From Aporhodopirellula rubra (GTDB lineage Bacteria > Planctomycetota > Planctomycetia > Pirellulales > Pirellulaceae), in assembly GCF_014192335.1 (NCBI RefSeq), contig NZ_JACHXU010000010.1, forward strand, positions 163,816 to 227,815: a DNA stretch of 64,000 nt. Reading direction: 5' to 3'. Position 1 is the first letter of the stretch, and each line of letters opens with the position of its first letter. The position numbers and the translations under genes are program-made. Below the pieces are notes generated by a model. The model searched no databases. It saw only the letters and a program-made list of their open reading frames with translations, and was not told the DNA's origin. Shown one piece after another: positions 1 to 64,000 of this stretch.

Positions 1-138
1 CATGTCGCGATCGATCGGAATGCTGTGTTTGTGCGTGGACAGTGCGGTGCTTCTTCACCCTTCGTTGCATTTACGACGATTGGCGTTGCGGTAGACGTGG
101 CGAGTGTTGTAGCGGGGGACAACACTAGGGGAATTTGA

Positions 139-282
139 ATGAAAAAGCTCGTTTACATTTTGATGCTGGCGTGTTTGGTCGCGGGCGGGTGTGCGGCCGT
201 TCGCGACATGTTATCTGGCGGCAGCGACTTTGATCGTTCGCGCCAGTTTTGGGACCAAACGTCCGACAATCCGTTTCGGTAG
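139..282 (+). CDS. Small predicted lipoprotein (47 aa)
   Basis: A 47-residue reading frame opens with a lysine-containing n-region (MKKLVYILM), a short hydrophobic stretch and a lipobox-like LVAGGC with cysteine at residue 18, so it should be lipidated and membrane-anchored. The mature part is only about 30 residues, polar, ending in NPFR. An AGGGG element seven bases before the ATG is a plausible ribosome site. It is convergent with yidD, which ends 72 bases downstream. Function is unknown. Tiny lipoproteins of this form are common in planctomycetes (established pattern); its reality as a gene is inferred from the signal peptide, lipobox and start context. Confidence 0.6.
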   Translation: MKKLVYILMLACLVAGGCAAVRDMLSGGSDFDRSRQFWDQTSDNPFR

Positions 283-354
283 CTCACTGAGCACGACGAT
301 TCGACGCGTTCGCGAGTCGTATTCGGCGTTCCCGACGTCCTGAGTTTTTGGCGT

Positions 355-633
355 CTAGGGTGGATCGTATCCGCCGGGGTTCCAAGGGTGGCAGCGTGAG
401 ATGCGTTTGATCGCAGCCCAGGTGCCACGGATGGGGCCGTGTTTTCGGATCGCGCCGATTGCATAAGCACTGCACGTGGGCGTGAATCGGCAGTTAGGAC
501 CGAGCAGCGGGCTGATGAAAATTTGATAGCCGCGAATGACGCCGACGATCGCGAAAATGAACGCCGCGCTGATCCACCGCAGGGGTGCCCATCGGTGTGG
601 TTTGTTATCATCTGGCTTTTCGTCACTATCCAT
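355..633 (-). CDS. yidD: Membrane protein insertion efficiency factor YidD
   Basis: This 92-residue protein has the complete YidD signature: an N-terminal hydrophobic segment (about residues 20-35), the [22 protein letters not shown] core, then [12 protein letters not shown] and the terminal [12 protein letters not shown]. YidD assists YidC-dependent insertion at the inner membrane. The ATG at 633 is used; a GTG lies just upstream at 636. In most bacteria yidD sits directly after rnpA (rpmH-rnpA-yidD-yidC). Here rnpA is more than 25 kb away beside pyrBC, so the ancestral cluster is broken. The start is 14 bases from the divergent ATG of the next gene, leaving no room for a separate intergenic promoter. 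Confidence 0.93.
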
Positions 634-647
634 CACGTAATCGTCTC

Positions 648-1229
648 ATGAATCGATCCGAAATTGAACCCGAAGCGTCCGGAAATGCGGACGTCGCCGA
701 AAAACGCGAACTCGTCATTGGCACAGAGACGGACACGTCCCTGGTCGACCCGTCCGCGTTTATCGCTCCCGGCGCGGTAGTCGTAGGCGAAGTCAAAATC
801 GCGGCCGACGTGAGTATTTGGTACGGGGCGGTGATGCGTGGCGACGCGGAACGAATCGAAATCGGCCCGCGGACAAACGTTCAAGACCAATGTGTGCTGC
901 ACGGTGATCCTGGAATGCCTTGTGTCTTGGGAGCCGATGTGACGGTCGGGCATTCCGCAGTCGTGCACGGGGCGACGGTGGAAGATGGTGCGCTGATCGG
1001 AATCGGCGCCATCGTGCTCAACGGAGCCACGATCGGTCGGGGCGCGATTGTCGCGGCGGGAGCGTTGGTTACCGAAGGCACTGAGATTCCGGCCGGCATG
1101 TTGGCGGTCGGCAGTCCCGCGAAGCCGATCAAGCCGGTCTCCGAAGCATTCGCCAAACGGTGCCGCGATAACTGTCAGCACTACGTGCAGATGGCTGCGA
1201 AGTACAAAGTGAAATACGACGCAAAATAA
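648..1229 (+). CDS. Gamma-class carbonic anhydrase-like hexapeptide protein
   Basis: A 193-residue left-handed beta-helix protein of the YrdA/PaaY/gamma-carbonic anhydrase family. The hexapeptide repeats run from about residue 40 to 165. The three histidines expected to bind the metal are present in VLHGDPG and in VGHSAVVHG, and the conserved arginine is in VMRGDAERI. The family binds zinc or iron at trimer interfaces; some members hydrate CO2 and others have no demonstrated activity, so the substrate is left open. The ATG at 648 has no clear ribosome site, and the region upstream is the start of divergent yidD. The roughly 25 residues before the fold are acidic and not conserved in appearance. 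Confidence 0.85.
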   Translation: MNRSEIEPEASGNADVAEKRELVIGTETDTSLVDPSAFIAPGAVVVGEVKIAADVSIWYGAVMRGDAERIEIGPRTNVQDQCVLHGDPGMPCVLGADVTVGHSAVVHGATVEDGALIGIGAIVLNGATIGRGAIVAAGALVTEGTEIPAGMLAVGSPAKPIKPVSEAFAKRCRDNCQHYVQMAAKYKVKYDAK

Positions 1230-1299
1230 TGGGTGGCACGCTTTTGCGTTTTGCCGGACGGCTCGCGTCGTTGAGTTAAAAGAAGACAGGTCGGCTCGT

Positions 1300-2055
1300 T
1301 TAGCTCGCGTTTTCGGATCGGGGGAATGCGGCGGGTTGGCCGTACCAGGGTGGATGGTATCCGGAACGAACGGCCAGCAAGACCGCCTTGCCGTGTTGGT
1401 GCTCGGGGCCGTGGGTGTAGTCCCACTCGAGGCGTTCTTCGTAACGCAGGATTCTCAACTTTGCTTCGGCGGCGACAGCCATCGCGGCCAACTGGTTTGG
1501 GCGGAAGTAGTTGATAACGGCGCCCGCGGTTTCGCTGACCGGCGCCGAACTCGTGTTGCCGGGCGGGCAGCCGCTGCCGGGGTCTTCCGTCGTGTGGACT
1601 TGAACGTACAGAAAACCCGTTTCGCTGAGGCTATCGCACATCCGCTGCCAAACGGTCTCGGCGTCGTCCGATGGGATGTGGTCGAGCACCGTGGTGGCGA
1701 TGACGGCATCGTAGGCACCGGCGGGGAAGTCGATTTTGCGGACGTCCGCGAGCCGCGTCGTGACGTGATCGGCGAGATCGCGATGGGCGGCCCGTTCGGC
1801 GATCCTGGTCAGCCCGCGTTCGCTCAGGTCGACCGATTCGACGTTGTATCCGGCCGCGGCGAGAGCAAGCGTGTCACGGCCCGCACCGGCTCCGAGGTCG
1901 ATTGCGCGGCGTTTGGACGACCGCGGCAGTTTGACCTGCGAAAGATACGCAGCGAGGGCAGCGGACGGATCGAGCCCGTATGCGATATCATCACGGTTAT
2001 AGGCGTCGTAAAAGAAGTCGGTTTCGGTCGAATCGGTTTGTGGGGAAGGACTCAC
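1300..2055 (-). CDS. Class I SAM-dependent methyltransferase
   Basis: A 251-residue protein with a clear class I methyltransferase fold: motif I AIDLGAGAGRDT (about residues 52-63), an acidic motif II region VESVDLSERGL, a motif-III-like YDAVIATTVLDHIP, and a later strand FLYVQVHTTED. The C-terminal part contains NYFRPNQLAAMA, as in UbiE/TehB-like enzymes. The substrate cannot be deduced. The start is a GTG at 2055 because no ATG occurs near the N-terminal boundary. It is divergent from the DUF1549 gene across about 165 AT-richer bases that probably hold both promoters. Confidence 0.8.
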   Translation of the reverse strand: MSPSPQTDSTETDFFYDAYNRDDIAYGLDPSAALAAYLSQVKLPRSSKRRAIDLGAGAGRDTLALAAAGYNVESVDLSERGLTRIAERAAHRDLADHVTTRLADVRKIDFPAGAYDAVIATTVLDHIPSDDAETVWQRMCDSLSETGFLYVQVHTTEDPGSGCPPGNTSSAPVSETAGAVINYFRPNQLAAMAVAAEAKLRILRYEERLEWDYTHGPEHQHGKAVLLAVRSGYHPPWYGQPAAFPRSENAS

Positions 2056-2219
2056 GTCGGCTCACTCGGGTGATGAACGAAATTGCGATCGACTGTGAGT
2101 GCGACCACGAAAAAATTGGTTTGATTTGCAATATTGTTGGCAAGATACACGATCGGCGGTCGAATCACAGACATCGTTCACTGTTCTGAACCCGCTTGCA
2201 CGAACGACGGTATGACCCG

Positions 2220-4166
2220 ATGAACCACGACCAGGATCCGCCGACGACCGAAATCGACGCTGAACGTCCGCGGACGTTTCGTTCTCGGATGGCCGGTTTT
2301 GCTCGGTTCGGCTTCGCCGGATTCTGCTTGCTCAGTACGTTCGCGTTTCTGACGTCGGGGATGAGCACACCCCAGCCCGAACGGGAGGATTCCCGCGAGG
2401 AGTCGACGAGTGATTTTCCAGACTCGGCAAGTGTGTCTTTTTCGCGTGCCGAAAACGGGAAGGAGCGATTGGCCGTCCAGCAGACGATCGGGCGGTTGTG
2501 GCAAGAGCAGATCGATGCGGCATCGTTGCAGACCGCACCGCCCGCGGATTGGTTGACTGTATGTCGACGGCTATCGTTGGCGTTGGTGGGCACGGGGATG
2601 TCGCTCGAGGAGATTCGCGATCTCGAGTCGCATCCCGAGGACGAGCGGATTGAACGGCATCGTGAGGCATTGCTGATCGATCCGCGCTTTCATGATTACT
2701 GGGGTGAACGGTTTACCCGGTTTTACGTCGGCGCTGATGAAGGACCATTTCTGGTCTACCGCCGGCGGCGTTTTCGGACTTGGTTGTCCGATCAATTTGC
2801 CGCCCAGGTGCCCTATGATGTGCTGGTCCGGCGATTGATCACGGCCAAGGGACTATGGACGGATCGGCCGGAAGTCAACTTTTATACCGTGACGTTTGAC
2901 AGCGGGAACGGGCAACCCGATCCCATCCGAATGGCCGCTCGCACGTGTCGTGCGTTTCTCGGGATTCGTATCGATTGTTTGCAATGCCATGATGATTTTC
3001 TCGGCAACGTGTCGATGGGGAATCCGGAATGGATGGGCGGCGATGGAGATTTCCGTGAAGGGACGCAAGAAGACTTTCATTCGTTGGCGGCGTTCTTTAC
3101 CGCGGCAAAGAACGAAGGTTTGCAGGGACTTCGAAACCGCAAACCGAAGTACTTGTACCAGTACCTCGACGCGACGCAAGAGCAGGAAGTCGCACCGAAC
3201 GTCCCGTTCCAACGCGAGTTGCTGGAGCCCGCGAGTGAACCAATTGATTCGGAAGAGACAAAGTCTGAACGGGATCAGGATGCGGCCGCCGCGACGTTGA
3301 TATCAATCACAAACGAGGGAGATGGAAACGACGTTGCGGATGAGATGGAGGCCGCCGGTGCGTCGGAGCAGGAGCCGGTGACGGAACATTACGTTGATCA
3401 GCGGGCGAGGTTGGCTCGTTGGATCACGCATCCCGAAAACGTGCAGTTTTCACGTGCGTTCGTGACTCGCGTTTGGACGCTGATGTTCGGTAGCCCGCCG
3501 ACGGGCGCAGTCGATGACTTGCCGCTCAACGAAGATCCGAATCCGATTCTATTAACGCTCTCGCACGCGTTCATCGAGTCGGGATATGACGTCAGGAATT
3601 TGATCCGGATGATCACGGACACGCCTGCTTTTCGTATCGATAGCCAGTCACCTGAAGGCGAGGGTGCGTTTGAAATTACCGCCCGGCACGAGCAAGCGAT
3701 GGCGGTCTTTCCCATCGTTCGATTGCGGGCCGAACAGGTCGCGGGTGCGGCAATCCAGGCGAGTCGCGTGAAGACGCTCGATCGTGAGACGTCGATCCTG
3801 TTGCAGTTTCAACAGTATCAAGAAGGTCAGGATTTCTTGCGGCGGTACGGTGATCTCGGGGAAGACGAGTTTTCCAATGACACGGCAACGATTACTCAGC
3901 GTTTGGTGATGTTGAATGGAAAGTTGACGAGCGAGGTTTCGAAATGGAATCCAATTCTCAACACGTCATCGCACGTCGGGATGTTTGCGGCGGACAACAC
4001 CAAATTGGTGGAATCACTGTACTTGGCGAATTTGAATCGCTATCCCTCACAGTCGGAGAGCGAACATTTCGTCAAACGGATCGAGGAAGGCAACAGCCGC
4101 AAAAATTCGATCGTTGATATCGTGTGGGTGCTGCTCAATAGCAGCGAATTTGCTTGGAACCATTGA
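2220..4166 (+). CDS. DUF1549/DUF1553 planctomycete surface protein with CxxCH motif
   Basis: This 648-residue protein has an N-terminal membrane or signal segment (about residues 24-46), a DUF1549 (PSCyt2-type) region with the family hallmark CLQCHDD near residue 252, and a C-terminal DUF1553 (PSD1) region with WITHPENVQFSRAFVTRVW and a NLNRYPSQSE-type ending. These families are abundant in planctomycetes and nearly always occur with a DUF1501 gene, as here, where the next gene starts 21 bases downstream. The biochemical role is unknown; the CxxCH suggests haem binding but could be a metal site. The middle (about 330-390) is acidic and variable. A TTG at 2196 is an alternative start. Confidence 0.85.
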   Translation: MNHDQDPPTTEIDAERPRTFRSRMAGFARFGFAGFCLLSTFAFLTSGMSTPQPEREDSREESTSDFPDSASVSFSRAENGKERLAVQQTIGRLWQEQIDAASLQTAPPADWLTVCRRLSLALVGTGMSLEEIRDLESHPEDERIERHREALLIDPRFHDYWGERFTRFYVGADEGPFLVYRRRRFRTWLSDQFAAQVPYDVLVRRLITAKGLWTDRPEVNFYTVTFDSGNGQPDPIRMAARTCRAFLGIRIDCLQCHDDFLGNVSMGNPEWMGGDGDFREGTQEDFHSLAAFFTAAKNEGLQGLRNRKPKYLYQYLDATQEQEVAPNVPFQRELLEPASEPIDSEETKSERDQDAAAATLISITNEGDGNDVADEMEAAGASEQEPVTEHYVDQRARLARWITHPENVQFSRAFVTRVWTLMFGSPPTGAVDDLPLNEDPNPILLTLSHAFIESGYDVRNLIRMITDTPAFRIDSQSPEGEGAFEITARHEQAMAVFPIVRLRAEQVAGAAIQASRVKTLDRETSILLQFQQYQEGQDFLRRYGDLGEDEFSNDTATITQRLVMLNGKLTSEVSKWNPILNTSSHVGMFAADNTKLVESLYLANLNRYPSQSESEHFVKRIEEGNSRKNSIVDIVWVLLNSSEFAWNH

Positions 4167-4187
4167 AATGCTCAGGACTGACTTATT

Positions 4188-5495
4188 ATGAAATTTTCAT
4201 CGCCTACTGTGTGCAACCCGTTTGAGCATTTTTCACGGCGTCAGATTCTCGGTGCAGGCGGTGGTTTAATTTTGTCGGGGTTGGCCCGACGATTGGCGGT
4301 CGCCGCGGAACAGGCGACCGATCCTGGGAAACCTCCCATGAGCGTCATCCTGCTGTGGCTCGAAGGCGGCCCATCCCAGTTGGAAACGTTTGACCCGCAT
4401 CCGGGCGTGGTGGCGGGTGGCGACGCGCAGGCGATTGCGACGAGCCTGAAGGGTTTGCAGATTGCGGACACGCTCGCTCAGACGGCCGAGCAAATGCACC
4501 TCGCGACGTTGGTGCGGAGTGTCGTTGGGAAAGAGGGCGATCACGAGCGAGCGGTCTACAACATCAAGACTGGATACCGGCCCGATCCGACGCTGATTCA
4601 TCCATCGATCGGGGCGGTGTTGTGCGACGCGGATGATTCGGGTGCGGATATCCCACGGCACATTTCGATTCTTCCGGGCGGTTCGCCGGCGCGTGGCGGG
4701 TTTCTCGGTGCTCGGTTGGACGCGTTTAAAACGGGCGACCCGCGGTCACCAGTTCCGGACGTGAAGGCACGTGTCGAAGATGAACGGTACCATCGACGTC
4801 TCGCGGATTTGTCGGACGTGTTGGAGACTCAGTTTATGCGTCGTCGGTTGATCGACATGCAATCCAATCGCACGTTGCATATGGCCAGCACGGAGGCGGC
4901 TCGGCGGATGATGTCGAGCGACCAGTTGTCGGCTTTCGATGTAATGACGGAGCCGGCGGCGTCGTTGGTCGAGTTCGGCGACGACGCGTTCGGACGGGGA
5001 TGCTTGGCCGCGGCACGATTGATCGAAGTCGGTGTGCGTTGTGTCGAGGTGACCTTGGGCGGATGGGACAGTCACGTGAATAACCATTCGTTGCAATCCT
5101 CAGCGGCCGGGCGGCTCGATCCGGCTCTCGCGTCGTTGATGAAGCGACTCGAAGAACGCGGTTTGCTCGAATCGACATTGGTCGTCTGCGGCGGGGAATT
5201 CGGACGCACGCCAAGAATCAATCCCGCCGGCGGCCGAGATCACTGGCCGCACGGGTTCAGCATGTTGTTGGCGGGGGGCAAGTTTCGCCGTGGCCATGTT
5301 CACGGAGCGACGTCGAAGTCGGTCGAGGCGAAAGACGCCGAAGGCCACGTCGGCGATCCCGTTACGATCGCCGATATCCACGCAACGATTCATGCCGCCT
5401 TGGGGCTCGATCCGAGCCACGAATACTCAACCCCAATCGGCCGCCCCATGGCCCGTTCGGAAGGACGTGTATTGAGCGAGTGCTTGCAGGGGTGA
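4188..5495 (+). CDS. DUF1501 family exported protein, partner of the DUF1549 protein
   Basis: A 435-residue DUF1501 protein. The N-terminus carries a twin-arginine-type signal (FSRRQILGAGGGLILSGLARR) and an Ala-rich cleavage area. Family hallmarks include VILLWLEGGPSQLETFDPHP, GGWDSHVNNHSLQSS and the sulfatase-like VVCGGEFGRTPRIN followed by GRDHWPHGF. DUF1501 is distantly related to the alkaline phosphatase/sulfatase superfamily; no activity is established for it. It is co-transcribed with the DUF1549/DUF1553 gene, as is usual in planctomycetes. The downstream neighbour is a mobile RAYT locus inserted directly after the stop codon. Confidence 0.88.
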   Translation: MKFSSPTVCNPFEHFSRRQILGAGGGLILSGLARRLAVAAEQATDPGKPPMSVILLWLEGGPSQLETFDPHPGVVAGGDAQAIATSLKGLQIADTLAQTAEQMHLATLVRSVVGKEGDHERAVYNIKTGYRPDPTLIHPSIGAVLCDADDSGADIPRHISILPGGSPARGGFLGARLDAFKTGDPRSPVPDVKARVEDERYHRRLADLSDVLETQFMRRRLIDMQSNRTLHMASTEAARRMMSSDQLSAFDVMTEPAASLVEFGDDAFGRGCLAAARLIEVGVRCVEVTLGGWDSHVNNHSLQSSAAGRLDPALASLMKRLEERGLLESTLVVCGGEFGRTPRINPAGGRDHWPHGFSMLLAGGKFRRGHVHGATSKSVEAKDAEGHVGDPVTIADIHATIHAALGLDPSHEYSTPIGRPMARSEGRVLSECLQG

Positions 5496-5549
5496 GTGGA
5501 TGGGAACGCGAGGTTAGGGAGCGAGATATCCCGGAGGGATCGAAAGATA

Positions 5550-5581
5550 GTAGCCGGTGGCGAGCGAAGCGACTCCACCGG
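5550..5581 (+). repeat. REP hairpin, left flank of RAYT (GTAG foot)
   Basis: GTAG at 5550-5553 is followed by a 7-bp stem, ccggtgg (5554-5560) paired with ccaccgg (5575-5581), closing a 14-base loop cgagcgaagcgact. The same loop, with its last base changed, occurs in the hairpin at 50955-50988, whose stem differs but still pairs. Confidence 0.8.
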
Positions 5582-5647
5582 TCTTCAAACGAAACAAACA
5601 CCCATCCCGAAGGGATTGAAGACTCTTCCGCAGCGAAGTCCAAAGGC

Positions 5648-6091
5648 ATGTCCACCTTTCATAGCATCAATCTGCACGTCACCTTCTCCACAAAATACCG
5701 CAAGCCGTATATACGTGACGAATGGATCGAACGCTTGCACGGGTACCTTGGTGGCACCGTAAACCAATTCGGTGCGAAGCCAATCAAGATCGGTGGCGTT
5801 GCAGACCACGTGCATTTGTTACTCGGCGTGAAGCCCGTTCACCAACTCTCCGAGTTGATGCGTGAATTGAAAAAGTCATCGAGCAAGTGGGTTCATGAGT
5901 CGATAGGCTGCAAAGCGTTTGAGTGGCAGGAGGGATACGCTGGGTTTTCGGTCAGTCCACCCGCGTGTTCTTCGGTGTCGGCTTACATTGCCAATCAAAA
6001 GGAGCACCACCGCAAGCGATCGTTCCAGGACGAGTTGGTTTCGATGCTCGAGAACGCCAATATCGAATGTGATCCGAAGTATCTCAGGTGA
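5648..6091 (+). CDS. REP-associated tyrosine transposase (IS200/IS605-like Y1 transposase)
   Basis: This 147-residue protein is a complete Y1 HUH transposase of the TnpA-REP type. The HUH motif is ADHVHLLLG (His54 and His56). The catalytic tyrosine is Tyr113 in AYIANQKEHH, with the expected Gln117 on the same helix, and the WQEGYAGFSVS segment before it is characteristic. These enzymes cut single-stranded DNA at REP hairpins carrying a GTAG tetranucleotide. The ATG at 5648 immediately precedes the conserved HSINLHVTFSTKYR strand, so longer upstream starts are unlikely. The gene lies between two REPs in inverted orientation. It appears intact, with no frameshift or missing catalytic residue. 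Confidence 0.9.
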   Translation: MSTFHSINLHVTFSTKYRKPYIRDEWIERLHGYLGGTVNQFGAKPIKIGGVADHVHLLLGVKPVHQLSELMRELKKSSSKWVHESIGCKAFEWQEGYAGFSVSPPACSSVSAYIANQKEHHRKRSFQDELVSMLENANIECDPKYLR

Positions 6092-6137
6092 TTGTCTTTG
6101 AACCCATTCGGGGTCGATGATTGAGGGGGCCTGGTAA

Positions 6138-6173
6138 CCGGAGGTGCGCTGCTTCGCCGCGACCTCCGGCTAC
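6138..6173 (-). repeat. REP hairpin, right flank of RAYT (inverted)
   Basis: An 8-bp stem, ccggaggt (6138-6145) paired with acctccgg (6162-6169), is followed by ctac (6170-6173), the complement of the GTAG foot. Read on the minus strand it is a REP in the opposite orientation to the one at 5550. Its counterpart at 51092-51121 has the stem ccgtaggt/acctacgg, a compensated base change. Confidence 0.8.
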
Positions 6174-6379
6174 TATCTGTAACCGCTTCGCGGTGTTTGG
6201 ATTGACGTTAGCCGGCGGAGTCGAAGCGTCTTCGGGAATGATGTTGAGAATGATCGCGGGGGGATGCGCTGTTTACAGGTGTTGTATTTCGTTAGATTGG
6301 TTGCGTTGATTGGAATCTAGCTAGGCACGGAGTGCCGGTACAATCACTGCGGGGGTTGCCAAACCCCGGGACGATGTGA

Positions 6380-9300
6380 CTACGAACTCAGGCGGGTTCG
6401 GTTGAGGTGGGTTTGTAGGAAGGTTTTGAGCTTGCTGCTCTGGGCGTGTTCGACTTCGGTGAGGCGTAGGGTAAGCGTGACTCGTTCGGCGTCGTTGAGG
6501 TTGACCGTGCCGCTGTCGTCTTGTGATTCGAGCCAATCGAGTGAGAGGAGCTGCTCGAGATCGATCGCGGTTTTGGGACCGTTGAGTTTGAGATGAACGC
6601 CGTCGGTTCGCTTGGTTTCGAGTTCCGCCCACAATGGCAGCGTGTCGTTTTCGTTGCCGGACTCGAGTTTGACGCCGACTCGATCGGGGGCGGGGTAGTC
6701 GAGTGATTTTTCGCCGGCGACTTTGGCGAGCAAATCCAACGCGGTATCGACGAGTTCGAGCGGCCAGGCGGGCGCCGAGTTGTCGGGGAACCCTTTGGCG
6801 AGCGTGTGCCAGCGGCGACCGAGTGCTTTCCACGGTTGGGCGATGGTGAATTCAGCAGGCGGTTGGGGCTGCAGTGGTTGGGCTGGTGTGGTTGGTGGGC
6901 TGGGAGCTGGCTTCGTTGGCGGTGTTGGTCGTGACGCCGTGGGGCGGGGCGGATTGTTGGGGGCAGACGCTTCGGTGGGAGACTTGGACGCCGGTGATGT
7001 TGTTGTTGCCGATGCGTGGGGCTGAGGTGTCGGACGCTCGGGGGGAGAGCCTGGTGGGATCGGTTTTGCGGTTCGTGTGCCGTGCAGTGAGTCGGCGAGG
7101 AACGCGGCGGTGACCGAAACGGGGCCAGTAATGTCTTTCGCGGTCGCGGTGGCGGCGAGCCCTTCGGGGGTGCCTTCGTACACGACACTGCCGCCATGGA
7201 CGCCGGCACCCGGGCCCATGTCGATCACCCAATCGGCGCACTTGATCACATCGAGATTGTGTTCGATGACGATGACGGTGTTGCCGATTTCGACGAGTTG
7301 TTGCATCACGTGCAGCAGCTTTTCGATATCACCGAAATGCAAGCCGGTCGTCGGTTCGTCGAGCAGATAGAGGGTATGGCCGGTGGCGGGGCGGGCGAGT
7401 TCAGCGGCGAGTTTGACGCGTTGAGCTTCGCCACCGGAGAGCGTCGGCGCGGACTGGCCGAGGGTGACGTATTCGAGCCCGACGTCACACAGCGTTTGGA
7501 TGACGCGGTGAATCCGAGGTTGGAACGCGAACATCTCCGCAGCTTCGCCGCACGGCATTTCGAGCACGTCGGCGATACTGCGGCCATGCAGTTTGACTTC
7601 GAGCACGTCTTCGTTGTATCGACGTGCGCCGCATTCTTCGCAGGGGATCCAAACGTCGGGAAGGAAGTGCATTTCGATCTTGCGTTGGCCGCTGCCCTCA
7701 CACGTCTCGCACCGACCGCCGGACACGTTGAAACTGAATGTTCGCGGTGTGAAGCGTCGCTCGCGGGCGTCCGGCAGACTCGCGAATTCGCCACGGATGA
7801 GATCGAAGACGCCCGTGTAAGTCGCCGGGTTGCTGCTCGGTGAATTCCCGAGTGGTGATTGGTCGACCCGGATGACTTTGTTGATGTAGCGTAGGCCGCC
7901 GATCTCGTCGTGCCGGCCGGATTGAATTCGGGCACGATGAAGCCGTCGGGCCAAGACCGGGTAGACGATCCCGTTGATCAGCGAACTCTTGCCGCTGCCG
8001 CTGGGGCCCGTGATCGCGGTCATGACGCCCAGTGGGATGTCGATGTCGACGTTGTTGAGGTTGTTTTCCCGGGCTCCCTTTACGGAGAGGAAGTCGACCA
8101 TCGGCTTGCCCGAATCCGCGAAAACAGGGCGGCGGACAGCAGGCAGTTCGATTTGTTTTTCGCCGGAGAGATACGGCGCGGTGACGGACGTTTCGCGAGG
8201 TTCGATCGCCAGGGGCGGGCCTTCGGCAACGATATTGCCGCCGTTCCGGCCAGCGCGGGGGCCGAAATCGCAGAGGTAATCGCTGCCCGCGATCACATCG
8301 TGGTCATGTTCCACGACTAGCAACGTGTTGCCCTGGTCCCGCAATCGATGAAGGGCCGAAAGCAGTCGTAGGTTGTCACGCGGGTGCAGCCCGATGGTGG
8401 GTTCGTCGAGCACGTAGAGGACACCACACAAACCGCTGCCGAGCTGCGCCGCGAGGCGAATCCGTTGGGCTTCACCACCAGATAATGTCGAGGCACCCCG
8501 GTGCAACGAAAGGTAATCCAACCCGACGTCCCGCAGGAAACTGACGCGGGATTCGATTTCACGAACCAGTTCGCCGGCGATCTTCTTTTCACGCTGATCG
8601 AGGTCCCAAGAGTCCACGTCACTGGCGAGGCGGTCGAGCGGCATGTGAACGAGGTCGCCGATCGTGTGCCCGCGGAATTTGACCGCGGCGGAGTCGTCTC
8701 GCAAACGCGAGCCGTTGCAGACGCTGCAGTCGATTTCGGCGACGAACGTTTCGAGTTTCGCACGCAGGCCGGGCGTGAGCCGTGAGGCTTCCTCGAGTGC
8801 CGGATAGAACCCTTTGAATTGATAGCGGAACAGGATGTCGCCGGGGTGACCTTTGGTGGCCGTTTCGCTCTCGCGGTCCGTTTCGGTCGCGTCACTCCGT
8901 CGGACTTCGATCCATCGCGGGCCGAGCCCGTGGAACAACATCCGTTTTTGAGAGAGGGTCAGCAATTCGATCGGTTGATCGATCGGGATGTTTGTCGAGC
9001 GCGAGAGGGCACGCAGCATCCACCGGCTGACCGCTTGATCGTTCTTCGGCCACAGCAACGCGCCGCCGTCGGCGAGTGTTTGTTGCGGGGTGCCCATCAG
9101 GGCCGCGGGGTTGGTACCCGTTTGAGTTCCGAGGCCTTGGCAACCCGGGCACCATCCGATCGTTGAGTTGAACGAGAAATGGTGTGGCGTGAGTTGGTTG
9201 AACGAGCGACCGCAGCATCCGCAGACGAGATGTTGGCTGTGCCGAATCGTTTCCCATTCGGGTTCGGGGCGGTCGGAGTCCGCGATCGCGATTTCGATCA

Positions 9301-12300
9301 CGCCGACGCCGAGCGAGAGGGCTTGCTCGACACTGTCGCTGATCCGGGAGGCTTCTTCCGGGGTAATTTTGACTCGGTCGACAACCACCGCGACGCTCTG
9401 CACTCGGCGGGAGTCGAGCGGTTTCGCGTTGTCGAGGTCAACGGTTTCGCCATCGATTCGCACGCGTGCGTAGCCACTGGATTTCAGCGTTGCCCAGGTA
9501 TCCATCGACGCTTCGCCGGCGGCGACTTCGATCGGCGCGAGTACCAAGGCACGCGTGCCTTCGGGCATTTGCAGGACCTTCTCGATGATTTGGTCCGACG
9601 TTTGGGTACCGATCGGCAGTTCACAATCGGGGCAGTGCATCGTCCCGAGTTTCGCGAATAGGATGCGCAGATAGTCGTAGACCTCGGTGACCGTGCCCAC
9701 GGTGCTGCGAGGCGAGTGGCCGAGGTTCTTTTGTTCGAGAGCGACGGCCGGCGATAACCCCTCGATCCGTTCGGCTTTGGGTTTCTGGACCTGGCCGATG
9801 AATTGTCTCGCGTAACTGGACAGCGATTCGACGTATCGTCGTTGACCCTCGGCGTAGATCGTGTCCATCGCCAGTGAGCTTTTGCCGCTGCCGCTGGGAC
9901 CGCAGAAAACGGTCATCGCGTCACGCGGCACCGCGACATTGACGTGCCGCAGGTTATGCTCGCACGCACCCTCGACGACGACGTGCGTGCGGGCTTTTGC
10001 GGGCGGTGCGACCACGTCGCGGATGGCTTTGGCGAGGCGATTGTGTTTGGTGCGTTTGACGCCGAGGACACCGGCGAGGGCTTCTCCGGTGTAACTGTCG
10101 GCAATCTTCGCGACGTCTTTGGGGCGTCCCTCCGCGACGATTTCACCGCCACCATGTCCGCCTTCGACGCCCATGTCGATGACCCAATCGGCGGTCTTGA
10201 TCACGTCAAGATTGTGTTCGACGATCACGATCGAATTGCCGCGGTCGGCGAGTCGGTTGATCACACCGAGCAGCAGTTCGATGTCGGCGAAGTGCAGACC
10301 TGTGGTGGGTTCGTCGAGAACGTAGAGTGTGTTGCCGGTGTCGCGGCGGCTGAGTTCTTTGGCGAGTTTGATCCGTTGGGCTTCGCCTCCCGAGAGCGTT
10401 GGCGAGGGTTGGCCGAGTTTCAGGTATTCGAGGCCGACATCGACGAGTGTTTGCAGTTTCTCGGCGACCTTCGGGATGTTTTGGAACAGATCGAGGGCTT
10501 CGGAGATGTCCATATCGAGAACATCGGCGATCGATTTGCCTTTGAATTTCACCGCCAACGTTTCACGGTTGTAACGTTCACCGCCGCACACCGGGCAGGT
10601 CACCCAAATGTCGGCGAGGAAGTCCATCTCGAGTTTGTTGGCGCCGTTGCCGTCGCAGGCACTGCAACGCCCGCCTTCGACGTTAAAACTAAAGCGGCCG
10701 ACGGTGTAGCCTCGCGTTTTCGCGTCAGGCAATTTGGCAAACAGGCTGCGAATCTCGTCGAAGACTTTGACGTACGTCGCCGGGTTACTCCGCGGGGTGC
10801 GTCCGATCGGCGATTGGTCGATCGCGATTGTTTTATCGAGGTGTTCGATGCCTTCGATCGAATCGTGATCACCGGGTTCGCATTCGGCGCCGTTGAGATC
10901 GCGGCGGAGTGCCGGTTCGAGAATGCCACCGATCAGCGAACTCTTTCCGCTGCCAGAAACACCGGTCACGCAAACGACGACACCGAGCGGGATGACCGCG
11001 TCGACGTTCTTCAGGTTGTGGAACGTCGCACCGCGGATCGTCAACGCTTTCGACTTGTCGATTTTGCGTGGTTCATCGGGCGGCAGGATCGAGCGGCGTC
11101 CCGAAAGGAACGCACCCGTGACGCTTTGTTCGGAACGGCAGACCTCGTCGATCGTTCCGCACGCGACGACGTGCCCGCCTTTGACTCCCGGGCCGGGACC
11201 GAAGTCGACGATCAAGTCCGACGCTCGCATCGTGTCTTCGTCGTGTTCGACGACAATCAGCGTGTTTCCAGCGTCACGCAACCGGGTCAGCGTTTCGATC
11301 AAACGGTCGTTGTCGCGTGAGTGCAACCCGATCGACGGTTCGTCGAGAATGTACAACACGCCAGCTAGGCCCGAGCCGATTTGACCGGCGAGGCGAATGC
11401 GTTGTGACTCACCTCCCGAAAGCGTCGGTGCGGTCCGCCCGAGTGTGAGGTAATCGAGACCGACGCCGAGTAGAAAGCCGATACGTCCGCGGATTTCCTT
11501 GAGAGCTTCCGACGCGATGCGTGCGTCGGTCGCCGACAGTTCGATGTCACGGAAGAAGTCCGCGAGTTGCTCGACCGACAGATCGCAGAGTTCCGGCAGA
11601 GTTTTGGAATCGGCCGGGATGTCTCCGGACGTTGTCGGCGTGTTGCCGTGAGCGGCGCCGTCGTTGTCTGTTTGCGGCGAAAATGATTTGCTGGTGATGC
11701 GGACCGCAGACGCCTGCGGGTTGAGCCGTCGGCCGTGGCAGTCAGGGCAATCAATCGTGCTCATGTGCTTTTCGAATTGCCGTAACTGCAATTTGTTGCG
11801 GCCGGCTCGATAGCGATCGAGTAGTTCGGGGATCAACCCTTCGAACTCGTGAACGTATTTCTTCGCCTTCTTGCCTGACACGAGCGAGGTGTCGAACGAT
11901 TCGTCGACGCCCCACAACCAAACCTGTCTGGCTTTCTCGGGCAAGTCCGCCCAATTGCTCGAGAGCATCGTGCCGGATTCGAGTTCGAGTGCCTCGTCGA
12001 TCGCGTCGGCGAAGCCCATGTAGATTTGTCGTCGATAACGGCCGACGTCGCCCCATTTGCCCAACAGCGTCACGGCCCCGCCGCGGACCGATTTCGACGT
12101 GTCCGGGATCAGCAAGTCGGGAACGAACGTGTACAAACGCCCGATGCCGTCGCACGACATGCACATCCCCTGCGGACTGTTGAAACTGAACAGTTGCGGG
12201 GTGGGGGCGCGGAAGCTCGTTCCACATTGGGGACAGGAATAACGTGACGAGAACAGATGATCGTGTTTGGCCGGTCCGACCTCATCGGTCAGCGTGTCCG

Positions 12301-13144
12301 TGACGGCGGCAATCAGCGTCGCGTCGCCGAGTTTCAACGCCAATTCGACCGCTTCGCTCGCGCGGGCTCGGTCGAGAGACGCGTCGATCGTCCGCGGCAC
12401 GATGATCCGATCGACGACGACTTCCACGTCGTGCCGGACCGAACGATCCAGAGGTGGCGGGTCGGACAGCCGGATCGTGTCGCCGTCGACGCGGGCGCGG
12501 TTGAACCCCTGTTTGCGAAGGTCTTCAAACAGGTCTTTGAATTCGCCTTTTTGTCCGCGAACCAGCGGTGCCAGCACCCACAACGCGGCCTCGTTATCGT
12601 CGTCATTGAAGTCCGCATCTTCGACGCACCCGAGCATGCGGCTGAGGATTGCGTCGGCCGTTTGGGCTTGGATGGTCGTTTCGCAGTACGGGCAATAACC
12701 GGTACCGACACGCGCGAACAGCACGCGAAGGAAGTCATGAATTTCGGTGATCGTTCCGACGGTACTGCGCGGGTTGTTGCCCGTCGATTTCTGACTGATC
12801 GAGATCGAGGGGCTCAGGCCGGTGACGAGGTCGACGTCCGGTTTGGGCATCTGGCCCATGAACTGACGCGCCGAGTTGCTGAGACTCTCGACGTATCGCC
12901 GTTGGCCTTCGGCGTAGAGCGTGTCGAACGCCAGCGAGCTTTTCCCGCTGCCCGACACACCGGAGAAACAGATCAGTTGCCCGCGGGGCAGGGACAGGTC
13001 GATATCGCGAAGGTTATGTTCGCGGGCACCTTTGACGGTAATTTCACGCGAATTCGCATCGACGACACGCGGCGACACATCGCGACCGTTCGGCAATTCA
13101 CCGTTGGTCGAAATAGCACAATCCTTTGGGGCACGGTCAGTCAA
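6380..13144 (-). CDS. uvrA: Tandem-duplicated UvrA excinuclease subunit with extra C-terminal domain
   Basis: This 2,254-residue protein is two complete UvrA units in one chain plus a tail. Unit 1 (about 1-1030) has Walker A motifs near residues 62 and 726, the LSGGESQRIRLAGQ signature and CPYC/CPQC/CSAC zinc cysteines. Unit 2 (about 1050-2000) repeats this layout with Walker A motifs near 1081 and 1712 and two LSGGEAQR signatures. There are therefore four ABC ATPase sites, where ordinary UvrA (about 940 residues) has two and works as a dimer. A proline-rich linker (about 2020-2095) leads to a 155-residue domain starting QPWKALGRRWHTLAKGFP, which I do not recognise. UvrA senses DNA damage and loads UvrB. 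Duplicated UvrA proteins occur in planctomycetes; whether both units act in repair is inferred. Confidence 0.93.
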   Translation of the reverse strand: MTDRAPKDCAISTNGELPNGRDVSPRVVDANSREITVKGAREHNLRDIDLSLPRGQLICFSGVSGSGKSSLAFDTLYAEGQRRYVESLSNSARQFMGQMPKPDVDLVTGLSPSISISQKSTGNNPRSTVGTITEIHDFLRVLFARVGTGYCPYCETTIQAQTADAILSRMLGCVEDADFNDDDNEAALWVLAPLVRGQKGEFKDLFEDLRKQGFNRARVDGDTIRLSDPPPLDRSVRHDVEVVVDRIIVPRTIDASLDRARASEAVELALKLGDATLIAAVTDTLTDEVGPAKHDHLFSSRYSCPQCGTSFRAPTPQLFSFNSPQGMCMSCDGIGRLYTFVPDLLIPDTSKSVRGGAVTLLGKWGDVGRYRRQIYMGFADAIDEALELESGTMLSSNWADLPEKARQVWLWGVDESFDTSLVSGKKAKKYVHEFEGLIPELLDRYRAGRNKLQLRQFEKHMSTIDCPDCHGRRLNPQASAVRITSKSFSPQTDNDGAAHGNTPTTSGDIPADSKTLPELCDLSVEQLADFFRDIELSATDARIASEALKEIRGRIGFLLGVGLDYLTLGRTAPTLSGGESQRIRLAGQIGSGLAGVLYILDEPSIGLHSRDNDRLIETLTRLRDAGNTLIVVEHDEDTMRASDLIVDFGPGPGVKGGHVVACGTIDEVCRSEQSVTGAFLSGRRSILPPDEPRKIDKSKALTIRGATFHNLKNVDAVIPLGVVVCVTGVSGSGKSSLIGGILEPALRRDLNGAECEPGDHDSIEGIEHLDKTIAIDQSPIGRTPRSNPATYVKVFDEIRSLFAKLPDAKTRGYTVGRFSFNVEGGRCSACDGNGANKLEMDFLADIWVTCPVCGGERYNRETLAVKFKGKSIADVLDMDISEALDLFQNIPKVAEKLQTLVDVGLEYLKLGQPSPTLSGGEAQRIKLAKELSRRDTGNTLYVLDEPTTGLHFADIELLLGVINRLADRGNSIVIVEHNLDVIKTADWVIDMGVEGGHGGGEIVAEGRPKDVAKIADSYTGEALAGVLGVKRTKHNRLAKAIRDVVAPPAKARTHVVVEGACEHNLRHVNVAVPRDAMTVFCGPSGSGKSSLAMDTIYAEGQRRYVESLSSYARQFIGQVQKPKAERIEGLSPAVALEQKNLGHSPRSTVGTVTEVYDYLRILFAKLGTMHCPDCELPIGTQTSDQIIEKVLQMPEGTRALVLAPIEVAAGEASMDTWATLKSSGYARVRIDGETVDLDNAKPLDSRRVQSVAVVVDRVKITPEEASRISDSVEQALSLGVGVIEIAIADSDRPEPEWETIRHSQHLVCGCCGRSFNQLTPHHFSFNSTIGWCPGCQGLGTQTGTNPAALMGTPQQTLADGGALLWPKNDQAVSRWMLRALSRSTNIPIDQPIELLTLSQKRMLFHGLGPRWIEVRRSDATETDRESETATKGHPGDILFRYQFKGFYPALEEASRLTPGLRAKLETFVAEIDCSVCNGSRLRDDSAAVKFRGHTIGDLVHMPLDRLASDVDSWDLDQREKKIAGELVREIESRVSFLRDVGLDYLSLHRGASTLSGGEAQRIRLAAQLGSGLCGVLYVLDEPTIGLHPRDNLRLLSALHRLRDQGNTLLVVEHDHDVIAGSDYLCDFGPRAGRNGGNIVAEGPPLAIEPRETSVTAPYLSGEKQIELPAVRRPVFADSGKPMVDFLSVKGARENNLNNVDIDIPLGVMTAITGPSGSGKSSLINGIVYPVLARRLHRARIQSGRHDEIGGLRYINKVIRVDQSPLGNSPSSNPATYTGVFDLIRGEFASLPDARERRFTPRTFSFNVSGGRCETCEGSGQRKIEMHFLPDVWIPCEECGARRYNEDVLEVKLHGRSIADVLEMPCGEAAEMFAFQPRIHRVIQTLCDVGLEYVTLGQSAPTLSGGEAQRVKLAAELARPATGHTLYLLDEPTTGLHFGDIEKLLHVMQQLVEIGNTVIVIEHNLDVIKCADWVIDMGPGAGVHGGSVVYEGTPEGLAATATAKDITGPVSVTAAFLADSLHGTRTAKPIPPGSPPERPTPQPHASATTTSPASKSPTEASAPNNPPRPTASRPTPPTKPAPSPPTTPAQPLQPQPPAEFTIAQPWKALGRRWHTLAKGFPDNSAPAWPLELVDTALDLLAKVAGEKSLDYPAPDRVGVKLESGNENDTLPLWAELETKRTDGVHLKLNGPKTAIDLEQLLSLDWLESQDDSGTVNLNDAERVTLTLRLTEVEHAQSSKLKTFLQTHLNRTRLSS

Positions 13145-13363
13145 AGCAAGAAATCAAGCGAGTGAGGATCGACCACGAGGGCGGCGTTCCAGTTGCCGCG
13201 CGAAATTGTCCGGATGATCGGTGGGCAAGTTGATCGGTGAGCAATGCGGCATCAAACGGTTCAACGTGTCGATTATCTATTCTCCGACGTGCGAACACGT
13301 CCAGAGAGAGCAAACAGGCGAGACAATCGGGAATGGGAGTTCCCGACGGTGATGAGTTCGTTT

Positions 13364-14455
13364 TTAGTTGAGTTCGTCAGGAAGGGAACCGCTGTCACGA
13401 AGGTGTCGTTGCAGGTAGTTGGCACGTTCGATGTGCCGATCGCTGGTCGTCAGCATGCGTCCTTGCAATTTCTGTAAGTGAGCGGGTTGGGTGTGGATGA
13501 ACAGTTTATTGATCGTGGCGACTTCGACGTCGTCGATCAGTCCCAGGTTCACGCCCATGCGGACTTTCGACAGGTAGTGCATCGTCTCTTCGCTGCTGAT
13601 CTTCCTCGCCGTGCTGAGGATCCCGAGTGCGCGGCTGACATCGTCGAGCAAATCTTGCTCGCCTTTTTCCATCAGGAAGTCACGTGCTTTGCGTTCGTAA
13701 TCGATGATCCGTGGTACCACCTCTTCGCCGACCATCGTCAACAGTTCGCGTTCGGTGTGTCCGAGCGTGACTTGGTTACTGACTTGGTAGAAATCGCCGG
13801 TGTACTGCGATCCTTCGCCGTAGAGTCCACGCACGGTCACGTTGATCCGCTGCATACTACGGAAGACTTTTTCGATCTGTTGTGTGATGACCAGACCCGG
13901 CAGATGCAACATCACGCTGACCCGGAGTCCGGTGCCGACGTTCGTCGGGCAGGCGGTCAAGTATCCGAATCGAGGATGGAACGCGTAGAGCAGTTCGCCT
14001 TCGATCGCATCGTCGAGTTTATCGATTTGTTCCCAGGCACTGACGAGGTCCAAACCGCTGTGCATGACCTGGATACGCAAATGATCTTCTTCGTTGATCA
14101 TCACGGAGTATTGTTCGCAGGGGTCAATCGCGACGGCGCGGCTGCCTTCGGATTCAGCGATCTCGCGACTGATCAGTTGCCGTTCGACGAGGAATTGCCG
14201 GTCGACTTCGGACAACGAATCGATGTCGACGTATTGAATGTCGTCCCAGCCCGCGAGGGCCTCGAGACGCGTGCGAACTTGCCGCTCGATCTTTTTACGA
14301 TCGTCTTCGCTGCATTTTTTAATGAACGGGAATCCCGCGAGATTGCGGGCCAAGCGGATCCGGCTGCTGATGACGATATCCGATTCGGGACCGGTACCCT
14401 TGAGCCATTCGCCGCTATTTTTCACCAGGACGGAGAGGTCGAAGGCTTGTTTCAT
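13364..14455 (-). CDS. mcsB: Protein-arginine kinase McsB
   Basis: This 363-residue protein has the ATP:guanido phosphotransferase fold. Family landmarks include VISSRIRLARNLAGFPF near residue 28, INEEDHLRIQVM, TACPTNVGTGLRVSVMLHLP and the nucleotide-binding RGLYGEGSQ loop. In Firmicutes McsB phosphorylates arginines on misfolded proteins to mark them for ClpC-ClpP, with McsA as activator. Here its start overlaps the stop of mcsA by four bases (ATGA), so the pair is translationally coupled. No ctsR or clpC is adjacent, so any regulon differs from the Bacillus mcsA-mcsB-clpC operon. It is followed on the same strand, after about 220 bases, by the giant uvrA. Confidence 0.92.
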   Translation of the reverse strand: MKQAFDLSVLVKNSGEWLKGTGPESDIVISSRIRLARNLAGFPFIKKCSEDDRKKIERQVRTRLEALAGWDDIQYVDIDSLSEVDRQFLVERQLISREIAESEGSRAVAIDPCEQYSVMINEEDHLRIQVMHSGLDLVSAWEQIDKLDDAIEGELLYAFHPRFGYLTACPTNVGTGLRVSVMLHLPGLVITQQIEKVFRSMQRINVTVRGLYGEGSQYTGDFYQVSNQVTLGHTERELLTMVGEEVVPRIIDYERKARDFLMEKGEQDLLDDVSRALGILSTARKISSEETMHYLSKVRMGVNLGLIDDVEVATINKLFIHTQPAHLQKLQGRMLTTSDRHIERANYLQRHLRDSGSLPDELN

Positions 14456-15081
14456 TGCCCGCCTCCTTCCGATGCCGGCGTATCGCCGCCGGAACTTTGG
14501 CTGTCGGATTTCGGACCGTCATCGCCCGTGTCGTCATTCCCCGATTCACCATCATCCGCGGGAGGAACGTAGCCGGGGTGTTTGGGGTCGCCCTGGATTT
14601 CGTTGATCTTGTCGCGAATCTGGGAGGCCTTTTCGTAATCTTCGCTTTGGACGGCCGCTTCCATCGCTTTACGAAGGCCGATCAATTCTGCTTGTGCGTC
14701 CACGTTCGCTGCCGCCCGTGAGGGGCGTTTTCCGGTGTGTTCGAGTGAATCGTGGATGTTAATTAACAGGGGCGTGAGGTCGGATTCGAAATGGGTGTAA
14801 TCCATCGGACAGCCGAGGCGACCCGAGTTGCGGAACTCGAAAAAAGTGATCCCACAGGAGGGGCATTCTTTCTTGTCGAGTTTTTGCAGCTCTTCTTTGG
14901 TTTGGCCGAGCTGCAATTGCTTGGCGAGCGCTCCGGTGATCGTTTTGATCGGGCTCGGTTCGTCTTTTTGCAGCACCGTGCGAGCGTGATGCTCACAAAG
15001 ATGCAAAATCTGCGGGCCACCCGGTTGGGTCAGCTCGGTGATGTGAAAAGTGGCGGGTTTGTCGCAATACTGACATTTCAT
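14452..15081 (-). CDS. mcsA: McsA-like zinc-finger/UVR-motif protein, activator of McsB
   Basis: This 209-residue protein opens MKCQYCDKPATFHIT, with paired cysteines (C3/C6 and a later LCEHH), then a second CPSC...GCPMDY zinc finger, and a UVR helix pair around RKAMEAAVQSEDYEKASQIRDKIN. This is the McsA architecture. McsA binds zinc and activates McsB. The C-terminus is a low-complexity acidic/serine tail of about 40 residues absent from Bacillus McsA. The ATG at 15081 is chosen because the first zinc finger begins immediately; longer reading upstream is unrelated. It shares a four-base overlap with mcsB and diverges from trpE over about 205 bases. Confidence 0.9.
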   Translation of the reverse strand: MKCQYCDKPATFHITELTQPGGPQILHLCEHHARTVLQKDEPSPIKTITGALAKQLQLGQTKEELQKLDKKECPSCGITFFEFRNSGRLGCPMDYTHFESDLTPLLINIHDSLEHTGKRPSRAAANVDAQAELIGLRKAMEAAVQSEDYEKASQIRDKINEIQGDPKHPGYVPPADDGESGNDDTGDDGPKSDSQSSGGDTPASEGGGQ

Positions 15082-15286
15082 GGGGATCTCGATAGGTGGG
15101 TTGTCGGTATTACGTTCCGGGGCGTCGGCATGTTTTCTCAGTAGCGAAGAAACGTTCAGGGATTCTATCGCTGCCCCTAGGAGTGTCAACGCGAGCAGGA
15201 ATGAACCGAAACGTGTTCCCGGTTGTCGTTTTGACTCAGTCTGCCCAAACTATTGCCGCTGCTTCGGTTCTCTCGCAAAAACTAAC

Positions 15287-16798
15287 ATGCACCACCCGTC
15301 CCCGAACGAATTCTCTGATCTCGCCCGCCGTTACGATTTCGTGCCGGTGTTCCGACGATTGCTCTCTGACGCGTTGACCCCCGTGACGGCGTTCACGCTG
15401 CTCGATGACGGAGGCCCCGCTTTTTTGATCGAAAGTGTGATCGGGGGCGAGAAAGTCGGCCGCTACAGTTTTCTCGGAGCCAAACCGCTGGCGAGATTTT
15501 CCGCCAAAGGAAAAACGATCTGGCAGACGGAATCGTCGACCGGGGAAGTCGTCGAGTCGACGAGCGACGATCCGTTGGACGAATTTCGCAAACATTTTCG
15601 TGATCGCACCGCGACTCTTGACGCGTTGCCGCCGTTTATCGGTGGGGCGATCGGTTACGCAGGATATGACGTCGTCCGATATGTCGAGGATTTACCCGAC
15701 TCCACCGAAGATGATCGCAACCTGCCTGATCTGGATTTTGCGTTCTATCACACGTTGTGCGTGTTCGATCACGTCGACAAAACGATCACGATCGTGTCGC
15801 TCGCCGATTGTCGCGGAATCACCGAAGACGGGGGCGATATCGATGCGGCGTACGCTCAAGCGGCGGGCGAAGTCGATCGAACGATCGAACAACTCAACCA
15901 ACCGCTGCCGCACCAGTGTGAAGAAATTCTCGAAGCCGACCAACGACATCGATTGCCGGTCGAGTCGAACTTCACGAGAGAGTCGTTTTGTGACGCCGTG
16001 CGACAATGTGTCGAGTACATTCGCGCCGGTGATATCTTTCAAGTCGTTCCGAGCCAGCGTTTGACGGTTCACAGTGATGTCGATCCGTTGGCGGTGTATC
16101 GATCGTTGCGGGTGGTAAACCCGTCGCCGTTTATGTTTTTTGTCCGCACGCCCGCCTGCGTGTTGGTCGGATGCAGTCCCGAGATCATGTGCCGCGTCAA
16201 AGACGGCATGGTGACGGTGCGTCCGCTCGCGGGAACCCGGCCTCGCGGTGCGACGGAAGCGGAAGACATCGCGTTGGAAAAGGAATTACTCGCTGATCCG
16301 AAAGAGCGTGCCGAGCACGTCATGTTGGTCGATCTCGGACGCAACGACATCGGACGGGTTGCCGAGTTCGGCACCGTTGAGTTGACGGAGATCATGGTGA
16401 TCGAGCGTTACTCACACGTGATGCACATCAGCAGCGAGGTGCGTGGCAAACTGCGTGAGGGGCTCGATGCGTTCGACGCGTTGAAGGCGTGTTTGCCGGC
16501 AGGCACGGTTTCGGGTGCCCCCAAAGTTCGCGCGATGGAGGTGATTGACGAGATCGAACCTCACCGGCGCGGCCCCTACGGTGGTGCGGTCGGTTACATC
16601 GACTATCGCGGAAACATGGACACGTGTTTGGCCCTGCGAACGATCGTGTTCCAAGACAACACGTATCACGTCCAAGCCGGGTGCGGCGTCGTCGCGGACA
16701 GTGATCCTGATAAAGAATACGAGGAAACACTCAATAAAGCTCGGGCGTTGATCGCCGCGATCGAATGGACAATCGCCCGAACGGAGAACGGATCCTAG
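15287..16798 (+). CDS. trpE: Anthranilate synthase component I
   Basis: This 503-residue protein matches TrpE. The N-terminal regulatory region contains FLIESVIGGEKVGRYSFLG, which holds the tryptophan feedback site (LLES-type). The chorismate-binding catalytic domain contains ADIFQVVPSQR, SPEIMCRV, PLAGTRPRG, VDLGRNDIGRVA and the late GGAVGYIDYRGNMDTCLALRT. It makes anthranilate from chorismate with a TrpG glutaminase. No trpG or other trp gene follows; the gene stands alone. The ATG at 15287 begins ten residues before the usual N-terminal helix. A hairpin at 16849-16865 lies between it and the convergent DUF1501 gene. Confidence 0.95.
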   Translation: MHHPSPNEFSDLARRYDFVPVFRRLLSDALTPVTAFTLLDDGGPAFLIESVIGGEKVGRYSFLGAKPLARFSAKGKTIWQTESSTGEVVESTSDDPLDEFRKHFRDRTATLDALPPFIGGAIGYAGYDVVRYVEDLPDSTEDDRNLPDLDFAFYHTLCVFDHVDKTITIVSLADCRGITEDGGDIDAAYAQAAGEVDRTIEQLNQPLPHQCEEILEADQRHRLPVESNFTRESFCDAVRQCVEYIRAGDIFQVVPSQRLTVHSDVDPLAVYRSLRVVNPSPFMFFVRTPACVLVGCSPEIMCRVKDGMVTVRPLAGTRPRGATEAEDIALEKELLADPKERAEHVMLVDLGRNDIGRVAEFGTVELTEIMVIERYSHVMHISSEVRGKLREGLDAFDALKACLPAGTVSGAPKVRAMEVIDEIEPHRRGPYGGAVGYIDYRGNMDTCLALRTIVFQDNTYHVQAGCGVVADSDPDKEYEETLNKARALIAAIEWTIARTENGS

Positions 16799-16848
16799 CC
16801 GGTCTCGCTCTCGGCGGGAGCGAACGGCGTGAAGGCGAACGCGTAAGC

Positions 16849-16865
16849 GAGTCTCGCCGAGACTC
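16849..16865. terminator. Hairpin between convergent trpE and DUF1501 gene
   Basis: gagtctc (16849-16855) pairs with gagactc (16859-16865) around a gcc loop. The position between two convergent genes fits a bidirectional terminator, but there is no T-run on either side, so the role is uncertain. Confidence 0.35.
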
Positions 16866-16937
16866 ACACCTCCGGGCCGCCGCGTCTGAACCCGCCGAGC
16901 CTCCACGGCCGCGTCATCGATCTCTGCGTAAAACGAT

Positions 16938-18392
16938 CTAGATGATCGCGTGGATCGGTTCGACTTCTTCGACGCCGACCAATTTCTGATCCAGACCGCT
17001 GTAGAAATACGAGAGGTGGTTGGGATCGAGTCCCATTTGATGCAGGATCGTTGCATGCAAATTTTTGACATGCAACGGGTTCTCAACCGCGACGCTGCCC
17101 AGTTCGTCCGTGGTCCCGTGACTGATTCCGCCTTTGATTCCGCCGCCGGCCATCCACATCGTGAACCCGAACGAGTTGTGGTCTCGGCCGCTGCCCTTGG
17201 CATATTCCGCGGTGGGTTGTCGTCCGAATTCCCCGCCCCAAACGACCAACGTTTCGTCGAGCAGTCCGGTGCGTTTGAGGTCCGTCAGCAGTGCGGCGAT
17301 CGGTTGATCGGTCGCGCCGGCGTGTTTGTTGTGGTTGGTTTCCAGATCGCCGTGCGCGTCCCAGTTGTCATCATTGTGGGCACCGCCGCTGTAGAGCTGA
17401 ATGAAACGAACACCACGCTGGACGAGTCGCCGGGCGAGCAGACAGCGTGTGCCGAAGTCCGCCGTCCGGGGTTGGTCGACTCCGTAGAGGGCACGCGTTT
17501 CAGCGGTTTCGCCTGACAAATCAACAGCTTCGGGGGCCGTTGACTGCATGTTGTACGCGAGTTCGTAACTGCTGATCCGCGACGCGAGCGACTCTTCGCC
17601 GGCGTTCTGAACCAGATGGCGATGGTTGGCGGCTTGGATCGAGTCGAGGATGCGTCGTTGGGCGATCGGTGTGAGGTCGCTCGGCGGTGCCAAATCTAAG
17701 ATCGGTGCCCCTTTCGAGCGAAACACGGTGCCTTGATAAGTCGCGGGCATGTAACCGCTCGACCAGTTTTTCGCGCCGCTGATCGGGCCGCCGGTCGGAT
17801 CGAGCATGACGACGAACCCGGGCAGGTTTTGGTTTTCGCTGCCCAGGCCGTACGTCAGCCAAGAGCCCAGCGACGGGTTGCCCGACAGGATCTTGCCGCT
17901 GTTCATCATCAGCATCGCCGAGCCGTGGATGGGCGAGTCGGCGGTCATCGAGTGCAGGAACGCGATGTCGTCGACGTGACGTGCGACGTTGGGGAACAGC
18001 GACGAGACCTGTTTGCCGCATTGTCCGTATGGTTTGAAATCCCAGCGAGGTTCGACGATCCGCCCGCCGCTTCGATGGCCACCCCGCCCGAAGGTTTTCA
18101 CGTCGACCGTTTTGCCGTCCATCCCTTTCATCAACGGCTTGTGATCAAACGTGTCGATGTGGCTGGGCCCGCCGTACATGAAAAGGAAGATGACGGATTT
18201 GGCTTTGGGAGCAAAATGCGGCGGTTTGACGGCCATCGGGCCGGGCAAGGCTCCCGCCGTGTCATTACCGTTGGCAGATTGAAAAAAGTCGTCCGCCCCT
18301 AGCATTCCGCTCAGAGCCGCGGCCCCAAAACCGGCACCGGCCTCCCAAATGAATTCACGTCGAGTACGACCACAAAAAGATTTCTGGCTCAT
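16938..18392 (-). CDS. DUF1501 family Tat-exported protein (orphan)
   Basis: This 484-residue DUF1501 protein opens with CGRTRREFIWEAGAGFGAAALSG, a twin-arginine-type signal, followed by the family blocks VIFLFMYGGPSHIDTFDHKP, AHNDDNWDAHGDLETNHNKH, VVWGGEFGRQPTAEYAKGSGRDHN and a final DLHATILHQMGLDPNHLSYFYSG-type segment. It belongs to the longer subfamily usually annotated as sulfatase-like DUF1501. Unlike the copy at 4188 it has no DUF1549/DUF1553 gene beside it. Its start diverges from nadA over about 225 bases. The enzymatic role is unknown for the family. Confidence 0.87.
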   Translation of the reverse strand: MSQKSFCGRTRREFIWEAGAGFGAAALSGMLGADDFFQSANGNDTAGALPGPMAVKPPHFAPKAKSVIFLFMYGGPSHIDTFDHKPLMKGMDGKTVDVKTFGRGGHRSGGRIVEPRWDFKPYGQCGKQVSSLFPNVARHVDDIAFLHSMTADSPIHGSAMLMMNSGKILSGNPSLGSWLTYGLGSENQNLPGFVVMLDPTGGPISGAKNWSSGYMPATYQGTVFRSKGAPILDLAPPSDLTPIAQRRILDSIQAANHRHLVQNAGEESLASRISSYELAYNMQSTAPEAVDLSGETAETRALYGVDQPRTADFGTRCLLARRLVQRGVRFIQLYSGGAHNDDNWDAHGDLETNHNKHAGATDQPIAALLTDLKRTGLLDETLVVWGGEFGRQPTAEYAKGSGRDHNSFGFTMWMAGGGIKGGISHGTTDELGSVAVENPLHVKNLHATILHQMGLDPNHLSYFYSGLDQKLVGVEEVEPIHAII

Positions 18393-18618
18393 GGCAGCGG
18401 CGGGGCAGAAGGGCGGGGAGGGTGTGCGAGAGGCAATACGATTGAGAGCAACTCACAGTCTACAGGGAAAAGGACAGGAAAGCGGGAAAGCAGGGCCAAC
18501 ATCCACCCACCACCTACCAACCACCTCCCCTCCGTTTATGAAACGTCGCGTGACGGGTAGAATCAAAACAGTGACGTGCCCCACCTCGCACTTTTCCAGC
18601 TCGCATCCAGGGAAATCG

Positions 18619-19830
18619 ATGACTGACCCAACTCCGAACGCTTCCGCTGCCGCTCCCAAAATGCCGGTGATGGCTGCTCAAACGCAGGAGGTCTCTGCTG
18701 GTGTTGAGTCGGAATCGCAGTTGCCTCTCGCTCCGTACAAAACGCTCAGCGAAGAGGTCTTGCGTGAGCGGATCGAAGCGGTCCGCAAAGAATTCGGCGA
18801 AGAGCTGCTGATCCTCGGTCACCACTATCAGCAGGACGACGTGATCGCGCACACCGATTTGCGTGGCGACAGTTATCAGTTGTCGGAAATGGCGGCGACG
18901 AGCGGTAAATGTCGAACGATCGTTTTTTGCGGTGTCCACTTCATGGCCGAAACCGCCGACATTTTGGCCAACCGGCCTGACCGGGTGGAAGCGCGTGACG
19001 GACGCCGCGTCGACGTATTGCTGCCCGACATGGCGGCCGGATGCTCGATGGCGGACATGGCGGGCATCCGTCAAGTCGAAGCCGCGTGGGCCGACATGGG
19101 GGAAATCATCGACACCGAACAAGTCATCCCGGTGACGTACATCAACAGTGCTGCCAGCCTGAAGGCGTTCTGTGGCCGAAACGGAGGCATCGTCTGCACC
19201 AGCAGCAACGCCCGCGCGGTGCTCGAATGGGCATTCGAACGTGGTCAGAAAGTGTTCTTCTTCCCCGATCAACACCTCGGTCGCAACACCGCCCTCGGTA
19301 TGGGGATCACCGAAGAAGAAATGCCTGTGTGGGATCCTTACGCTTTGGAAATGGGCGGCAACACGGACGAGCAAATCGAACGCAGTCGCGTGATCTTGTG
19401 GAAGGGCCACTGCAGTGTTCACCAAATGTTCCGTCCCGAGCATGTCGCTAAATTCCGCGCCGATCATCCTGGGATCAAAATTCTGGTCCACCCGGAATGT
19501 CCGCGAGACGTCAATGACATCGCCGACATCAGCGGCAGTACTGGGAAGATCATCAAAACGGTTCAGGAAGCGGAGCCGGGAACCAAATGGGCGATCGGCA
19601 CTGAACTGCACCTCGTCAACCGACTCAAAGCCGAACATCCCGAGCAAGAGATTTACTTCCTCAGCCCCGTCGTCTGCATGTGCGCGACGATGTACCGAAT
19701 CGACCTGCCGCATCTTTGCTGGACGTTGGAAAATCTTCGCGACGGAAACCTCGTTAATCAAATCAGCGTCGACGAGGAAACCACTAAGTGGAGCCTGATC
19801 GCGTTGGAACGAATGTTGGCGGTCAAGTGA
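18619..19830 (+). CDS. nadA: Quinolinate synthase
   Basis: This 403-residue protein is NadA, which condenses iminoaspartate with dihydroxyacetone phosphate to quinolinate for NAD synthesis. Diagnostic segments are ILGHHYQQDDVIAHTD, the first cluster cysteine in FCGVHFMAETA (C104), the second in VCTSSNA (C193), HPECPRDV, and CMCATMYRI (C353/C355) near the end, giving the cysteines expected for the [4Fe-4S] cluster. The first 40 residues are a Pro/Ala-rich extension, and ATGs at codons 15 and 18 are alternative starts. The stop overlaps a GTG that may start the next gene, suggesting coupling. No nadB or nadC lies nearby. Confidence 0.95.
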   Translation: MTDPTPNASAAAPKMPVMAAQTQEVSAGVESESQLPLAPYKTLSEEVLRERIEAVRKEFGEELLILGHHYQQDDVIAHTDLRGDSYQLSEMAATSGKCRTIVFCGVHFMAETADILANRPDRVEARDGRRVDVLLPDMAAGCSMADMAGIRQVEAAWADMGEIIDTEQVIPVTYINSAASLKAFCGRNGGIVCTSSNARAVLEWAFERGQKVFFFPDQHLGRNTALGMGITEEEMPVWDPYALEMGGNTDEQIERSRVILWKGHCSVHQMFRPEHVAKFRADHPGIKILVHPECPRDVNDIADISGSTGKIIKTVQEAEPGTKWAIGTELHLVNRLKAEHPEQEIYFLSPVVCMCATMYRIDLPHLCWTLENLRDGNLVNQISVDEETTKWSLIALERMLAVK

Positions 19831-20282
19831 GCGGAAACGATTTGCCGGCCGCATGCGGCGCCGTTCCCTCGGACGACCGAACGCAAACCAGGATGCTGCG
19901 TATCGCGGCGATTGCGGGCATGTTGGCTGTGTTGATCGGTGCGTTCGGAGCCCACGGGTTGCCAGACCGATTGGCCGAATTTTCGATGGACGAGGAAACA
20001 TTCGCACGTCGACTGGCCCAGTTCGATACCGGAGCCCGCTATCACCTCGCCCACGCGATTGTGTTGCTCGTCATGGTGGCGTTACCGGTGCAGCGGACGC
20101 GTTTGTTTCGCATCGCCTTCGGATTGATCCTCATCGGAATCGTGCTCTTCTCCGGCAGCCTGTATGTACTCGTGCTAACCAATACACCCTGGCTCGGCGC
20201 CATCACCCCAATCGGCGGTACATGCTGGATCATCGGCTGGTGCTCGCTCGCGTTCACGAAGTTTTCGAACCGAAACGCGTAG
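19827..20282 (+). CDS. DUF423 family membrane protein
   Basis: A small polytopic membrane protein of the DUF423 (YgdD-like) family with about four transmembrane segments. Family features are the LIGAFGAHGLPDRL segment after the first helix, ARYHLAHAIVLLVM, IGIVLFSGSLYVLVLT and TPIGGTCWIIGWCSLAF. The function is unknown in any organism. Two starts are possible: a GTG at 19827 overlapping the nadA stop (151 aa, chosen because the overlap implies coupling) and an ATG at 19893 directly before the first hydrophobic helix. Downstream begins the repeat-rich region. Confidence 0.8.
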   Translation: MSGNDLPAACGAVPSDDRTQTRMLRIAAIAGMLAVLIGAFGAHGLPDRLAEFSMDEETFARRLAQFDTGARYHLAHAIVLLVMVALPVQRTRLFRIAFGLILIGIVLFSGSLYVLVLTNTPWLGAITPIGGTCWIIGWCSLAFTKFSNRNA

Positions 20283-20318
20283 CCTCGAAAAAGGGGACAG
20301 GGGTGGGTTGCGCGTCTC

Positions 20319-20364
20319 CCGGAGGTTGGCACCTCCGGCATTGGTTGTGTCGACCCTCCGGGCC
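20319..20364 (+). repeat. Solo unit related to the 72-bp tandem array
   Basis: ccggaggttggcacctccgg (20319-20338) followed by cattggttgtgtcgaccctc and cgggcc matches the second half of one array unit and the start of the next, as found at 22489-23160, about 2.2 kb away. Confidence 0.8.
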
Positions 20365-20460
20365 TGATCGATCGCTACGATTTACGGGGGCAGATTCGAG
20401 GCATCGGTTATGCCGACATGAAGTTTCCATTTGGTGAGCTTTGAGACTGAAACATGTTTG

Positions 20461-20553
20461 GTAGGCTGGATCGAGGAGCGGAGTGACGAAGCTCCCGCGA
20501 CGGTTAACCTGATTCTGCCGGACCTGTGTTTTGCTTGGTGCGGGCTCAGTTGC
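20461..20553 (+). repeat. Degenerate copy of ~100-bp miniature palindromic element
   Basis: It starts gtaggctggatcgaggagcg, then gagtgacgaagctcc, and later has a ttttgcttggtgcggg segment. The better-preserved copy at 22230-22336 has gtaggccggatcaaagagcg, gagcgacgatgctcc and ctttgcttggtccggc in the same order. The right inverted end is decayed here. Confidence 0.65.
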
Positions 20554-20782
20554 AGTGGCGGGTTCATTGGTGTGGAGGCATTACAACATCGTTCGTAACG
20601 AGCCTTGGCCAGCGTCAAAACGCTGGCGGATTAACTTAAAGCCGCCCGCGCTAACAATATTCAACCATGCGAAAACATTCAATCACGTCCGGCAGCCAGC
20701 CTGCTGAACACGGTTGTGATCGTCCCGGATTGTTCGCTGTCGTGAATCGCCATTTCGAGTGTCACGCCCGGGCACTTCGTCG

Positions 20783-21559
20783 TTACGCTGCTCGGCTCGG
20801 AAAGTTTAAGCGGTTGGAGTCAGACAGTCGGACGTCAAGCCTGCTCAATTCCAAACTCAAATTCATGTAGCAACCTTTAGCAAGATGCTTTGAAAGTCGC
20901 TTGTGCGATTTTCCTGAATTGAGGAGATGCTGTTCGAGCTGGTTCCACGTGATTCCACTTGACGGCAGAAGGATCGATAATCGCTTGGACAGTATTCTCG
21001 TCGATCGTCTATGGATTAGAACCTTTCGCACCCAAAGGACGGCAAGTAGCGATGCGACCGAGGCAACCCATCCCGTTGCATCCGAAATGGCGAATGCCAT
21101 CGCCACTGGGAAGGCCAGCAAGATCATTAGCAGTCCGAGCCAGCCAGTGATCCCTGACCTTGCGTCATCGAGTACTTGATTCGCGCGACAGGAGAAGTTT
21201 TCTAGCACGTGATAGGTGCGCTCTTTGGCTGAGAACGCAACGTCGATGGAGTCCGCGAGAGTTGGAAGTTGTTCGAGCAAATGAGGATTGGTTCGCGCGA
21301 CGAGTTCCATCATTTCGGGACACCGAACGTTTTTGGGGACAAGTGACGACGCAGGCAACACTTCAGTGACGCGACCGCAAGCTTCGCACTCACCGATACG
21401 ATGTTTTTCCTTGTAGAAACCGATTGGAATGTAGTACAGATGCCCTATCTGTTCGACGCCCGAAACGATTGTTTTCGAAACGAGTAAACATTCCTCGCAG
21501 AAATCTGCGCGACAGCCCTGTTCGCGCAAACGTACCTTTGTGCCCCACACTATTAACAT
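20783..21559 (-). CDS. Zinc-ribbon membrane protein of unknown function
   Basis: A 258-residue protein. The N-terminus MLIVWGTKVRLREQG is followed by two CxxC pairs, FCEEC (C21/C24) and ECEAC (C58/C61), consistent with a zinc ribbon. A soluble middle is followed by two close hydrophobic helices around GWLGLLMILLAFPVAMAFAI and WVASVASLLAVLWV, then a basic cytoplasmic tail. The ATG at 21559 has AAGGA six bases upstream on the coding strand; the longer GTG start at 21622 has no ribosome site. The N-terminal WGTK plus zinc-ribbon arrangement is one I associate with uncharacterised membrane proteins. The gene looks less GC-rich than its neighbours and sits between repeats and a transposase remnant, so it may be acquired. 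Confidence 0.7.
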   Translation of the reverse strand: MLIVWGTKVRLREQGCRADFCEECLLVSKTIVSGVEQIGHLYYIPIGFYKEKHRIGECEACGRVTEVLPASSLVPKNVRCPEMMELVARTNPHLLEQLPTLADSIDVAFSAKERTYHVLENFSCRANQVLDDARSGITGWLGLLMILLAFPVAMAFAISDATGWVASVASLLAVLWVRKVLIHRRSTRILSKRLSILLPSSGITWNQLEQHLLNSGKSHKRLSKHLAKGCYMNLSLELSRLDVRLSDSNRLNFPSRAA

Positions 21560-21646
21560 CCCAATTCCTTGATTATTGAATTCTGTACTTTCAAAACTCG
21601 GCTCGCGCTGTTGGTACGACACGGTTAGAAGGAACGTTAAGGTGGA

Positions 21647-22132
21647 TTGTGCGAATCCCCCCCGGCGGGTGCGCGCACGCTAATCGTCGAACTCAGCCGT
21701 GTGCTCTTTGTTGACGCCGAAGAGGCTTGGCAGCAGTGCGGCAAATGGATCGAGCTCTGTTGGCAGGGCGACGTCGCTGAAGTGATCGGGATGCTGCAAG
21801 CCGAGCAGACCGGTCGAGCAGAAGTGAGCCAAGAGGATCCACGTCGGCAGCTCAGCGAGACGATCGGCTACCTGCAAAAGAATGTTTCACGGATGGACTA
21901 TCCGGCGTACCGCCAGGCCGGTCTGCCCACGACCAGCTGCCTGATCGAATCGCAAGTCAAAGAGATCAACCATCACGTCAAAGGGACTGAAAAGTTTTGG
22001 AACGACGGTCCCTCGGGCGATGCGATCTTGCACCTCCGGGCCGTCCTGATCAGCGTCGGAACGGAGCTGTCGGACCACTTCACGGCCCGTCCAGGCAGCC
22101 ACTACACCCGGCAAACAAGGCGAAATAGATAG
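21647..22132 (+). pseudogene. C-terminal remnant of a DDE-type transposase
   Basis: The open frame encodes about 140 coherent residues that look like the C-terminal third of a planctomycete transposase: the block YRQAGLPTTSCLIESQVKEI, HHVKGTEKFWND, and AILHLRAVLIS resembles the end of ISKra4-like/DDE enzymes (GLP...S..ES...K...KG...FW), with the glutamate in LIESQ as the probable last catalytic acidic residue. No N-terminal catalytic region or proper start exists; the upstream sequence is the start of the zinc-ribbon gene on the other strand. It is therefore a truncated element. The exact IS family is uncertain. Confidence 0.7.
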
Positions 22133-22229
22133 CCGGCAGTGACCTAACTCCCGATTAGCATGCCTGCCCCCCCCTGCCTCGAACCGCAGGCATCCAAGTC
22201 TGATCAGCCTAGCCCGATGGCTAAGTGAG

Positions 22230-22336
22230 GTAGGCCGGATCAAAGAGCGGAGCGACGATGCTCCGGCGGCTGCATGGCTGGGGACGTGGTGGCAAGGTTT
22301 GGATGCCGGAACTGCGCTTTGCTTGGTCCGGCCTAC
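22230..22336 (+). repeat. 107-bp miniature element with 10-bp terminal inverted repeats
   Basis: gtaggccgga at 22230-22239 is the exact reverse complement of tccggcctac at 22327-22336. The interior contains gagcggagcgacgatgctcc, itself partly palindromic. There is no coding capacity. A decayed copy is at 20461. The GTAG foot at its left end and CTAC at its right end resemble the REPs bounding the RAYT gene. Confidence 0.7.
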
Positions 22337-22488
22337 GAATGGTTGATTTCGGCAATCCTTGTTCATGGATTGCAAGTAGTGCCACCGGTCGAGGCGATTT
22401 GCAGCGTTGGGTGTCACTGGCATGAGAGCACGCTGTCGAGCCTGAAGGGGCGGCACAACTCTGCGCTAATGGCAGGCAGCATTCTTTT

Positions 22489-23160
22489 GTGTCGGCCCTC
22501 CGGGCCTCGCGGTTTGGTGCGGTGGGCGTGAACCGGAGGTTGACACCTCCGGCATTGGTTGTGTCGACCCTCCGGGCCTGGCGGTTTGGTGCGGCGGGCG
22601 TGTGCCGGAGGTTGACACCTCCGGCGTTGGTTGTGTCGGCCCTTCGGGCCTGGCGGTTTGGTGCGGTGGGCGTGAACCGGAGGTTGACACCTCCGGCATT
22701 GGTTGTGTCGACCCTCCGGGCCTGGCGGTTTGGTGCGGTGGGCGTGAATCGGAGGTTGGCACCTCCGGCATTGGTTGTGTCGGCCCTTCGGGCCTGGCGG
22801 TTTGGTGCGGTGGGCGTGTACCGGAGGTTGACATCTCCGGCGTTGGTTGTGTCGACCCTTCGGGCCTGGCGGTTTGGTGCGGTGGGCGTGTACCGGAGGT
22901 TGACATCTCCGGCGTTGGTTGTGTCGGCTCTCCGGGCCTGGCGGTTTGGTGCGGTGGGCGTGAACCGGAGGTTGGCACCTCCGGCATTGGTTGTGTCGGC
23001 CCTTCGGGCCTGGCGGTTTGGCGCGGTGGGCGTGTACCGGAGGTTGGCACCTCCGGCGTTGGTTGTGTCGGCCCTCCGGGCCTGGCGGTTTGGTGCGGTG
23101 GGCGTGTACCGGTGGTTGGCATCTCCGGCGTTGGTTGTGTCGGCCCTTCAGGCTTGGTCT
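22489..23160 (+). repeat. 72-bp tandem repeat array, nine full copies plus a partial tenth
   Basis: Units begin with gtgtcg at 22489, 22561, 22633, 22705, 22777, 22849, 22921, 22993 and 23065; a partial unit starts at 23137. Each holds two hairpins: ggccctccgggcc or ggcccttcgggcc (stem ggccc/gggcc), and ccggaggt-tgac-acctccgg or the tggc variant (8-bp stem). Variation is mostly in the hairpin loops and the gtgaa/gtgta linker. The period is a multiple of three and no unit contains stops in several frames, so long reading frames appear on both strands, but they start outside any gene context and I treat them as by-products. Confidence 0.95.
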
Positions 23161-23465
23161 ATCGTTAGGCTGAAAGGGGGGCGACGGGGCGACGAATTTG
23201 GTTTTTCCGGTTGTCGTTTGTTGCAGCGATTGCGGTTTGACTTGGCTTGGGTGGATCAGGGTGATCGGGCGCGGGGGCTGGATTGTGGAGGGTTTTGGCT
23301 TTTTGGGGCCCGTGGACGTCGCTTCGATTGAGGCGGGGGAATTGGGCAGTCGACATTGGCGGGAAATTCCGGGCGTTCGAGCCTTGTGTCTGCTGACCCG
23401 TCGCGTAAAAAGTTTGCACCCCGACCGCTCGTCGAGATTGACTCGAGATCCTACAATCAGGTCCT

Positions 23466-24479
23466 ATGGAAACGATGACCGAAGATCCACCGCTGACATT
23501 CCCGTCAATCTGGCGTCACAAACATTTGTTGGATCTCGAGCGACTGCGGTCGGACGAGTTGCACGCGATTTTGACGACGGCTCAAACGTTGAAAGAATTA
23601 ACTGACGGTTGTCGGCGAAAACTGTCGCTGTTGTCGGGAAAAACGTGTGCAAACCTGTTTTTCGAAAACAGCACACGGACCCGTAATAGCTTCTCGTTGG
23701 CGGCCAAACGGCTCGGGGCGGACACGGTCGAATTCAGCAGTTCGGGCAGCAGCGTCGCGAAGGGCGAGACGTTCGTCGACACGGCCAAGACGATCGAAGC
23801 GATGGGCGTCGATTGGGTGGTCACGCGGCATCATACGCCCGGCACCCCGCACTTGCTCGCTCGCGAGTTGAAGTGCAGCGTTCTCAACGCGGGGGACGGG
23901 CCTCACGAGCATCCGACGCAGGGGCTGCTCGATATTCTCACGATTTTGCAGAATCGCGGTCCGTCGGATTGGATGGATCCGGGGACCAACGCGAGCGAAT
24001 TGTTGTCGGGGATGACGGTCGCGATGGTCGGCGATATCGCGCACAGTCGCACCGCACGCAGCAACATTTGGGGGCTGAAGGCTCTCGGGGCTCACGTGAT
24101 CATTTGCGGCCCGCCGACTCTCGTGAGCCATCGTTGGGAAGAGATCGGATTCGAAGTCGCTCATCGCCTCGACGACATCGTCCAACGCTGCGACGTGTTG
24201 AATCTGCTGCGGATCCAGTTCGAACGGCAGTACACGCGTCCGTTCCCGAGTGTTCGCGAGTACGCCGCGTTGTACGCAATGAACGGCGATCGCATGCGAC
24301 GGGCCAAGGAAGACATCCTGATCATGGCCCCCGGACCGATTAACCGGGGCGTGGAGATCACACCGGAGGTCGCTGATGGGCCTCATTCGGTCATTTTGGA
24401 ACAGGTCACCAACGGGATCGCGGTGCGAATGGCGGCGCTCTGGTTGCTGGCCGGTGCGAACGACGCAGCCGCCGGCTGA
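23466..24479 (+). CDS. pyrB: Aspartate carbamoyltransferase catalytic subunit
   Basis: This 337-residue ATCase has the carbamoyl-phosphate site [12 protein letters not shown] (about residue 62; Asn replaces the usual Pro), the [12 protein letters not shown] lysine loop, [27 protein letters not shown] and the aspartate-side RIQFERQ and [11 protein letters not shown] segments. It catalyses the committed step of pyrimidine synthesis. It is followed 48 bases later by a dihydroorotase-like gene that lacks metal ligands. In Pseudomonas and relatives an inactive dihydroorotase homologue is a structural partner of ATCase, and the same is inferred here. No pyrI regulatory subunit is adjacent. Confidence 0.95.
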
Positions 24480-24527
24480 TTGAAATTATTCCACACACGA
24501 ACACGTAAACCCCGTCGACGTCCTGCC

Positions 24528-25859
24528 ATGCCTTTTCATACTTCTTCGCCTATCCAACCGATCGTGATCGATGGCGGACGCGTGATCGATCCGGCTCACA
24601 GCATGGACCGCATCGCTCGATTGCTGATCGTGGACGGTCACATTGCGGCGATCGATCCGAGTAACGGGGACGTGCCCGGCGATGCCCACTGGATCGACGC
24701 CCGCGAACGTGTTGTCACGCCGGGGTTGGTTGATCTCGGTGCGGAACTGCGTCAACCCGGACGCGAGGAAGACGAAACAATCCAAACGGGCAGCGACGCG
24801 GCTCTCGCCGGCGGTTACACCTCGGTGCTCTGTTGCAGTAACACGAACCCGGTGATCGATTCCGCCGCCGCGGTAGAATTGGTAACGCAAATCGCTCAAC
24901 GCGTCGGTGGCGTTCGGGTTTATCCGATTGCGTGTTTGAGTAAGTCACGTGAGGCCGAACAAATGGCCGAGCTCGCGATTCTCGCCGAAGCGGGCGCGAT
25001 CGGTTTCAGCGATTCGCCACGTCCGATGCCCAACGACGCGTTGCTCAAACGGGCGTTGGATTATTGCCGCATGTTCGACTTGCCAATATTCGATCGGCCG
25101 GAGGTGCCCGGGTTGGCCGAAGGCGGCGTGATGCACGACGGTCAGGTCTCGTTGGTTCTCGGGTTGAAGGGGTTACCGACCGAGGCCGAAGATCTCGCGG
25201 TGGCACGGGATGTTCGCGTTGCCGAAGCGACGAAGGGGCGATTGCATATCGGCCCGGTCAGTACGATGGGGGCGATCGACATGATCGGCCGGGTGAAGAG
25301 TCGCGGGATCGCGGTTTCCGCTTCGGTGTGCCCGCATAACCTTCACGGCAGCGACGCGTTGTTGCGTTCGTTTGACGCCCGTTTCAAAGTGCACCCGCCG
25401 ATGCGAAGTCCCGCGCACGTGGAATCGCTGCAACAAGCGGTCGCCGACGGCACGATCGACGCGATCCAATCGGGTCACATGCCTCGCGCGGGCGAGAAAA
25501 AGGGCAACGACCTCGATGAGTCGCCGTTCGGTGCCGCGACATTAGAGACGACGTTCGCTGCGGTTGTGACGGATATGATCCGGACGGACATTCTTTCGTG
25601 GACCCGTGCGATCGAATGTTTGTCGACGAACCCTGCCAAGATTGCAAAACTGCCAGCGGGAACGTTGGGCATTGGTGCCCCCGCGGACGTGGCGATCATC
25701 AATCCTGAATCCTCGTGGACGGTGCGGGCGAGCGAATTCATGTCCCGCTGCCAAAGCACGCCGATGGAGAACCGCGAACTCTTTGGGCGAGTCACGCACA
25801 CGATCGTCGGCGGACGGTTGCTGTTTGTTTGTGTGGAAGAGTCGGCGATCGTCGCTTAA
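24528..25859 (+). CDS. Dihydroorotase-like protein lacking metal ligands (PyrC'/PyrX type)
   Basis: The 443-residue protein has the class I dihydroorotase fold: VTPGLVDLGAELRQPGRE, then AALAGGYTSVLCCSNTNPVID, GGVMHDGQ, VSASVCPHNLHG, SPFGAATLET and a C-terminal LGIGAPADVAIINP strand. The catalytic metal ligands are gone. The HxH of DxHxHLREPG is Gly71 and Glu73. The histidine of VHCED is replaced (FDRPE, about 188-192). The ICHVST histidine is Pro243. The TDHAPH aspartate is Ser315 (QSGHMPRA). It should not hydrolyse dihydroorotate. Such PyrC' proteins serve as structural partners of ATCase in pseudomonads. A true dihydroorotase must be elsewhere. ATG 24528 is used; a TTG at 24480 touches the pyrB stop. 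Confidence 0.88.
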   Translation: MPFHTSSPIQPIVIDGGRVIDPAHSMDRIARLLIVDGHIAAIDPSNGDVPGDAHWIDARERVVTPGLVDLGAELRQPGREEDETIQTGSDAALAGGYTSVLCCSNTNPVIDSAAAVELVTQIAQRVGGVRVYPIACLSKSREAEQMAELAILAEAGAIGFSDSPRPMPNDALLKRALDYCRMFDLPIFDRPEVPGLAEGGVMHDGQVSLVLGLKGLPTEAEDLAVARDVRVAEATKGRLHIGPVSTMGAIDMIGRVKSRGIAVSASVCPHNLHGSDALLRSFDARFKVHPPMRSPAHVESLQQAVADGTIDAIQSGHMPRAGEKKGNDLDESPFGAATLETTFAAVVTDMIRTDILSWTRAIECLSTNPAKIAKLPAGTLGIGAPADVAIINPESSWTVRASEFMSRCQSTPMENRELFGRVTHTIVGGRLLFVCVEESAIVA

Positions 25860-26254
25860 TGGCCGGTAACGAATTCCCGAAATCGCTTCGGGTCGTCAAA
25901 GGCGATGACTTCACTCGCGCCCTTCGGCGCGGTGGCTGTGCTGCCGACGGCACACTTGTTGTGTTCGCGCTGCCGCGTGGTAGTGAACCGATCGAGAATC
26001 CGGCGGACGATCGATGCACCGCGCCGACACGTTTGGGGGTGACGATCCCGAAGAAGACCGGCAACGCGGTTGCGAGAAACCAATGGAAGCGTTTGATCCG
26101 TGAGTCGTTCCGCACGCAACGTGCGGGGATTCCGGACGGTTACGATCTCGTCGTGCGGCCCAAGAAAGACGCGCAGCTCCGATGGACGGAAATTCGCCGC
26201 GGGTTGCCACGGTTGGCCGTGAAGGCGATCAAGCGGATTAAGAAGTCGTCATGA
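25859..26254 (+). CDS. rnpA: Ribonuclease P protein component
   Basis: This 131-residue basic protein matches RnpA: FPKSLRVVKGDDFTRALRRG at the N-terminus, RLGVTIPKKTGNAVARNQWKRLIRESFR (the RNR-type RNA-binding helix; Gln replaces the usual second Arg) and a DLVVRPKKDA strand with a lysine/arginine-rich tail. It binds the RNase P RNA during tRNA 5' maturation. Its ATG overlaps the TAA of the dihydroorotase-like gene (TAATG), so it is translationally coupled to pyrimidine genes, and it is far from rpmH, dnaA and yidD. Its 3' end overlaps the convergent glycosyltransferase gene by 17 bases. Confidence 0.93.
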   Translation: MAGNEFPKSLRVVKGDDFTRALRRGGCAADGTLVVFALPRGSEPIENPADDRCTAPTRLGVTIPKKTGNAVARNQWKRLIRESFRTQRAGIPDGYDLVVRPKKDAQLRWTEIRRGLPRLAVKAIKRIKKSS

Positions 26255-27500
26255 CGTTGGACGACGATGCGACGGTGTGCGGTTGTACCGCGGGCAATCG
26301 TGTCACGTGCGGGGCGGGCTGAGGCGTGACATGGCAATCGCTGGTCACGTCAGCGGCATGTTTCATCATCGACGGGCGTTTTTCCGCATAGATGCGGTGC
26401 ATCAGGTTTTCGTAACCGTCGACCATCGACGTCAGAGATCCCGTCTCGATCACGAGTTCTCGGCCCTGTTCGCCCATCGATCGGCGAGTGCCGGGATCGT
26501 TGAGCAGTTGCGAAATCGCGTTGGCGAATCCTTCGACGTCTTCGCTTTCGACGAGCAACCCGGTGTGGTCGGGGATCACGGTTTCGGAGATCGATCCGAC
26601 GTTGGTGGATACCACGGGGGTGGCACAGGCGAGTGCTTCCAAAATTGATACCGGGGAGGCTTCGTTGAGCGAACACAACGTGAAGACATCCATCGCGGCG
26701 AGCAGACGCGGCGTGTCGGATCGGTTACCCAACAAATGAACGCGGTCGACAACCCCGAGTTGTTCCCGAAGCGGCTCGATCGTCGCGCGTTCGGGGCCTT
26801 CGCCAATGATCAGCGTGTGCAGGTCAGGGTGCCACTCACGCAACCTCGCGGCCGCTTTCACTAGCATGGAGTGATTCTTTTCGTGACGCAGGGCCGCGAC
26901 GAGTCCGATGACTTGGGCGTTTGCCGGGATTCCGAGTTCGTCGAAGACCGATTGACGGGCATCCGGATCAGGGCAGAACCGATCGCAATCGACTCCGTTA
27001 CGAATGACGTTAACTTTCGAGGCAGGAAACTTTTCGAATTCTCGCAAGAAATTCCCGTGCGATTGCGCGACACCGATGAACGCGTCGGTGATGGGCGTGA
27101 GCAATCGATTGAGTTTGCCGACGCCGTCGGGCCATCCGGTCGAGTGCAATGCGGAAGCGATCACGGGGACACCCGCTAATTTAGCGGCCAGACGTCCCCA
27201 AAACATTTTGTCACCGGCGCCGACCGTGATCACCACGTCGGCTCCACGCTTTCGCAGCAGTTTCGCGATGCGTGAAACCACCGCCACGTCGTACTTGCCG
27301 CCGATTAATCCCGAGTGGACGGGGAATTCGGCCGCGATCTCTTCGCCGAGTGGTCCGGCCTCTTTGAGACAGATGACTTCGGGGCGTACGCGATCGGGAT
27401 CCATGCGACGCATTAGATTGACGAGCAGAGTTTCAGCGCCACCGACGGGCATCGACGTGATAACGAAACAGCAGGTAAGTGGATGGCTCAATCGAGTCAT
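26238..27500 (-). CDS. Glycosyltransferase family 4 protein
   Basis: The 420-residue protein is a GT-B retaining glycosyltransferase. The N-terminal CCFVITSMPVGGAETLLVNL carries the GGAE loop. VINVIRNGVDCDRF-type residues begin the second Rossmann domain, followed by VIGLVAALRHEKNH, HTLIIGEGPER and the nucleotide-sugar site SLNEASPVSILEALACATPVV (the spaced pair of glutamates). The donor and acceptor are unknown. The polysaccharide deacetylase gene begins upstream on the same strand and ends 14 bases before it, so the two probably act together in cell-surface or exopolysaccharide assembly. The last 60 residues are low-complexity. ATG 27500 is chosen because the first strand follows it directly. 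Confidence 0.88.
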   Translation of the reverse strand: MTRLSHPLTCCFVITSMPVGGAETLLVNLMRRMDPDRVRPEVICLKEAGPLGEEIAAEFPVHSGLIGGKYDVAVVSRIAKLLRKRGADVVITVGAGDKMFWGRLAAKLAGVPVIASALHSTGWPDGVGKLNRLLTPITDAFIGVAQSHGNFLREFEKFPASKVNVIRNGVDCDRFCPDPDARQSVFDELGIPANAQVIGLVAALRHEKNHSMLVKAAARLREWHPDLHTLIIGEGPERATIEPLREQLGVVDRVHLLGNRSDTPRLLAAMDVFTLCSLNEASPVSILEALACATPVVSTNVGSISETVIPDHTGLLVESEDVEGFANAISQLLNDPGTRRSMGEQGRELVIETGSLTSMVDGYENLMHRIYAEKRPSMMKHAADVTSDCHVTPQPAPHVTRLPAVQPHTVASSSNVMTTS

Positions 27501-27514
27501 ATAGAACAGAACAG

Positions 27515-28561
27515 TTAGGCTTGAAGAGGTGTTTTTGGAAGGAGCGACGAACCACCGAGGAGTGATGCGTTCTCGAGCAAATCGGCCGCGGTCACGATCG
27601 CGGTGCGATTGTTCACGGGGCACGCCGAAGACGGTGATCGCAATTCGCGTTCGGCGATCACATCTTCGGTCGGCAGTTTTGGGGTTTGACGTAGTTTGCG
27701 TTCATCAAAGCTGAGCCAATTCCGGAGACGGATGAAATCGGGGTCGCCATGGATGCGTCGAATGTGAAACGGATCGTCGCCGACCATGTTGTAACCGCCG
27801 TACGCGCTGCAGATCCCACGCAGGCCACAATCACGAGCGGTTTGCATCACGGCGGGACGCATTTGTTGCGGCAGTCCGTAGGGGACGGCGAAGTAGTTGA
27901 CGCGTTCGCCGATCATGATTTCGAGATCCATCTTAGCGTCAACGATTTCGGTCTCGAGTTCGCTGCGCGTCGTAATGCGACTGAAGTCAGCGTGGTTGGC
28001 CGTATGCAGTCCGATTTCGATACCGCAATGGGATGCCGCACGCAGTTGCTCGATCGTGTTGACGTCGAGCGGGCATCGATTCTCAACGTCATGTGCGAAC
28101 GGTCGTCCGCTACGTACGTGTTCGGTCGCGACGAAGTACGTGCACGGGATACGGTTGCAAATCAGCCACGGGATGGCGAAACGCATGTTTTCTGCGTAGC
28201 CGTCGTCGAACGTGATGGCGATCGCCGGGCGAGGCGAACGTTTTTGTTGTAGTCGCGTTTGCGCTTCACCGAGCGAGATGATTTCAAAATGTTCGCGGCA
28301 GTATTCGATGTGCCGGACGAATTGGTCTCTCGAAATGGTCCACTCGTTCGGGTGAGTGTCCGCGACCCGGTGATAGAACAACACCGAAATCGGAGCACGG
28401 TTTTCCTCGGTGAGTTCGCGCATTCGTATCGCCCGTCGATGACGACTCAACGAATATCGAGTGCTCAAGGCGAGGGAACGAAAGAGATTCACGAGAGGGG
28501 CAATCGGCGAGCGGAAGAGGCCAGACACGAAATGAGCGGGGGGTTGGCCGAGGCCGATCAC
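27515..28561 (-). CDS. Polysaccharide deacetylase (NodB/CE4 family)
   Basis: The 348-residue protein carries the NodB homology domain: PISVLFYHRVAD, the catalytic AITFDDGYAEN with the DD pair, the metal-binding GIEIGLHTANHADF (HxxxH), and FAVPYGLP near the fourth motif. Such enzymes remove acetyl groups from N-acetylated sugars, usually at the envelope. The N-terminal 45 residues are basic and contain a weak hydrophobic stretch. The GTG at 28561 is used because the LRSLALST..SLSRHRR segment looks conserved in character, but the ATG at 28423 is an alternative. It is transcribed with the glycosyltransferase. Confidence 0.85.
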   Translation of the reverse strand: MIGLGQPPAHFVSGLFRSPIAPLVNLFRSLALSTRYSLSRHRRAIRMRELTEENRAPISVLFYHRVADTHPNEWTISRDQFVRHIEYCREHFEIISLGEAQTRLQQKRSPRPAIAITFDDGYAENMRFAIPWLICNRIPCTYFVATEHVRSGRPFAHDVENRCPLDVNTIEQLRAASHCGIEIGLHTANHADFSRITTRSELETEIVDAKMDLEIMIGERVNYFAVPYGLPQQMRPAVMQTARDCGLRGICSAYGGYNMVGDDPFHIRRIHGDPDFIRLRNWLSFDERKLRQTPKLPTEDVIAERELRSPSSACPVNNRTAIVTAADLLENASLLGGSSLLPKTPLQA

Positions 28562-28722
28562 CGTCGCTATCTATTTTGTAAGTCACGCCTGCCCCCCGAG
28601 CGGTATCCCTGTCAAACTGTCTCCATGCTCAATGTGAAATGATGTCTGATTGTGTAGGTTAAGCCTGTTCTATCGATTGCGCGATCCGGTCGCGTATCGT
28701 TTCGTTCTTCTCATCCTCGAAA

Positions 28723-30039
28723 ATGACCGTGTCTCCTACCTCGCGTGCTCCTCGGATTGTCGTCATTGGTGCCGGTGCGGCTGGGATGATGGCCGCGGCG
28801 GTGGCGTCGAGACGACAGTGTGATGTTACTCTTCTGGAGAAGAATCGAAAGACGGGAGTGAAAATCCTGATGTCGGGCGGAACCCGGTGCAATCTCACGC
28901 ACGACACCGATGCACGCGGGATCACGGAAGCGTTCGGGCACGCAAAACGGTTTCTGCAACCGAGTGTGGGTAAGTTCACTCCGACCGAAGTGATCGAGCA
29001 CTTCACACGCCTCGGGGTTGCGACGAAACGGGAGGCAACCGGCAAAATTTTTCCTCTCAGCAACCGAGCCCTCGATGTGCGTGATGCGTTGCACCGGGAC
29101 ATGATCAATGCGGGCGTGCGGTTGGAAATGGAATCGCCGGTGCAGAGTATCCGGCGTACCGACGCGGGCGAGTGGATCGTGGCGACGCGTTCCCCCAAAG
29201 GGGAACACGAATTGGTTGCGGATCGTGTCATCGTCACCGCCGGCGGACGCAGTTGGCCTGGATGTGGAACGACGGGGGACGCCTACGAATGGCTCGAGGG
29301 GCTCGGGCACACGATCGTCCGCACCCGACCCGCGTTGGTGCCGCTGGTCGGTGGTACCGATGCGACGCGTGGTTTGTCAGGTTTGACGCTGGACGATGTC
29401 GTTGCCGAGGTGCACGACAATGCGACCGCGTCGTCGAAACGTCCGCTCGTTCGTCGCCGCGCGTCGTGGTTGTTCACGCATTTTGGTTTTTCAGGACCGG
29501 CGGCGATGGACGTCAGTGGCACGATGACCGCCGCGGAATCGATCCGAGATCGACGTTTGCAATTGGATCTGGTTCCCGAGGTTGCCGAGTCCGAATTGCG
29601 AGAAATGTTTTCTCGTCGGAGCGGTTCGTCGGCGAAACAAACGGTCGCGTCCATGATCTCCTCGTGGCTGCCTTCTCGATTGGTAAACGAAGTCGCTGTT
29701 GCGTGTGGTGCGAGGACCGAGGTCGGTGACAAACCCCTGGCGGAATTCTCAGCCGCGTCGCTGAATCAGCTGATCGAACATCTCAAACGGTGGAAACTGC
29801 CCGTCCATGACACTCGCGGGTTTGCCAAGGCGGAAGTCACCGCGGGCGGCGTGTCCTTGAAGGATGTCGATCCCCGGACCATGCACAGTCGCCGTGTCGA
29901 CGGGTTGTACATCGCCGGCGAGGTTCTCGATGTTGACGGATGGATCGGCGGATACAACTTTCAAGCCGCGTTCAGCACCGGGCGGGCGGCGGCAATCGCG
30001 GCATCCGAACCGATTTCTGAGTTGCCGGAATCCAAATAG
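28723..30039 (+). CDS. NAD(P)/FAD-dependent oxidoreductase, HI0933/BaiN-like family
   Basis: The 438-residue flavoprotein has an N-terminal FAD-binding glycine motif (VVIGAGAAGMMAA, residues 13-25), LLEKNRKTGVKILMSGGTRCNLTHD, and a central VTAGGRSWPGCGTTGDAYEW, typical of the HI0933 family. The end contains TAGGVSLKDVDPRTMHSR, GLYIAGEVLDVDGWIGGYNFQAAFSTG, the FAD-contacting C-terminal block. The physiological substrate is unknown; the relative BaiN is a bile-acid enzyme but most homologues are uncharacterised. It stands alone, divergent from the deacetylase gene over 161 bases. Confidence 0.9.
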   Translation: MTVSPTSRAPRIVVIGAGAAGMMAAAVASRRQCDVTLLEKNRKTGVKILMSGGTRCNLTHDTDARGITEAFGHAKRFLQPSVGKFTPTEVIEHFTRLGVATKREATGKIFPLSNRALDVRDALHRDMINAGVRLEMESPVQSIRRTDAGEWIVATRSPKGEHELVADRVIVTAGGRSWPGCGTTGDAYEWLEGLGHTIVRTRPALVPLVGGTDATRGLSGLTLDDVVAEVHDNATASSKRPLVRRRASWLFTHFGFSGPAAMDVSGTMTAAESIRDRRLQLDLVPEVAESELREMFSRRSGSSAKQTVASMISSWLPSRLVNEVAVACGARTEVGDKPLAEFSAASLNQLIEHLKRWKLPVHDTRGFAKAEVTAGGVSLKDVDPRTMHSRRVDGLYIAGEVLDVDGWIGGYNFQAAFSTGRAAAIAASEPISELPESK

Positions 30040-30159
30040 ACGCGTGAGGCGAAAAGGGCACGCCCGAATTTACGGCGGTCTCCAGCCTCCTCGATAGAAT
30101 CGGTATACTTAAACGAAAGCAATGCGATTCATCCCCTCTCACTCTCGCGAGATCAACAC

Positions 30160-31650
30160 ATGAGCGTCGCCGCCACCACTCAATTGCTGCCCGGAGTCGA
30201 AGCGTTCTTGAGCCAGAGTCCGTTTCCGAGCTTTGTTGCCGGCAAGAATTTTCCCGCCGCCAGTGGCCAGATGGTGAAGACGATGGATCCGGGGTCGGGT
30301 GAGACGATCGCGGAGATTCACGACCTCAGTGCCGAAGAAGTCGATCGCGCCGTGCAACTCGCGTCGGACGCCTTTCCCGCTTGGTCCGGACTGTCGAAGT
30401 CGGATCGCCGTGCGATCCTGTTGCGGCTCGCCGACGCGGTGGAAGAACACAAACCGGTCATCGCCCAAATCGAAGCCCTCGATGCGGGAAAGATCGAAGC
30501 CCAGGCTCAGGGGGACGTGCAGAACTTTGTCGACACGCTGCGATACTTCGTCGGTTTGGCAGACAAAGTCGAGACGCGTGAAAAGATCGACGCTCCCGGT
30601 TTCGACGCGTGGAAGTATCGGCAACCGTGGGGCGCCTGTGCGTTTATCTTTCCTTGGAACTTTCCGTTTCTGTTGATCGGTTGGGGGATCTCGCCGGCGC
30701 TGGCGGCCGGAAATACGGTGGTCATCAAGCCCGCCGAAGACACGTCGCTGTCCGCAATTTATTTGGCCCGTTTGGCGAAAGAAGTCGGTGTGCCCGACGG
30801 CGTGATCAACGTCATCACTGGTCGCGGGGCGACATCGGGCGCGGCGCTTTCGAATAACACGCAAATCAAACGCATGTCGTTCACGGGGTCGCCGGAAGTC
30901 GGTCGCTTGGTCGGCGAAGCGTGCGGCCGGAATCTTGTGCCAGTCAAACTCGAGCTCGGCGGCAAAGGTGCAGCGGTTGTGTTCGATGACGTCGATGTTG
31001 CCGAGACCGCCGAGAAATTGGTCGGTGCGATCACGTTCCATTCCGGACAGGTCTGTTGTGACGCAACGCGTTGGCTGGTTCATCGCGACATTTACGACGA
31101 GTTCACCAAGGAATGCGTCAAGCGAATGGCAACCATTCGTGTCGGACACCCGCTCGACCCGAACAGCGACATGGGACCGGTCGTCAACGCGAACCAGCGT
31201 TCTCGCGTGCTCGGGTATCTCGAAAAAGGTAAGGCCGGTGGCGCCTCTTGTTTGTGCGGCGGTGGAGAAGCCCCAGTGGACGGTTTCAAAGGAAACTACA
31301 TCCAGCCGGCGTTGCTCTCCGGATCACTCGACAACGTTGCCGCCCGTGAAGAAATTTTCGGCCCGGTCGCCTACATCGCGACGTTCGAGAACGAAGAGGA
31401 GGCGATCGAGATGGTCAACGACACCGACTACGGGCTCGCCAACAGTGTTTGGACGAACGACAAAGACCGTGCCAACCGGGTCGCCGAGGCCATGGTTGCC
31501 GGGAACAGTTGGATCAACGCTCACAACGTTTTCGCTCAAGGCGTGCCTTACGGTGGCGTGAATAAGAGCGGCATGGGCGGAGGTGTCCTTTCGCCGGAGA
31601 CGCTGATGGATTATTACCGTAGCACTTCGGTCGTTCGACCGCTGAGCTGA
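30160..31650 (+). CDS. Aldehyde dehydrogenase family protein
   Basis: The 496-residue enzyme has the ALDH superfamily motifs: PWGACAFIFPWNFP, NTVVIKPAEDTSLSA, the MSFTGSPEVGRLV NAD(P) loop, catalytic glutamate in KLELGGKGAAVVF and catalytic cysteine in FHSGQVCCDATR. The end contains FGPVAYIATFENEEEAIEM and PYGGVNKSGMGGG. Overall it resembles betaine-aldehyde/phenylacetaldehyde-type dehydrogenases, but the exact aldehyde cannot be read from the sequence. It is followed 44 bases later by the elongation factor gene, so a transcript linking them is possible but functionally unexplained. Confidence 0.9.
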   Translation: MSVAATTQLLPGVEAFLSQSPFPSFVAGKNFPAASGQMVKTMDPGSGETIAEIHDLSAEEVDRAVQLASDAFPAWSGLSKSDRRAILLRLADAVEEHKPVIAQIEALDAGKIEAQAQGDVQNFVDTLRYFVGLADKVETREKIDAPGFDAWKYRQPWGACAFIFPWNFPFLLIGWGISPALAAGNTVVIKPAEDTSLSAIYLARLAKEVGVPDGVINVITGRGATSGAALSNNTQIKRMSFTGSPEVGRLVGEACGRNLVPVKLELGGKGAAVVFDDVDVAETAEKLVGAITFHSGQVCCDATRWLVHRDIYDEFTKECVKRMATIRVGHPLDPNSDMGPVVNANQRSRVLGYLEKGKAGGASCLCGGGEAPVDGFKGNYIQPALLSGSLDNVAAREEIFGPVAYIATFENEEEAIEMVNDTDYGLANSVWTNDKDRANRVAEAMVAGNSWINAHNVFAQGVPYGGVNKSGMGGGVLSPETLMDYYRSTSVVRPLS

Positions 31651-31694
31651 GGTTCGACCACGGCTATTCCTAACTCCTCCACTCGAAAGTCAAA

Positions 31695-32258
31695 ATGCTC
31701 GCCAAAGATGTAAAAACGGGAACCGTCGTGGTTCATGAGGGCAACCCTTGTGTGATCAAGGGCATTACCGTGAACTCCCCGTCGGCTCGAGGAGCCGCGA
31801 CACTCTACAAGTTCCAAGCCCGCAATCTGCTGACTCGGAACAAAGTCGACATCACGATGAAGGGGACCGACGTGATGAACGAAGCGGACTTCTCACGCCG
31901 TGAAGTCCAAATGCTTTACACGGACCCGACTCACCTGTTCTTGATGGACAAAGAGGATTTTCAACAGTACGAGGTTCCGGTCGAAGACGTCGAGGAAGAA
32001 CTGCCGTACATCACCGAAGGGTTGGAGGGCATCCGTGCGATGATCTACAACGACGCCTGCGTGGGATTGGAATTGCCCACCGCCGTCGAGCTGACCATCA
32101 CGCAGTGCGACCCTGGCGTCAAAGGCAACTCGGCGACCTCGCGTACCAAACCGGCGACCCTGGAAACGGGATTGATCGTCCAGGTCCCCGAGTACATCAA
32201 AGAAGGCGAGCGTTTGAAAATTGACACCCGCACGGGCGATTTCCTAGCCCGCGCGTAG
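31695..32258 (+). CDS. efpL: Elongation factor P-like protein, EfpL (YeiP) type
   Basis: The 187-residue protein has three EF-P-like beta domains. The N-terminal tip reads NSPSARGAATLYKF with Arg32, matching the SPTARGAATLYK loop of E. coli YeiP/EfpL rather than the PGKG/PGRG loop of canonical EF-P. The C-terminal part has GVKGNSATSRTKPATLETGL, IQVPEYIKEGERLKIDTRTGDF, also YeiP-like. EF-P family proteins relieve ribosome stalling at polyproline stretches; EfpL acts without lysylation, using its arginine tip. The gene is complete. Whether a canonical efp exists elsewhere is not visible here. Confidence 0.88.
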   Translation: MLAKDVKTGTVVVHEGNPCVIKGITVNSPSARGAATLYKFQARNLLTRNKVDITMKGTDVMNEADFSRREVQMLYTDPTHLFLMDKEDFQQYEVPVEDVEEELPYITEGLEGIRAMIYNDACVGLELPTAVELTITQCDPGVKGNSATSRTKPATLETGLIVQVPEYIKEGERLKIDTRTGDFLARA

Positions 32259-32384
32259 TGCAGCCTAACTTGGTGCCGCCGGCGCGCGTGTCACGCGGTC
32301 GTTGAGAGCAACATCTGATGCGCTCCCGTGAATGCAAACGCCGTGTTGTGAAACGATCGGCGTCGTAACAAATGCGAAAATCGG

Positions 32385-35300
32385 TTACACGCCACCTTCC
32401 GCTTGAAAGCGGACCGTGGCGTCGGCCGGTTTGAACTCGACTCGGATTCCCTGCGGGTGTTCGCTCGGTCGCAGTCGCAGTGTGACGGCATGACGTCCGA
32501 CGTCGAGGCGGACCGGCGATGCGGGGTCAGACAACTTTTGGTCGTCGATCCAGAACTCGAGTGAGCCGCCGGATTCGATCGCCAGTTCGACTTGGCCTGC
32601 CACCAACACATTGACGAAACCACGGGCGATCACGGACTCGTTCGCGGGCATGTCTTCGCGCGGCAACACGCCGTCGACTTTGCTGTACGCGGTCATCCAT
32701 GCCGCGTCATCGTCAGCAGGCAGTGTTTTCGCGTCGAAGGCCGTTCTCTTTTCAGACGCCTCGAGCAACCGCCATTTGCGGAAAACGGGCGTCTCGTTGT
32801 TGGCGTACGGTCCGGGTGTACCGAGTACGGATAAGAATTTGGCGAGGTCCAAAAACTCGGGTCGGTCGTTGAGTTGATCGGCCAATCCGGCGGGCATCGC
32901 GGACGGTTGCGGACGCTCGAATTCGACTTCGTCCGCATCGATTCGAATTTCTTTGCCCCCTGCCGCGGCGTCCCGCACGACGATCTCTTTGTCGTTTTGA
33001 AAGGTCACGATCCCTGTCTGCACGGACCCATCGGCGAGCAGGAAGAGTTTGTTCTCGTAATGCTCCGCGATGGCGGCGTTCGGATGAAGGATCGACTCGA
33101 TCAAGTATCCCGGCTTCGCGGCGGCCCCGACGGCGACAAGGTTCGGTCCGATCTCGGCTCCGGCCGAACCGATCGCATGACAATTGGTGCACGCGAGCGT
33201 TTTGCGGCGATAGATCAGTTCACCTCGCGCGGCGTCACCATGTTCGGCAACGTCTTTGGCCAGTATCGCTGGATCTTCCGCGAGCAGTGATGCACTCAGC
33301 GACGCGTTCGTCGCTGCGGGCAACTGATCGATGATTGCGTTGGGCAGGGAACCGGTTTCGCGATGAAACTCGCGCAGCCGTGAGACGACGGCGGGATGAA
33401 TGTTTGCATTGGTGAGTGCTTTGCTTAACGCTTCGGTGCCTTCACGCTGGCGAACGATTGCTTCGATGAGTGGAACGACGTCCGCGTCGCCGGGATCTTC
33501 GGCCAGCAGTTCTGTGCTCAATGAGACGCTGAGGTCAAGGTTGCAATGGGCGAGTCCCGCGATTGCCGCGAGTTTTCCGGCGAGGTCACCGTCGCCGGCG
33601 AGTTGCACCAGATTCGATTCGTAACGTGGGTTCGTTTTCGCGAGAGCAACGGCCAGAGCCCTCCGGACCACCGTTCGTTGACCACTGTCACGCAGACCGG
33701 CCAACTCGGCACGGCCGGCCACACGCCATGCTCCCAGGTTTTGCACCGCGGCAACCGCAACGGCTTCGTTCGGATGAGTCGTCAGCGTGGACAATTTGCG
33801 GAGCGATCGAGTGGTCGATCTCGGCCATTTCGAATCAGACAACTCCTGTAGCGTCGCCAACAACGCGAGCGAGGTTTCCGTCGACAACCGCGATTGGCCT
33901 TTCGTCAACGCATCGACCAAGGTGCGGATGTCCGCATCGCTCGCGGATTTGCGAATCTGCGATTGGATCTCCGCGATTTCTTTTTCGGTGGGAGAGTCGT
34001 TGTCGAGGAAAGCGGTAAGACGTTTTTCCAGACCGACGCCGACACCTCGTTCGACATATTCCTGGTGCGAGGGTTTTGCAAACTGCAACCGTCCCGCGTC
34101 CAATGCTGGGCGCCAATAGGGTTCCAGTGCCGACATCGTTTGCGGCAAAGCATGGTCGAGGAACGAATCGCCAGGATGGTTTAGCGAGTTCAGTGCCGCC
34201 ACGAACGCCTCGGCTTGTGGGATGAAGCCCGCCGACAACACCGCTTCCATGCGTGTTCGAGGAAACGGATCGTCGCTGGCCTTAGCGATCATTGCAATCG
34301 GATCGGACAGGTCTGCATGCCAGTACCGAATCACGCGTGCGCCGGCGGAACGTGCGTGTCCGTCCTCTGCATTGAGGACGCGGGTGAGCACATTCTCGCT
34401 GGATCGCTCGACGTTTTGTATCGCCCACATCGCCTCGACAATGTTCTGGTCGTAGCTCGGTTTTTCCGAATCGAGCGAATCGACCCATGCTTCGACTGCG
34501 GTGACGACCTCGTCTGGATCACGCAGACTGAGTTCGTAACGTGTTTGATGACGAACGAAATCCTCAGGGCTTTGCAAATGTTCGACCAATTCGTTGAGCG
34601 GCAAATCGGTGAGCTGAGTCGGTGTGACGAGCGGTCGTTCCTTGTGCGTGATTCGCCAAATGCGACCATGTTCGTGATCACGGCGAGGGTCACGGAAATC
34701 GTGCTGCGCGTGGTTGATGATCGAGTTGTACCAATCGGCGACATAGATCGCTCCGTCGGGGCCGATCTTCACATCGACGGGACGAAAGTTCGGGTGTTTG
34801 GACGTCATCAGTGGTTGCAATACGTTAGCGCTAAACCCGGCGCCGTTTTCGATCAACTCATACCGAATGACCGCTCGACTTTTGAACCGGCACGTTAACA
34901 GTTGTCCTTGCAAATCGTCACCGATGTGCGAGCCCGTTGCGAGGTCGCCGCCGCATTGCTTCTCTGTGCTGATCAGAGGTTTGATTTGCAGTTTGTCGCC
35001 GCTGTTGCCCGTCCATGGCGAGAGGTACATGATTCTCGGGTTGTTGACCATGAACGACTGCCCCCATCGATCGAAGACATGTCCCCAGGGATTGCCGCCG
35101 GTTCCGGTGCAGAAGACGCGGAGTTCTTGCGTCTTTGGATTGAATTGATAAACGCCACCGTTGAAATTGCGTACGACGCCGTACTGCGTTTCGACCTGAG
35201 CGTGCAGGAAGATGCCTTCCTGAAAATAGATCCATCCGCCAGGACCCCGCCGCCACGCGCTGATGGAGTGGTGGCTGTCTTCGATACCGAACCCCGTGAG

Positions 35301-35822
35301 CACCAGTTCTTTCACGTCGGCGACGTCATCACCGTCGGTATCTTTGAGAAAGAAAACGTCGGGTGATTGAGCGACGTAGCAACCGCCGTTGGCGAATTCG
35401 ATTCCCGTTGGTAAGTACAACCCGTCGGCGAACACGGTTGATTTGTCTGCCGCGCCGTCGCCATCGGTGTCCTCGAGAATAATGATTTTGTCGTTGGCGA
35501 CTTCGCCCGGTTTGAGTTGCGGGTATGCCCACGAACAGGCGACCCAAAGTCGACCGCGTGAATCCCAATGCATGTGGATGGGGTTAGCCAGCATCGGGTC
35601 GGATGCGAACAAGTTGACTTCGTATCCCGGCAGCAATTCGAAGTTTTCGCGTTCGGAGGCGGGATCGTGATTGTTCATCAGATCCAGGTCGGCTCCCCGT
35701 TGATTGGCAGTTTTGATCTTTGGCAATTCTTTCGCAGCCGCATCACCGGGAAACGAAACGGAGGCAACGAGAAACGCAATCAAAGCGAAGAATCGATGCG
35801 GCATAACGTGATGACTAAACAT
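32385..35822 (-). CDS. PVC-type haem-binding CxxCH protein with beta-propeller and HEAT-like region
   Basis: A protein of about 1,145 residues with a signal peptide (FALIAFLVASVSFPGDAAAKE). It has a PVC membrane-bound dehydrogenase domain (LLPGYEVNLFASDPMLANPI, DTDGDGAADKSTVFADGL, PDGAIYVADWYNSIINHAQH, about 80-450), a long helical repeat region (450-850) and a c-type haem site CTNCHAIG near residue 877 within GELIYRRKTLACTNC. A C-terminal beta region resembles PA14/galactose-binding domains. This is one of the characteristic giant planctomycete proteins; the propeller may be a sugar dehydrogenase-like catalytic domain feeding the haem, which is inferred. Starts at 35804 or 35822 (used here) are both possible. 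It ends the minus-strand run of exported enzymes. Confidence 0.88.
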   Translation of the reverse strand: MFSHHVMPHRFFALIAFLVASVSFPGDAAAKELPKIKTANQRGADLDLMNNHDPASERENFELLPGYEVNLFASDPMLANPIHMHWDSRGRLWVACSWAYPQLKPGEVANDKIIILEDTDGDGAADKSTVFADGLYLPTGIEFANGGCYVAQSPDVFFLKDTDGDDVADVKELVLTGFGIEDSHHSISAWRRGPGGWIYFQEGIFLHAQVETQYGVVRNFNGGVYQFNPKTQELRVFCTGTGGNPWGHVFDRWGQSFMVNNPRIMYLSPWTGNSGDKLQIKPLISTEKQCGGDLATGSHIGDDLQGQLLTCRFKSRAVIRYELIENGAGFSANVLQPLMTSKHPNFRPVDVKIGPDGAIYVADWYNSIINHAQHDFRDPRRDHEHGRIWRITHKERPLVTPTQLTDLPLNELVEHLQSPEDFVRHQTRYELSLRDPDEVVTAVEAWVDSLDSEKPSYDQNIVEAMWAIQNVERSSENVLTRVLNAEDGHARSAGARVIRYWHADLSDPIAMIAKASDDPFPRTRMEAVLSAGFIPQAEAFVAALNSLNHPGDSFLDHALPQTMSALEPYWRPALDAGRLQFAKPSHQEYVERGVGVGLEKRLTAFLDNDSPTEKEIAEIQSQIRKSASDADIRTLVDALTKGQSRLSTETSLALLATLQELSDSKWPRSTTRSLRKLSTLTTHPNEAVAVAAVQNLGAWRVAGRAELAGLRDSGQRTVVRRALAVALAKTNPRYESNLVQLAGDGDLAGKLAAIAGLAHCNLDLSVSLSTELLAEDPGDADVVPLIEAIVRQREGTEALSKALTNANIHPAVVSRLREFHRETGSLPNAIIDQLPAATNASLSASLLAEDPAILAKDVAEHGDAARGELIYRRKTLACTNCHAIGSAGAEIGPNLVAVGAAAKPGYLIESILHPNAAIAEHYENKLFLLADGSVQTGIVTFQNDKEIVVRDAAAGGKEIRIDADEVEFERPQPSAMPAGLADQLNDRPEFLDLAKFLSVLGTPGPYANNETPVFRKWRLLEASEKRTAFDAKTLPADDDAAWMTAYSKVDGVLPREDMPANESVIARGFVNVLVAGQVELAIESGGSLEFWIDDQKLSDPASPVRLDVGRHAVTLRLRPSEHPQGIRVEFKPADATVRFQAEGGV

Positions 35823-35907
35823 GGATTTGATTCGAAGGGGAATGAGTGCGGTGGTGGGGCAGTTTCGACGTGGAGCTTCATGGTCGTGACCGACAACGAG
35901 GTGCCCG

Positions 35908-37146
35908 TTACTGAGTGACACGGCTCAATCGCCATTGACGGGTCGCGAGTCGAATGCGTTTGGCGAGGTTCGCGTCACGCTCTTTGGCGAGTTCGCTGAA
36001 CTGAATTACTTCGCCGGGCAAGGCACGTCCGCTCGGCGACGATCGGCGTTCGCCAACAATGTGGACTTGGTTGAGTGCTTTCCAGCTATACGTGAACTGC
36101 AGGTTCTTGTCGTTGACGGCCGCACGCACCGATTCGGCTTCGGCGTGAGCGGGCGAGGCATCGATGGCGACACCTTTCGTCCATTGATCGGCGGAGGCGG
36201 TCGCGACGTGTTCGCCGTCGACGGAGAGTGCGTAAGTTCCCGGTGGCAGGTTTTCAACGGCGAGCGTGTCTCGTAGGAACTCCAGTTGCGGTGGCAGCGG
36301 ATTGTCGACGGGTGGTGGCAGGTGCGGCGGTGTCGTTTCCGTGACACGAAACTGGAGCCCTGTTTCGTCGGACACGATGTCGGCGAGCTCGACGCCGATG
36401 GCGGTGCCTGTTTTTGCGTTCGCATCCATTCGCATTTGCCACGGTGGCGTTTCGTCGTGTTCGGGAAACAGCTGATTAAAGAACGTGCGGCTGATCGCCC
36501 AGTATCCGTATTGGTTCAGGTGGATGCCGTTGGTGGTCAGGTTGGGGCCTTGTTGTTCGTCCATTAGGTACCGCGATGGTTCGAACAAATCAATGAACGC
36601 GATGTCCGCTGACTCAGCGACTTCACGCATCGCCCGCGTGTACGACTGCAAGTCGCGATTGCGTCCGTCGAGATCGGGTGTCAGGTGGCCGAGATCCTCG
36701 CAGGCGATCGGAGAAACGAGAACCAACCGCACTTCCGTTTTTTCGTTGTATTTCTTGCCGCGATGTGACTCGATCCACGCTTCGAGATCAGCCTTGAACT
36801 TCTCGATGCCACGTTCACCGGCGAATGATTCGCCCATCCCGAAGCACGCGACGATCACATCGGTTTGATGATCGCGTAGCGTGGTCTCCTCGGTCGGAAA
36901 GTTTGTCGGCCTGTCTCTCGCGGTCAACATGTCACCGCCCCAACCCAGGTTACGGATCGAGATCGGTGTGTCGGACGTCTTTTGCAACAAAAGCGTTTCC
37001 AAGTATCCGTGAATACGCAGTTGATCAGCGAACGTATTGCCCACGATGGCAACATGGTCACCGGGACGAATTGGCGGATCGGCGGACGCGGCCCCGTTTC
37101 CGATCAGGCAACCGAAAACCGCGAGAATCGGGATGATGAATTTCAT
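35908..37146 (-). CDS. SGNH/GDSL hydrolase-like exported protein with altered catalytic motifs
   Basis: The 412-residue protein has a signal peptide (MKFIIPILAVFGCLIGNGAASA) and an SGNH-like domain to about residue 240: GDHVAIVGNTFADQLRIHG (block I), ISIRNLGWGGDML (block II), VIVACFGMGES (block III), LTTNGIHLNQYGY (block V). In block I the GDS nucleophile position reads GNT, and in block V the usual aspartate three before His is Asn. The canonical Ser-Asp-His triad is therefore not evident; the protein may use other residues or be non-catalytic. The C-terminal 170 residues are a separate beta-rich region. It lies in the run of secreted enzymes 32.4-40.8 kb. Confidence 0.75.
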   Translation of the reverse strand: MKFIIPILAVFGCLIGNGAASADPPIRPGDHVAIVGNTFADQLRIHGYLETLLLQKTSDTPISIRNLGWGGDMLTARDRPTNFPTEETTLRDHQTDVIVACFGMGESFAGERGIEKFKADLEAWIESHRGKKYNEKTEVRLVLVSPIACEDLGHLTPDLDGRNRDLQSYTRAMREVAESADIAFIDLFEPSRYLMDEQQGPNLTTNGIHLNQYGYWAISRTFFNQLFPEHDETPPWQMRMDANAKTGTAIGVELADIVSDETGLQFRVTETTPPHLPPPVDNPLPPQLEFLRDTLAVENLPPGTYALSVDGEHVATASADQWTKGVAIDASPAHAEAESVRAAVNDKNLQFTYSWKALNQVHIVGERRSSPSGRALPGEVIQFSELAKERDANLAKRIRLATRQWRLSRVTQ

Positions 37147-37223
37147 GCGTTGAATCTTCCGGTCAATGACTGGGTGCGGTTTTGCATTGTGTGGAGTATG
37201 CGACGATGACGAACGAGGGCGGA

Positions 37224-38129
37224 TTACTTGTCCACTCGTTTGACTTGCCATGTCGAGATGGACGCATCGGCCGCGGGGAGTGGTTGGTCGGTGGACCAGC
37301 AGCACGCGTTGAGCAGCATTCGGACGACGGACTCTTCCGCGAAGTCACCGGGATGCCCAAATGAGGTGTAGAACGATTTGCCATCCCACTCGTTTTCCCA
37401 TGCCCATGCAACGATGTCGGTTTCGTCTTTCTTGACTTCGATGGTTCCGAACGCCTTTTTGAGCACGCGTGCGCGGCCTTGGCCTCGACCGCGAACCAAT
37501 GGGATGCAACCGTCTTCGAGGCGTGTGAGGTACAGCGTTCCGGGAGAAACCCATTTGGACTGAGTGACGTTGGTCATGATGGGATGCGTTTCGGCGCCCT
37601 CGATCACACTTACGTCCGTCGTACCGGACTGGTGAACAATGTAAGGCGTGCCGAAAACTCGCCGTCCGAAGTCATCGTTCCATGCAAATCGCGGATGCCC
37701 TTTCGGATACTTGAAACTGTGGTTTGCGGTCCGCAGTCCGATGACTGGTTTCCCTGAACGGAAATAGTCCTCGATCGGTTGCCACTCGTTGTCGGGCAGT
37801 TTGAGGAACCGCATGAAAAAGATCGCTAGTTCGGCATCGGCGAGAGATTCGATGCCGGGCAGAACGTTTTCGGTTTTCTTTTCCGGGTCGCCACTGCCTT
37901 GAACGATTGTGACACGAAAGCCGAATCGCTCGAGCTCTTTCGCGAACAACGGCATCGTCAATTCTGGCGAGTAGTGCAGTGTGCCGAGGACGATCACGGC
38001 ATGAGGCTTGTCGGCGTCAGAATGCTGGGCCGGGACGCTCTCGGATTCGTTCGCGTGGGAACACACGCTCGACATGAGAAACGCGACACCAAGAGCGAAG
38101 ACGGCAAACACGCGGAGGGGAACGCGCAT
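37224..38129 (-). CDS. Secreted ThuA-like (trehalose utilisation-type) domain protein
   Basis: The 301-residue protein has a signal peptide (MRVPLRVFAVFALGVAFLM...SHA) and a ThuA-like class I glutamine-amidotransferase fold: HAVIVLGTLHYSPELTMPLF, LADAELAIFFMRFLKLPD, YFRSGKPVIGLRTANHSF, and FYTSFGHPGDFAEESV near the end. ThuA-like proteins are linked to sugar and glycan catabolism in planctomycetes and Bacteroidetes; the chemistry is poorly defined. ATG 38129 is used because it starts the signal peptide; upstream reading adds 11 unrelated residues. It sits 45 bases from the esterase gene on the same strand. Confidence 0.82.
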   Translation of the reverse strand: MRVPLRVFAVFALGVAFLMSSVCSHANESESVPAQHSDADKPHAVIVLGTLHYSPELTMPLFAKELERFGFRVTIVQGSGDPEKKTENVLPGIESLADAELAIFFMRFLKLPDNEWQPIEDYFRSGKPVIGLRTANHSFKYPKGHPRFAWNDDFGRRVFGTPYIVHQSGTTDVSVIEGAETHPIMTNVTQSKWVSPGTLYLTRLEDGCIPLVRGRGQGRARVLKKAFGTIEVKKDETDIVAWAWENEWDGKSFYTSFGHPGDFAEESVVRMLLNACCWSTDQPLPAADASISTWQVKRVDK

Positions 38130-38174
38130 GGTTGGATTCCTTGTAGAGGGATGAAATACCATCTCGACAAACGA

Positions 38175-39089
38175 CTATTGAGCCTCGTCCTGACCGAGAT
38201 AGCCGAGAGAGGCTAAGAAATGGTCGGTGGCCTTCATCGCCCGCTCATAATGCGACAGGTCTTTGGTCTTAGGTCGGAAGCTCTTGCTGTTAAAGAATCC
38301 GTGTCCCTGTTTTGCGAAGGATACGAGTTCGCAGCGGTTTCCCGATTCATTCATCAGTCGAGTGAACCGGGTGGCGTTCTCGTAAGGTACCGTTGTGTCG
38401 TCGGTGCCGTGCAGAATCAACGTCGGAGGGATTCCTGCGCCGACGTGATGGCAGGGTGAGATGTCGGTTTGGCGTTCTTCGCCAACGCTCTTGAGCCCAT
38501 ACCCGTCGGCGGTCGTGTCGATGACCGGGTTATAGAGCACCATCGCGTTAGGAACGGAGCTGATCGTAAGGTCTTCGCCTTTTTCGTCGTAGCCTTCGAT
38601 GACGCCGGTGCACGCGGCAACGTGACCTCCCGCCGATCCACCCGAGGCAACGATTTTGTTCGGATCGATTCCCAATTCCTCGGCGTGTTGTCGAACCCAG
38701 CGGATTGCGGATTTGCCGTCCGCGACACATTCGAACGGCGTTGTTTTGTTTCGGCTGCGGACGCGGTAATTCGCCGAGAACGCCATCATGCCCAGGTCGG
38801 CGAAGTGACGTGCCTGTTCGTGGAACTGCGACGTCGAACCGCCGTTCCAACCGCCACCGAAGAAAAATACGATCGCGGGCACACGGTCGGTGGACTCGTG
38901 TTCGGACGGACGGAACACGTCCAATTTCAACTCCACCTCGCCGACGGTTTTGTACGTGACCTGTTCGTCAGGTTCAATCGCGAGGCATGGGGTGAGGGGA
39001 ATGAGACTTCCCATCGCCAGCATCGCACCGATCGTGATCGTGCGAACCGGTGGAGACAGGGCAGGTGATGTTGTGACGGTGAGATTCAT
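38175..39089 (-). CDS. Secreted alpha/beta hydrolase (esterase/carboxylesterase-like)
   Basis: The 304-residue protein has a signal peptide ending near PCLAIEPDEQ and a complete alpha/beta-hydrolase core: oxyanion region VFFFGGGWNGG, nucleophile elbow VASGGSAGGHVA (serine in GGSAGG), acid in LILHGTDDTTVPYEN and catalytic histidine in KQGHGFF. It resembles BD-FAE/acetyl-xylan-type and lipase-like esterases common in planctomycete polysaccharide clusters. It may deacylate glycans processed by the neighbouring sulfatase; this is inferred from context. Spacing to the sulfatase gene is 70 bases, same strand. Confidence 0.87.
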   Translation of the reverse strand: MNLTVTTSPALSPPVRTITIGAMLAMGSLIPLTPCLAIEPDEQVTYKTVGEVELKLDVFRPSEHESTDRVPAIVFFFGGGWNGGSTSQFHEQARHFADLGMMAFSANYRVRSRNKTTPFECVADGKSAIRWVRQHAEELGIDPNKIVASGGSAGGHVAACTGVIEGYDEKGEDLTISSVPNAMVLYNPVIDTTADGYGLKSVGEERQTDISPCHHVGAGIPPTLILHGTDDTTVPYENATRFTRLMNESGNRCELVSFAKQGHGFFNSKSFRPKTKDLSHYERAMKATDHFLASLGYLGQDEAQ

Positions 39090-39159
39090 GGCAGGAGCGA
39101 TGCAAAGATTGGTTAACGAGTGGTGTCAGAATGCGAAGCCGGCAGCGTCTCCGTATTCG

Positions 39160-40806
39160 TTACTGAGCGTTCACCAGTTCCTCAAATTGTTCGGGAGTCA
39201 TCCATGCAAGATCATCCCAATATCCTGAATCGTTTTTCTGTGTCGGTCCCGGTGTTGTTCGCCCGGATGTGATGATTTGGTTGATGCGTTTGGTCAGACG
39301 CTCGACTTCTTCGGGATGTGTCGAGACAACGTCTTTGGATTCCGACGGATCGGATCCGAGGTGATACAGTTCCGTGGTGTGTTTGGTGCTCGCGAGGATC
39401 AACTTCCAATCGCCCTCGGTGATCGAATAGCGGTAGTTGGAGCCGCCGTTGCCGTGGTTGATCAGCGGCAGGCGCGAGTAGTCATGGTTTGGATCGGTTA
39501 ACACGGACGCGAAACTCTGGCTGTCTTCGCCAGCGTCTGCGGGCAAGTTGCCGCCCGTGATTTCGGCCAACGTCGCGATCACGTCGACTTGCCCGACGAG
39601 GTTGTCCCACGTCCTTCCGGGCTGTTTGATTCCCGCGGGCCAGCGCACCATGAACGGCACACGATGCCCGCCTTCGTAAACCGAGCGTTTGCCCTCTCGA
39701 AAACCGCCTCGGCTGTCGTGGCCGAATTGCTCGATACGTCCCGTCCACGATTTCTCGGGTCCGTTGTCGCTGGTAAAAACAATCAATGTGTTTTCATCGA
39801 GTTCGTTGTCTGCGAGGAATTGAAGAATTTGACCGACGTGATGGTCGGTTTCGATCACGAATTCGCCGTACGCGCCCGCGTCGCCTTTGCCATGGAATTC
39901 AGGCAGCGGGCAAACCGGATAGTGAGGCGAAGTGAACGGCAAGTAAAGAAAGAATGGCTGGCCCGCTTTCGCCGATTCGACTTTCGTGCTCATCCACTCG
40001 ATGGCTTTATCGGTGAAACGCGTCAAGCATTCGTTGTCGATAAAATCGGGAGCGACTTCGAGACCACGCACGCGTGACTTCTTCCCGTCGGTCGGTTCCG
40101 GCATGGGGTTGTAGGGCGGCATGATGCGATAATCGACGTGGCGAGGATTCTTCTTCTTGCTCGTCAACATCGTGGGTGGCACTTTTGCGTAACGCCCTTC
40201 GAACCACGCCAATACGCCGTAGTTCAATGACGCGGGGACGCCGAAGTAGTAGTCGAACCCTTTGTCGAGCGGCATGTTCACGGTCGGTTGCGACCAATCG
40301 CGATTCCCTGCGACGCCCGGGAAATCCATTCCCAAGTGCCATTTACCGACCATGGCGGTATCGTAGCCTTGTTCCTTCAGCATCGACGGGATCGTGACAC
40401 GTCCGTCCGCGATTAGGCATTCCGCCTCCGCGCCCAATACATTGCGTTTCATTTTCGTACGCCATGGGTAGCGTCCCGTGAGGAGTCCGTATCGCGAGGG
40501 CGTGCAAACGGAGTCGGCACTGTGTGCGTTGGTAAACGCGATGCCTTCGTTCGCCAATCGATCCAAGTTCGGTGTTTCGAATTTGGCATCGGGGTTCAAC
40601 GCACTGACGTCGCCATAGCCCTGGTCATCGGTGTAGATGACAATCACATTGGGTTTGACCGTGTTCTGCGATGCGGCGTCGGCGGCTTGGAGACTGGTGT
40701 TCGATCGCAGCGGAGTCGTGCACGTGAATACGACGAGGACAAGGAAAAGCTTGACAGGGTGCAGTAAACTCACGTGACTCATCGACAGGCGGGAGGGCAT
40801 GGGCAT
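39160..40806 (-). CDS. Secreted type I sulfatase (formylglycine-dependent)
   Basis: The 548-residue protein has an N-terminal signal, then the arylsulfatase-A-like catalytic domain. NVIVIYTDDQGYGD binds the metal (Asp60/Asp61), and the formylglycine motif CTPSRYGLLTGR starts at Cys101, converted by a sulfatase-maturating enzyme. MVGKWHLG and a later FTSDNGPEKSW (metal-binding DN) are present, as is the HGNGGSNYRYSITEGDWKLI C-terminal strand. Substrate unknown. It heads a five-gene minus-strand run of exported proteins, fitting sulfated polysaccharide degradation as in marine Rhodopirellula. In-frame ATGs at 40800 and 40782 are alternative starts. Confidence 0.93.
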   Translation of the reverse strand: MPMPSRLSMSHVSLLHPVKLFLVLVVFTCTTPLRSNTSLQAADAASQNTVKPNVIVIYTDDQGYGDVSALNPDAKFETPNLDRLANEGIAFTNAHSADSVCTPSRYGLLTGRYPWRTKMKRNVLGAEAECLIADGRVTIPSMLKEQGYDTAMVGKWHLGMDFPGVAGNRDWSQPTVNMPLDKGFDYYFGVPASLNYGVLAWFEGRYAKVPPTMLTSKKKNPRHVDYRIMPPYNPMPEPTDGKKSRVRGLEVAPDFIDNECLTRFTDKAIEWMSTKVESAKAGQPFFLYLPFTSPHYPVCPLPEFHGKGDAGAYGEFVIETDHHVGQILQFLADNELDENTLIVFTSDNGPEKSWTGRIEQFGHDSRGGFREGKRSVYEGGHRVPFMVRWPAGIKQPGRTWDNLVGQVDVIATLAEITGGNLPADAGEDSQSFASVLTDPNHDYSRLPLINHGNGGSNYRYSITEGDWKLILASTKHTTELYHLGSDPSESKDVVSTHPEEVERLTKRINQIITSGRTTPGPTQKNDSGYWDDLAWMTPEQFEELVNAQ

Positions 40807-41346
40807 CTTACCGAGCGTGCGGAGGTTAGGCGTAGGCGGGGACGTTTACTGTGATCGGCCGATCTTGCCGACTCAACAACCAATTGCGACGCTGTGATGT
40901 GAATATGCGACATCAGACTCTCGCGCAGACGAGTCGGCGTGGCAGACGGCACATCAGAGCGTGTCCAAAGACGACGTTTACGTTGACGGAAATTGGAATC
41001 GCGAGGCGTCATTCCCCAAGGTCTTCGCGGCGTCGGCTACGTCGAATTAGAAACGCATCCAGATACGGTGCGTCGGCGAAACCGTTTTATCACAACCGGC
41101 GTGCCGCGATTTGCGACGAACCGAATTTTTGAGTGTTCGGTGCTCCGCACGCTCGATTAACGCTGCCCGCGGCATCGGGGAATGCGGATTTGGTCGTCTG
41201 ACATGCGGGGATGTGCGCGACTGCATTCTCACGTTGACGCTACGCGCATGGTGGATTGCTTCGAGGAGAATAGCGATCCAAACGTTTGCAGCCTCGGAAC
41301 CGACGTGTCTGCGTTAGATAAGGATAAGAGGCATCGTGTCGCTGGT
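40807..41346. other. Intergenic region without a recognisable gene
   Basis: The 540 bases between the sulfatase start and the end of the rhomboid gene hold only short overlapping reading frames with no domain, no repeat and no clear terminator. It probably contains the sulfatase promoter at its left side; I could not place it. Confidence 0.5.
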
Positions 41347-42720
41347 TCAATTGCTGTGGTGAATCTTGATTACGAGTTTCTTGAACAGCTCGGTTTGCTT
41401 GTCATCCAAATTCGACCGGGTGACCTTACCGAGTGCCTCATTCGCTTTGTCCGTTTGCCGAAGCCCCAATAACCATATCTGTGCGAGTTGCAGTTGGCGT
41501 TGATCGGGGGCGTTGGGATGCGCCTGCAGCCATTTCTGCAACGCAACGACACTCGCGGGCCATTGCTTGTTGCGCGATGCTTCTCGGAACAGTAGCGAGT
41601 ACTGTTCTGAGGGGATTGTTCTGAGCACGTCAGTCGAACTTTGTGCATGCAGTTGCTCAGCGGCAGCCATCACGTTGCGTCGTTGGATCGATGCGAGAAT
41701 CGGTTTGGCTAGACTCGCGTTTCGGATTTCGTCGACCTGTTTGGCATCGCGAGATGCGGTCGTCTGAGTATTCGTGTGCTCGAGGTGAGTAGGCGATGGA
41801 GATCGACTGGTGGTACTCGGCGGCGCGGATTTTGAATCAGTTGCTTTGCGTTTTCGTTTGGCATCTGCATTTTGCTTGGCACGTTCGAGCGGAGATAGCT
41901 TGGGAGCTCTCGATTTCGTGGAAGACGATGACAACGATTCCTTGGCGATCGATTTGCTAAATAGATGACTGAACAGATCTTCGTTGTCGCATTGCGGAAT
42001 GCCCATTCTCAAGAATGCAATGCCGACGACCGCGCCGCTGACGAGACCCAAGAGATGCAGTGCTGCGCTGCTGATCCCGAGACCACCGACGTGCCACTGA
42101 TAGAACTCGAGTAACACGTAAAAAGCCCCAACGAGTAGCACGGGGGCATCGAATGATCCGAAACGCCACCAAACGTGAAAGTCACTAACCGGAGCAAAGA
42201 GAATGCAAACCGCTAACAATCCGAAGATAACCGCCGAAGCACCGAGCGACCTTCGGACCTCGGTGTTGAGACTCGCCTGCAACATGGTTTGTAAGAACTC
42301 ACGCTCGTCTGCGGGCATCTCCGCAAAATCGGGATCGTCTGCGAGCGAGTCAATGAACTGCGACGCGTCGACGGTGCTGCTCGCACCCAACATGATCGTT
42401 TGTTCCAACGCGTTCTGACCGATTGCGATGACCAGATACAAGATGAGAAACTTCCACCATCCGAGTTTGCCTTCGACCAGCAATCCGAATGGCCATAGGA
42501 ACAACATGTTTCCTAGAAGGTGACCGAAATTGGCGTGCATGAAGCCACTGGTCACCCATTGCACCGGGTGATAACCGCTGCCGTACCAAAGACAGTAGTC
42601 GGATACCGTGTTGGGATCCGTCGACGCGGTGACACCGAACACGAGCACGTTAAAAACGATCAAAATCACCGTCATCACCGGAGGATGATACAGCGTACTC
42701 GTGCAGTTATAAATAAACAT
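41347..42720 (-). CDS. Rhomboid family intramembrane serine protease with long cytosolic tail
   Basis: The 457-residue protein has a six-helix rhomboid domain in the N-terminal half. SGFMHANFGHLLGNM supplies the oxyanion His/Asn, GASAVIFGLL carries the catalytic serine, and AALHLLGLVSGAVVG the catalytic histidine. An inserted loop after the third helix (about residues 88-130) is unusually long and acidic. The C-terminal 200 residues are a basic linker (KRKRKATDSK) followed by helical, TPR-like repeats (AEQLHAQSS, WPASVVALQKWLQAHPN). Rhomboids cleave single-pass membrane proteins; the substrate is unknown. ATG 42720 is used because it begins the first conserved strand before helix 1. Confidence 0.87.
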   Translation of the reverse strand: MFIYNCTSTLYHPPVMTVILIVFNVLVFGVTASTDPNTVSDYCLWYGSGYHPVQWVTSGFMHANFGHLLGNMLFLWPFGLLVEGKLGWWKFLILYLVIAIGQNALEQTIMLGASSTVDASQFIDSLADDPDFAEMPADEREFLQTMLQASLNTEVRRSLGASAVIFGLLAVCILFAPVSDFHVWWRFGSFDAPVLLVGAFYVLLEFYQWHVGGLGISSAALHLLGLVSGAVVGIAFLRMGIPQCDNEDLFSHLFSKSIAKESLSSSSTKSRAPKLSPLERAKQNADAKRKRKATDSKSAPPSTTSRSPSPTHLEHTNTQTTASRDAKQVDEIRNASLAKPILASIQRRNVMAAAEQLHAQSSTDVLRTIPSEQYSLLFREASRNKQWPASVVALQKWLQAHPNAPDQRQLQLAQIWLLGLRQTDKANEALGKVTRSNLDDKQTELFKKLVIKIHHSN

Positions 42721-43015
42721 CTGTGCCCCGGTTCGATGCCTCAACAAAACCCTCGTCCGGGTGGCGATCATAGTCACGTGATCACTGTCGGGCAACATCG
42801 ATCGGCGAACGAACGACGAGCAAAATTTCGCTTGAATAAACGCTCAAACCGCGACGTCGCGATTGTGTTTGCCGTCATGAAATAAGAAAGGCACAGGCAC
42901 CAAATTAATGATGCCTGTGCCTGTTTCGCGTGGTCACGTGGGCTGCAAGAGTAAGGCAGCAATTCGGGTGACGGCGTTCGTTCCGTTTTTTACTGTGTTC
43001 CGAGAGCGTTGAGTA
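42721..43015. other. Intergenic region between rhomboid gene and gcvP
   Basis: It contains a strong palindrome (42889-42922) listed separately; the rest has no recognisable gene. Confidence 0.5.
42889..42922 (-). terminator. Perfect 11-bp hairpin downstream of gcvP
   Basis: aggcacaggca (42889-42899) pairs exactly with tgcctgtgcct (42912-42922) around a 12-base AT-rich loop. Read on the minus strand, downstream of gcvP, the stem is followed by TTCTTATTTC, a T-rich run compatible with intrinsic termination. The sequence also looks like a mobile palindromic repeat. Confidence 0.65.
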
Positions 43016-45988
<2,973 letters not shown>

Positions 45989-46396
45989 ACTTTGCTCGGG
46001 GCAAAAATGGGTATTCCGGGAACGGTAGCTGCGGCGGAGCATTTGCCGATTTCGATGCTGAACACGCCGAAACCACAATCTAATTGTGTTTGGCGACCTC
46101 CGAAATCCCTCGTGTAGATTACCAACGTCGCATTGGACGCCATTACTGCGGTGCGTCCGGTGCTGCCAATCGGTACCGACCGGGTTGGTTTAGCCGCCGC
46201 AGGCGAATTGGCATGCGAATGCTTGTCTTTGCGATACTGTACGGCGGCGCGATTTCGGCCGAACAAATCGATTAACCGGTTTGGTATGGAAATCGCAACA
46301 GTGGCGGATCGGGAAGCTGTCCGATCTGGCCTCGCACTGGGCCGCTGCTTGCCTCACTCAAAAATCACACCCAAACGAATCAGGGAATTGAAAGTT
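45989..46396. other. Divergent intergenic region gcvP / aldo-keto reductase
   Basis: About 400 bases between two divergent genes. It presumably holds both promoters. Open reading exists upstream of the aldo/keto reductase ATG but has no conserved character. I looked for a glycine riboswitch and saw none. Confidence 0.5.
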
Positions 46397-47425
46397 ATGA
46401 AATTTCGTCCGCTCGGAAAATCGGATATCGACGCCTCCGTAGTTGCCTTCGGAGCGTGGGCCATTGGCGGTTGGACGTGGGGAGGGACGGACGAACAGCA
46501 ATCTACCAAAGCCATTCACGCATTCCTCGACGCGGGAGGAAACCTGATCGACACCGCGCCGATCTATGGCTTCGGTCGCAGCGAAGAGATCGTCGGCAAA
46601 GCGATTGCGGACCGCCGCGACAAAGTTGTTTTAGCGACGAAGTGTTCCATGCGATGGGACCTTAACGACGAGCAAAAACGACGGGCCCGAAAGAAGTTCT
46701 CGACCAGCGAAGAGATGTTCGATCAGCCCGGTAACCGATCCGACGATAGCTTCGACGTTTTCATCTACGCGGGTGCCGATGGTATCCGTGAAGAGGTCGA
46801 ACAAAGCCTCAAGCGTTTGAAGACCGACGTGATCGATTTGTATCAGACGCACTGGCAAAGTGATGACGTCGCGATCGAGGAAAAGATGTCGACGCTCGAG
46901 GAACTCAAACGGGAAGGAAAGATTCGGGCCATCGGAGTCTCGAACGCTTCGGTCGAGCAGATCGAGGAGTATCAAAAGTTTGGGCAAGTCGACACTGATC
47001 AAGAGAAGTATTCGATGTTGGATCGCGCGATGGAACCGTCCAACTTATCGAAGTGCGAGAGCGATCAAATCGGTTTCTTGGCATACAGTCCGCTCAGCCA
47101 AGGTTTGCTGACGGGAAAGATTGATCCGGATCGTGAGTATCCCGAAGGCGATCAACGCAAGTTCAAGGAACGCTTTCAGGCGGAAAACGTTCGCAAGGTG
47201 CAAGCGATGCTCAAGCCGATGGAGCCTATCGCTGATAAACACGGGATCAGTTTGGCACAGCTAACAATCGCATGGACGCTCGCACAACCGGGGTGCTCAC
47301 ATGTGCTCGCCGGTGCGCGGAATCCCAAGCAGGCGACTGACAACGCGGGGGCCGGTTCGGTCGAGCTGTCCGCTGATGAATTGACGACGATCACGAAGGC
47401 CGTTCACGGTTACGACGGCGTCTAA
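46397..47425 (+). CDS. Aldo/keto reductase
   Basis: The 342-residue protein has the aldo/keto reductase TIM-barrel signatures: MKFRPLGKSDIDASVVAFG, AGGNLIDTAPIYGFGRSEE with the catalytic Asp and Tyr, the catalytic lysine in VVLATKC, histidine in LYQTHWQ, and the cofactor block QPGCSHVLAGARNPKQA near the end. It resembles the YccK/Gfo-type sugar or aldehyde reductases that use NADPH; substrate unknown. The ATG at 46397 lies directly before the first strand. It converges on the DACNV gene 32 bases beyond its stop. Confidence 0.92.
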   Translation: MKFRPLGKSDIDASVVAFGAWAIGGWTWGGTDEQQSTKAIHAFLDAGGNLIDTAPIYGFGRSEEIVGKAIADRRDKVVLATKCSMRWDLNDEQKRRARKKFSTSEEMFDQPGNRSDDSFDVFIYAGADGIREEVEQSLKRLKTDVIDLYQTHWQSDDVAIEEKMSTLEELKREGKIRAIGVSNASVEQIEEYQKFGQVDTDQEKYSMLDRAMEPSNLSKCESDQIGFLAYSPLSQGLLTGKIDPDREYPEGDQRKFKERFQAENVRKVQAMLKPMEPIADKHGISLAQLTIAWTLAQPGCSHVLAGARNPKQATDNAGAGSVELSADELTTITKAVHGYDGV

Positions 47426-47457
47426 CATCCGGAGTGAATGGTCGAGTCGCTCGTCGT

Positions 47458-48753
47458 TTATGGTAGGTAGGGCCAGTACGTGAGCTTGTCGTTTTGATGA
47501 GCGACGAAACGAGCATCGCCGTCTTGCGATACCACCACCGCGATTGCTTGGTTGAGTCCATTGACCAGTCGATACGCGGATCGGTGTCGTGTGCCGGCGG
47601 AATCTGCTCGTTCGACGACCGATTGAAACGCTTCGATATCCATCGCGCGGTGGATCTCTTGGACCGGCGTATCGCCGAGGATCTCGCCGCCGAATCCGAT
47701 CATGCGAAAACTGTGATCGAGCACCAACGCGCCGTCGACGCTCATCATGTCGGCGAGCAGATGGCCAAACTCGATCAAGTAATCATCGAAACGTCTGAGC
47801 TCGGCGTCGCGAATCTGTTGGTAGTCGTTCCACGTCAATTCTTGCAGATTCAGCGGGCGGCCGACATCGAGTGCCCGAGAGACCAAACGCAGGATCAAAT
47901 TGCGATAAACCATCGTCAATTCGTTCGGTTGGAACTTCACGCGAAATCGCAGCCAATCCTCCGTCGTGCCGTCCTCATGTGAGCCGTCGGGCAGGAAAAC
48001 CAGCATGCCACCGCGACGGCGATTCCGCATCAATCGAAGGACCCGTCGGACGACTCCCTGCGCAACGTCTTGAACGAACGACTCACAAACGCGAGTGGCG
48101 AGTGGATCGGTTTGGGATTCATGCAGGCTGGCTAGCAACGACTCGCGAACGTTCACGAATCGATCGGCAATCCATGCCGACCGGAACGGGTCGAAGCCGT
48201 CGGTGAGCAGTTGACCTTGCATCGTCTCCAGGACGCGGGAATATCCGGACGCGGCAACCAAATGACCAGGCCGAACCGCCTGGACGACCAAGTTTTCGGG
48301 CAGTTGTACGCCTTCGTAACGGTTGCCCTCCACTCGGTTGACCCATTCGGTACCGGTAACCGCCATTCCCCAGATCACCAACCGTCCTCCGGCATCGTGA
48401 TCAACCGCCAGAAGTGACCGATAGAAATCAGCGGCACCGGCTAATTTGCGAAGGTTGTGAGCGGATAGAGCGGTCGGCTCGGCGAAGGCAAGAACGTGCG
48501 GCCGCGTTTGATCAGTCAGGCACGTCTGCAGATGCGCTGGCGTAGCATAGATAATCCGACATCGAACCGGATCATCCTCCTCCCGCAGCAAGCTCGCTTG
48601 ATAGCAAACGTCCAGAATTGTTGTCAGAGACGCTTGGTCGGGAAGATATTCGGTGGCAACGCCCTTTTTTTTCCACTGATTCGCAAGGACTCTCGCCATC
48701 TCAGCGGGGTAGGAAGACTGGGTGGAAAACTGATAGGGAGGGATGTTGGTCAA
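47458..48753 (-). CDS. DACNV-type protein: diadenylate cyclase-like C-terminal domain
   Basis: This 431-residue protein is mostly unfamiliar in its first 330 residues, which contain FDPFRSAWIADRFVNV, a basic LRLMRNRRRGGMLVF segment and PNELTMVYRNLILRLVSRAL. The C-terminal ~95 residues match a DisA_N/DAC-like domain, with DGALVLDHSF at residue 340 and GTRHRSA at 387-393, then a final AVVVSQDGDARFV strand. DGA and RHR are the diadenylate-cyclase signature pair; the spacing (about 47 residues) is longer than in DisA or CdaA. The domain is usually described as a probable sensor, DACNV. No membrane segment is seen. The start is a TTG at 48753; ATG 48699 is an alternative. It may share a transcript with the upstream membrane protein. 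Confidence 0.7.
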   Translation of the reverse strand: MTNIPPYQFSTQSSYPAEMARVLANQWKKKGVATEYLPDQASLTTILDVCYQASLLREEDDPVRCRIIYATPAHLQTCLTDQTRPHVLAFAEPTALSAHNLRKLAGAADFYRSLLAVDHDAGGRLVIWGMAVTGTEWVNRVEGNRYEGVQLPENLVVQAVRPGHLVAASGYSRVLETMQGQLLTDGFDPFRSAWIADRFVNVRESLLASLHESQTDPLATRVCESFVQDVAQGVVRRVLRLMRNRRRGGMLVFLPDGSHEDGTTEDWLRFRVKFQPNELTMVYRNLILRLVSRALDVGRPLNLQELTWNDYQQIRDAELRRFDDYLIEFGHLLADMMSVDGALVLDHSFRMIGFGGEILGDTPVQEIHRAMDIEAFQSVVERADSAGTRHRSAYRLVNGLNQAIAVVVSQDGDARFVAHQNDKLTYWPYLP

Positions 48754-48833
48754 GGCGACAATTCCAGCACGGTCACAGAGTTGTCCGTCGAGACAACGTT
48801 TTCCATCGAGGCGTTTGGATGAATTATGACAAC

Positions 48834-49250
48834 TTAGGAAGCCGGCAAGAGTGAAGCCAGATCAGTCGAAACCTGAAATAGATCGGGGATTCGGCTTTTG
48901 AAATCGTATTTCCCGGAAAATGCCCCGTCTGCGTGAGTGAAACGTCGGAGAATGATGCGACCGGATTTGGGTGTCAGCAGTAGTAGATGGCCGATCCGTT
49001 CAGGAGATGCGATTTGCCATCCGGCAGCAAACCCGATTGCGGCGCCGATGTGCCATCGAAAAGCGTCGATGAGCTCTTCTGGATTAGCAAGCAGGAGCAT
49101 GAAGAAAATAGGAACAGTGACCATCTCATGGAATGGCGGGTAAGGGTTTCCAACACGATCGGCGATGTGAACAACACCCCAGCAGACCGACGCGGTGAAG
49201 GCCAGTCGTATACACGTAACGACACGTTTCGAGGGGAGGTTCAGATGCAC
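48834..49250 (-). CDS. Hypothetical small membrane protein
   Basis: A 138-residue reading frame with hydrophobic stretches VVTCIRLAFTASVCWGVVHIA, MVTVPIFFMLLLANP and IGAAIGFAAGW, then a basic, polar C-terminus ending in LASLLPAS. It has no recognised domain. It lies 80 bases upstream of the DACNV gene on the same strand, so they may be co-expressed, and a GGAAG sits about ten bases before its ATG. No competing frame on the other strand is convincing. Confidence that it is a real gene is moderate; function unknown. Confidence 0.5.
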   Translation of the reverse strand: MHLNLPSKRVVTCIRLAFTASVCWGVVHIADRVGNPYPPFHEMVTVPIFFMLLLANPEELIDAFRWHIGAAIGFAAGWQIASPERIGHLLLLTPKSGRIILRRFTHADGAFSGKYDFKSRIPDLFQVSTDLASLLPAS

Positions 49251-49586
49251 CAGAGGGATTCTTCCGCACGAACGTTAGCTTTGTCAGCGGTTGGCTGTCG
49301 TGTCGTCTCAGTATACCGCGCAGTCATCGACGCGAAGTGCCACTTCATTGGGGCAGCATTACGGGCGGAGCATTTGCGCAGGCAGCCCGTTGTTACTCAC
49401 GCTCAACCACCTGCCTCGATACAAGCCATCTATCGCGATACCTTGGACCGCGTTCTGGTGGAGGCAGATTCGTTGCAGACGCTGTCGGGGGGGCTTGTGC
49501 CCGAGTGCGGGGAGATACGATGAGCGGAGCGGCGCAATCGTTTGCTACGCCGCGAGCTAGTGTGTGAACAGCATGCTCGTGAACCG
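49251..49586. other. Intergenic region without clear features
   Basis: These 336 bases separate the small membrane protein gene from the manA stop. Short frames only; no repeat, hairpin or RNA gene was recognised. Confidence 0.45.
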
Positions 49587-50540
49587 CTAGGTCATTGTGA
49601 GGACGATGGTGTCTGCGGCGAGTTCGATTGTGGCCACGTCGTGGGCAGCGGGGAGGAGGACGGAGGTTCCTGGAGTGAGTGGCAATCGCTCAGATTCGGT
49701 GACCAGGGTCGCTTCGCCTTGCGGGATTGTAATGATGTGGAAGCGATTATCGCCTCCGACGGTCCCGGTTCCGTTGCTGATCGCTCGCAAGCGGAATTTG
49801 TCGCACTCGACGAGAGTTTGCCATCCCTCGGTTTCGGGATCGGCGCGAAGCGGTGCGACGGGGCCCCGTTCGAAATCCGTCACTTCGATGCTTTGTTCGA
49901 TATGCAGTTCGCGGCCGTTCCCATTTGCGTCGACGCGATTCCAGTCATAGAGACGAAATGTCGTGTCGCTCGATTGTTGAATTTCGGCAACGAGCAGTCC
50001 TGCGCCGATCGCGTGGACCGTCCCTGCGGGGATGAAAACGCAATCACCCGGTTGGGCTTCGAATTGATGAAGGACTTCTTCGGCGCGTCCCTCTTCGACG
50101 GCAGATCGGAGTTCTTCAGCATCGACGCCGCTTTTTAGTCCAGCGTAAATGACCGATCCGGGTTTGGCGTCGACGATGTACCACGCTTCCGTCTTGCCGA
50201 GATCGGGGACAGGCATGGTTGCTCCGTACTCGTCCGTCGGGTGAACCTGCACGCTCAGAACGCGATTGCAGTCGAGGTATTTCAGCAGCAGCGGGAAATG
50301 GTCTTGAGCTGCCTCGCCCATCAACCACTCATTGTGATCGGTGAGCAACTCTTTCAGCGTTTTGCCCTCGAGGTGACCGGACGTGACGACGCTCTGGTCG
50401 ATCCCGTGATCGACGACTTCCCAACTCTCGGCGTAATCTGATTCCTCGCCGATTGGTTTGCGGAGTCGTTCACCGAGCAGGCGACCGCCCCAAATGGTTT
50501 GTTTGAGAACGGGTTTGAACTGCAGAGGGTAGGCTTTCAT
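49587..50540 (-). CDS. manA: Mannose-6-phosphate isomerase, class I (short type)
   Basis: The 317-residue protein is a zinc-dependent phosphomannose isomerase of the short Bacillus ManA type. KQTIWGGRLLGERL starts the fold, LLKYLDCNRVLSVQVHPTDEY supplies Gln and His ligands, KTEAWYIVD the glutamate, and IPAGTVHAIGAGLLVAEIQQ the second histidine plus active-site loop. It interconverts mannose-6-phosphate and fructose-6-phosphate, feeding GDP-mannose synthesis. ATG 50540 starts the conserved MKAYPLQFKPV; an in-frame start lies nine bases upstream. It is not part of an obvious operon. Confidence 0.92.
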   Translation of the reverse strand: MKAYPLQFKPVLKQTIWGGRLLGERLRKPIGEESDYAESWEVVDHGIDQSVVTSGHLEGKTLKELLTDHNEWLMGEAAQDHFPLLLKYLDCNRVLSVQVHPTDEYGATMPVPDLGKTEAWYIVDAKPGSVIYAGLKSGVDAEELRSAVEEGRAEEVLHQFEAQPGDCVFIPAGTVHAIGAGLLVAEIQQSSDTTFRLYDWNRVDANGNGRELHIEQSIEVTDFERGPVAPLRADPETEGWQTLVECDKFRLRAISNGTGTVGGDNRFHIITIPQGEATLVTESERLPLTPGTSVLLPAAHDVATIELAADTIVLTMT

Positions 50541-51261
50541 AACAACCATATTGCGTCATTGATGGGCTGGCGCCGGCCAGCGGGGGATCGTGTTAGGCAG
50601 GAAGCAATTGGGCAGCGGTCTGGCAAACAGGATTGGTGGCCGTCGCTACTGCGCGACGCTCGTGACTCGATTCGCAGTCGTACTGTTGTTGGTATTCTGC
50701 GATATCAATGAACCTACGAGGTCTCGTCGCAACATCCTCTCGCGTGAAGTGAAATTTGTCAAAGCACCTGAGCCTGGAACCGTGTCGCGAGAGCCTTTGC
50801 GGCCGCGTTAGCGCTAGGATTGAAGGCATAAGCCGCAGGGTTTATGCGGCGGGGTTGACCGGCTGTGGTGCGGTCAAAGCATTCGTTGGTCGGCGGCACC
50901 GGCCGGAAGTTTTGGCTAGCGAGGTGATTGAGTGCGCCGAAGGCGTTTCAGACAGTAGCCGGCAGTCGAGCGAAGCGAACACTGCCGGATCCATGGAACA
51001 GACGGTCAATCGACCCCGAAGGTGGTCGCACCGGCGCCACGCTGGTTTCTGCAACCCTGTTCGGGGTCGACGCGATTTCGTTTTTAGGTGTCCGTAGGTG
51101 CGCTGCGCGACCTACGGCTACTTTCTAGAACGCCTTCGGCGTGAACGGGCTCGTGAGGACTCAATCGCTCGTGGCGAGTTTGAGCTCGTGACAACAAGCC
51201 CTGACGCCGTTTGGGCGCTGGATTCACCAGTGACTCTGGCAGCGTCCTTATCGAAAACGTG
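50541..51261. other. Intergenic region hosting a REP/MITE-like element
   Basis: No gene is supported in these 721 bases. The part from 50935 to 51146 is the palindromic element listed separately. A separate hairpin, cataagccgcagggtttatg (50829-50848), lies just left of it. The remainder carries no recognised feature. Confidence 0.55.
50935..51146 (+). mobile_element. MITE-like, transposase-less relative of the RAYT locus
   Basis: The order matches the RAYT locus at 5528-6195: a small hairpin (gcgccgaaggcg), then GTAG (50955-50958) and a stem ccggcagt (50959-50966)/actgccgg (50981-50988) with the loop cgagcgaagcgaac. An internal cccgaagg...ttcggggtcga follows, then the inverted hairpin ccgtaggt (51092-51099)/acctacgg (51110-51117) with ctac (51118-51121), and a final hairpin with cgccttcggcg. 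About 0.5 kb including the transposase gene is missing. Stems differ from the other copy but keep pairing. Confidence 0.72.
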
Positions 51262-51597
51262 TTAGCGTGCGTTGAGCTGTTGTGCTCGCGCCATCGCGTC
51301 TTCGGCTTTGCGGATGTACTCCTGGTCTTGGGTGCCGGCCCAGGCTTTTTGGTACGTGACGCTCATCGCGGTGAAGTTGAAGGCGTCCTCGGGTTCGAGT
51401 TCGCAGACTCGTTCGCCGTGCTTGACGGCTTTTTCGTGGTCACCGGTTTTGGTGTAGACGCGTGCGAGTGCGAGGTGCGCGAGCACGAACGTGTCGTCTT
51501 CGCCGAGGATCTTTTCGAGTGCCGCGGCGGCTTCGTCGAACTTTTCGTCGTCGATCAGTTTTTCAACGTCGTTGTATTGAGCGTGAATGTCAGACAT
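51262..51597 (-). CDS. Small TPR-repeat protein
   Basis: The 111-residue protein consists of about two tetratricopeptide repeats: KFDEAAAALEKILGEDDTF followed by VLAHLALARVYTKTGDHEKAV, then HGERVCELEPEDAFNFTAM, SVTYQKAWAGTQDQEY and a final AEDAMARAQQL helix. It has no signal peptide or other domain. TPR proteins act as scaffolds; the partner is unknown. It follows ppdK on the same strand, after about 150 bases containing two hairpins that probably terminate ppdK, so it likely has its own promoter. Confidence 0.82.
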   Translation of the reverse strand: MSDIHAQYNDVEKLIDDEKFDEAAAALEKILGEDDTFVLAHLALARVYTKTGDHEKAVKHGERVCELEPEDAFNFTAMSVTYQKAWAGTQDQEYIRKAEDAMARAQQLNAR

Positions 51598-51673
51598 GGA
51601 AGAAAGTTTTGCGGGAGTATAGGAAGGGGCGATCAGGGCCGAAACGAGAATTGCGTTGGAAAGGTCAACGCAA

Positions 51674-51705
51674 CACCCTCCCCGGGCGAATGCTCGGGGA
51701 GGGTG
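51674..51705 (-). terminator. Perfect 11-bp hairpin 3' of ppdK
   Basis: caccctccccg (51674-51684) pairs exactly with cggggagggtg (51695-51705) around a 10-base loop. It lies between the ppdK stop and the TPR gene. The T-run after the stem on the minus strand is weak (ttgcgttgacc), so it may act as a terminator or as a 3'-end stabiliser. Confidence 0.55.
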
Positions 51706-51723
51706 CGATGTGAATTCATCGAA

Positions 51724-51739
51724 CGCCTCTTAGGAGGCG
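51724..51739 (-). terminator. Short hairpin directly after the ppdK stop codon
   Basis: cgcctc (51724-51729) pairs with gaggcg (51734-51739) around a ttag loop, ten bases beyond the ppdK stop. No T-run follows; with the larger hairpin at 51674 it forms a double stem in the 3' untranslated region. Confidence 0.4.
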
Positions 51740-51749
51740 ATCAGAGAAA

Positions 51750-54437
51750 CTACTTTTGGCTCAGAGCAGCTTGGGCAGCGGCGAGGCGAGCGATTGGCAC
51801 GCGGAACGGGCTGCACGAAACGTAGTCGAGGCCGACCTTGTTGCAGAAACCGACCGAAGCAGGATCACCACCGTGTTCGCCACAGATACCGATCTTGAGT
51901 TTGGTCTTCTTGCTGCGTCCCTTGGTGACACCCATTTCGACGAGTTGGCCGACACCGCTTTGGTCGAGCGATTGGAACGGGTCGACAGGAACGATCTTGT
52001 GCTCGATGTAATCGGGCAGGAACCCACCGACGTCGTCACGGCTGTAGCCGAACGTCATTTGGGTCAAGTCATTCGTGCCGAAGCTGAAGAAGTCGGCGTA
52101 CTCGGCAACTTCGTCTGCGGTCAAGCAAGCACGTGGGATTTCGATCATCGTGCCGATGAGGATGTTCAGTTTGCCTTCGAACTTCTTCGCGGCAACTGTT
52201 TTCTCGATCGTTGCTTCGACCTTCTCACGCAGGATCTGGAGCTCAGCGGAGGTGCCGACGAGCGGGATCATGATTTCAGGTTGTGCGTCGATCTTCTTCT
52301 TGGCACACGAGATCGCTGCTTCGACGATCGCTTGAACTTGCATCTCGAGAATTTCGGGATACGTGATGCTCAAACGGCAACCGCGGTGACCGAGCATCGG
52401 GTTGGATTCGTGAAGAGCGGAGCTGCGTTTCTTGATCTCGGCAGGTTTGACATCGAGTTCTTCAGCCATTTGCTTTTGAGCGGCTGCTTCGTGAGGCAGG
52501 AACTCGTGCAATGGTGGATCGAGCAAACGAACGGTTACGGGGCAACCGGCCATTGCTTTGAAGATACCTTCGAAGTCTTTGCGTTGGAAAGGAAGCAATT
52601 TCTTCAGTGCCGCACGACGATCTGCTTCGGTGTCTGCGAGGATCATCGAACGCATGTGGATGATGCGATCGGCTTCGAAGAACATGTGCTCGGTACGGCA
52701 AAGGCCGATGCCTTCGGCGCCGAAGTCACGTGCTCGCTTGCTGTCGGCAGGCGAATCCGCGTTGGTGCGAATCTTCAGGGTGCGATACTTATCGGCCCAC
52801 TGCATCAGTTTGGCAAAGTCGCCCGAGAGCTTCGGTTCTTGGGTTTCGACTTCGCCCGCCATGACTTCGCCCGTGGTTCCATCGAGGCTGATGGTGTCCT
52901 TGGCGGTGAAGGTGCGAGTTTTGCCTTCCGCATCGGTGACGGTGATCTTCTTGGCTTTTTCATTGATGTGAACGTCGCCAGCACCCGCGACGCAGCACTT
53001 GCCCCAACCACGAGCAACCACAGCGGCGTGGCTCGTCGCACCACCGGTGCTGGTCAGAATTCCGCACGCCGCGGACATGCCTTCGACGTCCTCAGGGCTG
53101 GTTTCGCGGCGAACCAAGATGACTTCTTCGCCGGCTTCGTGACGCTCGCGAGCTTCGGTTGCGGTGAAAGCGAGTTTACCAACGGCTGCACCTGGGGACG
53201 CGTTGAGTCCGCGGCACAAGACGTCAGCAGCGTTGCGTGCGGTCGGTTTGAACGATGGCAACAGGCAGTGCGTCAGGTCCGAGGCGGGGACGCGAAGGAC
53301 GGCTTCCTTCTCGGTGATCAGGCCTTCTTTGACCATGTCGCAGGCGATCTTGACGGCGGCGATTCCGTTGCGTTTCCCGGTACGGGTTTGCAACATGAAC
53401 AGCTTGCCCTTCTCGATGGTGAACTCGATGTCCTGCATTTCTTTGTAATGCGTTTCGAGCGTCTTCTTGATTTCCATCAATTCCTTGTGAGCCGCTTTGT
53501 CCCATTTGCCCATTTCTGAAACGGGTTGTGGGGTGCGGATCCCGGCGACGACGTCTTCGCCTTGGGCGTTGATGAGGAACTCACCGTAGAACTTGTTTTG
53601 TCCGGTGTTCGGGTCGCGGGTGAAACCGACGCCCGTTCCCGAGTCATCGCCCATGTTGCCATAAACCATGGCTTGGACGTTAACAGCGGTACCGATCAGG
53701 TTGGCGATTTCCGAGTTACCCTTGGCTGCTTCGATGCGGCGGTAAGAGATCGCTCGGTCAGCGTTCCACGAACCGAAGACGGCTTCGATTGCGAGTTGGA
53801 GTTGCTTGATCGGGTCTTGTGGGAAGTCTTCGCCGGCGTCTTTCTTGTAGACGGCTTTGTAGGCTTCGCAAAGTTCGCGAAGGCCTTCGGCAGGCACGTC
53901 GGTGTCTTCGGTGACCTTGTATTTCTTTTTGATCTTATCGAAGGCTTCTTCGAAGCTGTGGTGAGGAAGCCCCATCACGACGTCGCCGTACATGTTGATC
54001 AAACGGCGGTAGGCGTCGAAAGCGAACCGCTCGTTCTTGGTCGCTTTGGCGAGACCTTCGACGGCCACGTCGTTAAGACCGAGGTTGAGAATCGTGTTCA
54101 TCATCCCTGGCATCGAGACGGCCGCACCGCTGCGGACGCTGACCAGGAGTGGGTTGTCGTTGTCACCGAATTTCTTGCCGAGTTCATTTTCGAGCGTTTC
54201 GACTGCTTCGTGAACTTCGTCCATCAAACCTTTGGGAAGTTGCTTGCCGCTCTTGTAGTAGTCGCCGCAGACTTCGGTGGTGATGGTGAATCCGGGAGGC
54301 ACAGGCAGCCCGATCGAGGTCATTTCGGCGAGGTTGAGGCCTTTACCGCCCAGGAGGGCTTTCGGGTGACCCTTGCCTTCGGTTTTCTTTTTACCGAAGT
54401 AATAAACCATTTTGGCTGCTTGAGATTTCTTTGCCAT
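51750..54437 (-). CDS. ppdK: Pyruvate, phosphate dikinase
   Basis: The 895-residue enzyme has the full PPDK domain order: an N-terminal ATP-grasp region (LLGGKGLNLAEMTSIGLPVPPG; later GDVVMGLPHHSFEEAF), the swivelling phosphohistidine domain with TGGATSHAAVVARGWGKCC, and the C-terminal PEP-binding TIM barrel with GLCRTEHMFFE, FGTNDLTQMTFG and the catalytic cysteine in GICGEHGGDP. It interconverts pyruvate + ATP + Pi and PEP + AMP + PPi. The Met of the usual GGMTSHAAV is Ala here. ATG 54437 starts the MVYYFGKKK-type end soon after. Two hairpins follow the stop. Confidence 0.96.
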   Translation of the reverse strand: MAKKSQAAKMVYYFGKKKTEGKGHPKALLGGKGLNLAEMTSIGLPVPPGFTITTEVCGDYYKSGKQLPKGLMDEVHEAVETLENELGKKFGDNDNPLLVSVRSGAAVSMPGMMNTILNLGLNDVAVEGLAKATKNERFAFDAYRRLINMYGDVVMGLPHHSFEEAFDKIKKKYKVTEDTDVPAEGLRELCEAYKAVYKKDAGEDFPQDPIKQLQLAIEAVFGSWNADRAISYRRIEAAKGNSEIANLIGTAVNVQAMVYGNMGDDSGTGVGFTRDPNTGQNKFYGEFLINAQGEDVVAGIRTPQPVSEMGKWDKAAHKELMEIKKTLETHYKEMQDIEFTIEKGKLFMLQTRTGKRNGIAAVKIACDMVKEGLITEKEAVLRVPASDLTHCLLPSFKPTARNAADVLCRGLNASPGAAVGKLAFTATEARERHEAGEEVILVRRETSPEDVEGMSAACGILTSTGGATSHAAVVARGWGKCCVAGAGDVHINEKAKKITVTDAEGKTRTFTAKDTISLDGTTGEVMAGEVETQEPKLSGDFAKLMQWADKYRTLKIRTNADSPADSKRARDFGAEGIGLCRTEHMFFEADRIIHMRSMILADTEADRRAALKKLLPFQRKDFEGIFKAMAGCPVTVRLLDPPLHEFLPHEAAAQKQMAEELDVKPAEIKKRSSALHESNPMLGHRGCRLSITYPEILEMQVQAIVEAAISCAKKKIDAQPEIMIPLVGTSAELQILREKVEATIEKTVAAKKFEGKLNILIGTMIEIPRACLTADEVAEYADFFSFGTNDLTQMTFGYSRDDVGGFLPDYIEHKIVPVDPFQSLDQSGVGQLVEMGVTKGRSKKTKLKIGICGEHGGDPASVGFCNKVGLDYVSCSPFRVPIARLAAAQAALSQK

Positions 54438-54947
54438 CGTCGCTAGATGTCCCTGTGGGGGTTCTTGATTTGGGATCCGAGTCGGCCCAAACCGCAAGTC
54501 GACGGCGATCGCGCCGTCAGGAGGCGCTCACTCGCGCCGGGTTCAGTACCGGGAATTAGCCGGAAAGCGTATTTGCCTTGCTAGATTAGGTCAATCGTAC
54601 CGGGGTCATTCCGCGTCAAAATGACCGCTATTTTCGCAGGCGTGACGGATTATGTCGCGCCGCACGATCTCGTTTGCGAGCAACCGGTGCCCATTGCTCG
54701 ATGGCCGTTCGGCGCAGTGGCGGCACGCGCGTGCTCAATTTCAGCAGTTGAACCCGATCAACTGATCGCCGTTTGGAATCGAATTGTCGCCGTGAAATTG
54801 ATGGTCCCGGTGAGATCGTGGGAGACCGACGGCGGTTGGATTTGTTCTCGGCGAAAGCGACCTTGATGCCATGTTGCGGCGGCGATACCCTGATGGCTCG
54901 AGTTACATGGATGTTTCACGCGAGTCATGGGCCTGGGAGGCCGAGCG
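54438..54947. other. Divergent intergenic region ppdK / histidine kinase
   Basis: About 510 bases holding the promoters of both neighbours. An 81-codon plus-strand frame (54621-54866) has no domain, signal peptide or ribosome site and is not called. No repeat or RNA gene was recognised. Confidence 0.5.
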
Positions 54948-57044
54948 ATGCGCAAATCTCGAGATTTCTTGCGTTCCCGCATGCGTCTTTTCTCTAGAGA
55001 CGATTCTAACTGCTGCGGTGAGGCTCCTTCTGCCCGCCCATCCGGCGCCGGGACGCTGGGAAAAGACGTCGGTACGACCGACGGTCAATCCTCTGTCCAT
55101 GCCGCGGTCGCGAAGGATTCGGGCTTAGATTCAGCGGTCGATCTGGGCATTTCGGACTCCGATTCTCGCAACGTTTGGGGCTCGTTCGATTCCGGATCGG
55201 GGTCAGAAGTGTTCGGCACCGGACCGGCGAATTCCTCAAACGCCACGAACGGCAGCGGCACCGATTCGGGAATATGGCGACGTGGAGCTCCCGTTACCGG
55301 ATTGCTCCAGCGGCACTCGATCCGGACAAAATTATTTTTCGGCGTGGTCACGCTCGCCTGCACGATCGTTTTGTTGACCATCGTCGGTTTGGTCGGTTTT
55401 TACCGATACCGGACTCTCGCGGACGCGATCAGCACGCGGGCGACGGAATTGTCTTTGGCGACCGAACTGAGCCGGTGTGCGACGGCCGCTCGCGACAGTA
55501 ACACACGGATCTGCCTGATGAAGTCGCGGGAGGGGATGATCGATTCGTCCGTCCTCGCCGAGTCGGGATTGAAATTTGAGCGGACCAATTTCGATCAAGC
55601 AATGTTGGAACTGTCCGTCGCCTTCAATCGTTATGCGGTCGCGGTCGGTGTTGACTGCACGATGTGCGAATGTATCGGCGAAGTTCCCGACGGCGCGATC
55701 GACACGGCGAGTTTATCGGCGACTGTGATCGACACGCGTGAGCAGCGAGATTCGGTTCTCGATATCGGAAAAACGCTTCATCGATCCGATCGGATGCGTC
55801 AGGACCCGCGTGCGGTTGCGGTGTACGCGCAGAGCGGTTGCAACGAATTATCCAGGCATCTCGATCTGCTCGTTACGCAGACGCAAGAACACCTCGGTCT
55901 GATCCACGACCAGATGGCCAGTTTCAGTGATCACGTCAAGCTGCAGCACCGGGCGGGGATCGCGGGTGCATGGATCGCGTTGGCACTCGCCGCGTTGATC
56001 ACGGCCGCGATGGTTTGGTATTTCCAAATGATGGTGATTGGCCCCTTTAGTAATCTCGTGATGGGAGCCCGGTTGGTCGCTCGTGGTCAGTACCGCCACC
56101 GGATCGAGATGGGGAGTGAGGACGAAATCGGCGAACTCGGCGAAATCCTAAATCAAATGACGGATCGCTTCCGGCGCAGCATGTTGCACATTCAGAAGAT
56201 CTGCAAAGAGAAAGACGAAGAAGTCAAAGTGCGGTCCCGCGAAGTGATAAGGAACGAACAGTTGGCGGGTGTCGGATTCCTCGCCGCAGGTTTCGCTCAT
56301 GAGATCAACAATCCGATGGCCGCGATTGCTTGGAGTGCTGAGGCGCTGGAGTCGCGCGTGAACGATTTGTTGATGTATCCCGCTGACGAACGTTTGCTCG
56401 ATGGCGAGTTGATGGAGACGATGCAAGAGAACCTGCAGCGGATCCAGGGCGAAGCCTATCGATGCAAATCGATTACCGAGCGGATGCTGAGTTTCAGTCG
56501 CGTCGGGCACGTCGATCGAGACAGTATTGATGTCGCCCCGTTGGTCAGCGACGTTGTCGAAATGATCGGCACGCTCGGAAAGTATAAGTGCAAGAAGATC
56601 ACCGTCGATGCCGCCGATGGCGTGATCGCTCACGCGAACTCGCAAGAAATTCGCCAAGTCATTTTGAACTTGGTGACCAATGCGATGGAAAGCGTTGACA
56701 GTGACGGGCACGTGGACATCGTTTTGCGAAATGACGGGATGTACGCGAGCATCCTGGTTCGTGATTCTGGATGTGGGATGACCGCTGACGTGATGCAGCA
56801 CTTGTTCGAACCGTTCTACACGCGTCGCCGCGACGGAACCGGAACCGGGTTGGGGCTGAGTATCTCCTACCGAATCGTTTCGCAGCACGGTGGGCAACTG
56901 ATCCCGCGCAGTGACGGCGAAGGTTGCGGGTCGGAGTTCGAGCTTCGCCTGCCGATTCGCGATGCCGCCAAGGGCACAACCGAGGCGAAAGGGCGAGTTC
57001 AGCCGGAGCGAGAATGGCAAGAAGCGTCTCCGCAAGCCGCGTAG
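54948..57044 (+). CDS. Membrane sensor histidine kinase with CxxCxC sensor domain
   Basis: The 698-residue kinase has an unusual 125-residue Ser/Gly-rich N-terminal extension, TM1 (about 129-151), a sensor domain (152-338) with DCTMCEC (C237, C240, C242), TM2 (339-365), a HAMP linker (366-415), a HisKA domain with GFAHEINNPMAAI (His451), an N-box VILNLVTNAMES and G-boxes DSGCGM and GTGTGLGLS. The sensor lies on the far side of the membrane. GGGAGG seven bases before ATG 54948 supports this start over 54927. The next gene is its sigma-54-type response regulator, 66 bases downstream. The cysteine cluster suggests a metal or redox signal, which is inferred. Confidence 0.9.
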   Translation: MRKSRDFLRSRMRLFSRDDSNCCGEAPSARPSGAGTLGKDVGTTDGQSSVHAAVAKDSGLDSAVDLGISDSDSRNVWGSFDSGSGSEVFGTGPANSSNATNGSGTDSGIWRRGAPVTGLLQRHSIRTKLFFGVVTLACTIVLLTIVGLVGFYRYRTLADAISTRATELSLATELSRCATAARDSNTRICLMKSREGMIDSSVLAESGLKFERTNFDQAMLELSVAFNRYAVAVGVDCTMCECIGEVPDGAIDTASLSATVIDTREQRDSVLDIGKTLHRSDRMRQDPRAVAVYAQSGCNELSRHLDLLVTQTQEHLGLIHDQMASFSDHVKLQHRAGIAGAWIALALAALITAAMVWYFQMMVIGPFSNLVMGARLVARGQYRHRIEMGSEDEIGELGEILNQMTDRFRRSMLHIQKICKEKDEEVKVRSREVIRNEQLAGVGFLAAGFAHEINNPMAAIAWSAEALESRVNDLLMYPADERLLDGELMETMQENLQRIQGEAYRCKSITERMLSFSRVGHVDRDSIDVAPLVSDVVEMIGTLGKYKCKKITVDAADGVIAHANSQEIRQVILNLVTNAMESVDSDGHVDIVLRNDGMYASILVRDSGCGMTADVMQHLFEPFYTRRRDGTGTGLGLSISYRIVSQHGGQLIPRSDGEGCGSEFELRLPIRDAAKGTTEAKGRVQPEREWQEASPQAA

Positions 57045-57110
57045 ATTCAGACTTAGATTGTATCGCAGAACAACTGTGTGATTTTCACCAACGAACCGAG
57101 TAGCAGACCC

Positions 57111-58520
57111 ATGACTGACAAACGAAAAACATCGGCCAAGGACGCCGCCAAGGCGAAAGCGGCAGCATCGAGTATGCATATTTTGTTTGCCGACGATGAG
57201 AAACCGCTGCAAGAGTTAATGCGAAAAGAATTGCCGCGGATGGGCTATCGCGTGACGGTTTGCCCCGACGGCATTACCGCTGTTGAGGCGATCAAGCGTG
57301 AGCGGATTGATTGCCTGTTAGTCGATTTGAACATGCCGGGATTCAGCGGCATTGAAGTGATCGCGCAGGCGCGTGAGATTCGGCCCGAGATCGAAGCGAT
57401 CATCATGACCGCGAATCCGTCGACCGAGACCGCGATCGACGCGATCAAATACGGCACGTTCGACTACCTGACCAAGCCCACTCGGCTCGCGGACATTGCG
57501 ACGTTGTTGGGGAGAGTGAGCGAGCGACGCGAAGGCAAACGTTTGTTGGCGGCGCTAATGCATCGCCTTAAGCGGGCTGAAGGTCACAGCGACCTGATCG
57601 GCGGGCATGAGTCGATGGAGGCCGTGCGGAAACTGATCGGCCGCGTTGCCCCCACCGAATCGACCGTATTGGTACGTGGGGAAACGGGGTGCGGTAAAGA
57701 GCTCGTTGCCCGTGCGATCCATGATCAAAGTTTGCGTGCGGACAAACCGTTCGTTGCGGTCAACTGTGGCGCCTTGCCGGAGAATCTGATCGAGAGCGAA
57801 CTGTTCGGGCATACGAAGGGCGCTTTCACCGGTGCCGACGTGACCCGCGTTGGGTTGTTTGAAGTCGCCAGTGGCGGCACGTTGTTCCTTGACGAGATCG
57901 GTGAGTTGCCGTTGGCGGTGCAAGCGAAGCTGTTGCGGGTATTGGAGACGGGGGACATTCGTCGCCTCGGTGACAACGAAAGTTTGCATGTGGATGTGCG
58001 GATCGTTTGTGCAACGCACCGTGATCTCGAAACGATGGTCAGCGAGCAAACGTTCCGTGAAGATTTGATGTTCCGGATCAACACATTCGAGTTGCGTGTT
58101 CCACCGCTGCGTGAACGGATCGACGATCTCGTGCCTTTGGCGAATCATTTGCTGCGTCGTCATCGCAGCGATGGCGTGGACGACCGGTTGTTCACCGAAG
58201 ACGCGATTGCTGAATTGAAGAGTCATCAATGGCCGGGCAACGTTCGTGAACTCGCCAATGTAATCGAGCATGCGTCGGTGTTGTGTGACGCGTTGCCTGT
58301 CGGAGTCGAGCATCTGCCATCGCATTTCTCGCGTAGAAAACTCCGTGATGATTTGATTGGTAACGCACCGATGTCGCTAAAAGAGCTCGAGCAGATCGCG
58401 ATTGATCGTTCGATGAAGCGCCATGACGGTAACAAGAAGGCGGTCGCCGAAGAACTCGGCGTTAGCTTGAAGACGCTGTACAACCGGCTGAGCCTGACGT
58501 CAGAAAGCGAAGCGGCCTAA
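57111..58520 (+). CDS. Sigma-54-dependent response regulator (NtrC/AtoC family)
   Basis: The 469-residue protein has a receiver domain with FADDEKPLQ and phosphoacceptor Asp72 in LLVDLNMPG, switch lysine in YLTKPTRL, an AAA+ domain with Walker A VRGETGCGKELV, the sigma-54-contacting loop KGAFTGAD (about 236-243), LFLDEIGELPLAVQ (Walker B), and a Fis-type HTH with KKAVAEELGVSLKTLYNRL at the end. It activates sigma-54 promoters after phosphorylation, presumably by the upstream kinase. A basic lysine/alanine-rich leader of 20 residues precedes the receiver. Target genes are not shown; the next downstream gene is the BBP7 protein after an 840-base gap. Confidence 0.93.
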   Translation: MTDKRKTSAKDAAKAKAAASSMHILFADDEKPLQELMRKELPRMGYRVTVCPDGITAVEAIKRERIDCLLVDLNMPGFSGIEVIAQAREIRPEIEAIIMTANPSTETAIDAIKYGTFDYLTKPTRLADIATLLGRVSERREGKRLLAALMHRLKRAEGHSDLIGGHESMEAVRKLIGRVAPTESTVLVRGETGCGKELVARAIHDQSLRADKPFVAVNCGALPENLIESELFGHTKGAFTGADVTRVGLFEVASGGTLFLDEIGELPLAVQAKLLRVLETGDIRRLGDNESLHVDVRIVCATHRDLETMVSEQTFREDLMFRINTFELRVPPLRERIDDLVPLANHLLRRHRSDGVDDRLFTEDAIAELKSHQWPGNVRELANVIEHASVLCDALPVGVEHLPSHFSRRKLRDDLIGNAPMSLKELEQIAIDRSMKRHDGNKKAVAEELGVSLKTLYNRLSLTSESEAA

Positions 58521-58572
58521 CGAATCGATCTCCCTGCCGTATCCACCGTCGCATGGCGTGGGTCTCTCCTTT

Positions 58573-58596
58573 GTAGCCACCGTCGCTAGGCGGTGG
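58573..58596 (+). repeat. GTAG-REP hairpin (solo)
   Basis: GTAG (58573-58576) is followed by ccaccg (58577-58582) paired with cggtgg (58591-58596) around tcgctagg. A decayed neighbour, gtatccaccgtcgcatggcg from 58539, lies 12 bases upstream. The GTAG foot and small palindrome match the REPs at the RAYT locus. Confidence 0.65.
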
Positions 58597-58740
58597 ACCG
58601 AGCTCTGCAGAACGAGGTCGTCGCTGCCGCAGTCCAGGCTCGCACAGGTTTGCCACGCATCACTGCCAGTCGCGACTGTGTCGCGTTCAGCGATGCCTCT
58701 GGAACTGCAGCGGCTCATCAGCACGTGCGATCTATCTTCA

Positions 58741-58771
58741 TGAGACGGGGCTCCCGTCTCAGTTTTCTTTT
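58741..58771 (+). terminator. Intrinsic terminator-like hairpin downstream of the response regulator
   Basis: tgagacggg (58741-58749) pairs with cccgtctca (58753-58761) around a gct loop, followed by gttttcttttg, a T-rich tail. It is the likely end of the histidine kinase-response regulator transcript, although 220 bases from the stop. Confidence 0.65.
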
Positions 58772-59360
58772 GTAATTGACGATTCCGCCGTCTCTGCGTG
58801 TTAGTGCGGGCGTCTTGTGTTTTGTCATCTCGGCTGGGCCGTCGATTGCGATTTCTTGGGCTTCGCGACGATTTGGCGTGTCAAGTTCTTCCGGTTGTAT
58901 CGATGGCGGGGAGGGGCGGGTCGATAGGGGTCGTGGAAGACGCCGCGATCGTTCCCGATATGCTTCCTGGTACGCGCCAGTTTGGCGACATTGGGGTGGA
59001 TGATTTGCGACCGCTCTGCCTTGGGGGCCGAAGAAACTCCTCGTAGGAAATCTCGTGTTCATAGCAGCACGGTGTTTTGCTGCATTTCCCTTTCCATGGC
59101 TTAGCTGCACTCGTGGGTGCGAAAAGGCCCGTGAGCGTTCGAGTCGATTCCCTGAGCTGGGAGTCGACTCGAGCGTAGGGATGTGGAAGCGGTGGAACGA
59201 TTATGCAGGTGCCTCCCAGCCGTTCGGTACGGCGACAGAAGCCGGGCCGTCGTGTGATCAATCCTCGCCCAAGCAACCTCATCACCGGTCGAAATCGCTC
59301 GTTCGCGAATTTCGCAGATAGGTCTATTGCACGAAGCAAACGAAGCGAAGGAGTCGAAAG

Positions 59361-61349
59361 ATGAAGTACAACATTTTGCGAAGCGTCGCGGCGACCCTCT
59401 CGATGGGTCTCTGCACGATCGCGTCTGCACAATATGGCCAGGCACCTCAGGGGCCGTACTCGTACGGCGCTCCGCAGCCAGCACAATATTCTCAGCCCGG
59501 GCAGTTTTCGCAGCAGGGCCAGTATTCACAGCAGTCGCAGTTCTCACCGAACCAAGCTGTCCCGTCGAGTCAGCTCGGCGTGCCTCGCACTCAGTCGGTG
59601 CAGACGTTTGGTAGCTCGAACTATCAAGCTCCCGCGAAATGGAGCAACTTCGGAAGTTCGAACAGCGGCCCGGAACTGTTCCAGCCCGCCTCGACGGGTG
59701 GCTACGACAGCGGATTGCCCGCACCTGAGCAAATCCCAACGCCACAACCCAACTACAGCGGTGGCCATCAGCAATACTCGGCCCCTGCAATTCAGCAGCC
59801 CGCACCACAATCGCATCCGGCCCCGGTTGCTCAAGGATCGCCCGTTCACATCGGTGCACCTGTCGATGACTCGTACTGCCAGTCGTGTAATCAAACCCCC
59901 GTCGAGACACAGTTCTCGCAAGCGGCTTCGCAGCCTTGGGAAGGCACTTCGTACGCCGCGCAGTCTTGCGGTATGCCAGCCGCTGCGCCGGTTCGCCCGC
60001 AATTGTTCCCTTGGTTCGGATCGTTCGATCTGTTGTTCCTGAACATGGACAGCAACGACAAGTATCGTAACGTTGTTTCGCGTTACGACGCGACCGACCC
60101 AACGCGTCCGTACCTGCCATACATGGGGATCGATTCGATCGACCCTGACTCGGCGCTCGGGTACCAGCTCAACTTTGGTCGTTACTTCGGCTGCGGCCAG
60201 TACGGCGTCGGCGTGAGCTACTTCAACTACGATCCAGATGAAGAAGTCTTCACTTCACCGGTGTACGCTCCGCTGTTTACCGCAGCGGGTGGCGGCAACT
60301 TGCGTGCGTCGGGGATGCCACAGTACAACGGTGCTACGATGGCATATTGGTTCGACAACGGAACTCAGCCTGGTGACTCCGGTGACGGTTATCAAGAAAT
60401 CACTGGTGCTGGTTCGCCTTACACTGTCTACGATATCATTGACGGTCGTGCAGGTGCAGCGGCAGCCGCCGGTGGTGACCTCGATGCGGATTTCGACGGT
60501 ACCACGACTGGGTCAACGGAATCGTACGCGGAAGCGGTCTACTTCCAGGCACGTCGTGACGTCGACATCCAAGGCCTCGAAATCAACCTGTTCAGCTTCG
60601 GCCTGATGGGTGCTCAACGTGCGGCGACGATGAACTGCGGCACCAGCCGATTGGGTTCGTTGTTCGGTGGTGGCGGCTACGGCGGATGCGGCGGTTACGG
60701 TGGATACAACCAGTGCAACGACCCGTGTGGTCAAGCCTGCCAGCCTTGCCGTCCCGCTCGTGGGTTCGGTGGAGCAGGCGGACCGCTCGTGCGTCCTTGC
60801 ACCGGCAAAGTCCAAATTGTCACGAGCCACGGTTTGCGTTGGTTCCAAGTTAAAGACACCATCGATTTTGCCTACGATATCGACGGACGGGCTGGATTCA
60901 CCATGCACGACTTGCATGATTTCACCTCGACCGAAAACGACCTGTTGGGTTATCAATTCGGCAGTCGCCTGACGTACTGCTTGGCCAGCCGCGTGAACCT
61001 GAACGTGGGCGGCAAGTTCGGTCTGTACGGCAACCAAGCTGAATTCCGTCATCGCTTGGGAACCCAAGAGAACGTGGCTCAGCTCGGTGCGATGCCTGGT
61101 TTGGATATCGATTATCACACCAAAGAGACCGTGCTCTCGACCCTCGGCGAGTTCGACCTCGGCCTCGGCGTTCGCGTCATCGACGGACTGTCGGTTCGTG
61201 GTGGCTATCGCGTGATGGGCGTGACCGGTTTGGCTATGGCCGACAACTACTCGCGTGACTACAGTTCGTCCGCATCGGCCAGTGCCCTGCACGCCGACTC
61301 GAGCCTGTTGTTGCACGGTGCCTACGTTGGTGCTGACTTCAACTTCTAA
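59361..61349 (+). CDS. BBP7-family outer-membrane beta-barrel protein
   Basis: The 662-residue protein has a Sec signal (MKYNILRSVAATLSMGLCTIASA, cleaved before QYGQ). A low-complexity Gln/Pro/Ser/Tyr-rich region follows (about 24-200; repeats of QYSQ, GPYSYG, SQPGQFSQ). The BBP7 barrel then starts at LFPWFGSFDLLFLNMDSNDKY. An internal Gly/Cys-rich loop (GGGYGGCGGYGGYNQCND, then CGQACQPCRP) interrupts the barrel, which resumes with TYCLASRVNLNVGGKFGLYG and ends in a C-terminal aromatic strand (GAYVGADFNF, final Phe), as in outer-membrane porins. BBP7 is a planctomycete porin-like family; transported solute unknown. AAGGAG lies seven bases before ATG 59361. Confidence 0.88.
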   Translation: MKYNILRSVAATLSMGLCTIASAQYGQAPQGPYSYGAPQPAQYSQPGQFSQQGQYSQQSQFSPNQAVPSSQLGVPRTQSVQTFGSSNYQAPAKWSNFGSSNSGPELFQPASTGGYDSGLPAPEQIPTPQPNYSGGHQQYSAPAIQQPAPQSHPAPVAQGSPVHIGAPVDDSYCQSCNQTPVETQFSQAASQPWEGTSYAAQSCGMPAAAPVRPQLFPWFGSFDLLFLNMDSNDKYRNVVSRYDATDPTRPYLPYMGIDSIDPDSALGYQLNFGRYFGCGQYGVGVSYFNYDPDEEVFTSPVYAPLFTAAGGGNLRASGMPQYNGATMAYWFDNGTQPGDSGDGYQEITGAGSPYTVYDIIDGRAGAAAAAGGDLDADFDGTTTGSTESYAEAVYFQARRDVDIQGLEINLFSFGLMGAQRAATMNCGTSRLGSLFGGGGYGGCGGYGGYNQCNDPCGQACQPCRPARGFGGAGGPLVRPCTGKVQIVTSHGLRWFQVKDTIDFAYDIDGRAGFTMHDLHDFTSTENDLLGYQFGSRLTYCLASRVNLNVGGKFGLYGNQAEFRHRLGTQENVAQLGAMPGLDIDYHTKETVLSTLGEFDLGLGVRVIDGLSVRGGYRVMGVTGLAMADNYSRDYSSSASASALHADSSLLLHGAYVGADFNF

Positions 61350-61363
61350 GGAAGTCTTGTGTG

Positions 61364-61387
61364 GCGGGGTCGGGTAACCGGCCCCGC
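61364..61387 (+). terminator. Hairpin just after the BBP7 gene
   Basis: gcggggtcgg (61364-61373) pairs with ccggccccgc (61378-61387), nine pairs plus a G-T wobble, around a gtaa loop, 15 bases beyond the stop. No T-run follows, so it may stabilise the 3' end upstream of the true terminator at 61489. Confidence 0.45.
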
Positions 61388-61488
61388 TGACTAAAACAGC
61401 TTTGTCGTGAATGTGGTCTCTGATCCAGACCGCTCGACAAAGCCATCGCCAGCCGACCTGTCCGGGACGCGTCTGGCGGTAGAAAATG

Positions 61489-61526
61489 AACCCCAGTGTT
61501 TTCGAGAGAAAGCTCTGGGGTTTTTT
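61489..61526 (+). terminator. Intrinsic terminator
   Basis: aaccccag (61489-61496) pairs with ctggggtt (61515-61522) and the stem runs into tttttt (61521-61526). This is a good rho-independent terminator for the BBP7 transcript and separates it from the next gene. Confidence 0.8.
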
Positions 61527-61581
61527 CGTGCAATCTGGTATCACCGCTCCAATGCCAGCACGTCGGTAACCGGATACCCCA

Positions 61582-62295
61582 TTGGAAACCTCGCTTCACC
61601 AGCAACTGAAATCGCATTACGCCGCAACACCCGATCAAATCGAGGTGGCGATGGGTGCGTATCGGATTGATGTGGTTCGCGGCGAAGAATTGATCGAGAT
61701 TCAGTGCGCGTCGTTGTCAGCGATTCGTCGCAAGGTCTGTGATCTTCTGAAGCGTCATGACGTTCGGATCGTCAAACCGTCGGTCGCGCGCACCCGGATC
61801 TGTAAACGCGAACGCAAGGGTGGCGAGCCTGTTTCGCGGCGATTGAGTCCCAAACGCGGACATCCTCATGAAATGTTTGAGGAGTTAATCTATCTGCGCG
61901 ACATATTTCCCCATCCACGCTTAACCTTGGAAATCCCAATCGTGGACGTGAACCAATATCGATTGGTCACCAAGAAAAAGCGTCGTCGCCGACGCGATCC
62001 GGGCTACATCGTCGAAGACACCGAGTTGACACAGGTGCATGATTCGATCGAACTGCGAGAAGCCGTCGATCTATGGCGATTATTGGCGGATCCGCAGGAA
62101 GCCACCGCGTCGGATTCCGCTGCGTTGATCCCCTCGCATTTAGTCGACGTTGAGTTCAATACGCTCGACCTCGCCGGCGCGATCGGCTGTGCCCGTTGGA
62201 TCGCTCAGCGGATCGCGTACGTAATGCGGCACGCTGGGGCGATTGAGTCGACATCGCGAGACAAAACGGGCGTTCGCTATCGAGCGGCCGCGTAG
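61582..62295 (+). CDS. Conserved hypothetical protein (237 aa)
   Basis: The 237-residue basic protein starts (TTG at 61582) with ETSLHQQLKSHYA and contains GAYRIDVVRGEELIEIQCASLSA, VRIVKPSVARTRICKRE, VSRRLSPKRGHPHEMFEEL, FPHPRLTLEIPIVDV and a KKKRRRRRDP tract. It has no signal peptide or membrane segment. I recall similar planctomycete proteins with the same IDVV...LIEIQ and PHPxLT blocks, but no experimentally defined function. The IEIQ strand after a basic helix is reminiscent of nuclease-like or nucleic-acid-binding folds, a weak guess. It begins 56 bases after a terminator. Confidence 0.75.
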   Translation: METSLHQQLKSHYAATPDQIEVAMGAYRIDVVRGEELIEIQCASLSAIRRKVCDLLKRHDVRIVKPSVARTRICKRERKGGEPVSRRLSPKRGHPHEMFEELIYLRDIFPHPRLTLEIPIVDVNQYRLVTKKKRRRRRDPGYIVEDTELTQVHDSIELREAVDLWRLLADPQEATASDSAALIPSHLVDVEFNTLDLAGAIGCARWIAQRIAYVMRHAGAIESTSRDKTGVRYRAAA

Positions 62296-62700
62296 CCGCT
62301 CGCCGGCCTTGGTTCATGAAAATGCTGGCGCAAAGTCGGGCGGCTGGGGCCCGATTCGGGGCGAATTTTGCAGCTGATTTTGTGACGGTGGTAGGGGTTT
62401 AGGCGGAGGGGAATTCGGGTGTCACCCGAGGAATCACGACGCATGGCGTAACCCGTTACGATACGGGGGTTTAGAGGGACTCTCAGGCTGAGGTGCGAGC
62501 GATAATGCCACGAAATTTGTGTGGCAATTTTGTTGATATCTTGGCTGGCGGGCTGGGTTGGTCAATTTGCTGCCATTTCACTCTTGTGGTGACGTGCTCG
62601 GCATTGGTAGGTACGACACGCAAAGGTTTCTCATCGGTCGCAAAACCAGAAAAGTTGCCTTCGCGCTCCGCGTCCACCACTCACAAGGAACCGCTCGGCG
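62296..62700. other. Intergenic region upstream of the Omp85 gene
   Basis: 405 bases with no gene seen. A small hairpin, tgccacgaaatttgtgtggca (62505-62525), lies in the middle. AAGGA occurs 11 bases before the ATG of the following gene. Confidence 0.45.
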
Positions 62701-64000
62701 ATGCCTTTTCCCGTTGCCTTTCCGCCGTCACCGCCAATGACGAGCCACACGCCGATAACGCGTTCGGTATCGACGCACCGTCCCTGCACGACGGTGTCTC
62801 GTGTCGCCGTGATATTTGCACGATTATTGCCTGTCCTGATTTGCTTGCTGTCGTCGGTTGCTTTCGCCCAAATGGGTGGAGGAATGGGCGGCGGTGGTAT
62901 GGGAGGTGGCGGTGCTCAGGCTCCCGAGGCAGAAGTAAAGACAAAGTTTCGCGATCACATTCACGCACGAGCGGGCATGACGTTCCGTCGCGAACGCGGT
63001 GATGCCGTCGTCGCGTCGGTTCGCATCATTGGAAACCGTACGGTATCCGCCGCGGATATCTTTTCGGAATTGCAGACCCGCAAGGGGCGGTTCTACGACA
63101 GCGAAACGGTGCTGGCGGACGTTCGGCGTTTGAACGATCTAGGGTCATTCGATCAGGTCACTTTTGAAGTGCAGCCCGTTGGGCCGAACTCGACGATCGA
63201 TGATGACGTTCAGCCTTCGAATCCCAACGCCGAGCTAACGCCCAGTGTGGTGGTCACGTTCTACGTTCACGAACGCCCCATGGTTGGCAGGGTGGTGTTC
63301 CATGGTAATCGTGCCCTCAACGACCGAGAGCTTTCCGGCCGAGCAGGTGTCGCCGCAGGTGATCCTCTGAGCGAATTTTCGGTCGAGTCGGGGCGTCGGC
63401 GTTTGCTCGACTACTATCAAGAAGAGGGGTTCAACCAAGCCGCAGTGTCGGCAACGATCACGGGAGCCGAGGGTGGTGCCGCCGCAGGCGTTTCTGCGAC
63501 TGACTTGCCACCGGGCACGGTGATCTATCGCATCAATGAAGGTCCGCTCGAGCGAATCGCGGACATTCAAATTGAAGGCAGCACGATCGTTACGGAAGCT
63601 CGGCTGAAGAAGATCATTCGTAGCCGAGGCCCGATGGCGGGTGTGCTCAGCTACATGGGCAATAAAGCCAATATGAAGATGATCGACGAAGACGTTAATT
63701 TGCTCTCGTCCTACTATCACACGCTCGGTTTCTTGACCGCGACCGTTGGGCGGAGATTCGAATATGACGAATCGGGCAAGTGGGTGACGGTTGTCTTTGT
63801 GGTCAAGGAAGGCCCACGCTTTACCGTCGGTGACGTTCAGATTGTGGGTAACGAATTTATTACCGAAGAATCGCTGCGGGCCCGGCTCGAACTCCACGTC
63901 GGCGACATGTTTGACGGAACGATCATGCGTCGTGACGTCGGCGAAATCGTCTACGGGTACGGAGAGCTCGGTTTTATCTACGCAGAGGTCAAACCCAAAA
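62701..64000 (+). CDS. Omp85/BamA-type outer-membrane assembly protein, partial (N-terminal POTRA region)
   Basis: The frame is open to the window edge (433 codons). ATG 62701 (or 62737) starts a 40-residue leader, then a signal-like VIFARLLPVLICLLSSVAFAQ and a short Gly/Met-rich stretch (MGGGMGGGGMGGG). Four POTRA-like repeats follow: from about residue 103 (VRIIGNRTVSAADIFSELQ), 180 (VGRVVFHGNRALNDRELS), 273 (IADIQIEGSTIVTEARLKK) and 361 (VGDVQIVGNEFITEESLRA), each with the GN/ES turn and a YYxxxGF segment. The barrel lies beyond the end. BamA-type proteins fold outer-membrane barrels such as the BBP7 protein nearby. Confidence 0.85.
   Translation, partial: MPFPVAFPPSPPMTSHTPITRSVSTHRPCTTVSRVAVIFARLLPVLICLLSSVAFAQMGGGMGGGGMGGGGAQAPEAEVKTKFRDHIHARAGMTFRRERGDAVVASVRIIGNRTVSAADIFSELQTRKGRFYDSETVLADVRRLNDLGSFDQVTFEVQPVGPNSTIDDDVQPSNPNAELTPSVVVTFYVHERPMVGRVVFHGNRALNDRELSGRAGVAAGDPLSEFSVESGRRRLLDYYQEEGFNQAAVSATITGAEGGAAAGVSATDLPPGTVIYRINEGPLERIADIQIEGSTIVTEARLKKIIRSRGPMAGVLSYMGNKANMKMIDEDVNLLSSYYHTLGFLTATVGRRFEYDESGKWVTVVFVVKEGPRFTVGDVQIVGNEFITEESLRARLELHVGDMFDGTIMRRDVGEIVYGYGELGFIYAEVKPK

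Follow-up and report, generated by a model that had tools for sequence, protein, structure and literature searches.

A REPIN-like element of Aporhodopirellula rubra with a RAYT-type core, probably spread as the passenger of a Tn5-like MITE shell

The window, i.e. the 64,000-nucleotide stretch of Aporhodopirellula rubra DNA that was analysed, contains a gene-less element of 212 bp and a RAYT-type gene, the latter flanked by the same two-hairpin units as the element (Table 1). The element is an inverted pair of units with a central stem between them, and each unit comprises, in order, a short-looped 5-bp mini-hairpin, a stretch of about 8 nt, an NTAG foot and a REP hairpin whose stem is 7–8 bp long. 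Its two REPs, REPa (CCGGCAGT) and REPb (CCGTAGGT), are unlike each other; like those of REPINs, they are NTAG-footed and lie in inverted orientation. Folded as ssDNA, 50932–51143 reached −60.2 kcal/mol, far below its shuffled versions, which averaged −39.9 (sd 3.4; z −6.0; 0/200 shuffles). The 33-nt TAG+REP stretch had itself as its sole match within the window (0 expected), and a search of 50800–51300 against Rfam at E 0.1 gave no match. The homologous unit is wider than the stretch marked in the initial annotation and spans roughly 50909–51167.

Table 1. Features of the element and of the RAYT-type locus in the window.
Feature	Position	Strand	Basis
Degenerate left outer terminal repeat (shell), expected register	50909..50934	+	Own-genome family register; single copy not significant
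Left mini-hairpin CGCC-GAA-GGCG	50935..50945	+	Sequence; paired across copies
GTAG foot of REPa	50955..50958	+	Sequence
REPa hairpin CCGGCAGT...ACTGCCGG	50959..50988	+	Sequence; covariation
Central stem, left arm TCGACCCCGAAGGTGGTCGCA	51010..51030	+	20 nt identical upstream of the G005 RAYT gene
Central stem, right arm	51050..51070	-	Matches sequence flanking the window RAYT gene on the right, 0/2000 shuffles
REPb hairpin CCGTAGGT...ACCTACGG	51092..51117	-	Sequence; covariation
CTAC (inverted GTAG) directly after REPb	51118-51121	-	Sequence
Right mini-hairpin	51131..51141	-	Sequence
Probable degenerate outer repeat on the right (rc CGATTGAGTCC...)	51142..51167	-	By eye; weak family-level register
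RAYT-locus left unit: mini-hairpin ATCCC-GGA-GGGAT, GTAG 5550-5553, REP CCGGTGG...CCACCGG	5528..5581	+	Sequence
RAYT-type gene, 147 aa from ATG; motifs DHVH, WQ, YIANQKEHH	5648..6091	+	Pfam, NCBIfam, motifs
RAYT-locus right unit: REP CCGGAGGT...ACCTCCGG, CTAC, mini-hairpin ACCGC-TTC-GCGGT	6138..6194	-	Sequence

The protein encoded by the RAYT-type gene matched Pfam Y1_Tnp (E 7.8e-23) and NCBIfam IS200/IS605 (64.8 bits, cut-off 55), and is thus a Y1 transposase. The claim that the ends of the element match this locus was borne out, as both halves, hairpins included, scored above every shuffle (0/2000 each). With the T and REP hairpins left out, the two-locus alignment held for the right block AACCC-ATTCGGGGTCGA (0/2000 shuffles) but not for the left 'cccgaagg' block (156/2000 shuffles). 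The element and the window RAYT locus are alike in build and different in their stems, and the central arm is matched on the right side only. A better match was found at the RAYT locus of G005, a genome of the same genus, which is 71% identical to that of the window and carries 20 nt of the central arm upstream of the gene, letter for letter (0/2000). Because of the flanking units, the right-side match and this 20-nt arm, the core of the element appears from its sequence to be RAYT-locus-like DNA without the gene, and it may descend from a RAYT locus from which the gene was lost.

The motifs DH[IV]H, WQ and Y-x3-Q-x2-HH, by which TnpA-Y1 subclass 1.2 is recognised (Quentin 2018, PMC6006769), are all present in the RAYT protein of the window, and Y-x3-Q-x2-HH, the mark of this subclass, was present in 33/33 RAYT-type loci examined. 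The table of the same paper gives subclass 1.2 as being without REPs and mainly from Cyanobacteria and Bacteroidetes. In contrast to that entry, the RAYT gene of the window carries two NTAG hairpins, and such hairpins were found within 600 bp in 24/33 RAYT-type loci (64 hairpins; 0.8 expected), the flanks of the short loci L069, L082 and L087 being taken from the locus ends. The mini-hairpin accompanied 60/64 of these hairpins (0.0 expected), and 36 control pieces of the window contained no NTAG hairpins. Among the named homologues, 70/80 of which were examined, such hairpins were found at 23 loci including 5/9 from Planctomycetota and 10/38 from Bacteroidota, the latter with 18 hairpins where 1.55 were expected. 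The hairpins in these named genomes (L276–L355), often with the mini-hairpin, thus stand beside subclass-1.2-like genes outside Planctomycetota too. With the combination of mini-hairpin, NTAG and REP beside subclass 1.2 genes, a protein group that has been described as REP-less gains a concrete substrate. Separately, three equal-scoring RAYT-type genes were noticed about 1 kb apart in another genome (G002:C1:6437933-6440367), a possible tandem amplification.

Many copies of the element are dispersed in the genome, as is typical of REPINs, and the suggestion of a multi-copy non-autonomous element was thereby confirmed. The window's genome contains 10 other near-full-length places (153–205 of 212 query positions aligned, 72–82% identity), and the search also returned shorter pieces and half-elements. 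Three of these 10 copies form one tandem array (G000:C13:30360-31491, G000 being the window's genome) with a unit of about 460–475 bp. At least 22/98 related genomes, own included, match the element at E 0.001 when the best 8 or fewer candidates per genome are scored. In G008 a counterpart of copy L006 occupies the same locus, its flanks being about 77–85% identical in the longer matches, so the insertion of L006 predates the split from G008. Apart from the tandem-array and shared-locus copies, the flanks differ among the copies of the window's genome. The genes flanking the window copy were found in G008 and G012, where the interval between them is 77 bp and 508 bp, respectively, against 705–714 bp, and could not be aligned; the corresponding interval of copy L008 in the sister species likewise does not align. 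Clean empty sites as a proof of insertion were therefore dropped, the intergenic DNA of the sister species being unalignable.

The pairing of the stems across copies was examined with column shuffles, which ignore the relatedness of the copies. In the left mini-hairpin and REPa (41 copies from 7 genomes; L009, L124, L141 and L146 excluded beforehand), 98.9% of the cells were paired and 33 were double-changed against a shuffled mean of 9.7 (0/500). In REPb (40 rows; L005 and L153 additionally excluded), 91.6% were paired, with 19 double-changed cells against 6.3 (0/500). There was no signal in the further pair types of the left mini-hairpin and REPa (480/500 shuffles as high), nor in the number of double-changed pairs (77/500) or the further types (45/500) of REPb. 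The double changes are confined to two pairs of REPa, three of REPb and three of the mini-hairpin, all of the last coming from the single row L153. Palindromes can stay symmetric through template-switch repair, and since such palindrome-correcting repair could give the same pattern, covariation by itself is not proof that the fold is under selection. The covariation first noticed between the two loci is thus real, although limited to few pairs, and it is consistent with a maintained fold; the stronger statement that it implies selection on the folded form is not proven.

In G005, G001 and G012, all of the same genus, similarity between the copies was found to run past the mini-hairpins into 19-bp terminal repeats (CTGTTGATTACCCACAAGT), which form a shell around the core. 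The repeat was counted 170 times in G005, and a reversed-pattern control gave 3. From this genome 20 places were fetched, of which 16 were core copies with both ends within the set limits, and these were bordered by a perfect 11-bp direct repeat in 6/16 and by a 10/11 match in 2/16; the match was 8–9/11 in three copies and 6/11 or less in five. Direct repeats of 10/10 were present at three copies of G012 and at L146 of G001, and one of 11/11 at L155 of G001. They lie inside GTAG-tagged palindromes, GTAGTGGACGAGGCGACGAGTCC in G005 and GTAGTGGATCTTGTGAAAGATCC in G012, and the uninterrupted target palindrome (1 mismatch or fewer) was found 204 times in G005 and 107 times in G018, a genome of a sister genus, with none in the control. 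The sequence of the direct repeats varies between copies and agrees within a copy, as seen for ctcgttgcctt at both sides of L126. In a permutation of left and right repeats among 19 mixed G005 copies the observed concordance was reached 1/20000 times; the same test in G001 (1590/20000) and G012 (859/20000), with 4 copies each, was not significant alone.

These repeats bear on a model in which the element has no mobility of its own and was spread with its flanking DNA by recombination or segmental duplication, its symmetry being kept by template-switch repair rather than by selection. The tandem array of three own-genome copies and the copy at the same locus in G008 would agree with such a history. 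The differing flanks of the remaining copies and the target duplications in relatives, variable between copies and concordant within them, make it highly improbable.

A second MITE of about 255 bp in G005 (L157, L164, L167 and L173) has the same shell ends around a different palindrome-rich interior. The direct repeat was a perfect 11 bp in 4/4 of the copies compared, and three more copies recognised by their ends had a 10/11 match in two cases and none in one. As two MITE interiors share one shell and one scar, the shell is the moving part. The core, on the other hand, is not tied to one shell, because copies without the shell and copies with another terminal repeat were both found. When up to 5 mismatches were allowed, paired shell repeats were found at none of 8 loci of G050 and 6 loci of G010, with one stray match in L137, and the G050 copies end near the mini-hairpins. 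In G040 the core was present at 8 loci (L268–L275), 5 of them with a pair of a different terminal repeat, GGGCGCATCC...GGATGCGCCC, which bounds a longer unit. Some of these units sit in GTAG-tagged palindromes, and direct repeats of about 8–9 bp were seen by eye in some.

A likely source of the shell was found in G018, where the Tn5-type DNA-binding domain PF14706 matched at 18 places. All of the 17 places examined contained an IS of 1543 bp whose ends differ from the shell by 0–1 mismatches and which is inserted in palindromes of the GTAGTGGAC|GAGGTTACGAG|TCC type, with a perfect 11-bp direct repeat in 15, a 10/11 match in one and 6/11 in one. Its protein belongs to the IS4 family (IS4_3, NF033590; 361.9 bits, cut-off 160) and has an IS4/Tn5 DNA-binding domain. 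The G005 units therefore have the terminal repeats of an autonomous IS together with its GTAG-tagged palindromic target and its 11-bp duplication, as known for MITEs; in G012 and in one G001 copy the duplication is 10 bp. The ends of IS50/Tn5 are a known comparison, although the Tn5 duplication is 9 bp and that seen here 10–11 bp. Of an autonomous partner in the same genome, also usual for MITEs, the window's genome contained only one relic of the G018-type IS, a 113-bp end that matches at 88% and lies in the target palindrome as well (GTAGTGGACGAGGCGACGAG). PF14706 had no match in the window's genome, G009 or G012 and matched 6 fragments in G005, and no DNA relative of the G018 IS was found in G005 (40/97 candidates scored), G001, G012, G009, G008 and G010. 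The G005 pairs of terminal inverted repeats 1–4 kb apart (L156 and L157) enclosed no useful transposase. An IS4-family gene in L176 of G005 was considered as the transposase of the element and rejected, as it has different ends (CATAGGCATCAAGTTAAG) and sits inside a REPb hairpin. IS4-family elements with these IS231-like ends were seen within REP hairpins of this family, 4 nt from the stem base, in G005 (L176 and L184–L188) and G026 (L183); both junctions of the G026 element were seen, with a 22-nt repeat having one mismatch, and those in G005 were single or rearranged.

Traces of the shell were also present in the window's genome at the level of the family. The left flanks of 9 unique copies, compared with CTGTTGATTACCCACAAGT in the G005 register, gave 78/171 identities (0/5000 shuffles) against about 40 at most other offsets, and the right flanks of 7 copies fitted weakly (44/133; 82/5000 shuffles). 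Taken singly, only L009 stands out. The left shell of the window copy, with 9/19 matches, is not significant alone, and no direct repeat was seen around this copy, so its carrier has to be read from the family. Around the other copies of the window's genome, too, direct repeats were not readable.

These results together suggest that the element is probably a REPIN-like, RAYT-type core that has spread as the passenger of a Tn5-like (IS4-family) MITE shell. The core has the build seen beside the RAYT-type genes of the clade and is enclosed by the MITE shell; a DDE transposase of Tn5 type, supplied in trans and working on the 19-bp ends, would have cut and pasted the whole unit of about 255 bp with the REP pair on board, and the window copy would be an old, decayed insertion of the shelled family. 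Such a history has to accommodate the poor shell of the window copy and its missing direct repeat, the weak right register, the 8/16 G005 copies below 10/11, the absence of an intact partner from the element-bearing genomes searched and the shell-less copies of G050 and G010.

The proposal that the RAYT protein moves the element in trans is left unsupported by the shells and 10–11-bp repeats of G005, G001 and G012 and by the match to the Tn5-like IS. In that model the protein encoded at 5648–6091, or a close relative, would excise and insert a REPIN-type element as ssDNA through its NTAG-REP ends. The units of the same build at 24/33 RAYT-type loci, the central-arm sequence common to the core and the RAYT locus and the G050 copies, which end near the mini-hairpins, argue for it. 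The known IS200/IS605-type HUH reaction is free of target duplication, however, and a REPIN moved by a RAYT should have none, whereas many copies in relatives lie between 10–11-bp direct repeats in the palindromic target. Furthermore, G012 contains shelled copies and its best RAYT-type match is only 36% identical to the window gene, and G050 has no RAYT-type match at E 1e-20. We thus consider movement of the element by the RAYT protein unlikely; its action on the bare core is possible, as the G050 and G010 copies lack the shell.

A two-step history, in which the bare core was spread by a RAYT, a Tn5-like MITE captured one copy and the spread of the shelled form then followed in this genus only, is a real though lesser possibility and is compatible with, not opposed to, carriage by the MITE shell. 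It draws on the shell-less copies of G050 and G010 and on the different terminal repeat that surrounds such a core in G040; against it, no RAYT-made insertion was caught among the copies analysed. A further possibility, though less likely than not, is that one short element bears sites for two unrelated transposases, the outer for a DDE enzyme of Tn5 type and the inner NTAG-REP sites for an HUH RAYT, with REP pairs riding genus-specific DDE shells that themselves home into other REPs. If so, given the Tn5-like shell in G005, G001 and G012 and the other one in G040, REP populations could spread without their RAYT.

The element is real and of more interest than a plain REPIN, but it is no evidence for a RAYT as the mover. 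It is not settled how REP pairs spread, and transposition by RAYTs has been hard to catch; here the copies of a REP pair bear readable scars of another enzyme, which opens the carrier to a direct test. The case also warns that shared hairpins should not be taken as proof of movement by a RAYT. In the literature outside subscription journals and preprints, we found no description of a Tn5-like MITE with a REP pair in its interior.

For R. baltica, Di Nocera 2013 (PMC3733652) mentions several families of REPs as well as many genes for tyrosine transposases that are flanked by repeats. As outlined there and in Bertels and Rainey 2011 (PMC3116915), REPINs and RAYT/TnpA-REP systems share with the present element the inverted NTAG-footed REPs, the structured spacer and a RAYT-type gene with flanking REPs; unlike in the REPINs of these accounts, a 5-bp mini-hairpin is added upstream of each REP foot, and in this genus the pair is enclosed by a shell of DDE type that is bordered by target duplications. 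ISRm22, an IS4-family element that inserts into REPs (Tobes and Pareja 2006, PMC1525189), is similar in its IS4-family transposase, palindromic REP target and direct repeats, and differs from the unit described here, in which ends of this sort belong to a MITE that has no gene and carries REPs as cargo. Similar in layout are the GTAG-15 dimers of Anabaena variabilis, REP dimers that lie regularly inside a longer conserved inverted repeat; the lines given to them in Di Nocera 2013 (PMC3733652) tie that outer repeat to no transposase, whereas here the outer repeat corresponds to the ends of a Tn5-like IS, and a REPIN core enclosed by a MITE shell of this kind is a new variant.
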